A stretch of DNA of 36,728 bases from Armatimonadota bacterium (GTDB lineage: Bacteria; Armatimonadota; Chthonomonadetes; Chthonomonadales; Chthonomonadaceae): contig JAGWMJ010000018.1 of assembly GCA_028871815.1 (NCBI GenBank), positions 1 to 36,728 on the forward strand, read 5' to 3'. Positions 1-36,728 of this stretch are shown in pieces. Both the position numbers and the translations under genes were made by a program. The notes beneath the pieces were generated by a model. That model saw only the letters and a list, made by a program, of their open reading frames with translations. It was not told where the DNA came from and did not search any database. Position 1 is the stretch's first letter, and each line of letters opens with the position of its first letter.

Positions 1-182
1 GTTATCGACAGCCAACTGGTCCCAGAGTTCGTAGTTCTAGTGACGACCTGGCTGAACGTGATGCCGTCGACCGTCCGGGGACGTGACGTGCGAGTGACTG
101 TGGCCAGGCCGGCTCCGCCGCCGCATCCCGAGCCGACCAGGGTGGCTGCAAAGATCGCAGCCGCAAGATAGGCGCTCTTCAT
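1..182 (-). CDS. Putative lipoprotein, partial (3' end beyond window)
   Basis: A leftward frame opens at ATG 182 and stays open to the window edge, giving about 60 residues. The N-terminus is MKSAYLAAAIFAATLVGSGC followed by a glycine-rich GGGAG stretch. It has one Lys, a hydrophobic core and a Cys at residue 20, as in a lipoprotein signal, although the residue at -3 is Gly, which is not the commonest lipobox. An AGAAGGAA ribosome-binding site lies about 8 bases upstream of the ATG. After the Cys the chain is rich in Thr, Ser and Arg, with no domain I recognise. It would be an envelope lipoprotein of unknown role. It diverges from the beta-propeller gene to the right. Confidence 0.6.
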   Translation of the reverse strand, partial: MKSAYLAAAIFAATLVGSGCGGGAGLATVTRTSRPRTVDGITFSQVVTRTTNSGTSWLSI

Positions 183-667
183 GGCATTCTTTCCTTCTGG
201 GGGATGAATGGGGGCGTGTCGGTACCCGAAATAGAACGGATAGATGATGGCCGGCGCGAACTGGTGAGGTCCGGGGCAACGCCGTACACGCATTCCCGCC
301 AGAATGACGACGCTGGAACTTGGAACCGAGCGGAAATGCGGGATTCCGAACAGCAGCACGCACAGGTGGGTCAACGCAAGCTGATTAAACGGCCAAGTCG
401 GACAGGCCGCGTCGCGTTGCGCGGCTGCCTGAAGTGTTCCGGTTCATCGGCGCTGCTCCGTTGAATCCCAATTTCGGCCCTTCGATACCGGTCTACCACA
501 AATACCGCCGGTTGGCAACGCCGCGCCGTCGCTGCGCCTGCGGGCTCGAAGAAGGAATCGCCCCAACGACGCGCGAATACACCGCAAATCACCAGGCGTG
601 GCGCCATCTTTGGCTGCTGCGACGCCACGAACGGGGCCACTCTTGCCGGCCCGGAAAGGACGACGCG
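183..667. other. 485-bp divergent intergenic region
   Basis: This separates the leftward lipoprotein gene from the rightward beta-propeller gene. Short open frames exist in several phases but none has a convincing ribosome-binding site. One inverted repeat stands out: CGTGGCG at 597-603 and CGCCACG at 623-629, a 7-bp stem with a 19-base loop, in the leader of the right-hand gene. I see no consensus promoter. Confidence 0.4.
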
Positions 668-2074
668 ATGAATGCAGGAACCTACATTGGTCAACGGAGT
701 CGAGGCTGGGTGCGCTGGCTCGCCACTGCCTCAACTGCTGCCGTTTTGACCGCCGTCACCGTGGCTGCGCAGGCGCAATGGGAGCGCACCATTGCGGATC
801 CGCTTGTGGCGAATGGTGCGACGAGCTGCCAGGCGCTCGTGGTGGATGGCAGCGGCAACGTGGATGTTCTAATCAACCTGGCGGGCGCCACCTCAGCACA
901 GAATACGTTTGAAGTGGTGCAGTTCAATCAGGCCGGGGTGCGGCAGTGGGCGCAGCTTGGCCCGGCAAACTGCTTTGGGCAGTCGCTGGCGATCAGGCCG
1001 CAGGGCGACATCTTTGTCAGTGCAAACTCAACGTCGCCATTTCCTGGCGAGACGCTCCTGGCACATCTCGCGTCCAATGGGGCTTACCTCTTCTTGCGCG
1101 CGTACCTTGATTCGAAGATGCCATTCAATGCCTCCAGTAACTTTTCTGGTAACAATCTGGCCGTGGACTCATCCGGCAACGTGTCTATAGCCATGACTGG
1201 CCTGTTTGTTGCGTTCTTGCCGCAGGTTACCGACGTACAGGTTGCGGAAGTGCTGAAGGTGAATCAGGTTGGCTCACCAATGTGGGTTGGCGAGTACTGG
1301 GGCGGTACGGGCACCGGCGCAACGATCTCGGCAATGGGCACCGACAGTTCCGGCGACGTCCTGTTCGAAGGAACCTTGCAGAATTCAACCGAGATCACGG
1401 GCATGTTTGCGGCCGGCAACGGTAGTCTGGTGTGGTTACGCCAGTTTAAGGTCCCTGGACAGTCTTTCGGTGATGGCCGCAGTATCACTGTGGATGCCAA
1501 CTCCAAGTTAGCGTATACCGTGGGGTCAACCACCAACGGCGCGGAGACCGCCGTCGGCACAACCCTTCAGAAATTCGATACAAATGGCGATGTACTGGAG
1601 CAGCGTGTGCTGGCGAACGGGTCCTTTACGGATTCTACCTACACGCAAATAGCCTTCGGCGCCAGTGATACGATCTGGATAGGCGGTGTTTCCAACTTGC
1701 GTCCTGGAGTCGCTCAGTTTGACGCCAATGATAACTTCGCATGGATCAGCCAGTATGCGGTACCAGCATCTTTCCCGCAGACGACCGGTGTGGAGCAATT
1801 GGTGGTAACCAAGAGCGGCAATTCGATCTTCAAGGGATCCATGACGGGCACCGGTACCAACGCAACGAGTTACATGTTCCTGATAAAGGTGGGCCCCACG
1901 GGCGCCAGGTTAAGCGCCAACTTCCTCAAAGCGCCCCCGGGATTCTTTTTAGGCGCCAGCGGTGGAGGCGGTCTTGCATCGGACATCTCTGGCCATGAGG
2001 ACTTTGCGACGAACGAGGAGAACATGAGCGGCCTCCAAAGCACCGAACGGGGCATGGTGGGTCAGTATCCGTAG
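668..2074 (+). CDS. Exported beta-propeller-like protein (SBBP/NHL-type repeats)
   Basis: The product is 468 aa starting at ATG 668, chosen because GGAAAGGA sits just upstream (653-660) and a signal peptide follows: an Arg-rich start, the core WLATASTAAVLTAVTVAAQA, and likely cleavage after AQA. The open frame runs further upstream but without a signal sequence or ribosome-binding site. The mature part contains repeated units of the type VDGSGNV, VDSSGNV, TDSSGDV and VDANSKL, spaced about 45-60 residues apart. This is the pattern of bacterial SBBP and related beta-propeller blades. No catalytic motif is visible. It is probably a secreted or periplasmic binding or structural protein. There are no clear operon partners: the upstream gene diverges and the downstream gene converges. 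Confidence 0.7.
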   Translation: MNAGTYIGQRSRGWVRWLATASTAAVLTAVTVAAQAQWERTIADPLVANGATSCQALVVDGSGNVDVLINLAGATSAQNTFEVVQFNQAGVRQWAQLGPANCFGQSLAIRPQGDIFVSANSTSPFPGETLLAHLASNGAYLFLRAYLDSKMPFNASSNFSGNNLAVDSSGNVSIAMTGLFVAFLPQVTDVQVAEVLKVNQVGSPMWVGEYWGGTGTGATISAMGTDSSGDVLFEGTLQNSTEITGMFAAGNGSLVWLRQFKVPGQSFGDGRSITVDANSKLAYTVGSTTNGAETAVGTTLQKFDTNGDVLEQRVLANGSFTDSTYTQIAFGASDTIWIGGVSNLRPGVAQFDANDNFAWISQYAVPASFPQTTGVEQLVVTKSGNSIFKGSMTGTGTNATSYMFLIKVGPTGARLSANFLKAPPGFFLGASGGGGLASDISGHEDFATNEENMSGLQSTERGMVGQYP

Positions 2075-2085
2075 GCTGTGCTGTG

Positions 2086-2178
2086 GTTCAACGGGGATAG
2101 GGCGAGGCGCGCCGGCGGCACGTCGATGAGTCGTCACCACGACGGTGGTTACTCTGGCGTGCCGTTACCCCGTTGAAC
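2086..2178. repeat. Nested inverted repeat between convergent genes
   Basis: The outer arms are a perfect 11-bp inverted repeat (GTTCAACGGGG at 2086-2096, CCCCGTTGAAC at 2168-2178). Inside lies CGGCACG...CGTGCCG (the right half ends at 2164), and in the centre GTCGT-CACC-ACGAC. The structure sits between two convergent genes, and its right arm covers the last codons of the dehydratase. There is no T-tract. It may act as a two-way transcription stop, or it may be a small palindromic mobile repeat. Confidence 0.55.
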
Positions 2179-4108
2179 GCAGGCGCCGCTCAATAGCCTC
2201 GGCATCATAAACGCAGCCGCCCCACACGCCGCCGCTGGCCCTCTGCAGCGCTGCCCAGAGTCGTGTGGCCTCCGGCAGGTCCGGGTCGGGCGCCATGGCG
2301 GCATGTGGATCACGGAGCGCCAACTGCGTTGCTCCCCAGTCGGCGCCATGCGTCACACCATTGGCGCCGACCAGGTTCAACCGGCCATCCAGGCTCGTCA
2401 GGTCCAGGTCTATTTCAATCACGTCGTCATCCTGCAGTCGGCCGATTGGACCTCCGGCCAGCCCTTCCGGACTGACGTGCCCGATGCACGCTCCTGTGCT
2501 GACGCCCGAGAAACGCGCATCGGTAATCACGGCAACGCGCCAGCCCCAGTCCAGATAGCGCAAGGCCGAGGTCACCTGGTAGATCTCTTCCATGCCGCAG
2601 CCCATTGGCCCACGCCCAATGAGAGTCACCACGTCGCCCGGCCGGATCGGCTCTGCCGCGCCGGTCGCCTTGATCGCGGCGACTGCGTCGCGCTCCGTTA
2701 CAAAAACGCGAGCGCGGCCGGTGATGCGATACCGGTTTCCGTTGACCAACGCCCGCGAATCGATCGCGGTGCTTTTGATCACGGCTCCCTCCGGCGCCAG
2801 ATTGCCCGTTGGGAAGCAAAGTGTCGGCGTCAGGCCAAGCTGGCGCGCCGCTGCGGGACTCATAATGACCCGGTCAGCCCGCACCCCGTCGGCATCCAGC
2901 AGCCGCTGTTTCAGGCAAGCCCGCCGCTCCGAGCGCTCCCACCGCTCAATGCGCTGCCGCAGCGTATTACCCTCAACCGTCAGGCATTCCAGATTCAGAA
3001 GCCCGGTATCTTTTAACGCGAGCATCACTTCAGGCACCCCGCCTGCCAGGTAGACCTGCACCGTCGGATGGCCTACCGGTCCGTTCGGCAGCGCGTCCAC
3101 GATCCTCGGGGTCATGCGGTTGACCTCACGCCAGTCGTCGACGCTCGGCCTGGTAAGCCCCGCGCAGAACGCGATTGCCGTCAGGTGCAGCAGGAGATTG
3201 GTGGATCCGCCAAACGCAGCGTGGATCACCATCGCGTTCCGAATCGCTGCCGGGGTTATCACATCGCACAGCCGCAGCCCGCGTTTCTCCATCGCCACCA
3301 CGGCTTCGGCCGTCCGGCGCGCAGTATCGTGCCAGATCGGCTGGCCGCTCGGCGCCAGCGCAGCATGGCAAACCGTGATGCCAAGCGCCTCGGCCACCAC
3401 CTGCGCCGTGGCGGCCGTACCCAGGAACTGGCAGCCACCGCCCGGAGTGGCGCACGTACGGCAGCCGATCTCTGAGGCCTCTTCTACCGTGAGCATCCCG
3501 TGGGCGAAGCGCGCGCCGATGGTCTGCGCCTTGCCGGCGTCTTCACCATCTTCGGCCGGCAGCGTCACGCCGCCGGGAATGAGCGCGCCGGCCAGAGATC
3601 CGGCTTCGGCAAGGGCCATCATCATCGCCGGCAGCCCTTTGTCGCACGTGGCGATTCCGATAACACCGCGGCGCTTCGGCAGGCTCCGGATGAGACGCCC
3701 GAAGACCGATACGGCATCGTTCCGGTAGGCCAGGCTGTCCATCATCCCTGCTGTGCCCTGCGTGCGACCGTCACAAGGGCCCGAGCAGAAGGCCGCATAC
3801 GGAATACAGCGCAGCTGCCACAGAACGCGCGCTGCGGTCTCCATCAAGAGCCCAACCTCCCAGTGGCCCGTATGGTAGCCAAGCGCCAGTGGCGCTCCAT
3901 CTGGCCGGCGGATGCCGCCCTGTGTGCTCAGCAGCAGGAACTCCGGAAGGCCGAGCGACTGTGGCGGCAGCCCCATGCCCACATCCTGGCTCCAGCCAAA
4001 CAGGTTGCCGCTCGGCTCATGGCGGAGCATCTCCGCGGTAAGCGGGAGCGCGCCCACAGGGCCGGTGGCGCGCGTTTGCACGTCGTAGATCGATGCGCGT
4101 TGCGTCAT
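2165..4108 (-). CDS. YjhG/YagF-family dehydratase, probable D-xylonate dehydratase
   Basis: The 647-aa product belongs to the IlvD/Edd iron-sulfur dehydratase superfamily. The cluster-ligand regions are visible: [11 protein letters not shown] (Cys112), TCDKGLPA (Cys155) and [13 protein letters not shown] (Cys226). The C-terminal half has the usual DARFSG...[14 protein letters not shown] block. The length and the [13 protein letters not shown] segment fit the E. coli YjhG/YagF branch (about 655 aa), which dehydrates D-xylonate to 2-dehydro-3-deoxy-D-xylonate, rather than IlvD proper (about 560-615 aa). The start is ATG 4108, with a weak ribosome-binding site. It is the last gene of a leftward run, 48 bases after the HEAT-TM gene, so it may be co-transcribed. 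No other xylonate-pathway gene is in the window, so the substrate is inferred from family; another sugar acid is possible. Confidence 0.85.
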
Positions 4109-4156
4109 GAGTGGGTCCGACCGTGCTCAACACAAACCGCACTGCCGGCGGCAGCC

Positions 4157-5251
4157 TCAGGGTTCACCGTCAGAGCCATTCAGCAGCCGAAGGAGCGCGG
4201 AGTCGTCACCTACGGCGGATACAGCCGGCCGGAGCAGGGTGTGGGCGCCACGCTGCCGCTCTACGCGTGCCGCGATGGTACTGATCGCGGTTTGTACCGC
4301 GTGACTCAAAGCTGTCGATCGGCGCACGCGCCGGTCGCGGGCGAGTCGCTCCAACGCGGACATCGAGGTGGCGTCACCGACGTATGACAGAGCCCGTAAC
4401 ACGCAAAGCCTTGCGGTCTCATCCATTGCCGGTCGATCATCGCCGAACGAAGCGGCAAGGTGAGCCAGGGATTGGAGGGCTGACGAGGAGATGCTTCCCG
4501 CATATTCGGTGTTGATCGTGGCAAGGGAAGGAAGAAGTGCATCAAGCGCGCTTCTTCCGATAATCCCGGAGCTTACCTCGGTCAGCGCTGCCAGCGTATC
4601 GACATTCGCTGCGTCCGGCTGACGGCGCAGGGCATGGATCGCCGCCGCGCGAACTCGGGATCGATGTGTCCGCCCCGCACACCAGGTTGATAATGCTGCG
4701 GTCCCGATTACAGCGAGGAACGCCGCGAAGGCCTCAGGGAAGACATCCACAACATGAAACCAGTACAGCACTCCGACCGCCGCAACCGCCACGAACCATG
4801 ACTCACTGCACGCCCGCCGTATGGCGGCCCAGCAGGAGATGGACCGGCGATACGCTGCAGCCTGACGCAGCATCGCCAAAGCTGCCCGTCGCTCGTCGCC
4901 GGCCAGCGTCAATCTGCCGAGTGACCACGCCGCCACACGCTGCTGCTTCCAACTGTATTCCGATGGCCTCAGCAGCGCCTGAAGTAGGGGCCGGATGTCG
5001 GCATTTGAAACCGCTTGTTGACTCAGGATTCGACGCGCCAGTTTGCGGATCGGGTCCGACTTCGAAAGCGACTTCAGCACGCTGGTGAGGTCGTCTGCTT
5101 CTTCAATCTGCAAATCGATGTAGTGCGAGACGTGCGCCTGGTCCAGCGCATCGCCGTCGGGCTCCGATGGCTCCGTCACATCGGTGAGATCGCCGTCCAC
5201 CGGTGCCACTTCCGTGTGGTCTCGTTCAGATTGCGGCTCGATGGAATGCAC
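4157..5251 (-). CDS. HEAT-repeat-like membrane protein (paralog of the 6924-5830 gene)
   Basis: The product is 364 aa from a GTG start at 5251, with GAG directly before it. Residues 1-60 are acidic and polar. A helical segment of HEAT type follows (about 60-140), then two transmembrane helices (about 151-195, from SWFVAVAAVGVLYWF through FAAFLAVIGTAAL), a basic stretch (GRTHRSRVRAAAIHALRR), and a second helical-repeat region to the end. Its C-terminal pattern, RALSYVGD...ALERLARDRRVRR...TLLRPA, matches NALTLFGD...EVERVLKSRPD...TLLRAG in the other 364-aa protein, so the two are paralogs. The gene starts 24 bases after the barrel-like gene ends. It is probably an inner-membrane scaffold; the function is unknown. 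Confidence 0.75.
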   Translation of the reverse strand: MHSIEPQSERDHTEVAPVDGDLTDVTEPSEPDGDALDQAHVSHYIDLQIEEADDLTSVLKSLSKSDPIRKLARRILSQQAVSNADIRPLLQALLRPSEYSWKQQRVAAWSLGRLTLAGDERRAALAMLRQAAAYRRSISCWAAIRRACSESWFVAVAAVGVLYWFHVVDVFPEAFAAFLAVIGTAALSTWCAGRTHRSRVRAAAIHALRRQPDAANVDTLAALTEVSSGIIGRSALDALLPSLATINTEYAGSISSSALQSLAHLAASFGDDRPAMDETARLCVLRALSYVGDATSMSALERLARDRRVRRSTALSHAVQTAISTIAARVERQRGAHTLLRPAVSAVGDDSALLRLLNGSDGEP

Positions 5252-5275
5252 CTCGATGGTTAAGCTACGCGCGCT

Positions 5276-5833
5276 TTACAGCGCCACTCGAATGCCAACC
5301 TCGGCTACAGGCCGGCCGGCGCCGGTAAAGAGGAGAGCGGCCTCGCCGGTGAGTGCGGATGAGATGCGTGTGCCAACAAGCATCTTCGCCCCTAGCGCCA
5401 GTCGTCCGCTGTTGACATACGGTCCGGCGCCAACCCCCACGTACGAGCGATGCGAATTCCCGATATCGACTACCTGATCGAGAGATAGAGCCAGCACCGA
5501 GCCCGGAAGCCCCACAAAGCTGGCAGAACTGAAGGGGATTATAGCGTCGAAATCGATACGAGTCCTCCAGGCTGGCGCCAGGTGCGCGCCGGTCAAAGTA
5601 ACATCGAAACCGCCGGCAAAAGCAACGCGGCGGCCGAATCCCATACCCAGGCGAAGATGGGCATAGCCATCCCACGACGGCGTTCCGCTCTCCAGGTGGT
5701 AGACGGGCGCAATCGCGTCTGGTTTCGTACCCGCACCATCCACCCCTACAGCAAACGCCGGTGTTGACGATGCCAGGAGTGTTACTGCGATCATAGCCAT
5801 ACGCCTGATGGTTTTCAGAGTACCTCTCCTCAT
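5276..5833 (-). CDS. Exported protein, outer-membrane barrel-like
   Basis: The product is 185 aa. Residues 1-28 form a signal peptide (basic start, MIAVTLLASSTPAFA, cleavage after AFA). The rest alternates hydrophobic and polar residues in short strands rich in Gly and aromatics (YAHLRLGMGFGRRVAFAGGF, RSYVGVGAGPYVNSGRLALG) and ends in GIRVAL. That looks like a small beta-barrel, although the final residue is Leu rather than the usual Phe. Its ATG overlaps the stop of the upstream HEAT-TM gene (ATGA, 5833-5830), so translation is probably coupled. No good independent ribosome-binding site is seen. Lying between two paralogous HEAT-TM genes suggests the three products work together. Confidence 0.65.
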   Translation of the reverse strand: MRRGTLKTIRRMAMIAVTLLASSTPAFAVGVDGAGTKPDAIAPVYHLESGTPSWDGYAHLRLGMGFGRRVAFAGGFDVTLTGAHLAPAWRTRIDFDAIIPFSSASFVGLPGSVLALSLDQVVDIGNSHRSYVGVGAGPYVNSGRLALGAKMLVGTRISSALTGEAALLFTGAGRPVAEVGIRVAL

Positions 5834-6924
5834 TTGAACTCGAAGGACGGGCTGTTCCCGGAATCTGCCGCAGGCTCAGCCGGCCGCATCAGCTCCTGCG
5901 GCTGCACGGGCGCTCCCGCGGCTGCGCGAACCAGCGTGTGAGCATTGGATGGAGCCTGTCCCGCGCGCAGAAGCGTGCCATACGACTGCTCCTCATTGCG
6001 CCTGCTCAGAAGCACGGCCAGCGCGGTCTCGGCGGCAGCGGCTACCTCCGCATCGGGACGCGACTTGAGCACACGCTCAACTTCCGGCACGGCTCTGCCA
6101 TCGCCAAACAGCGTCAGCGCATTCAGCACCGGTATTTGAGCCGGCGACTTGCGTATGTGCAGCAGCCGGATGAGTCCAGGTACGGTGGTCGGTGGCGCGG
6201 CGGCGTAGTAGTGTTCTTCAGCGCGCTCCATTTGGAACTTCAGCGCCCACCACGCTTCCACCCTTTGCTGCCGTCGCGTGTTCATGTAGCCTTTCAGTAA
6301 AGCATCCAGGGCAATAGGCGACGGGCGCCGGCAGGCCGCCGCTCGCGCGCCGGTGCGCACGCGGCTCACGCGTTTTCGTACCACGCATTCAGTAATGAAT
6401 AGGGCCGGCACCGTGGCAAGTACCGAAAGCAAAACGGTGACTCCAAGGAGTACGCCCACAAAGTCTGCCGGACTCAGGCCCCGCATCGAGAGCGTCGCTA
6501 TTGTCGCGCCTGCCAAACCCAACCCGACCGAGTAACGAACGACCAGCCCAGGGTCGTCTCGGTCATCCGGCATCGCGGCCAGCGCGCAAACCGATGAATA
6601 CAGTGGTTCATGAGAGAGTGAGCCTTCCGGTTGAAGCTCCAACGCCGCGGCGATGGCCCGCAACTCACGCTCGTTTGCTGATCGTGGGCGCCTCAGAAAC
6701 CGCGTAGCAGCAGCCAGTGTTGCAGGGTCACACTCAACACCGGCCCTCGCCGATTCCAACAAAACGGCGGAGGCCGAGTCACGGTGCAGTCGGCGCTGCA
6801 GCCCGGCGAGCCTTCGCTCGCGCGATTCCTCCAGTGGATTATCGATTGCTGAGGCAGCTGCGCCGTTTGCTTGCGCCTCCGGCATCGGTGTCCGCGAGTC
6901 TTGATTACGGTTCTCGTCCATCAC
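5830..6924 (-). CDS. HEAT-repeat-like membrane protein
   Basis: The product is 364 aa from ATG 6924. It has a polar N-terminus, a helical region (about 35-110), two hydrophobic helices (about 128-180, including FVGVLLGVTVLLSVLATVPALF), a basic patch (VVRKRVSRVRTGARAAACRR), then a helical-repeat domain with a recognisable HEAT-like unit IPVLNALTLFGDGRAVPEVERVL. Length, order of parts and the C-terminal motif are shared with the 5251-4157 gene. It is the first of a coupled group of three; the next gene starts inside its stop codon. HEAT domains usually mediate protein contacts; no enzyme motif is seen. The separation from the gene upstream is about 80 bases. Confidence 0.75.
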   Translation of the reverse strand: MMDENRNQDSRTPMPEAQANGAAASAIDNPLEESRERRLAGLQRRLHRDSASAVLLESARAGVECDPATLAAATRFLRRPRSANERELRAIAAALELQPEGSLSHEPLYSSVCALAAMPDDRDDPGLVVRYSVGLGLAGATIATLSMRGLSPADFVGVLLGVTVLLSVLATVPALFITECVVRKRVSRVRTGARAAACRRPSPIALDALLKGYMNTRRQQRVEAWWALKFQMERAEEHYYAAAPPTTVPGLIRLLHIRKSPAQIPVLNALTLFGDGRAVPEVERVLKSRPDAEVAAAAETALAVLLSRRNEEQSYGTLLRAGQAPSNAHTLVRAAAGAPVQPQELMRPAEPAADSGNSPSFEFK

Positions 6925-7003
6925 CTGCCGCCGATCTCAATGGGTTCGGAGGTGATGAGTTTAGCGCAAACTTACCGAGATGTATACCGTGCGCTGCCTG
7001 ACC

Positions 7004-7423
7004 TTATGGTACGTTCCTGACCGCGTCGTGGAGAAACCCACGGAGCATGCCGCCGTGGGCAAGAAGCAGTGCGGTGGCAACCAGAATTGAGAACTGCAGC
7101 GCAAGCTTTAAGATGCCGTTGCGCTTGTCAATCCGGTTCGGCATCATTGCCAATACGCCGCCGAGAGCTGTAGCGCCCAGATCCAAAACCGCACCAAACA
7201 CGTAAAGATGCAGCCCGATCGACGCCACCCAAACCACCGCCGTACTGCCCCACATCAACCAGATCAGACGTGGATTCGAACCGCGGAGATTGAGTGGCAG
7301 CCTTAGCCGCGATACGGCAGTGGCTACCGCGGGCTGGGGCAGGTTGAGGCGCGGAACCGCAGGCGCAACCGGAACGGGCGCTTCGCTAACGCCATCGGTC
7401 GGCGCGTTGGTGTTAGTGGTCAT
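7004..7423 (-). CDS. Small membrane protein, unknown function
   Basis: The product is 139 aa. The first 45 residues are Pro/Ala/Val-rich and low in complexity (a flexible cytoplasmic tail by appearance). They are followed by hydrophobic segments at about 54-75 (IWLMWGSTAVVWVASIGLHL), a shorter one near 76-95, and 105-125 (LKLALQFSILVATALLLAHG). I do not recognise a family. It lies 33 bases after the YetF gene and 79 bases before the HEAT-TM gene, all on the same strand, so it is plausibly part of the same leftward transcript. Confidence 0.6.
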   Translation of the reverse strand: MTTNTNAPTDGVSEAPVPVAPAVPRLNLPQPAVATAVSRLRLPLNLRGSNPRLIWLMWGSTAVVWVASIGLHLYVFGAVLDLGATALGGVLAMMPNRIDKRNGILKLALQFSILVATALLLAHGGMLRGFLHDAVRNVP

Positions 7424-7456
7424 GCAATATCAAAGGCCCGTCCACGCTTCCGCCGC

Positions 7457-7984
7457 CTACTCTGTTATTGCCGATTCGCCGCTCCTCCGTGCAGTTCCTT
7501 CAGCCGCGCTGACAGCCGCATCGCTTTCGATCACGTTGATCTCGCCATCCTCCTCCAGCACGGCATACGCTACCGTCGCCAGGTCATCGCACTCGCGTTC
7601 GCGGATCGCCTGAAGCACATCATCAATCGTAAGGCCGGTGCGCTTCAGGTTCTCTTCAACCGGCTGTCCATCGCGCACCAGTACGACCGCGCCTGCAGAT
7701 ACCAGCCGTCGAGCGGCCGGATAACGCAGCGCCAGTACGGCAATAATGCGGTTGGCTATTAGAAGGGTGGCGGCACACTCAAGGCCCGCCGGGAGCGACA
7801 CATCGCCGTGTACCATCGCCGTTTCAACAGCGCTGCCCAGAACCAGGATCACCGCAAGGTCTACGGCGCCGAGTTGCGCCGTGATGGAGCGGCCCAAAAC
7901 GCGAATCAAGCCGATCAGCACCGCGTAGATAACCAGCGTGCTGCCGACAACCGTTAATAGCTCATTGATTGAGCCGGCAATCAC
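7457..7984 (-). CDS. YetF/DUF421 family membrane protein
   Basis: The product is 175 aa. N-terminal transmembrane helices cover about residues 8-90 and contain the family-like segment LGRSITAQLGAVDLAVILVLGSAVE. A soluble domain follows with VVLVRDGQPVEENLKRTGLT and LATVAYAVLEEDGEINVIE, matching the DUF421 pattern of nucleotide-binding-like alpha/beta units. This is the most diverged of three copies here; it lacks the GKxELGQM motif of the other two. The family includes Bacillus YetF-type proteins, whose biochemical role is not settled. It diverges from the 8115 gene across a 130-bp region. Confidence 0.8.
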   Translation of the reverse strand: MIAGSINELLTVVGSTLVIYAVLIGLIRVLGRSITAQLGAVDLAVILVLGSAVETAMVHGDVSLPAGLECAATLLIANRIIAVLALRYPAARRLVSAGAVVLVRDGQPVEENLKRTGLTIDDVLQAIRERECDDLATVAYAVLEEDGEINVIESDAAVSAAEGTARRSGESAITE

Positions 7985-8114
7985 CAGGGCTCTCCTCTAT
8001 CGGAACTCAACGCCAATCTGCATCATCGTGGCAGCTGTTATCGCCGCCGCGAATATGCTGCCCGTTGTTTCACAATGATAGCTGTCCAACGGTTTCTCCG
8101 GTCCGGAGGCGCTT

Positions 8115-8657
8115 ATGCTGCATGAATGGCTGGCTCTGGTCTTCTCACATCCCTCAGCGCGTGGTTCCCTGGTCATCGCGGGCAAAACCAGCCTGATCTA
8201 TCTGTTCCTTATCATCGGCTTGCGCCTTCTGGGAAAGCGTGAACTGGGCCAGATGACCATTTACGACCTTGTCCTGATCATCATTCTGGCCAATGCCGTT
8301 CAAAATGCCATGGTCGGCTCCGACACCTCGCTGGCCGGCGGTATCGTGGCGGCTGGTACGCTGCTGCTCTTGAACCGCGCGCTCGCGGCTTTGATTATAC
8401 GCTCAGCTCGTGTACAGGCGGTTATGGTCGGCGGCCCACGGCTGATCGTGCACAACGGCAAGATGCTTCGCGACCGGATGGCGAAGGAGGGAATATCCCA
8501 GGAACAGGTCATGGCGGCCCTGCGCGAACATGGCATCAACGATATCTCGATGGTTCAAATGGCGGTTCTTGAGGTCGACGGCACCATCAGCGTGGTTCCG
8601 TCGGCAGCTGGAACGTTCCGGACGCGGCATCACTTCAGGGCGATGCGAATTGGCTGA
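8115..8657 (+). CDS. YetF/DUF421 family membrane protein
   Basis: The product is 180 aa from ATG 8115, with GGAGG about 6 bases upstream. N-terminal hydrophobic helices (about 20-95) contain LRLLGKRELGQMTIYDLVLII and ANAVQNAMVG, both hallmarks of the family. The C-terminal DUF421 domain reads PRLIVHNGKMLRDRM, then ALREHGINDISMVQMAVLEVDG and ISVVP. It is clearly paralogous to the next gene, which begins about 36 bases after its stop, so the two form an operon. Confidence 0.88.
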   Translation: MLHEWLALVFSHPSARGSLVIAGKTSLIYLFLIIGLRLLGKRELGQMTIYDLVLIIILANAVQNAMVGSDTSLAGGIVAAGTLLLLNRALAALIIRSARVQAVMVGGPRLIVHNGKMLRDRMAKEGISQEQVMAALREHGINDISMVQMAVLEVDGTISVVPSAAGTFRTRHHFRAMRIG

Positions 8658-8693
8658 TGCAGCCGCTTGGCCGGAATTGGGAGGTCGTGCGGG

Positions 8694-9206
8694 ATGACGC
8701 TGCCGTTTATCGTGTACCTCTCGGCGATAGCCGTCCGCACATTCATCATTCTCGTGGTGGTGGTGCTGGGCTTTCGCCTGCTAGGCAAAGGTGAACTCGG
8801 CCAGATGAACGTCTACGACCTTGCCATGGTGATGGCCGTGGCGAACGCCGTGCAGAACGCTATGACGAATGGCAGCGGCAACCTGACGGTGGGAATCACT
8901 TCGGCCACGGTTCTCATCACCGTTGGCTGGCTGACTGCCCGCCTTCTGTTCAGGCGCGGCAGCTTGCGACGTAGAGTTATCGGCGTGCCGACCGTGTTGG
9001 TGAGCCACGGGCGCATCTACCATCAGCGGCTGGCGCGCGAGCATATTCCTGAAGAGGAGCTTCGCTCGGCGCTGCGGCAGCATGGCATCCTCACAGCGCA
9101 ACAGGCGCGCCTCGTGGTGCTGGAGGTAGACGGCGCGCTCAGCGTTATTCCTGAGAAACGCGGCAAAGATTCCGGCGCTTCCACGATCGAGGACAAGGAT
9201 CTTTAG
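8694..9206 (+). CDS. YetF/DUF421 family membrane protein
   Basis: The product is 170 aa if started at ATG 8694, which has GGGAGG about 10 bases upstream; an in-frame TTG at 8667 would add nine residues and looks less likely. The membrane part includes FRLLGKGELGQMNVYDLAMV and ANAVQNAMTNG. The soluble part has PTVLVSHGRIYHQRLAREHI, ALRQHGI and ARLVVLEVDGALSVIPE. It is closest to the gene just upstream, suggesting a local duplication. The C-terminal tail is charged and short. Confidence 0.86.
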   Translation: MTLPFIVYLSAIAVRTFIILVVVVLGFRLLGKGELGQMNVYDLAMVMAVANAVQNAMTNGSGNLTVGITSATVLITVGWLTARLLFRRGSLRRRVIGVPTVLVSHGRIYHQRLAREHIPEEELRSALRQHGILTAQQARLVVLEVDGALSVIPEKRGKDSGASTIEDKDL

Positions 9207-9300
9207 GCCGCGCGTGCCCACTTACAGGTGCGCAGCGGAGGTCGGCGCAAAACGAGTATCCGTGCGCGCCGGATTTCGCCATCCATTCGCGGCAGCGGTG

Positions 9301-9313
9301 GTGTATATTACAC
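9301..9313. promoter_or_regulatory. Palindrome upstream of sedolisin gene, operator-like
   Basis: GTGTA-TAT-TACAC is a perfect 5+5 palindrome about 140 bases before the sedolisin start. The overlapping TATATT resembles a -10 box, but no good -35 is present. A regulator site is possible; this rests on symmetry alone. Confidence 0.25.
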
Positions 9314-9448
9314 AACTGCTGGTCGTACGGTGTCTTACAAGTTGTCGCGCAGATTGGCGCAAACATGACCGGGTGCCCAGGCGGTAGGCCTTGCTCCGTT
9401 TACATGGAACCGCCTTGACGTGGATCTACATAGGAGCCAATCCCTTAA

Positions 9449-11815
9449 ATGCATCACTTCATTCGCTACCGCCTCTTTTCCAGCGCGGCAGCCGTTACGC
9501 TGGCGGCGTGGGTTATGAGCGCGGCATCTGCCGATGTTCGGGTAGCTGTACCGTCTATTGGGTCCCAAAGCAACTTTCCTTCTGCGGCAGCTGCCACACC
9601 CAGCCCGGCGACGCTGTTGCATGTAACCATTGCGTTGAACTCCGCCGCCTCCGCCAACATCGACAAGATGGTGGCCGAGCAGTATGACCCACAATCCAGC
9701 CTGTACCACCACTGGCTGACGCCGCGGCAGTTCGGCGCCATGTTCGGCGCGCCGGCCGACACGATCTCAACGGTAACGCGGTTTTTGGCCGGTTCCGGCT
9801 TCAAAAACATAGCGGTTACCGCAAACCGCCTGTTCGTAACGGGCCAGACCACGGTGGCCGGAGCCGAAGCGGCGTTCCACATCCAGATCACCGGCCGCAG
9901 CCGTGGCACCGTAAAGGCGGGCGATGGCAACCCACACGATAACAGGGACTACTTCTACGCGCCCGACCGGCAGGTGACCGTGCCCGCTTCTGTTGCGCCG
10001 TGCGTGCACGATATCAGCGGGCTGAGTACCTTCGTGCGCATGGTCGCGCAGCAAAACGGCGTCCAGATGCCTGTAGCGATAACACCGCCGACTGGGGGTA
10101 CGCCGTCTCCTTTCGCGGGTCCGCTGGCCCCTGCAGACGTGACCCAAGTTTACGAACTCACCGCCTTTCAAACAGCCGGAACCTTCGGCTCCGGCCAGAC
10201 TGTGGGCATCTTCTCTCCTACCGAAATGACCATCGGCGACGTAAGCTACTTTGCGACGTACTACGGCGTGCCGGCGGGCTATACGCTGGAGGAGACGAAA
10301 GTGGACGGCGGTGCAACCGATTTCAACGGGCAACTGGAAGCCTGCCTCGATGGCGAGGTGATCGTCGGTCAGGACCAGCGCTCCACAATAAACTACTACG
10401 AAAGCCCGAACAACGGCAGCCTGGATGTATGGAACCAGATCGCCACCGACGATCCCGGCGTGATCTCCGACAGCTGGAGTTTCGATGAAGCCGCCGTCTA
10501 TGGCTCGAGCGGCGGACCCGCATATATCGCCAGCTTTCATACCATCCTCGCCCAACTCGCATCGCAGGGCGAGGCGCTGTACAACTCCACCGGTGATAAC
10601 GGCGCGGACAACACGGGTAGTGGCGCATTCTCTATCGGTTACCCTGGCGCCGACCCCGATTGCACAGCCGTGGGTGGAACCAGCCTCACGGGGCAGATCA
10701 ATGGCGCCTGGGCTTCGGAAGAGGCTTGGGATAGCTCCGGTGGTGGACTGAGCGTCGTCTTTCCGATGCCGGCCTGGCAGTACGGTCCCGGCGTGCAGAA
10801 CAGCTACAGCAACGGAATGCGTCAAACGCCGGACATATCTGCCTGCGCCGACCCAAACTCGCCAGGTTACTGGGTGCGCAGTGCAGGTACCTGGTATCAG
10901 GTCGGCGGTACCAGCGCCTCCACACCGCTCTGGGCCAGCGCAAACACGCTGTTCAACGAGGCTGCCAAACAAAAAACCGGCAACCTCAACTCCGCGTTGT
11001 ACAACATCGGCCGGCAGCTCAACACCTATCCAGATCTGTACGTCTACCACGATATGGTCGCCGGCGACAACGGATACTCCACGACGCCGTTCTGGGACTA
11101 CGTGAGCGGATGGGGATCAGCCCGCTTTGCCAAGCTCTATGCGGACCTGTATGACCAGATCGACCTGGTACCCTGGGCGCCACCGGCGCCGTGGGCGGGC
11201 GTTGTGTCGCTGCATCTCAATCCCGGCGATCCCAGCCAGCCCGCGCAGTTGAACGACAGCACGACCTACCTGATCGCCACAGCCGTGGCCGACATCGATT
11301 TTCACGATGCGACGCAGTCCGTGGAGGACGTGCAGATCGACGGCACGGACAACTTCGTGCCGGTCATACCCATTCCGTCCGAGTACTACGTGCCGATCGA
11401 TGATGCAGTATCGCACCGGTTCAGCGCCGGAACCCACACGATCAAGCTTATCGCCAACGCCAATTACATGGTCCCGGAGTCCAACACCTCCAACAACTCG
11501 GCGCAGATCACGGTAAAGATACTGCCCTCCATCAAGTCACTGTACTTCAACAACAGTACCGCGTACAAAGGGGGGACTGTGGTGCCGGCTCGAATCGATC
11601 TTACCGCGGCTGCACCGTCCAGCCCCGGTTCGGTCACCATCAGCAGCTCCAACAGCAGTGTGGCCGCGGTTCCAAAGAGTGAGCCCCTGAATACCGGCAA
11701 GAATTACAAGCTGTTCAACATCACCACGCGCGTCGTGACCAAAACCTCTTACGCCGTCATCAAGGTGTGGTATGCCGGCACGTTTGCTACGCGCAAAATC
11801 ACGGTAACGCCATAG
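9449..11815 (+). CDS. S53 family peptidase (sedolisin/kumamolisin type) with C-terminal Ig-like domains
   Basis: The product is 788 aa with a signal peptide (about 1-28, cleavage after SASA). A pro-kumamolisin activation domain follows, with the typical YDPQSSLYHHWLTPRQFGAMF. The catalytic domain shows E297 and D301 in LEACLD, the oxyanion Asp D383 in STGDNG, and the nucleophile S489 in GGTSASTP. The 86-residue gap from E297 to D383 equals that in kumamolisin. The Ca-site region GDNGYSTTPFWDYVSGWGS ends the peptidase. After it come a CARDB-like segment (about 580-690) and a final Ig-like domain ending in TVTP. It is a secreted serine-carboxyl endopeptidase, most active at low pH in this family. 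AGGAG lies 12 bases before the ATG. It is probably monocistronic. Confidence 0.93.
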   Translation: MHHFIRYRLFSSAAAVTLAAWVMSAASADVRVAVPSIGSQSNFPSAAAATPSPATLLHVTIALNSAASANIDKMVAEQYDPQSSLYHHWLTPRQFGAMFGAPADTISTVTRFLAGSGFKNIAVTANRLFVTGQTTVAGAEAAFHIQITGRSRGTVKAGDGNPHDNRDYFYAPDRQVTVPASVAPCVHDISGLSTFVRMVAQQNGVQMPVAITPPTGGTPSPFAGPLAPADVTQVYELTAFQTAGTFGSGQTVGIFSPTEMTIGDVSYFATYYGVPAGYTLEETKVDGGATDFNGQLEACLDGEVIVGQDQRSTINYYESPNNGSLDVWNQIATDDPGVISDSWSFDEAAVYGSSGGPAYIASFHTILAQLASQGEALYNSTGDNGADNTGSGAFSIGYPGADPDCTAVGGTSLTGQINGAWASEEAWDSSGGGLSVVFPMPAWQYGPGVQNSYSNGMRQTPDISACADPNSPGYWVRSAGTWYQVGGTSASTPLWASANTLFNEAAKQKTGNLNSALYNIGRQLNTYPDLYVYHDMVAGDNGYSTTPFWDYVSGWGSARFAKLYADLYDQIDLVPWAPPAPWAGVVSLHLNPGDPSQPAQLNDSTTYLIATAVADIDFHDATQSVEDVQIDGTDNFVPVIPIPSEYYVPIDDAVSHRFSAGTHTIKLIANANYMVPESNTSNNSAQITVKILPSIKSLYFNNSTAYKGGTVVPARIDLTAAAPSSPGSVTISSSNSSVAAVPKSEPLNTGKNYKLFNITTRVVTKTSYAVIKVWYAGTFATRKITVTP

Positions 11816-11849
11816 GTGGGTTGCGGATCCGGCGGCAGGTGCGGGCGAT

Positions 11850-11863
11850 GCCGGCCTGCCGGC
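11850..11863. terminator. Weak hairpin after sedolisin gene
   Basis: GCCGG-CCTG-CCGGC forms a 5-bp stem with a 4-base loop, 35 bases after the stop. There is no T-run, so it is only a possible terminator. Confidence 0.25.
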
Positions 11864-12071
11864 TGTTCGAACCTGGGTTCGCAGCCATTCGGCTGAAGCG
11901 TTTAATCGGGGGTTCAAGGGTACACTGCGTTGTCGCGCTGAATGGTCGGCCGACGAGAGCCCGCCAGCTTGTTCGCTTATTTGCACGCCTGGAGTCGCGT
12001 CTTACGCAGCCAGCGCGGGGGCCGATCCGCTGAATACTGAACCGGGTGCACCGTCGTACAATGGCACGAAC

Positions 12072-13274
12072 TTGTCAACGGGCGAGGATCCGTACCGCGC
12101 GCGGGTACTGGCGCTCGCGCGTTCCGGCCCGGACGGGCTGCTCGCGGAGGCGCCGCCCCTGGTGGCCGACCCGTGGATTGACCCCGGAGCTATTGAACAG
12201 CTGGCCTCAGCGGTTCCGATCCCCGCTGCCCTGAGGTTCGAGCATCCATTGCTGGAACGGGTCGTTCGCATCGGTCTGGCTCACATAACCCTGGTACCCG
12301 AGAACTCCATGACCGCGGAGGAAACGGTTTCCGCCGTAGATGCGTTGACGCGTTGGGGCATGGTCGCTCCGGCTGAGGCTCTTTTTGGAAGCTGGCTGCG
12401 GCGGCACGTTGGACGTCCGGGTTCCGCTCTTCCGGCCCCGTCAACGGCCGGCGCGTACGGACAGCTGCTGACGGCGGCATATCGGCTGATGTCGCGCGGC
12501 GGCTCGGCGGTTTGGCTGAGCGCGAACCGTGCCCGCCTCGATCAGTTCGCCACGCAGCTGCAGCGGCTGGTGCACGCCCAGGGTAAGCCTGCGTTGATCC
12601 GATCGGCACAGCATGTTGGCAGTTCAACGGTTTCGGGTTTTTGGCTGCACGATAACGCATGGGCCGCGCGAGGCTTGTCGGATTGGGCGCACGTGGTTCG
12701 CAACCACCGTGGAGCCATCCCGGCAGCCGAGCGGCTGCGCAGTGACGCCGGCTTTCTGATGCTCCACGTAACCGACGCCGCAAGCAGCGCCTGGAACCGG
12801 CGCGAGCCGTTTTGGTGGCTGACGCCGGCAGTGGATGCATTGCCGGTCCTGGCGCCCGACGCAACTCATGGCGGACTTCGCGAGTCTGAGGCAACCTCGC
12901 GAACGAACACCACCTATTGGCCGCTTTTGCTCTCCAGCGGTGTACTGTCGCCAGCCCTCATGGCACGCCTGGTTCACGCCAGGTTAAACGGCGGCGGCCA
13001 GTTGCTGGGCCTGAGCCGAAGCGGGAACGGCCTGGAAAGTGGTGCGTTTTCCGATTACCTGGACGGACTGTGGCGGCTGGGACTGACCGATGACTATCGC
13101 TACAGTTTATGGGGGCACATCTGCTTTATGCAGGCCGAGGGGCACATGACAGCGTACGACGCGGTGACAGAACCTGCGTGCCGACCGGCGGGCGCGTTTT
13201 CACTGGTGGCCCAGCTGGCGCCGGTACGCGCTATTGCACGGCTGGCCGCGGGTCGTTATCGGGCTGCTCGATAA
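12072..13274 (+). CDS. Uncharacterised 400-aa helical protein
   Basis: I do not recognise this protein. No ATG or GTG in frame gives a better start; the TTG at 12072 is the first usual start codon after a long open stretch, and there is no clear ribosome-binding site, so the N-terminus is uncertain (CTG 12030 is possible). The sequence is Ala/Leu/Arg-rich with many Trp and amphipathic helices, no signal peptide and no transmembrane helix. Segments such as SGFWLHDNAWAARGLSDWAH and GNGLESGAFSDYLDGLWRLGLTDDYRYSLWGH recall the helix-hairpin barrels of glycan-active or terpenoid-type enzymes, but this is only a resemblance. It converges on the C1B peptidase gene, with a strong hairpin between them. 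Confidence 0.6.
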   Translation: MSTGEDPYRARVLALARSGPDGLLAEAPPLVADPWIDPGAIEQLASAVPIPAALRFEHPLLERVVRIGLAHITLVPENSMTAEETVSAVDALTRWGMVAPAEALFGSWLRRHVGRPGSALPAPSTAGAYGQLLTAAYRLMSRGGSAVWLSANRARLDQFATQLQRLVHAQGKPALIRSAQHVGSSTVSGFWLHDNAWAARGLSDWAHVVRNHRGAIPAAERLRSDAGFLMLHVTDAASSAWNRREPFWWLTPAVDALPVLAPDATHGGLRESEATSRTNTTYWPLLLSSGVLSPALMARLVHARLNGGGQLLGLSRSGNGLESGAFSDYLDGLWRLGLTDDYRYSLWGHICFMQAEGHMTAYDAVTEPACRPAGAFSLVAQLAPVRAIARLAAGRYRAAR

Positions 13275-13288
13275 CGGGCGCAAGCGAC

Positions 13289-13323
13289 GGGGCCCTGCTG
13301 GCAGCGAGCTGCAGCAGGGCCCC
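13289..13323. terminator. Bidirectional terminator hairpin
   Basis: A perfect 12-bp stem (GGGGCCCTGCTG at 13289-13300, CAGCAGGGCCCC at 13312-13323) with an 11-base loop lies exactly between the convergent stops at 13274 and 13347. There is no T-run on either side, but position and strength fit a shared stop. Confidence 0.75.
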
Positions 13324-13346
13324 GGTCGGTACATTCTCGGCGGTGT

Positions 13347-14708
13347 CTAGCCGGCGCCGGCCAGTGACCCCATCGGGTCCCACGGCTCCAGCTCCACCGG
13401 GTCGCTATCCAGTACTTTCAGTACTTTGCTCGACAGGTACTTCCGGTCGATGGCAACCTCATAGAGGTACTCGTCGAACCATTCGTCGGTCATCACCATG
13501 TAGCCTTTGTCACCGCCCTTATCGCCCCAGCTGTTCTCGACGCGCCATTTGCGCACCTTACCGGCGTCATCAATGTCGGCGCCCGTGAGAACCATCGCGT
13601 GTGACATCGCACTCTGGCTATAGTCCAGCCGCATGGCTTTGTTCATGCCGAAAGGTATGCCGTAAAGGCTCTCGAAGTCGTACAGCTCGGCGTCCATCAA
13701 GCCCAGGTCGCGATCGAGCATTTTGCCAACGTCACAGCCGAACCACACCGGCCGCTCATCCTTGATTTGAGCCAGAGCTGCCTTCTTCAACGTGGCGATA
13801 TCCACGTTCAGGTACCGCACCAGCTGCCCGCCCACCACATTGCCCAGGAACTTGACCGTGTACAGCGTGTTGTACTTTTTGCTCGCCTGCGGGCAGTGGA
13901 TCAGGCAAACCATGGCGTCCAGATCCACGGGCACATGGCGCTGCATGAACTCCTGCGGTGTGATCATTCCGTCGCGATGAAACGTCTTGTCCTTATCCCG
14001 CCACTGCCAGTTGAACGCCTGGGGCGGCTCACCCAGATGTATCACCAACATCCGGTAGATCTCCTGCAGCATCTTCGCCTTCTGCTGTTCCAGCGCTTCT
14101 ACCCCGGCGCCCTTCTTATGGGCCGCGCGCATATGGGCTGCGTATTCGCGGAGCTTGTAGGTAACCGTGTCGTTCACTGCGCCGGTGCTGCTGCTGCTCT
14201 CCGACTCCGGCATGGTCTCCTTGGGAACCAGGCCGTACTTCTTCACCAGGCTTACGAACATATCCCACTGACCGCCGTCCTGGACCGGACCGCCCAGCAG
14301 CCATGCGATCAGCCTCGAATCGGTCGGCTCGTCCAGCGTCTTGAGGATGTTCTCCAAAAAGTAGTTGGCTTTCTCGAGCTTGTCCCAGAACATCACATAG
14401 TTCTCAGAAAACTCAAACTCTTCCAGGTTCATCTCGGCGGCTGCGGCCATTCGGAAGGAGTTCAAACCGGCAAACATCCAGCACCGCCCGCTGCCGTTCT
14501 GGCTGGTGCTCGACCCGGACTTCACCATGTGCGAAAAGGTGTGATTCGTGCGCACAACGGCGGCGCGCCGGGTGATAACGGCACGCAGGCTGGTTTTGGT
14601 GATCGAGTTCATCGCGGCGGCGTACCGCGGATCGGACCGGAACGCCTTCTGGAAGGCGGCGATGTCTTCCGGGCACAGTACGCCGCGCAGTTTGCGAGCA
14701 GTTTTCAA
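13347..14708 (-). CDS. C1B aminopeptidase (bleomycin hydrolase / PepC family)
   Basis: The product is 453 aa from a TTG start at 14708, chosen because AAGGGAG lies just upstream and the family is about 445-455 aa long; the open frame continues upstream without similarity. Catalytic residues are visible: Cys76 in SGRCWMFAG, the His in MSHAMVLTG and the Asn in VENSWGDKG. The hallmark FSENYVMFWDKLEKANYF is present, as is the WFGCDVGK segment. The enzyme is an intracellular thiol aminopeptidase forming a hexameric barrel in known members. There is no signal peptide. Known members carry a C-terminal tail that reaches the active site; here the end is Ala-Gly-Ala-Gly, slightly longer than usual. Confidence 0.93.
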   Translation of the reverse strand: MKTARKLRGVLCPEDIAAFQKAFRSDPRYAAAMNSITKTSLRAVITRRAAVVRTNHTFSHMVKSGSSTSQNGSGRCWMFAGLNSFRMAAAAEMNLEEFEFSENYVMFWDKLEKANYFLENILKTLDEPTDSRLIAWLLGGPVQDGGQWDMFVSLVKKYGLVPKETMPESESSSSTGAVNDTVTYKLREYAAHMRAAHKKGAGVEALEQQKAKMLQEIYRMLVIHLGEPPQAFNWQWRDKDKTFHRDGMITPQEFMQRHVPVDLDAMVCLIHCPQASKKYNTLYTVKFLGNVVGGQLVRYLNVDIATLKKAALAQIKDERPVWFGCDVGKMLDRDLGLMDAELYDFESLYGIPFGMNKAMRLDYSQSAMSHAMVLTGADIDDAGKVRKWRVENSWGDKGGDKGYMVMTDEWFDEYLYEVAIDRKYLSSKVLKVLDSDPVELEPWDPMGSLAGAG

Positions 14709-14855
14709 ACCAATCTCCCTTGTGTGTTTTGCTGCGCTTCCGGCTAAGCCCACTTCTCCGTGTGGCTGCCGGACCGCAGAGAGCAGACAGTTACCGGGTC
14801 GCGCCGCGTCAGAGCAAGGCGTCCGGTTTTGTTTATATTCTCGCACGCATAACGA

Positions 14856-16064
14856 TTATCCTGCCGCAGTCGGGCCGCCCTGCGTGTTGGGATAGGCCGA
14901 GAGGCGTGGGAACTGCACCATCACGTGTTGGCCCCAGATGCGCCGAATCGAGATGCTCGCCATACTGCCCGCGGCGCCATTGACAATTCGCCGAGCCCCG
15001 GCCGGCGATACCGATGCCAGCAGATTGCCGTCCACGGCGATCAACTGGTCGCCCTGCTGTACGCCGGCAGTTGCCGCGGGCGACTTCGGAATCACGGTGG
15101 CGGCAAAGCACTTGCCGAACCGCATCACCGGCACGATCCCCGTATACCCTTCCGGCGCCTGCATCGAGTTGGCATCGGCACGTCGCTCGAGCAGCAGCAG
15201 CCGGTCGCGAAAATCGAACGTTACGCGGAAGCGACTCAGCAGGTCCAGACCGATGGCGCACGGAGTATCGGCTGTGCCGGCCGATACCTCGACCATCGGT
15301 TCGCTGAGGCCGCTCAACTCTATGCGCGAGAGCAGCTTGCGTCCTCCGGCAGCGCCAACCGCGGCCTGCTGAGACCGCGTCCATACGCCGGGCCCCTTCA
15401 ATGCAGCGAATTCGGCCGCCGGTACCCGCGTGAGCGAACTCCCGGTATCTACCAGTGCATTGAGTCGCGCGCCCGCGAGCGGCTGAAGGAGCGTGGTGAA
15501 CCGATGGGATCGCGGGTCTTCCGACAACGGCAGCACCGCGGCATGTCCGTTCGTGTGGGGAAGGGCGCCGGGTGGATACAGCTCCAGCTTGTGACTCTTG
15601 AAATCAATCCGCACCGTATACAGTCTCAGCGCTCCCAAACCGAGGATGCCCGAGATCTGCGGCAGCGTGAGTCCGTTTGGATGCAGGTTGGCTTCCACAC
15701 CGTACGGCACGCCAATTGGAGTTGCGCCGGCTGGCGTCGTCAATGCCGTTACCATCCCGCGGAGCGGTATCAACGAAGCGTTACCCTTGCGAGCCGCTAC
15801 AGGCACTTTTCCGGAGGCGGGCAGAATCTGCCGAGCGACCTGCTGATCTAGAGCCAGCGGAACGTTGGTTCCGGTATCTACGGCAAATGGCAACCACGGA
15901 CTGCCATGAATGCTCAGTCGCGCAACAATTCGCGGCAGCGCAAACCGCTGATATTCAAAAGCTAATGTCGCCTCAGGCGCAGCAGTGCGCGCGGGCCCGT
16001 GTTTGCCCTGCAGCGGCGACACCACCGCGCAGAGAGCAACCAGAACGCCAAGTGACCGGCTCAT
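14856..16064 (-). CDS. Exported two-lobed aspartic protease with PDZ domain
   Basis: The product is 402 aa with an N-terminal signal peptide (LGVLVALCAVVSPLQG). Two retropepsin-like motifs are present: FAVDTGTNVPL (Asp63) and ALVDTGSSLTRV (Asp206). Each is followed by the family-type hydrophobic-Gly element (ISGILGLGALR; CAIGLDLLSRF). The last 100 residues form a PDZ domain (CFAATVIPKSPAATAGVQQG then DQLIAVDGN). With two Asp-Thr-Gly sites in one chain, it could act as a monomer like pepsin, although the lobes look like the bacterial Asp_protease_2 type. It is periplasmic or secreted. It lies upstream of the C1B peptidase gene on the same strand, with about 150 bases between them. Confidence 0.85.
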   Translation of the reverse strand: MSRSLGVLVALCAVVSPLQGKHGPARTAAPEATLAFEYQRFALPRIVARLSIHGSPWLPFAVDTGTNVPLALDQQVARQILPASGKVPVAARKGNASLIPLRGMVTALTTPAGATPIGVPYGVEANLHPNGLTLPQISGILGLGALRLYTVRIDFKSHKLELYPPGALPHTNGHAAVLPLSEDPRSHRFTTLLQPLAGARLNALVDTGSSLTRVPAAEFAALKGPGVWTRSQQAAVGAAGGRKLLSRIELSGLSEPMVEVSAGTADTPCAIGLDLLSRFRVTFDFRDRLLLLERRADANSMQAPEGYTGIVPVMRFGKCFAATVIPKSPAATAGVQQGDQLIAVDGNLLASVSPAGARRIVNGAAGSMASISIRRIWGQHVMVQFPRLSAYPNTQGGPTAAG

Positions 16065-16145
16065 GCAGGCAATGTTACCTTACAGCCGTGGGCGCGCCGG
16101 CCAAAGGCAGCCGGCGTGGCGCTCTATTGGGTGTAGACTTATTGC

Positions 16146-17099
16146 ATGCGAGTTTGGGCAGTTGTGAATCCCGATGCCGGCGCCTGGCGGCGTCCGGGCC
16201 TGATGCGTCGTGATCCCGTGGAACTAGTTCGGACCTGGCTTGCCGCAGCCGGCCAGCCAGACGCCTGCATCCGTCGCACCAATTCGGCTTGCGGTGGCAT
16301 GCAAGCCGCGCGCGATGCCGCCGCCGCCGGCGCAGAATGCGTTATTGCAGTTGGTGGCGACGGGGCTATCAACTCGGTGGTTCAAGGGCTGATGCAGTCC
16401 GGCGCCGATGGTGCGTCGCGTCCCATTCTGGGCATCGTGCCGGCAGGCTCGGCCAATGTGCTGGCGCGCAGCCTCAATATACCCATCCGCCACCTTGCGT
16501 CCGCTGTATCGGTGGCCGTGCACGGTATTCCACGCTCCCTGGACGTCGGCTCGGCAAACGGGGTGCACTTCGCGCTGGTTGCCGGGATCGGTTTCGATGG
16601 CGCTATCACCCGCCGCGTCAGTCGGCATGCAAAGCGGCGTTTCGGCGAAATGGCTTATGCCATGGCCGCCACACAGGTTGCCCTGGCCTATCCGCGTCAC
16701 AAGGTAACGCTCACGCTCGATGCCGATAACCCTCGGCAGTTCGACGCCTACCTGATACTGGTCGCAAACGGCAGTCGCTACGCCGGCCGGTTCCATCTCG
16801 GGCCAACGGTGCGCTCGGATGACGGCATGTTCGATGTCTTCGTATGCTTGCGCCGCCGTTTGATCCTATGGAGCATTCTGACGCACGGTTTCGCACTGGC
16901 GTCGCGGCGCTTTCACAGTGCGCCCGGCGTACGCCACTTTCGCGCGAGGCGGGTATTCGTGGCGTCGGCCGACGCCATCCCGTTCGAGCTGGATGGCGAT
17001 GCTGCAGGCGAGGCGCCCGTACTCATCACGATGGCGCCTCACGCGTTGCGGGTCAACACTCCCCGAAGCCAGTACGATCCACCGCGCCAAAGCGTCTAG
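16146..17099 (+). CDS. Diacylglycerol kinase family lipid kinase (YegS/DgkB type)
   Basis: The product is 317 aa. The N-terminal nucleotide-binding domain has VVNPDAGA (phosphate-binding start), the family signature AVGGDGAINSVV (GGDG at 70-73) and IVPAGSANVLARSLNIP. The C-terminal domain has LVAGIGFDGAITRRV, RYAGRFHLGPTVRSDDGMFDVFV and FELDGDAAGEAP, the usual DAGK-catalytic and YegS C-terminal elements. It is a cytoplasmic enzyme that phosphorylates a membrane lipid (diacylglycerol, phosphatidylglycerol or a sphingoid-like base); the substrate cannot be told from sequence. The typical GTGND is replaced by AGSAN, which occurs in some family branches. It diverges from the aspartic protease gene. 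Confidence 0.9.
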   Translation: MRVWAVVNPDAGAWRRPGLMRRDPVELVRTWLAAAGQPDACIRRTNSACGGMQAARDAAAAGAECVIAVGGDGAINSVVQGLMQSGADGASRPILGIVPAGSANVLARSLNIPIRHLASAVSVAVHGIPRSLDVGSANGVHFALVAGIGFDGAITRRVSRHAKRRFGEMAYAMAATQVALAYPRHKVTLTLDADNPRQFDAYLILVANGSRYAGRFHLGPTVRSDDGMFDVFVCLRRRLILWSILTHGFALASRRFHSAPGVRHFRARRVFVASADAIPFELDGDAAGEAPVLITMAPHALRVNTPRSQYDPPRQSV

Positions 17100-17125
17100 C
17101 GGGGCTGCCTATCGTCCGCTCGTGG

Positions 17126-17605
17126 CTAAGTCAGCCAGTGAATAGCGCCGTCTCCGAGCAGCGTCTGGATGTAATTGAGCTGTGCATCGTGATACATCAT
17201 GTGGCGCGAGGCCAGGTCCGCTATCTCCAGGCGCGTGAGCGGCACGCCGATCACCTCGCTGTTTGTCTCAAGAAGGTTCTGCTCCTGCATAGCGTCGTGC
17301 GCCGTTTTCAACTGTTCCACGGAGTGGCGCAGCCACGCAAGCATCTTTTCGGTGGTGTCGTACTCGGCGTCACGTTTCGCTCGTGCGTCCGGATCACGTA
17401 CCGGGACCACGCCGGTCAACAGCCAGTTCGCGGTCACTTCGTTGGTCCTGCAGCAATCGCCAACGATGCTGAGCGCACCGCGACTGCAGCCGCCGAACGT
17501 TGTGGTTCGCTTCTCTTCCGGTATTGCCAGCAAGTCGGCCTCAAGGCAAGTGGCCGACCATTCGGCCTGTTTCTTCAACTGTTCCCGCAGTGCAGCAATC
17601 TCCAT
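17126..17605 (-). CDS. DinB-like family protein
   Basis: The product is 159 aa from ATG 17605, chosen because AAAGGAAAA precedes it. An in-frame GTG at 17659 overlaps the stop of the GH4 gene (GTGA) and would add 18 residues. The C-terminal motif SRHMMYHDAQLNYIQTLLGD matches DinB/YfiT-type four-helix proteins, where these His residues bind metal. At the place where the first helix normally supplies a His, this protein has VGDCCRTNE, so the metal site may be altered. Family members are often metal-dependent thiol transferases or stress proteins. It is downstream of the GH4 gene on the same strand and probably co-transcribed with it. Confidence 0.72.
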   Translation of the reverse strand: MEIAALREQLKKQAEWSATCLEADLLAIPEEKRTTTFGGCSRGALSIVGDCCRTNEVTANWLLTGVVPVRDPDARAKRDAEYDTTEKMLAWLRHSVEQLKTAHDAMQEQNLLETNSEVIGVPLTRLEIADLASRHMMYHDAQLNYIQTLLGDGAIHWLT

Positions 17606-17655
17606 GGTTTTCCTTTCTAAATGAGCGGATCTCAGGCGGCGCGCTGGCGCCAGGT

Positions 17656-19161
17656 TCACGTCCTGGCTGACTTGCGCATCTGCGCCTTGTCCGATGCCCC
17701 GGCGTTCCGGTTCGCGGCCGCCCGGTCTCGCTGCATCTCCTCAACAGTGCGCGTCGGTAGGCGAGCTGCGCCGGAGTATGCCCGGGCAGCATGTACTTTA
17801 CCCTTGCGGATTCGCGCGTCCGCAGCTTTCACGCAACGGCGGTATTGCGGCAGCCACTGCTCCTGCGCGACGAGCATCTCATCGACCATCTGCCATATCT
17901 CCGGCGGATTGCAAACCGCGCCGGTCAGTGGGTCCATCATCATCGCCTGGCGCAGCAGTGCATCGTCACCGTGTACAGCGGCCTCCACAGCCAGCCTCTG
18001 TACGCCGATGCTCGCCGAACAGACAGCCGCGCAACCCAGCGGCAGGTCACCAACGATCGGAATGTTGATGCCGGTGAGGTCAACATAGCCCGGCGCCTCC
18101 ACGCAGCAATCGGCCGGCAGGTTGGTGATGCATCCCCCGTTCATAACGTTGAAATGGGCGCGGTAGATGCGACCGGTTTCCAGCGCCTCCAGGATATACG
18201 ATCCTCGCTCGTGGCCGCGCGACGCGGGATCAAACGTCAGCGGCGCCTGCTGCATCCAGTTGCCGAAGTCGTGCTCAAACCAGTTTCGTCCCTCGGTACA
18301 GACGCGCAGGTACCCGCCCGTTTCGCCGTTGATCCAGCTCCCGAGATCAATCCAGTCGGGTATCTCTTCCGGCCGCTTCCTGTACCACGGAACATATTCG
18401 CTGAGATGACCGTTGGATTCGGTGCTGAAATAACCAAACCGGCGCATCATGTCGATTCGCACCTTTTCGGTTCTGCTGTATTCGGGATGCCGCTCGAAAG
18501 CGGCCAGCAGCTCACCGGTAAGGTCGCGACCCTTGTGTGAGACCTGGATGTACCACGTCTGGTGGTTGATGCCGGCGCAAACAATGTCCACCTCGGTCAC
18601 CGGCAAGCCCAGCGCCTGCGCAATCTGCCAATGCCCCCCCTCGATTCCGTGGCACAGGCCAACGGTTTTCACGCCACCATATTTACTACAGGCCCACACG
18701 TTCATCGCCATGGGATTCGAGTAGTTCAGAAACAGGACATCCGGCGGGCAAACTTCGCGCATGTCGCGGCAGAACTCGAGCAGGCAGGCGATGGTGCGCT
18801 GCGCGTACATGATGCCGCCGGGGCCAAGCGTGTCGCCGACGCATTGATCCACCCCGTACCTGAGCGGAATGTCGATGTCGGTGGCGAACGCCTCCAGACC
18901 GCCGACACGCACGAACGAGAAGACGTACTTCGCGCCACTTATCGCGGCCCTCCGGTTCGGGGCAGCTTCAATAAGCGCCGGCAAGCCCGCTTCCCGAACG
19001 TCTCGCGCCGTCAACTGCATCACCATGTCCAGATTGTGCGGGTTGATATCCGTCAGTGCGAAATGCGTATCCTGAAGCTCCGGCACACAGAGAATGTCGC
19101 GTACCATACCGCGCGTAAAGCCGACGCTCCCCGCCCCAATAATCGCAACCTTTATCGCCAA
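17656..19161 (-). CDS. Glycoside hydrolase family 4 (alpha-galactosidase / alpha-galacturonidase type)
   Basis: The product is 501 aa. Residues 9-15 (GAGSVGF) form the NAD-binding loop. GH4 metal and substrate residues are visible: Asn149 in NYSNPMAMN, Cys170-His171 in GLCHGIEGG and His200 in GINHQTW. These enzymes use NAD and Mn(II) with an oxidation-elimination mechanism in the cytoplasm. The chain resembles the MelA/LplD branch (alpha-galactosides or alpha-galacturonides) more than 6-phospho-glucosidases, because Cys-His-Gly and the long middle region fit; the exact sugar is inferred. The C-terminal tail (about 470-501) is charged and unconserved in look. It heads a two-gene unit with the DinB-like gene and diverges from the hydrolase gene. 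Confidence 0.88.
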   Translation of the reverse strand: MAIKVAIIGAGSVGFTRGMVRDILCVPELQDTHFALTDINPHNLDMVMQLTARDVREAGLPALIEAAPNRRAAISGAKYVFSFVRVGGLEAFATDIDIPLRYGVDQCVGDTLGPGGIMYAQRTIACLLEFCRDMREVCPPDVLFLNYSNPMAMNVWACSKYGGVKTVGLCHGIEGGHWQIAQALGLPVTEVDIVCAGINHQTWYIQVSHKGRDLTGELLAAFERHPEYSRTEKVRIDMMRRFGYFSTESNGHLSEYVPWYRKRPEEIPDWIDLGSWINGETGGYLRVCTEGRNWFEHDFGNWMQQAPLTFDPASRGHERGSYILEALETGRIYRAHFNVMNGGCITNLPADCCVEAPGYVDLTGINIPIVGDLPLGCAAVCSASIGVQRLAVEAAVHGDDALLRQAMMMDPLTGAVCNPPEIWQMVDEMLVAQEQWLPQYRRCVKAADARIRKGKVHAARAYSGAARLPTRTVEEMQRDRAAANRNAGASDKAQMRKSART

Positions 19162-19305
19162 GTCATCCTCCTCCGGACCTGCGCACGCGCGATACGTTCC
19201 CGCATGGTCCGTTCATTCCCTGCCGGGAAGGATTTCACGCGGGCGAAGGGCAAAGGAGCAGCGAGCCGGTTGAGCCACCCTCCGAATAGAAACGTGCGCC
19301 CACTT

Positions 19306-20271
19306 ATGAACAACTACCAAATCAATCGCACTGCCGGAGCCGTGCTGGTGGCGTGTGCCGCAGCGTGCCTGTTGTTATCGAACGCCGGTGCCCAGCAGCT
19401 ACCCGCGCCGCCAATGCTGAGTGCGCGGTCGCTGTTCTCCTACGACCATGACGTGCCCCTGAATGCCGTTGTTACGCCACTGGAATCGACCGCCGATTAC
19501 CACGCCTTTTCCGTGCATTACTACAGTGTGGATAATGCCATGGTACCGGCTGTGTATGTGCTGCCCTCCACGCTGCCGAAAGGCAGGATCCCGTGTGTGA
19601 TCCTGATGCACGGTCTCGGCGGCAACAAGATGCAGTTGAAAGTGATGTGGACACCACTCGTTCAAAAAGGGTACGCGGTGTTTGCCATCGACGCTCGCTT
19701 GCACGGTGACCGCGCTGCGTTGACCCCACTGGCGCTGTTCGGGCTGGCGCCGTATACCACGCGCGAGATGCTGGTCGACACCGTGATCGATCTGCGCCGT
19801 GGGATCGACTTCCTTCAGAGCCAGGCGGCAATCGATCCCAACAAAATCGGATACTGTGGTTTCAGCATGGGCGGCATCCTGGGAACGCTGCTTTCGGCGG
19901 TGGATAAGCGAGTTCAGGCGCCGATATTGTGCCTGGCTGGTGGTGACTGGAAGTTGATGCTGATGACGTCACAGCTGCCCCAGGCGGTGCAGGCGCGCGC
20001 GTCCGGTGGACTGCCCGCCGCAATCGAAACGGCCATCGATCCGATCGACCCCGTACACTGGGTTGCGCGCATCAGCCCAAGACCGGTGCTCTTTATCAAC
20101 GGCGATCAGGATACAATTGTTCCGGTTGCCTGCGCGAACGAACTGAAGGCCGATGCGCGTGCTCCTAAACAGGTTTTCATGTATCACGGCGGGCATGTGC
20201 CGGAGGGCGCCGAGATGCTGCGTGTATTTGCTGAAATATCCGGGTGGCTTGCCCAGAATCTCAAGCCGTAA
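19306..20271 (+). CDS. Exported alpha/beta hydrolase (dienelactone hydrolase / acetyl-esterase like)
   Basis: The product is 321 aa from ATG 19306; the open frame extends upstream across the divergent GH4 gene, but a signal peptide (GAVLVACAAACLLLSNAGAQ) begins only here. Fold landmarks are CVILMHGLGGNK (oxyanion region), the nucleophile elbow GYCGFSMGGILG, acid Asp in INGDQDTIVP, and His in MYHGGHVPEG. This order fits an esterase or peptidase-like alpha/beta hydrolase acting outside the cytoplasm. Cysteines flank the nucleophile segment. Its neighbour is a GH4 enzyme, so deacylation of plant glycans is a reasonable but unproven role. Confidence 0.83.
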   Translation: MNNYQINRTAGAVLVACAAACLLLSNAGAQQLPAPPMLSARSLFSYDHDVPLNAVVTPLESTADYHAFSVHYYSVDNAMVPAVYVLPSTLPKGRIPCVILMHGLGGNKMQLKVMWTPLVQKGYAVFAIDARLHGDRAALTPLALFGLAPYTTREMLVDTVIDLRRGIDFLQSQAAIDPNKIGYCGFSMGGILGTLLSAVDKRVQAPILCLAGGDWKLMLMTSQLPQAVQARASGGLPAAIETAIDPIDPVHWVARISPRPVLFINGDQDTIVPVACANELKADARAPKQVFMYHGGHVPEGAEMLRVFAEISGWLAQNLKP

Positions 20272-20373
20272 CGCGTGCCGTTCCTTGATAACCGTTGTAA
20301 CCTCTGTGTACCAGACGTGTCGAATGTTGCATTCCGCTGACTTGACTGCCGCTTCTGTTTGTTCGGTTTTGCT

Positions 20374-22716
20374 ATGCGCAACGTAGGCCGCACTACTCTG
20401 CTGATGCTGGCGCCGGCGTCGCTGTTTTTGCTTGCGGCTCCGTTCGTTCCGCAGGCAGCGCCACGAGGCGCTCCAGGCTCTTTTGCCGCACAGGTGCAGC
20501 CATTCCTCAAGTCGTACTGCATCGCGTGCCACAGTGGTGCTCAACCGGCTGGCGGTCTCAACTTCACCCATTTCAGGTCAGTACCATCTGTCGTAAATGC
20601 CCGGGCCGAGTGGGAGAAGGTTATTCAGTACTTGCAAATCCGGCATATGCCACCGCCCGGCAGCGCGCAGCCTACCGACGCTGAACGCACCGCTCTCATC
20701 ACCTGGATACAGACAACGCTTGCCAATGCAAATTGTGTTGTTTCCGATCCGGGGCATGTAACGTTGCGACGCCTGAACCGCGCCGAGTACAACAACTCCG
20801 TGGAAAGCCTGCTCGGTGTCGACCTGCGCCCAGCCGACAACTTTCCCTCCGACGATGTCGGCTACGGTTTCGACAATATTGGCGATGTCCTCAGCATTTC
20901 GCCGCTTCTGATGGAGGACTATATGCGTGCCGCTCGGCAGCTGGCGCAAGCGGCCATCAACGCGCCCGACGCGACGCAGGCCTCCTCACAGATCGCCCCA
21001 GGCGAGTTTTCCGGCGGTGGCGCGGCGTTGGTAGATTCCGGCATCGAACTGGATACCAATGGAACGGCAACCGCGAAACATAACTTCCGCATCGGCGGAA
21101 GGTACCGGATCACCGTAACCGCGTATGGCGAGCAGGCCGGACCGGCGCCGGCGCATATGGCCGTCTCGCTCGATGGGGCGCCGATCGGCGACGTGGACGT
21201 TACCGCAGTAGCAGCCGCGCCCGCCTCCTACACGTTCCAGGCCGCAGTGACCCCGGGGCAGCACACGATTGGCGCCGCATTCACCAACGATTACTACAAT
21301 CCAAACGACCCGAATCCGGCGAACCGTGATCGCAACCTCATCATCTGCTCCGCGTCGATCTCGCCGCCTCTCGCCGGCTCGTTCCACCTGCCGCATATCA
21401 ACATGGAGTTGGCGTCGTATCGGAAAGCCGGCCTCGCACCAGCCGTGATCGCTCGCAAAATCCTCAGCCCGCTCGCGGCACACGCGTGGCGCCGTCCGGT
21501 TACCGCGGCTGAGGCGGCCCGTCTTGTGCACTACGTGGCGCTTGCGCAGTCGCACGGCGAAAGCTTCGAGCGCGGTCTGCAGCTGGGACTGGAGGCGATC
21601 CTGGTTTCGCCGAACTTCCTCTATCATGTGGAGATAACGCCACCGTCCCAAACCGGCGGGCTGCAGAAGCTTACAGACTACGAGATAGCCGCTCGACTCT
21701 CTTACTTCATCTGGAGCGACCTGCCCGACGCGGAGCTGACGGCTCTGGCGGCGGCAGGCAAGCTGCACCAACCTGCGGTTTTGGCTGAGCAGGTGCACCG
21801 AATGCTACTCGATCCGCGCGCCAGGGAACTGGGCAGCAACTTTGCCGCGCAGTGGCTGGAACTTCGGAACCTGAACACCGTGCGACCCGATCCGGCCCGA
21901 TTTCCCGAGTACGGTACGGGTCTGCGCGATGATGAACGTACCGAAACCGAGATGTTCTTCAACGATATCGTGCACAACGATCGCAGCGTTCTCAACTTCC
22001 TGAACGCCGATTACAGCTTCTTGAACAATCGGCTTGCCCGCTTTTATGGCCTCTCTGGTGTACATGGCGCCGATTTCCGCCGGGTTCAGCTCGCCGATGA
22101 CCGGCGCGGCGGTCTTGTGACGATGGCCAGCGTACTTACAGTGACCTCCGACCCAACTCGCACCTCGCCGGTCCAGCGTGGCAAATGGGTACTCGACAAC
22201 ATCCTGGGTACGCCACCACCGCCGCCTCCTGCCGTGGTGCCACGCCTGCCGGACGATACTTCCGGCACGGTGAAGGGCACCCTGCGCCAGCGAATGGAGA
22301 TTCACCGCAAGAATCCCGCGTGTGCATCGTGCCACAAACTGATGGACCCGATTGGATTCGGACTCGAGAACTTCGATGCAGTGGGTAGATGGCGGACCCA
22401 GGACGACCACCTTCCGGTGGACGCCTCCGGCACGCTGCCCGGAGGGCAGAGGTTTGATGGACCGGCGGAGTTGAAGGCGATTCTGCTGGCGCGCAAGGCG
22501 ATGTTCGTGCATTGCCTCACAACCAAGCTGTTCACCTACGCCTTGGGACGCGGGCCAACGGCTGCCGATGCCTGTGGCATCGACGCCATTTCCAAACAGG
22601 CGGAAGCGGCTAACTACCGCTTTAGCGCAATTGTTACCGGCATAGCGCAAAGCGTGCCATTTTTGGATACGGCGCCACAAAGCGCCGCACCCACAACGGT
22701 TGGGAGGAGATCATGA
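20374..22716 (+). CDS. DUF1587/DUF1592/DUF1588/DUF1585 cytochrome-like protein with carbohydrate-binding insert
   Basis: The product is 780 aa from ATG 20374 (TTG 20359 is an alternative), with a signal peptide to about residue 28. Cys49-x-x-Cys-His53 (CIACHSG) is a c-type heme site of planctomycete-cytochrome type. Next come DUF1587 (VTLRRLNRAEYNNSVESLLG), a beta-sandwich resembling the CBM60-like module (GGRYRITVTAYGEQ, PGQHTIGAAFTNDYYN), DUF1595, DUF1592 (LTDYEIAARLSYFIWSDLPD), DUF1588 (LLNN-type region then TSPVQRGKWVLDNILG) and DUF1585 (second CxxCH in ACASCHKLMDPIGFGLENFD). It is exported and probably redox-active; its reaction is unknown. It is coupled to the DUF1552 gene by an ATGA overlap. 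Confidence 0.92.
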   Translation: MRNVGRTTLLMLAPASLFLLAAPFVPQAAPRGAPGSFAAQVQPFLKSYCIACHSGAQPAGGLNFTHFRSVPSVVNARAEWEKVIQYLQIRHMPPPGSAQPTDAERTALITWIQTTLANANCVVSDPGHVTLRRLNRAEYNNSVESLLGVDLRPADNFPSDDVGYGFDNIGDVLSISPLLMEDYMRAARQLAQAAINAPDATQASSQIAPGEFSGGGAALVDSGIELDTNGTATAKHNFRIGGRYRITVTAYGEQAGPAPAHMAVSLDGAPIGDVDVTAVAAAPASYTFQAAVTPGQHTIGAAFTNDYYNPNDPNPANRDRNLIICSASISPPLAGSFHLPHINMELASYRKAGLAPAVIARKILSPLAAHAWRRPVTAAEAARLVHYVALAQSHGESFERGLQLGLEAILVSPNFLYHVEITPPSQTGGLQKLTDYEIAARLSYFIWSDLPDAELTALAAAGKLHQPAVLAEQVHRMLLDPRARELGSNFAAQWLELRNLNTVRPDPARFPEYGTGLRDDERTETEMFFNDIVHNDRSVLNFLNADYSFLNNRLARFYGLSGVHGADFRRVQLADDRRGGLVTMASVLTVTSDPTRTSPVQRGKWVLDNILGTPPPPPPAVVPRLPDDTSGTVKGTLRQRMEIHRKNPACASCHKLMDPIGFGLENFDAVGRWRTQDDHLPVDASGTLPGGQRFDGPAELKAILLARKAMFVHCLTTKLFTYALGRGPTAADACGIDAISKQAEAANYRFSAIVTGIAQSVPFLDTAPQSAAPTTVGRRS

Positions 22717-24059
22717 CAAGGCCACTATCACGCCGGACACTGTTGAAGGGCGCCGGCGTAACGATTGCATTGCCATTCTTGGAAGCCATGCTTCCAGCCG
22801 GCGCGCTTGCGGCTGAGGCGGTCAAAAAGCAGCCACAGCGGCTCGCATTTGTCTTTGTTCCAAACGGCGCCCATATGCCTGCCTGGACGCCCTCCACTAC
22901 CGGCGCCGGCTTCGATCTACCCAGCATCCTGGACCCGCTGGCCCAGTTCAAGTCGTCGCTCAATGTACTCACCGGCCTCACCCAGTACAACGCCAACGCC
23001 CTGGGCGATGGTGGCGGCGATCATGCCCGATCGGCAGCTGCGTGGCTTACCGGCTGCCACTGCAAGAAGACGGATGGGGCCGATATAAGGGCGGGTGTTT
23101 CGGTGGATCAGATTGCCGCGCAGCACGTAGGGAGCTCCACGATGCTGCCGTCACTTGAGATCGGCTGCACTCCGGGTGGCCAAAACGGCAACTGCGACAG
23201 CGGATACAGCTGCGCCTACACCAGCAATATCGCCTGGCAATCGCCAGACGCGCCGTTGGCGAAAGAGATCAATCCGCGGCTGGTGTTCCAGCGGCTGTTC
23301 GGCACGGCAGACGCGCCGGCGCAGTCACCCGCCGCTCGCGAACGGCGCACGCAGGATGACGAAAGCATTCTCGACTCGGTAATGAGCGACGCTCACTCGC
23401 TTCAGGCCAAACTCGGCTCCCGCGACCGCGGAAAGCTGGACGAGTACCTCACCGGCGTGCGCGAAGTGGAGCAGCGCATCAGCAGCTTTGAACGGGCGCG
23501 GAACAGTGCCGGCGTAAAGAACTATCCTGAACCGGCCGGCATTCCAACCGATTTCGGCGAGCATATGCGCCTCATGGCCGACATGATGCATATGGCGTTT
23601 CGGGCCGACCTGACGCGCGTCTGTACGTTTATGGTGGCCAACGACGGCAATAACCGCAGCTATCCTGAAGCGGGCGTGCCGGAGGGCCACCACGACATGT
23701 CGCATCATGGCGGCGATCCGGTGAAGCAGGACAAGATCCGCCGCATCAACCGCTTCCATATGGAGCAGTTTGCCTACCTGCTCGGCAAGCTCCAGGCCAC
23801 CGAGGAAGCCGGTGGTTCGCTGCTGGATAACTGCATGATCGTCTACGGCGCCGGGATCAGCGATGGCAACGCCCACAATCACGACAACCTGCCGATCCTG
23901 CTGGCAGGGCGTGGGGGTGGCACCATCCGCTCCGGGCGCCATGTGGTCTATACCGATGGCACGCCTATGACAAATCTCTTCCTCTGCCTTCTCGACCGGT
24001 TGGGCATTGGAGAGGACAAAGTGGGAGACAGCAGCGGCCGGCTGCAGCAGCTGGTTTAG
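22713..24059 (+). CDS. DUF1552 family Tat-exported protein
   Basis: The product is 448 aa. A Tat signal is clear: SRRTLLKG at residues 6-13, then a hydrophobic stretch and ALAAEA. The body matches DUF1552: FVFVPNGAHMPAWTP, GGGDHARSAAAWLTG, PSLEIGCTPGG, DEYLTGVREVEQRI and DLTRVCTFMVANDGNNRSYPE, ending in NAHNHDNLPILLAGRGGG. DUF1552 belongs to the alkaline-phosphatase/sulfatase-like neighbourhood and nearly always pairs with a DUF1592 protein, as here. GGGAGGAG precedes the ATG, which overlaps the stop of the upstream gene. Its partner's heme sites suggest a joint periplasmic oxidation system. Confidence 0.93.
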   Translation: MTRPLSRRTLLKGAGVTIALPFLEAMLPAGALAAEAVKKQPQRLAFVFVPNGAHMPAWTPSTTGAGFDLPSILDPLAQFKSSLNVLTGLTQYNANALGDGGGDHARSAAAWLTGCHCKKTDGADIRAGVSVDQIAAQHVGSSTMLPSLEIGCTPGGQNGNCDSGYSCAYTSNIAWQSPDAPLAKEINPRLVFQRLFGTADAPAQSPAARERRTQDDESILDSVMSDAHSLQAKLGSRDRGKLDEYLTGVREVEQRISSFERARNSAGVKNYPEPAGIPTDFGEHMRLMADMMHMAFRADLTRVCTFMVANDGNNRSYPEAGVPEGHHDMSHHGGDPVKQDKIRRINRFHMEQFAYLLGKLQATEEAGGSLLDNCMIVYGAGISDGNAHNHDNLPILLAGRGGGTIRSGRHVVYTDGTPMTNLFLCLLDRLGIGEDKVGDSSGRLQQLV

Positions 24060-24087
24060 CAGACTGCGCTCGAACTGGTTCAGCGCC

Positions 24088-24125
24088 GAACGGGCCGTCA
24101 CGCGGTAGAGCGTGACGGCCCGTTC
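24088..24125. terminator. Bidirectional terminator hairpin, 16-bp perfect stem
   Basis: GAACGGGCCGTCACGC (24088-24103) pairs fully with GCGTGACGGCCCGTTC (24110-24125) around a 6-base loop. It lies between convergent stops at 24059 and 24170. Following bases are T-rich only in part (GTTTCC). Confidence 0.85.
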
Positions 24126-24169
24126 GACGTTTCCACGTTACAGCCGGCAAGTGCGCCGCCGCTTACAGG

Positions 24170-25516
24170 CTACGGCGTGAGCACCATTGGCGCATAAAGG
24201 CGCCAGCCGCCGAATGTCAGCTTAACCAGGTACGCCTCGGGAATGGTGACCACCGGCGATGCGGGCATCGGAATACGGAACGTCGCCACCGTGGAGCCCG
24301 AGAGAACTCGCGTTCCCGTGCCGGTGCTGTAGGTTCCCGTACTCTCATTGTAAAGCGATACCGTGCATCCCAGGTCGAATGGCGCCGCGTGGGTAAACGT
24401 GACGGTACCGGTAATCGAGCCACTGGAAGACTGTGACCAGGAGTTGCTGTCCAGTGCCAGCGCAGTTGGGACGGTTGGAATCCCGATCCAACCGGCCGGC
24501 TTGTTCTGGTAGTAACCGGTTCCAACAATGTCGCCACCGCTGTTCACGGCCAACGCCGACGTCAGCAGCCATCCGGAACCACGCTCTACCAGCGCGTTCA
24601 TATCCGTCATCGTTCCCGTGGAGGGGTTGGTGATATCGCCCTGCCACAGAAACGCATGGGTGCCCGATTGGCCGACCACCTCGCCGGTCACCGAGTTGAT
24701 CGCGTTCGCCTTGCTGAATGTGGTGCCGTGCAGGAACCCAAGCGGGCCATACGCAGTCTGTGTGTAACCGTTCCACGCGAACGCTTCTGTCAGGCCATGC
24801 TCGTTGGTACCGCCGGCCACGATGGCGGCGCCAACTACATCGTCCGCGTCCGAGATGCCGGTGGCCGAGCCGGTGCCGGTGAACGTGACTCCGCCAAAAA
24901 GGCCGCCCGGCAAATCGAGTACCGGGCCGGCAAGCAGTGGGTCGGCCCAGAACGCGGCGCTGCCGTCGCTGCCGGCTATATCCTCGTACACGTTGTTCAC
25001 GGCGGCAGCTCGCGTGTTCGCTCCAACGGATGTATGACTGCCACTGGCAGTGTTCAGCAGCAAGGCGCCGGTCACGCCGCCAACCACCTGATAACCCGAG
25101 GCAAAGCCGTCATCGTTGATCGCGTTCAATGCCGACTGGCTGGTATCGTCTTCGGTGCGCGTGTAGGTGGCGGAGAGGTAGCTGGTCGGAGTCCAGTGTG
25201 ACGCATGCGCCAGGGTGTCGGCGCCGATGAAATAACCCCCGATCACACCGAAGTTGTTGATACCAAGGCCCTCGTAGTTGGTTACTGAATCAAAACCGGT
25301 TGACGGCAGGCCCGGCATCCAGATGAAGCCCTGCTGAAGGGCCGGAACGATCCCGGCAATCTGATCGTTATCGTTGATCGATGCTGGAATCACATACTGG
25401 CTGACTTCGTTGACGTTGATAATCGAATAGAGTGGCGCCTGAGCGGCTCCGCTGTGGGGCACAGCCAGCGCCACCAGGGCTCCGGCGGCGCAGATCAGAA
25501 ACGATGTGCGGTTCAT
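24170..25516 (-). CDS. HAF-repeat extracellular protein
   Basis: The product is 448 aa from ATG 25516, with GAAAGGA upstream and a signal peptide (FLICAAGALVALAVPHSGAA). The mature chain has HAF-type repeats (SINDNDQIAGIV, GINNFGVIGGYF, AINDDGFASGY, GISDADDVVGAA, AINSVTGEVVGQSGTHAFLW, VNSGGDIVGTGYY), typical of secreted beta-propeller-like proteins. The last about 90 residues form an Ig-like domain ending in MVLTP. Two closer paralogs lie at 30958 and 32934. No enzyme motif is visible. It diverges from the formate dehydrogenase operon and converges on the DUF1552 gene. Confidence 0.83.
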   Translation of the reverse strand: MNRTSFLICAAGALVALAVPHSGAAQAPLYSIINVNEVSQYVIPASINDNDQIAGIVPALQQGFIWMPGLPSTGFDSVTNYEGLGINNFGVIGGYFIGADTLAHASHWTPTSYLSATYTRTEDDTSQSALNAINDDGFASGYQVVGGVTGALLLNTASGSHTSVGANTRAAAVNNVYEDIAGSDGSAAFWADPLLAGPVLDLPGGLFGGVTFTGTGSATGISDADDVVGAAIVAGGTNEHGLTEAFAWNGYTQTAYGPLGFLHGTTFSKANAINSVTGEVVGQSGTHAFLWQGDITNPSTGTMTDMNALVERGSGWLLTSALAVNSGGDIVGTGYYQNKPAGWIGIPTVPTALALDSNSWSQSSSGSITGTVTFTHAAPFDLGCTVSLYNESTGTYSTGTGTRVLSGSTVATFRIPMPASPVVTIPEAYLVKLTFGGWRLYAPMVLTP

Positions 25517-25851
25517 GAGGTTCCTTTCGATGACTCCGGCCGGCGCGATCCAAACACGGCCGCGCAGTCGTTCGCAGGCCGTCGTTGCTCCCAGAATTAG
25601 CGGTGCGTACAGGCTTCACCTGCCGGATTCCGCGCCAGCGGAATGAGCCTGCTCGGTGGGTGCGGTAAGCTGTGCCGGACCCGGCCGCCTGAAGCTCGCG
25701 ACACGGCGTCCGGAGACCGTTCACTTGTCGCCTGAACCGTCCGGACACCTCGTGCGCAGGCGCCGGGAAGGAACCTGCGCCGAGATCGGAACAATGTGTT
25801 GGGTACGCGACTGCGGATCCGCACGGCGCGCTGCGCCAGCAAGGACGTACT
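25517..25851. other. 335-bp divergent region before formate dehydrogenase operon
   Basis: No gene is visible. One compact hairpin stands out: ATTCCGC-GCCA-GCGGAAT at 25627-25644 (7-bp stem, 4-base loop). The formate dehydrogenase ribosome-binding site AAGGA is at about 25841-25845. I find no consensus promoter and no tRNA. Confidence 0.4.
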
Positions 25852-28800
25852 ATGCCATTGCATTCCAGTGAGCCGGTGAGCCCAATCACGATTCGGAAGT
25901 CCGCGCGCACGAGCGGCGCCGATGTAACCGACAGCCTCTGTCCGTATTGCGCGGTGGGATGCGGGACGAAGATCTACACCCGAAAGGGCCAGATACTCAG
26001 CATCGAAGGAAACCCGGAGAGTCCGATCAACCGGGGCACATTGTGCCCGAAGGGCGCCAATAGCTTCCAATTGGCTGTAAACCCGCACCGCGTACTGCAT
26101 GCCCTCTACCGTGAGCCATTCGCGGCGGCGTGGCGGCGCGTTTCGCTCGATTGGGCCATGGAGCGGATCGCCCAGCATGTAAAAACGGCTCGCGATGCGG
26201 AACTCGACGCTGCAGTTCCCGGCGACCGGGCTGTTCGTTCCATCGCCACGCTAGGCGGCGCGACGCTGGATAATGAAGAGAACTACCTGATCAAGAAGCT
26301 CTTCACCGGCGGGCTGGGCGTACTCTCGGTCGAGAATCAGGCCCGCACTTGACATAGCGCCTCGGTGCCCGGTCTGGGCGCCAGCTTCGGTCGCGGCGCG
26401 GCCACCACATTTCCGGCCGATCTTGAGCACAGTGATTGCATCCTCGTCATGGGCTCCAACATGGCTGAGGCCCATCCCGTCGCCTTTCGTTGGCCGATGC
26501 TGGCGCGACGGCATGGAGCCAGGATTATCCATGTGGACCCGCGCTTTTCGCGGACTTCCGCCGTAGCGGATCTTCATGTCACGATCCGCGCCGGCTCCGA
26601 TATTGCATTTCTCGGAGCGCTCATTCACCAGGTTTTGACGCTGGACGGCTGGTTCCGTGAGTATGTCTGCGCGTATACCAACGCCAGCTTCGTTCTTGAC
26701 CCAAGGTTTCAGGATACCGAGGAAGGCGCAGGCCTGTTCAGTGGTTTCGATCCGGACAAAGGCGCCTACGACCCAACGGGCGCTACGTGGCAATATGAGC
26801 AGCGCGATGGCCAGCCGATTCGTGACCCTTCGCTTCACCACCCGCGATGCGTGTTCCAGGTGCTTTGCCGCCATTTTGCACGCTACACGGCCGAGGCCGC
26901 GGCCGCGATATGCGGCTGTACCGCCGAACAGATCACTGCTGTGGCGGAGCTCCTGATCGCCAACTCCGGCCGGGAGCGCACCTCCGCGATCTGCTATGCG
27001 GTCGGATGGACGCAGCATACAACGGGCGTGCAGATCATCCGCGCAGCCTCCATCCTGCAGTTGCTGCTTGGAAACATCGGGCGCCCGGGCGGCGGCGTCA
27101 TGGCCCTTCGCGGCCACGCAAGTATCCAGGGATCCACCGACCTGGCAACCCTCTCCGATCTGCTGCCGGGGTATCTGCCGCAGCCCACAACAGCGCCGAA
27201 GCACGCTTCGCTGAACGCCTGGGTCGATTTCGAGGGCCGCAAGACCGGCGGCTGGAGCAACGTCCGCAGCTTCATGGTCAGCCTCCTCAAAGCCTGGTAT
27301 GGGGATACGGCCTTTGCAGCCAATGACTTTGGGTACGACCGGCTGCCGAAGCTCGACGGCGACTACACGCAGCTTCCGTGCTTTCAGCGCATGGTGGATG
27401 GTTGCGTGCGCGGCCTGTTTCTGTTTGGCCAGAACCCGGCTGGTGGAGGGCCGAACGCGCGCCTGCACAGGGCCGGGCTACGCAGGCTCGACTGGCTGGT
27501 GGTCCGTGACTGGTTTGAAACCGAGAGCGCCGTATTCTGGCGGAGCGATCCTACCGGGCCGCCGCCGGAGGAGATCGGCACCGAGGTGTTCTTCCTGCCG
27601 GCGGCCGCCATCCCGGAGAAGGAGGGCAGCTTCACCAACACGCAGCGCCTCATTCAATGGCACGATCGGGCGATCGATCCTCCCGCTGATTGCCGGTCTG
27701 ACGCGTGGTTTGTGTACCAACTCGGCCTCCGCCTCCGCGAGTTGTATGCCGGCTCGGATTCGCCGTGCGCTGCCCCAATACGCGATCTCACGTGGCAGTA
27801 CGAGCCGCGCACTCCTACGCTCCTGGCCAACTCGGAGATAAGTCAGACGGTCGGCGATCCAGACCTTGAGGCGGTGCTGCAAGAGATCAACGGCGCCGGC
27901 CCGGGAGCGCCGGATGGTTCAGCACAGCCGCTGGCCAGCGCGGCCGAACTGCGCGACGACGGATCCACAGCGTGTGGATGCTGGATCTATACCGGCGTGA
28001 TGCCGGAAGCCGGTCACAACCGGGCACGAAGCCGCACTACCACCGGCGGCCGCGCGCAAGCCGACTGGGGATTCGCGTGGCCAGCAAACCGTCGGATACT
28101 CTACAACCGTGCCTCGGCAGACCCTGCCGGTAGGCCGTGGTCCGAACGAAAGCGGCTGATCTGGTGGGACCAGGCACGAGGTTCGTGGCAGGGCGACGAC
28201 GTGCCCGATTTTGACGCGGAGAAGCCGCCGGACTACCGGCCGTCCGGCGATGCTGCGGGTATGCAGGCGATTCCCGGTGACGGACCATTCATCATGCAGC
28301 CCGATGGATTGGCCTGCCTCTTTGTAACCAGGGGCCTCAAGGATGGTCCGCTGCCGGTACACTACGAGCCGGTGGAATCGCCGATGCCGAACCCTCTCTA
28401 CGCCCAGCAGGTTACGCCGGTGGTGCGCCGGTTTGAAGGTCCGCTGAACATGCTCGCATCCTCACCCAGCGCCGAATACCCGATAGTGGGGTGCACCTTT
28501 CGCCTCACGGAGCACTACCTGAGCGGACCGATGAGCCGCTTCAACAGCTGGCTGAACGAACTTCAGCCGGCAATGTTCGTGGAACTCGGTCCCGAGTTGG
28601 CGGCGGAGCGCGGCATCGAAAATGGAGGCTGGCTCACGGTATCCACAGTCCGGGCGAGCATCGAAGCCCGCGCGCTCGTCACCACGCGTCTTCAGCCCCT
28701 GAATCTGGATGGCCGTACCGTTCACCAGATTGGCGTACCGTTCCATTGGGGCTTTGCCGGTGAACGCGTCGGCAGCGCCGCGAATGATCTGACGTCGATG

Positions 28801-28980
28801 GTACTGGAGCCGAACGTTAGCATCCACGAAGGCAAAGTATTCGCCTGCAATGTCCGCGCCGGCCGCCTGGCCGGCCAGCCCAGGCTTCCGACGAAACGCT
28901 GGTCGCGCCGCCGGTCGCAAGAGGGCCGGCATCCGTCCGGATCGCGGCCTGAAGGTCAGTTTGGCGGTACGGATGATTAA
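25852..28980 (+). CDS. fdhA: Formate dehydrogenase catalytic subunit, selenocysteine-containing
   Basis: One reading frame of 1042 residues contains an in-frame TGA at 26350-26352, read as selenocysteine 167 in the context NQART-U-HSASVPGLGASFG. This is where FDH-N type enzymes carry Sec followed by His. The N-terminal 4Fe-4S site is CPYCAVGCG...GTLCPKGA. The molybdopterin domains continue with LVMGSNMAEAHP and HVDPRFSRTSAVADLH, and the C-terminal MGD-binding domain with FRLTEHY. It oxidises formate to CO2 at a Mo- or W-bis-MGD centre. There is no Tat or other signal at the N-terminus, even in the upstream frame, unlike E. coli FdnG. AAGGA lies about 7 bases before the ATG. It is the first gene of a three-gene operon. 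Confidence 0.95.
26364..26382 (+). promoter_or_regulatory. SECIS element for UGA recoding
   Basis: Starting 11 bases after the TGA, GGTGCCC (26364-26370) pairs with GGGCGCC (26376-26382) through seven pairs (one G-U), closing the loop GGUCU. The spacing and the GGUCU loop are those of the E. coli fdhF SECIS that recruits SelB. It lies inside the coding sequence and is translated. Confidence 0.9.
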
Positions 28981-29791
28981 CGCCATCAGGCGCCTGTTCC
29001 AGCGTACCGCGCCTGCCGACGCGCCTGTGGAGCGCGAGCAGACCGGCTTCTTTACCGACACCACCCTCTGTATCGGCTGCAAGGCGTGTGAGGTTGCCTG
29101 CAAGCAGTGGAATCAGCTGCCTGCCGATGGAATGCGCTTCTCGGGCCGCAGCTACGACAACACGATCGAGCTTTCTGCCACTACGTGGCGGCACGTGGCC
29201 TTTATTGAGCAGCCGGCGCCCGGCGGCCCGCCGGCATGGTTGATGATGAGCGACGTTTGCAAGCATTGCAACAACGCTCCATGCCGGGAGGCGTGTCCCA
29301 CTGGAGCGATCATTACGAACGAGTTCGGCTCGGTGTATATACAGCCGGATGTGTGCAACGGATGTGGCTACTGCATTTCGGCATGCCCGTTCGGCGTAAT
29401 CGGGCGAAGCGCTGAAGATGGCCACGCGCACAAGTGCACGATGTGTTACGACCGGCAGCGTAATGGCATGACTCCGGCATGCGCGCAGACATGCCCCACA
29501 GAATCGATTCAGTTTGGCCCGATCGAGGAGCTGCGGCATCGCGCACGGGCTCGGCTCGATGCGCTGCGATCAGCGGGTGTGGAGGCCGGCCTGTACGGTG
29601 CGGAACCTTCCGACAGATATGGCGCCATGAACGCGTTCTTTCTGCTGACCGACGCGCCCGAAGTGTACGGCCTGCCGTCCGATCCGGTTCGGCCATCTCG
29701 CGGTATGGCGCGCCGCTATGGTGTGAGCCTGTTGGCCGGTATCGGGCTCACGGCTCTGGCCGCCATGCTTCTGCGTGGAAATCGCGCTTGA
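28973..29791 (+). CDS. fdhB: Formate dehydrogenase iron-sulfur subunit
   Basis: The product is 272 aa from ATG 28973, overlapping the end of the catalytic gene by 8 bases; a frame extending upstream has no family similarity. Four ferredoxin-like Cys groups are visible: CIGCKACEVACKQW, CKHCNNAPCREACP, CNGCGYCISACPFG and CTMCYDRQ...CAQTCP, so four 4Fe-4S clusters, as in FdnH-type subunits. A hydrophobic helix near the C-terminus (VSLLAGIGLTALAAMLL) would anchor it in the membrane. It passes electrons from the catalytic subunit to the membrane partner. Confidence 0.94.
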   Translation: MINAIRRLFQRTAPADAPVEREQTGFFTDTTLCIGCKACEVACKQWNQLPADGMRFSGRSYDNTIELSATTWRHVAFIEQPAPGGPPAWLMMSDVCKHCNNAPCREACPTGAIITNEFGSVYIQPDVCNGCGYCISACPFGVIGRSAEDGHAHKCTMCYDRQRNGMTPACAQTCPTESIQFGPIEELRHRARARLDALRSAGVEAGLYGAEPSDRYGAMNAFFLLTDAPEVYGLPSDPVRPSRGMARRYGVSLLAGIGLTALAAMLLRGNRA

Positions 29792-30717
29792 GCGCGCCGT
29801 CGTTTCTCAAGAAGCCGGTCTGGACGTGGGAGGTGCCGGCCTACTTCTTCCTTGGCGGCCTGTCGGCCGGCGCCTATCTCTTATCGCGTGCAGCTTCGGC
29901 AGGTACACGGAAATACCGCGGCGTGGCCAAATCCGGCCTGATAGTCGCCGTCGTCGCACTTCTGCCGTGCCCGGCGCTGCTGGTGAGTGACCTGGGTGAT
30001 CCCCGGCGCTTCCACCACATGCTGCGTGTTTTCAAGCCGGTGTCGCCGATGAACCTCGGCGCCTGGACGCTTGTCGTCTACTCCAGCGCCGTCGTGACCG
30101 CGCTTGCGGCGGAGCGGCCGTTCCGCGCGGCCCGTGCCGCTGGGTCCTATGCGGATACTGTCGGCGTGCCGGCGGCGTTACTGTTGGCGGGTTACACCGG
30201 CGTGCTGCTGAGCACCACGGCCAACCCGGCTTGGGCCGGCAACCCATGGATCGGTCCGCTGTTCAGCGCTGGAGCTATTGCGGCGGGCGCCGACGCGATC
30301 GAACTGGTGCGTGAGGTCGCTGGAGGGAGCGAATCCGAGTTATCGGCCGTGCGCGGCGTCGCCAGTGCTGCCCGCGTCGTTGAGGCAGCCACACTGGCCG
30401 CAACTCTACGCACAGCCGCTCAACATGCGCCGGGCGCCCTGCGACCTCGGCAAACACGCTGGACGCTTGTCGCCGCCGTGGTTGGCATCGTCCTCCCGGC
30501 CGTACTGGAGCTGCTTCCAGTGGCAAACCCCCGGCTGCGCCGATCGCTGCGCGCTGCCGGATGCGCGGTCGGCCTTGCCGGCGGAGCTGCGCTTCGATTC
30601 GCCGTGGTGGAGATGGGCCGTAATTCGATAACCGAGGCTGGGCTTGCCGCAAGGGACGTTGAAGCCGTAAAGGAGAACACGCGCGGCCTCGGTGAAGATC
30701 GCTCCTCGCGGCAATGA
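29788..30717 (+). CDS. NrfD/PsrC-type membrane anchor subunit
   Basis: The product is 309 aa from TTG 29788, which overlaps the stop of the iron-sulfur gene (TTGA). The open frame extends upstream, but similarity starts at VWTWEVPAYFFLGGLSAGAYL, the typical first helix of NrfD proteins. About eight hydrophobic helices follow, with the family-like LVSDLGDPRRFHHMLRVFKPVSPMN and a late loop SSRQ at the end. It would be the quinone-reactive membrane subunit, in place of the cytochrome b subunit (FdnI) of E. coli FDH-N. No heme-binding His pattern is needed in this type. Confidence 0.88.
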   Translation: MSAPSFLKKPVWTWEVPAYFFLGGLSAGAYLLSRAASAGTRKYRGVAKSGLIVAVVALLPCPALLVSDLGDPRRFHHMLRVFKPVSPMNLGAWTLVVYSSAVVTALAAERPFRAARAAGSYADTVGVPAALLLAGYTGVLLSTTANPAWAGNPWIGPLFSAGAIAAGADAIELVREVAGGSESELSAVRGVASAARVVEAATLAATLRTAAQHAPGALRPRQTRWTLVAAVVGIVLPAVLELLPVANPRLRRSLRAAGCAVGLAGGAALRFAVVEMGRNSITEAGLAARDVEAVKENTRGLGEDRSSRQ

Positions 30718-30957
30718 GACGCCAGGCACACGAGGAAACCAGCGCAGCGCTCTGAGAGTCCGTCATGGCTGTTGCGTCAGCGGACCGGATACTTTCGTGC
30801 CGCCGGTACCAAAACGGAATTCGGGAAGGATTCCCGGTCGCTATCCCTAAAAGTCTCCCGTTGCTGTCCAAATTGCCGGATGTCAGGGTCGCCCTGAGGC
30901 ATCGCCACACCCTGTCGCCGTTGTAGACGCGTGTGGTACCGAAAGGAATTGTAAAGC
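30718..30957 (+). other. 240-bp leader of first tandem HAF gene
   Basis: No gene is visible. A small hairpin CGGGAA-GGA-TTCCCG lies about 115 bases before the ATG. The bases just before the start (ACCGAAAGGAATTGTA) resemble those before the next HAF gene (ACCGGAAGGAGTTGTA), a sign that the duplication includes the ribosome-binding region. Confidence 0.4.
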
Positions 30958-32343
30958 ATGACGCTTCGAAGGATTGTAACTCTCATTGCCGTCTGCGCGG
31001 TTGTGGCTGCCTTGCCTCGGTTGGGCTTCGCACAGGCCGTTCCGCAGTACTCGATAATCAACGTCAACCCAACCGGTACGATCGGTACGCCAACCGGCAT
31101 CAACGACGACTACCAGGTAGTTGGGAATGACGCGACCGGTAAAGGGTTCGTCTGGATGCCCGGTGTGCCGTCGTTCCATTTCGATCCGACCGTGTCGGAT
31201 ACGCACTACTACGCCTATACGATCAACAATCTGGGCGAGGTCGGCGGTACGGCCTGGAATACCGCACTCAGTGCCGCCGTTTCCGTCGGTGTGTGGGCCC
31301 CGAGCACATACTTTGGCACCACCTATAGCCTGATATACAGCCTGGGCGGCGTCAACGCCGTGGATTGGCCCGGGGCTGCTCTCGCACTGAATGACGATGA
31401 CTACCTTTGCGGGACCCTCCAGGATTCGTCCATGGCGCCGAAGACATTTGATGGGGTCGAGGTTACTTCCACCACCGCAGTCTCGTACATCGCGGATAAC
31501 TACGAATACACCGGCATCTCGAATATATTCGAGGATATGTGCGGTACGAATCTCGGCGTTTCGCCAACTCAGGCAATATTCAGCCCCAACTTCTTCACCC
31601 CCCCTTCTACCACCACATTGCTTGCGGGAGGCACCTTCGGCGGCGTGACGTATGCTACGCCCTCCGTCGCCAGCGGAATCGACGATGCCGATAACGTGGT
31701 CGGCGCCGCGCACAACAGTGTCACGGGCAACTCCGAGGCTTTTGCATGGAATGGGCGGACGGGTGCGCCGTACGGCCCGCTTGGCTTTCTGCACAACACC
31801 GACTACAGCGTGGCGAACGCCATCAATACGTCGACCGGCATCGTAATCGGACAGTCCGGTGAGCATGCTTTCCTCTGGTCGGGTGATGTTACCAACCCGT
31901 CCGCCGGCGCCATGACCGACCTGAATTCGCTGGTGCAAAGCAACAGTGGTTGGCGCCTTGTCAAGGCGGTGGGGCTGAACGATGACGGAGCGATTGTCGG
32001 CACGGGCTACTACCAGCAGAAGCAGGCGGGGTTTATTGCGATACCGGTGATCATCAGCAGTATCACAATGGACTCGCCGTCTGTGGTGGGCGGCAATACC
32101 CTTGCCGGCACGATAACTCTGGACGCGCCGGCGCCGTTTGATATGAACGTTACCGTAACCACATACAGCGCCAGCCTGAACTTTGGTACGGGCATCTACT
32201 CGGCCGGCGTGGTCGTCCTGGCCGGCGACACCACGGCCCGGTTCGTGGTCCACTCGACCAGCGTTACCGTGGATACTCCGGTGACCTTGAAGGCCACTTT
32301 CGGAGGCTGGCGCCGCTACGCCAAGGTCGACGTTCTTCCGTAA
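30958..32343 (+). CDS. HAF-repeat extracellular protein, tandem copy 1
   Basis: The product is 461 aa from ATG 30958 (AAAGGA 12 bases upstream) with a signal peptide cleaved after GFA or FAQA. HAF repeats include GINDDYQVVGNDATGKGFVW, TINNLGEVGGTAW, ALNDDDYLCGTLQ, GIDDADNVVGAAHN and LNDDGAIVGTGYYQ. The C-terminal about 90 residues form an Ig-like domain (SPSVVGGNTLAGTITLDAPA ... TFGGWRRYAKVDVLP). It is strongly similar, about 70 percent identical by eye, to the next gene. It is probably secreted or surface-bound. It starts 240 bases after the formate dehydrogenase operon, so it is not clearly part of it. Confidence 0.83.
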   Translation: MTLRRIVTLIAVCAVVAALPRLGFAQAVPQYSIINVNPTGTIGTPTGINDDYQVVGNDATGKGFVWMPGVPSFHFDPTVSDTHYYAYTINNLGEVGGTAWNTALSAAVSVGVWAPSTYFGTTYSLIYSLGGVNAVDWPGAALALNDDDYLCGTLQDSSMAPKTFDGVEVTSTTAVSYIADNYEYTGISNIFEDMCGTNLGVSPTQAIFSPNFFTPPSTTTLLAGGTFGGVTYATPSVASGIDDADNVVGAAHNSVTGNSEAFAWNGRTGAPYGPLGFLHNTDYSVANAINTSTGIVIGQSGEHAFLWSGDVTNPSAGAMTDLNSLVQSNSGWRLVKAVGLNDDGAIVGTGYYQQKQAGFIAIPVIISSITMDSPSVVGGNTLAGTITLDAPAPFDMNVTVTTYSASLNFGTGIYSAGVVVLAGDTTARFVVHSTSVTVDTPVTLKATFGGWRRYAKVDVLP

Positions 32344-32933
32344 CGCCGCAACCAGGCGGAGATATCGGTCGCTTCGCCCGGGAAGAGAGTTACTGCCGGG
32401 TTGCCTGGCGCGGGCGGAAACTCGCGCCGGCGATCCGGCGCGGCCAAAGCCGGTTAGATGTCATGGAGCGACGGCACGCCCGGCCCGCAGAAGCCTCGGT
32501 CGGAATCCGATCGAGCTGCACCTGCTCCCGGATGTGACGCACAAGCGAGGGTGATCCGCTTCGGCCCAGAACTGTTTCGTCCTCCGGAAGCCTGCCGACG
32601 CGGGATCTGCGCTGCGAAGGTGAAGCTTCCGCATCGTCATCCCGCACGCTGTCGACGGAGTGGCAGCTGACGGCTCCGGCACACTTCCGCCTACGTCGAC
32701 ATCTCCGGCGCTGCAGCGCCCCGCGTTCGTCTGTGCGATTGGAAGCATTAGCGGCATTTCCGGAAGGAGTTTGGCGACTCCGTCGCGAAATCTCCAGCGG
32801 CGGCACGGGCTGCCACGAGGCAGGGCAGTTCGATCACGCCCGGCTAACCGTGTGAACCACACCCCGCAGTTGCTCTGCGGCCCGCAGCAGTCGCCCGTGC
32901 GGCGTGCCGCACCGGAAGGAGTTGTAGACCGGT
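32344..32933. other. 590-bp gene-free spacer between tandem HAF genes
   Basis: Short frames on both strands lack ribosome-binding sites and family similarity. The first about 90 bases resemble the flank after the second HAF gene (see the repeat at 32391). I see no transposase remnant and no clear promoter. Confidence 0.4.
32391..32430 (+). repeat. Duplicated 3' flank, copy 1 (contains hairpin)
   Basis: These 40 bases match 34348-34387 at 37 positions by direct comparison. They begin about 50 bases after each HAF stop codon. GGCGCG (32407-32412) can pair with CGCGCC (32423-32428), so the block may be the HAF terminator as well as a mark of the duplication. Confidence 0.75.
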
Positions 32934-34301
32934 ATGCTTCAACGATTAGGCACTCTCATGTCCATCGCAGTTGTGGCGACTGCTCTTTCACGGCCGGGCC
33001 TGGCGCAGCAGTACTCGATAATCAACGTCAACCCCGCAGGCACCGTCGGCAGCCCAACCGGCATCAACGATGATTATCAGGTAGTTGGGAACGACGCGAC
33101 CGGCAAAGGATTCGTCTGGATGCCGGGTGTGCCGTCGTTCCATTTTGACCCAACCGTTTCGCACACGCATTACTATGCCTATGCGATCAACAACCTGGGC
33201 CAGATTGGCGGAACGGCCTGGGATGTCACGCTGGGCGCCGCAGTGGATCCCGGCGCCTGGACGCCGGCCACTTATTTTGGCACCACGTATTCCCTCACCT
33301 TTGACTGGCCGGCAATCAGCGCCTCGGGGTGGCCCGGGAGCGCCCTCGCAATAAATGACGATAGTGTGCTTTCCGGCACCCTGCAGGACCCAAGCGCCGC
33401 GCCAGACGGATTCGACGGACTTGAAGCGAATTCCGGCGCGTACGTCATTGTGACGAACAATGAGTACACTGGCGTCGCAAACATATTTGAGGATATGTGT
33501 GGCACGGACATCGCCGCTTCGCCGATGCAGGCGGTATTCAGCCCTGACTTCTTTCCCGGTCTGCACACGGCGACCACGCTCGCGGGGGGCACATTTGGCG
33601 GCGCCACGTATGCGACACCATCCGCTTCCCATGGAATCGACGACGCGGATGATGTCATCGGCTCTGCGCACAACAGCGTCACGGGCAATCTGGAGGCATT
33701 CGCCTGGAATGGGCAGACCGGTGCGCCGTACGGTCCGCTGGGCTTTTTGCCCAACACCAAGTACAGCGTGGCGAACGCCATTAACACTGTCAGCAGTACT
33801 GTGGTGGGACAGTCGGGCGAGCATGCCTTCCTTTGGACCGGTAATGTCACCACTCCGTCCTCGGTGGGCATGGTCGACCTGAACTCGCTGGTGGAAACGA
33901 ACAGCGGCTGGCGGCTGGTCAGCGCAACGGCGCTGAACGACTACGGCGCCATCGTAGGCAACGGCTACTACCAGCAGAAGAAGGCCGGGTTTCTGGCGAT
34001 ACCGGTGATCATCAGCGGCCTCACGATGGACTCGGCGACGGCGGTCGGAGGCAACACAATCGCCGGGACCGTCACTCTGGATGCGCCGGCGCCGTTCGAC
34101 ATGACGATAACCGTTTCCACATACAGCGCCAAGTTGAACTTTGGCGCCGGAGTCTATTCAACGGGAGTCACGGTCTACGCCGGGAACACCAGTGCTCGCT
34201 TTGTAGCAAACTCCACCACCGTTACGATGGATACTCCGGTAACGCTGAAGGCCACGTTCGGCGGATGGCGGCGCTATGCCACCGTTGACCTGCTTCCGTA
34301 A
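32934..34301 (+). CDS. HAF-repeat extracellular protein, tandem copy 2
   Basis: The product is 455 aa from ATG 32934, preceded by GGAAGGAG, with a signal peptide (LMSIAVVATALSRPGLAQ). The first 100 residues are nearly identical to copy 1 (INDDYQVVGNDATGKGFVWM, then MPGVPSFHFDPTVS). Differences cluster in the middle (about 95-170). The same HAF repeats and C-terminal Ig-like domain follow, ending in TVDLLP. It has clearly arisen by tandem duplication with its 3' flank. Function is unknown beyond a likely extracellular location. Confidence 0.83.
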   Translation: MLQRLGTLMSIAVVATALSRPGLAQQYSIINVNPAGTVGSPTGINDDYQVVGNDATGKGFVWMPGVPSFHFDPTVSHTHYYAYAINNLGQIGGTAWDVTLGAAVDPGAWTPATYFGTTYSLTFDWPAISASGWPGSALAINDDSVLSGTLQDPSAAPDGFDGLEANSGAYVIVTNNEYTGVANIFEDMCGTDIAASPMQAVFSPDFFPGLHTATTLAGGTFGGATYATPSASHGIDDADDVIGSAHNSVTGNLEAFAWNGQTGAPYGPLGFLPNTKYSVANAINTVSSTVVGQSGEHAFLWTGNVTTPSSVGMVDLNSLVETNSGWRLVSATALNDYGAIVGNGYYQQKKAGFLAIPVIISGLTMDSATAVGGNTIAGTVTLDAPAPFDMTITVSTYSAKLNFGAGVYSTGVTVYAGNTSARFVANSTTVTMDTPVTLKATFGGWRRYATVDLLP

Positions 34302-34347
34302 TTATTAAAGTGGCCCACGGGCCCTTCGCTTCAATCCGGGAGACCGT

Positions 34348-34387
34348 GACTGCCTGGTTGCCTGCCGCGGGCGGAAACTCGCGCCGG
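34348..34387 (+). repeat. Duplicated 3' flank, copy 2
   Basis: Matches 32391-32430 at 37 of 40 positions and lies at the same place relative to the HAF stop. One change weakens the hairpin stem seen in copy 1. Confidence 0.75.
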
Positions 34388-34457
34388 ACGAGGCCACCGA
34401 AGTGACCGCGTTAGGCTATACCCAATGCACGTTGCGTGCGAAGCGAGGTAAGTGACC

Positions 34458-35240
34458 ATGCGGCAACTCAATCTTAGAGCGCCCTGCCTGGCGCTCACTC
34501 TCGCCCTTCTGCCGTGCCCAGGCTGCAAACGCGGCGCCGCGGCCCCGGCGCCGCCGGTCTGGCGGTACGCGGTAGTGTTTCATCCTTTCGGCGGCGCAGC
34601 GAGCTATGCGGGCGTAGCCGACGTCAGTTCGGTCTCGGGCGCGATGCAGCAGCTGCTCGACGCAGTCGCGGCGCCGACCGAAGTCTCCAGATCGAGATTC
34701 TCCGCACCGCCGGGCGCCTACGACATCTGGCTGGAAGGAAACGGCTGTCATGCGGAGGTCATCTGGATCCCGGCCACCTCAACGTATGGCGTTGTCCAAA
34801 ACGGCCGGATGACCCGCATGTTGGCCGATGGCGGCGTACTCAAGAACGCAGTGCTGGCCGTCCGGCCGTTCCTTGAACCCAACGGATTCGGCAGGAACGC
34901 CGCATCCCCGACAGCGGCACAATCGACCGGTGACTATCCGGCCGGTCCACGCACCCTCGCAGGGACTGTGCGCGCGTCACCTGTCATTGTGCGCGGGCGG
35001 GTTGTGGCCGTCCTGCGGGAGCAGCACGTACCAGAAAACGACCCCGGGCCGATCGAAGAGACCATCCTCCTTGTAGCGGTCGAACGGTATCTGCGCGGTG
35101 GTGGTCCGCGATGCGCCCACAGGCCAAAGGCATCGCAAGCGCCAGTTTACCGCAATGGTTCGCCGTGCGACTGCGGCTCCGGCTTCGCGCAATCCGCCCG
35201 CCTTTCGCTCCGCAATCAACGCCAAGCCGTTCTCATTTAG
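34458..35240 (+). CDS. Possible lipoprotein, unknown function
   Basis: The product is 260 aa from ATG 34458 (GAGG about 10 bases upstream; GTG 34452 is an alternative). The N-terminus (LALTLALLPCPGCKRG) has a hydrophobic core and Cys residues where a lipobox would be, but with Cys-Pro-Gly before the final Cys the box is unusual. The mature part (about 25-220) has no recognised domain. The last about 45 residues (from GGGPRCAH) change to an Arg/Ser/Cys-rich composition, which may mean a frameshift or run-on near the stop. The repeat block starts 38 bases downstream. Confidence 0.6.
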   Translation: MRQLNLRAPCLALTLALLPCPGCKRGAAAPAPPVWRYAVVFHPFGGAASYAGVADVSSVSGAMQQLLDAVAAPTEVSRSRFSAPPGAYDIWLEGNGCHAEVIWIPATSTYGVVQNGRMTRMLADGGVLKNAVLAVRPFLEPNGFGRNAASPTAAQSTGDYPAGPRTLAGTVRASPVIVRGRVVAVLREQHVPENDPGPIEETILLVAVERYLRGGGPRCAHRPKASQAPVYRNGSPCDCGSGFAQSARLSLRNQRQAVLI

Positions 35241-35277
35241 AACACGAAGCCAGGCTTAGGAGCCGGCCCCGGCATAA

Positions 35278-35499
35278 GTCTCATTGGTCGCATTTCAGCA
35301 AGCGCCCCGCGCTGCCATCGCGTTTGGCGCTGGAGTGCGCGCCTACCACATGGGACCAATGCGACATATAGGACATATAGGTTCGCGCACACGTGGCCGG
35401 CAAGTCGCTTAGCGGGCGCGCACCGCGGATGAATCTCAGCGGGATGGTTCCGGCTTTGCCCCCGGCTGTGCGCCAGGCATCGGTTCTGCTGCCGCATAC
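35278..35499. repeat. Repeat unit R1 of 9-mer inverted-array element
   Basis: Left part: GTCTCATTG and GTCGCATTT in tandem. About 50 bases on, the opposite orientation carries GTCCCATGT, GTCGCATTG and GTCCTATAT (read on the minus strand, ending near 35376). The remaining about 120 bases match the following unit. This copy has two left 9-mers instead of three. Confidence 0.85.
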
Positions 35500-35725
35500 G
35501 TCTCATATGTCCCATTTGTCGCATTTCAGCAAGCGCACCGCGCTGCCATCGCGTTTGGCGCTGGAGTGCGCGCCTACCACATGGGACCAATGCGACAACT
35601 AGGACATATAGGTTCGCGCACACGTGGCCAGCAAGCGGAGTAGCGGCCGCAGGCCGCGCATCGTGGAAGAATCTCAGCGGGATGGTTCCGGCTGTGCGCC
35701 AGGTCCGCGTTCCGGTGCCGCATAC
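35500..35725. repeat. Repeat unit R2 of 9-mer inverted-array element
   Basis: Left array is GTCTCATAT, GTCCCATTT, GTCGCATTT; right array on the other strand is GTCCCATGT, GTCGCATTG, GTCCTAGTT, ending near 35612. The core between them (CAGCAAGCGCACCGCGCTGC and onward) is nearly the same as in R1. Distance between the CAGCAAGC marks of R1 and R2 is 231 bp. Confidence 0.85.
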
Positions 35726-35813
35726 GTCTCATATGTCCCATTTGTCGCATTTCAGCAAGCGTCCCGCACTGGGGTAGGCGCTAACCAAATGGGACCAATG
35801 CGGCATATAGGCT
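35726..35813. repeat. Repeat unit R3, shortened
   Basis: Left array is identical to that of R2. The core is shorter (about 20 bases lost) and the right array is GTCCCATTT, then GCCGCATTG. The unit ends in TATAGGC, after which similarity stops. The CAGCAAGC mark lies 226 bp after that of R2. Confidence 0.8.
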
Positions 35814-35903
35814 CAGACACCCGTTTTCGGTCCCGGCTCAGGTGTGACCGTCTCGTGTGGTTGTATACCGACAAAGTTTTTTTACCTTTTTTGTCCAATG
35901 GCC

Positions 35904-35932
35904 TTGACAGCATTCAAACGGCACTGTAGAAT
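35904..35932 (+). promoter_or_regulatory. Sigma70-type promoter
   Basis: TTGACA (35904-35909), exactly 17 bases, then TAGAAT (35927-35932). The upstream stretch is AT-rich with T-runs (GTTTTTTTACC). This is the best promoter match in the window. Transcription would start near 35939, leaving a leader of about 175 bases before the ATG at 36114. Confidence 0.8.
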
Positions 35933-35939
35933 AACTCAC

Positions 35940-36113
35940 ATCACCCTGATTAACAGGCTCTTCTCGCAATTGTTCGGCGATAGCGCATCGCCGGCAATCG
36001 TTTTAATAAGACGCACGCCACAGGACCTTAATTCGCCCCGCGACGCACGCATCATCAGGCAGCCGTTTGACGTCCGGCTGCAAGCCGACAGGGCTGGAGA
36101 AAGGTCAATTGTA
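35940..36113 (+). other. Structured 5' leader
   Basis: Two hairpins are visible: GGCGAT-AGCGC-ATCGCC and CAGCCG-TTTGACGTC-CGGCTG (the latter at about 36061-36081). I could not match it to a known riboswitch class. A leader this long is unusual here and may regulate the gene. Confidence 0.35.
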
Positions 36114-36728
36114 ATGGCAGGCAAACGTAAATCGCGCGGCGCATCCGATTCCAGCTCTCCGAATGGTATGGGGGGCAGTAGCCATCAGGATAATCCGTCC
36201 AGACTGAGGCCACGCCTCACCGGCCGCGAGGTTATCCAAAGTGCCACGCGCTGCCTGCGTGCATGGCGTCCGGGCCTTATTGCAGTATCGTTTGCCCTAG
36301 GCACGTTTGTTTTGCCTGAGGGCGCCTCATGCCAGTACGGCGGCACGAAGCCTCCGTACGCAACAGTCACTCTCTTCTCGGAGAACAACAGCCCAGCTGG
36401 ATCGTTTTCGCCGGGACACCCGATGTCCTGGTGCGCCACGGTGAGCGCCGGCGTACCAGCGCAGGTGCTCGTCGGCGCGACGATCAACTTCACCCTCCTG
36501 AATCCTGTCGGAGCTCCGATCAATCTCAGCACGAACAGCGCCGTGACCAATAGCTGCGGCCAGGCAATCGTAATAGCCAGCGGATCTGCCCAGGGCGTAG
36601 CGACGCTACAGGCATCCTGGACTGGCCCGGACGGTACGGTGTACACGCAAGCCGGCGACGCGTATTGCCTCACCGCAACGTATAAGGACAACAGCGGGCC
36701 CGACGGGGAACTGTACCCACCGCTGTCG
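36114..36728 (+). CDS. Exported or membrane-anchored Ig-like protein, partial (3' end beyond window)
   Basis: The frame is open from ATG 36114 to the edge (205 codons). GGAGAAAGG lies about 12 bases upstream. The first 45 residues are polar and basic, with a Ser/Gly-rich start (MAGKRKSRGASDSSS). A hydrophobic segment follows (RPGLIAVSFALGTFVLPEGAS, about 52-72), either a late signal peptide or an anchor. The rest is rich in Thr, Ser, Val and Gly with paired Cys (MSWCATVSAGVP, VTNSCGQAIV, DAYCLTATYKD), like secreted beta-sandwich domains. Function is unknown. It is driven by the promoter at 35904. Confidence 0.7.
   Translation, partial: MAGKRKSRGASDSSSPNGMGGSSHQDNPSRLRPRLTGREVIQSATRCLRAWRPGLIAVSFALGTFVLPEGASCQYGGTKPPYATVTLFSENNSPAGSFSPGHPMSWCATVSAGVPAQVLVGATINFTLLNPVGAPINLSTNSAVTNSCGQAIVIASGSAQGVATLQASWTGPDGTVYTQAGDAYCLTATYKDNSGPDGELYPPLS

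What the first reader, a model, noticed from the sequence alone, without database searches (positions are those of the whole stretch)
25852..28980. In-frame UGA with a textbook SECIS makes this a selenoprotein formate dehydrogenase
Seen directly: the frame on both sides of TGA 26350 is the same, the flanking residues are those around the FDH active site, and a 7-bp hairpin with loop GGUCU lies 11 bases downstream. Ordinary gene callers would split the gene in two or call it a pseudogene. It also implies that the genome encodes SelA, SelB, SelD and tRNA-Sec, which are not in this window.
Basis: partly seen in the sequence, partly recalled or inferred. Interest (0 to 1): 0.75.

Follow-up and report, generated by a model that had tools for sequence, protein, structure and literature searches.

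The report
Selenocysteine-containing formate dehydrogenase gene
This gene encodes an ordinary bacterial formate dehydrogenase in which one internal "stop" codon is read as selenocysteine; the genome carries all the needed machinery, so the finding is correct but of a well-known kind.

Summary
Confirmed. One frame (window 25852-28980, 1042 residues) is interrupted only by TGA at 26350-26352, codon 167. Eleven bases later comes a perfect 7-bp hairpin with loop GGUCU. Homology runs at 55-63% identity through both sides of the TGA, and residue 167 falls on the Sec of solved Sec-FDHs. Of 78 scorable public relatives, 69 have TGA at this codon and 9 have Cys codons. With the window and two phylum relatives added (71 TGA, 10 Cys), the loop motif RGTYT is in 70 of 71 TGA genes and in 0 of 10 Cys genes. 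The window's own genome encodes SelA, SelB, SelD (itself with an in-frame TGA), tRNA-Sec with anticodon UCA, and FdhD. Two relatives in the same phylum behave as expected: one with SelA has a TGA-FDH, one without a SelA match has a Cys-FDH. Neighbouring genes show that the contig belongs to this genome. The operon is FDH alpha, Fe-S beta, NrfD-like membrane subunit. FDH alpha is the most widespread bacterial selenoprotein, so this is a new member of a known kind. Its one mildly interesting feature is distribution: it is the only gene of this family found in its order (31 genomes sampled), with nearest kin in other phyla.

The parts
25852..28980 (+). fdhA/fdnG-type formate dehydrogenase alpha subunit, 1042 aa with Sec at residue 167
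   Evidence: TIGR01553 949.9 bits (cut-off 814.2) and NF041513 1389.9 bits (cut-off 1400); Pfam Molybdop_Fe4S4, Molybdopterin, Molydop_binding; PDB Sec-FDHs E about 1e-222
26350..26352 (+). in-frame UGA, Sec codon 167
   Evidence: same frame on both sides; TGA in 69 of 78 scorable public relatives, Cys codon in the other 9
26364..26382 (+). bacterial SECIS hairpin: 7-bp stem (26364-26370 with 26376-26382), loop GGUCU 26371-26375
   Evidence: fold and comparison of 71 TGA and 10 Cys genes
28973..29791 (+). formate dehydrogenase beta (iron-sulfur) subunit, overlaps the end of the alpha gene
   Evidence: TIGR01582 E 1.5e-49, Fer4_11; start ATG 28973 chosen by reading
29788..30717 (+). NrfD-family membrane subunit (start approximate; listed ORF opens at 29479)
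   Evidence: PF03916 E 4.9e-21 over ORF residues 114-382

Best explanation
The gene encodes the catalytic alpha subunit of a molybdenum- or tungsten-dependent formate dehydrogenase with selenocysteine as the metal ligand at residue 167. During translation, SelB carries Sec-tRNA(UCA) to the UGA by binding the hairpin at 26364-26382. SelA makes the Sec-tRNA from seryl-tRNA using selenophosphate from SelD. The enzyme oxidises formate to CO2 and probably passes electrons through the iron-sulfur beta subunit to the NrfD-like membrane subunit and the quinone pool. Shown by sequence: the reading frame, the homology, the SECIS and the complete set of machinery genes. Inferred: actual Sec insertion, the metal, the direction of catalysis and the electron acceptor.
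For: Homology is continuous across the TGA. Codon 167 aligns to the Sec/X position of a Sec-FDH structure (8cm4: ARIXHSPTV against ARTCHSASV). 71 genes have TGA, 70 of them with loop RGTYT and 50 with all 7 pairs; 10 Cys genes have 0 such loops and none has 7 pairs; mean MFE is -12.2 against -5.8 kcal/mol. Stem pairs 4, 5 and 7 occur as different Watson-Crick pairs in different genes. selA is at C10 (TIGR00474, 464.7 bits), selB at C3 (353.3 bits), selD at C10 (349 bits), tRNA-Sec with anticodon TCA at C4 (69.9 bits), FdhD at C5 (204.5 bits). The phylum relatives G034 (SelA present, TGA) and G084 (no SelA match, Cys) behave as expected. The contig belongs to the genome: its neighbours have orthologues at 55-67% and 47-52% in the family and order.
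Against: There is no experimental evidence of Sec. The machinery genes lie on other contigs of a 22-contig assembly (98.3% complete), not beside the FDH. In the tRNA-Sec as read by eye, the eighth acceptor pair appears to be G-G, which was not examined further. TGA genes are related to each other, so the counts are not independent.
Confidence: 0.97

Rival explanations
1. The TGA is a genuine stop: the gene is a pseudogene or split gene, or the TGA is a sequencing error for TGC/TGT.
For: Standard ORF finding gives two ORFs.
Against: The only in-frame interruption in 1042 codons falls on the known Sec position. 69 of 78 scorable public relatives have TGA there, with a conserved hairpin that the Cys forms lack. 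Conservation is high on both sides of the TGA. The full Sec machinery is present.
Confidence: 0.01
2. The contig is misbinned, so the Sec-FDH and the Sec machinery belong to different organisms.
For: No genome of the same family or order sampled here has this FDH; FDH and sel genes are on different contigs.
Against: Two other genes of the window have orthologues throughout the family and order. G+C is even across the window (60-64%) and matches the selA/selD locus (62-63%). SelA is common in the family.
Confidence: 0.02

Closest known systems
Formate dehydrogenase-N alpha subunit family (TIGR01553; E. coli FdnG 1KQF; Sec-FDH 8cm4/6sdr)
   Same: Length, Fe4S4 plus molybdopterin domains, Sec at the metal ligand, adjoining Fe-S beta subunit
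   Different: No twin-arginine signal is seen at the N-terminus (MPLHSSEPVSPITIRKSART...), so it is probably cytoplasmic; the membrane partner is NrfD-like rather than a cytochrome b gamma subunit
NF041513 formate dehydrogenase (formate_DH_Act)
   Same: Best NCBIfam match by score, 1389.9 bits
   Different: Falls just below the curated cut-off of 1400 bits
Bacterial SECIS element of FDH mRNAs (E. coli fdhF/fdnG type)
   Same: Stem-loop in the coding region just after the UGA, small loop starting with G, spacing within the published model
   Different: Nothing of substance
FDHs of Ca. Eremiobacterota L021, Ca. Laterigemmans L059, Aquisphaera L022, Acidobacteriota L024/L065/L074
   Same: Sec codon, SECIS, beta and (in those checked) NrfD genes downstream; 56-63% identity
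   Different: Other phyla; L059 also has selA and selB beside the FDH, whereas the window does not

Membership tests
Formate dehydrogenase alpha (FDH-N type, TIGR01553) | Score above curated cut-off over the full length | tested here: met
   949.9 against 814.2 bits, residues 18-1001
Formate dehydrogenase alpha (FDH-N type, TIGR01553) | Sec/Cys metal ligand followed by catalytic His | tested here: met
   U167-H168 aligned with Sec-His of 8cm4
Formate dehydrogenase alpha (FDH-N type, TIGR01553) | Formate oxidation activity, Mo/W cofactor | not testable with these tools
   FdhD accessory gene present; activity needs assay
NF041513 formate_DH_Act | Score above curated cut-off | tested here: not met
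   1389.9 against 1400 bits; a near miss
Bacterial selenoprotein | In-frame UGA at a position that is Cys in homologues | tested here: met
   9 public Cys homologues plus G084
Bacterial selenoprotein | bSECIS: 3-9 nt loop, 4-16 bp stem, G in the first two loop positions, 16-37 nt from UGA to loop, MFE <= -7.5 | tested here: met
   5-nt loop GGUCU, 7 bp, 18 nt to the loop, -13.3 kcal/mol (model from PMC13188914)
Bacterial selenoprotein | selA, selB, selC, selD in the genome | tested here: met
Bacterial selenoprotein | Se shown in the protein | not testable with these tools
   needs mass spectrometry

The most novel reading that the evidence does not exclude
In a lineage that already had Sec decoding (SelA in many relatives, apparently kept for other selenoproteins such as Sec-SelD), this Sec-FDH operon was gained by transfer from another phylum without the sel genes. 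That would depart from the usual co-transfer of fdhA with selABC.
Probability: 0.35. Interest if true: 0.3.

Novelty: new member of a known kind. Interest (0 to 1): 0.15.

Why it matters
It corrects an annotation: the gene should be one 1042-residue selenoprotein, not two fragments. It adds a formate-oxidising enzyme to this organism's metabolism. It does not change any general idea; FDH alpha and SelD are the two commonest bacterial selenoproteins (822 and 383 organisms in PMC5029168).

Tried and rejected
An Rfam scan of the window at gathering thresholds found nothing, so the SECIS was judged by direct folding and comparison. The tRNA call in the window at 799-886 with a 4-base anticodon lies inside an ORF with beta-propeller matches; it is weak and unrelated. 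In the phylum relative G084 the two TGA codons reported inside its match lie past the end of the homologous protein, one of them probably its own stop; its active site codon is TGC. A full census of other selenoproteins in this genome was not made.

Full report
Observation. The frame from ATG 25852 to the stop ending at 28980 holds one interruption, TGA 26350-26352, codon 167. Eleven bases further, GGTGCCC GGTCT GGGCGCC (26364-26382) folds as a 7-bp hairpin with a 5-nt loop. With the protein fixed and codons drawn synonymously from the gene's usage, 1.0% of 200,000 sequences have both the 7-bp stem and the GGTCT loop. By itself the hairpin is therefore only moderately unlikely; the rest of the evidence decides.

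Identity. Read through, the protein matches TIGR01553 (formate dehydrogenase-N alpha, 949.9 bits, cut-off 814.2) over residues 18-1001, and NF041513 at 1389.9 bits, just under its cut-off of 1400. The closest solved structures are Sec-containing FDHs (E about 1e-222), and residue 167 sits on their Sec. The next gene, overlapping by 8 bases, is the Fe-S beta subunit (28973-29791), followed by an NrfD-family membrane subunit. Of the 81 FDH loci compared, 71 have a beta-subunit match and 37 an NrfD match.

Comparative test. 79 loci from genome contigs were fetched. 78 could be scored: 69 with TGA, 5 TGC, 4 TGT at the aligned codon. Adding the window and phylum relatives G034 and G084 gives 71 TGA and 10 Cys. 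Among TGA genes the loop is GGTCT (51), AGTCT (14), AGTTT (5) or GCTCT (1), and 50 have all seven pairs. Among Cys genes no loop fits RGTYT and none has seven pairs. Mean hairpin energies are -12.2 and -5.8 kcal/mol. Pairs 4, 5 and 7 appear as several different Watson-Crick pairs. Where the codon is Cys the hairpin is absent or decayed, which is what selection for SECIS function predicts. On a tree of 74 proteins, built with the Sec column blanked, the Sec/Cys label needs 3 changes.

Machinery. The same genome (22 contigs, 98.3% complete) has SelA (C10; TIGR00474 464.7 bits), SelB (C3; 353.3 bits, full length), SelD (C10, beside SelA; 349 bits), tRNA-Sec with anticodon UCA (C4; 69.9 bits, gathering score 47) and FdhD (C5). 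SelD itself has an in-frame TGA at its active-site position (VRCAG-U-AAKIG). The predicted hairpin after it has a loop starting with G, 33 nt after the UGA, within the published 16-37 nt range.

Is the contig in the right genome? Two other genes of the window have orthologues across the family and order at 55-67% (peptidase C1-like) and, for the best hits, 47-52% (PSD/cytochrome protein). G+C is even and equal to the selA/selD region.

Distribution. Among 101 genomes (own plus 100 relatives), a full-length FDH of this family was found only in G000, G034 and G084, although SelA is matched in 55 of 101, a few of them weakly. G034 has SelA and TGA; G084 has no SelA match and a TGC codon. On the tree the window's FDH groups with an Eremiobacterota MAG, then Planctomycetota and G034, then Acidobacteriota and Binatota. 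Gain by transfer or repeated loss are both possible; long end branches make the exact placement unsure, and no transfer test was made.

Known or new. FDH alpha is the commonest bacterial selenoprotein and SelD the second (PMC5029168; PMC1794560). Sec to Cys change in FDH is also documented (PMC1794560). This is an ordinary new member. The only point worth a specialist's glance is the patchy presence of the FDH in a lineage where SelA is common.

Mechanism, shown and inferred. Shown by sequence: frame, homology, hairpin, complete machinery. Inferred from established knowledge of the family: Sec insertion by SelB at the UGA; formate oxidation at a Mo or W centre; electron transfer by the beta clusters and NrfD subunit to quinone; cytoplasmic location, from the lack of a visible twin-arginine signal.

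Noticed in passing
G000:C10:75272-76213 (L010, minus strand; TGA in GGTTGAGCCGCCAAAATC): SelD is itself a probable selenoprotein with an in-frame TGA and a predicted hairpin 33 nt downstream; selA lies directly upstream.
   Followed up: partly
L129 (G084, same phylum): A Cys (TGC) form of the same FDH family in a genome with no SelA match.
   Followed up: partly
L059: In Ca. Laterigemmans (Planctomycetota) selA and selB homologues lie just upstream of the FDH operon, unlike in the window.
   Followed up: no
window 7457-9206: Three small genes with the YetF C-terminal domain (DUF421) close together, one on the minus and two on the plus strand.
   Followed up: no
window 20359-24059: A PSD/PSCyt multi-domain gene (with a CBM60-like insert) followed by a DUF1552 gene; the first has many paralogues in some relatives.
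   Followed up: no
window 2165-4108: YjhG/YagF-family D-xylonate dehydratase on the minus strand.
   Followed up: no
L013 1501-1600: In the tRNA-Sec, by eye, the eighth acceptor-stem pair appears to be G-G.
   Followed up: no
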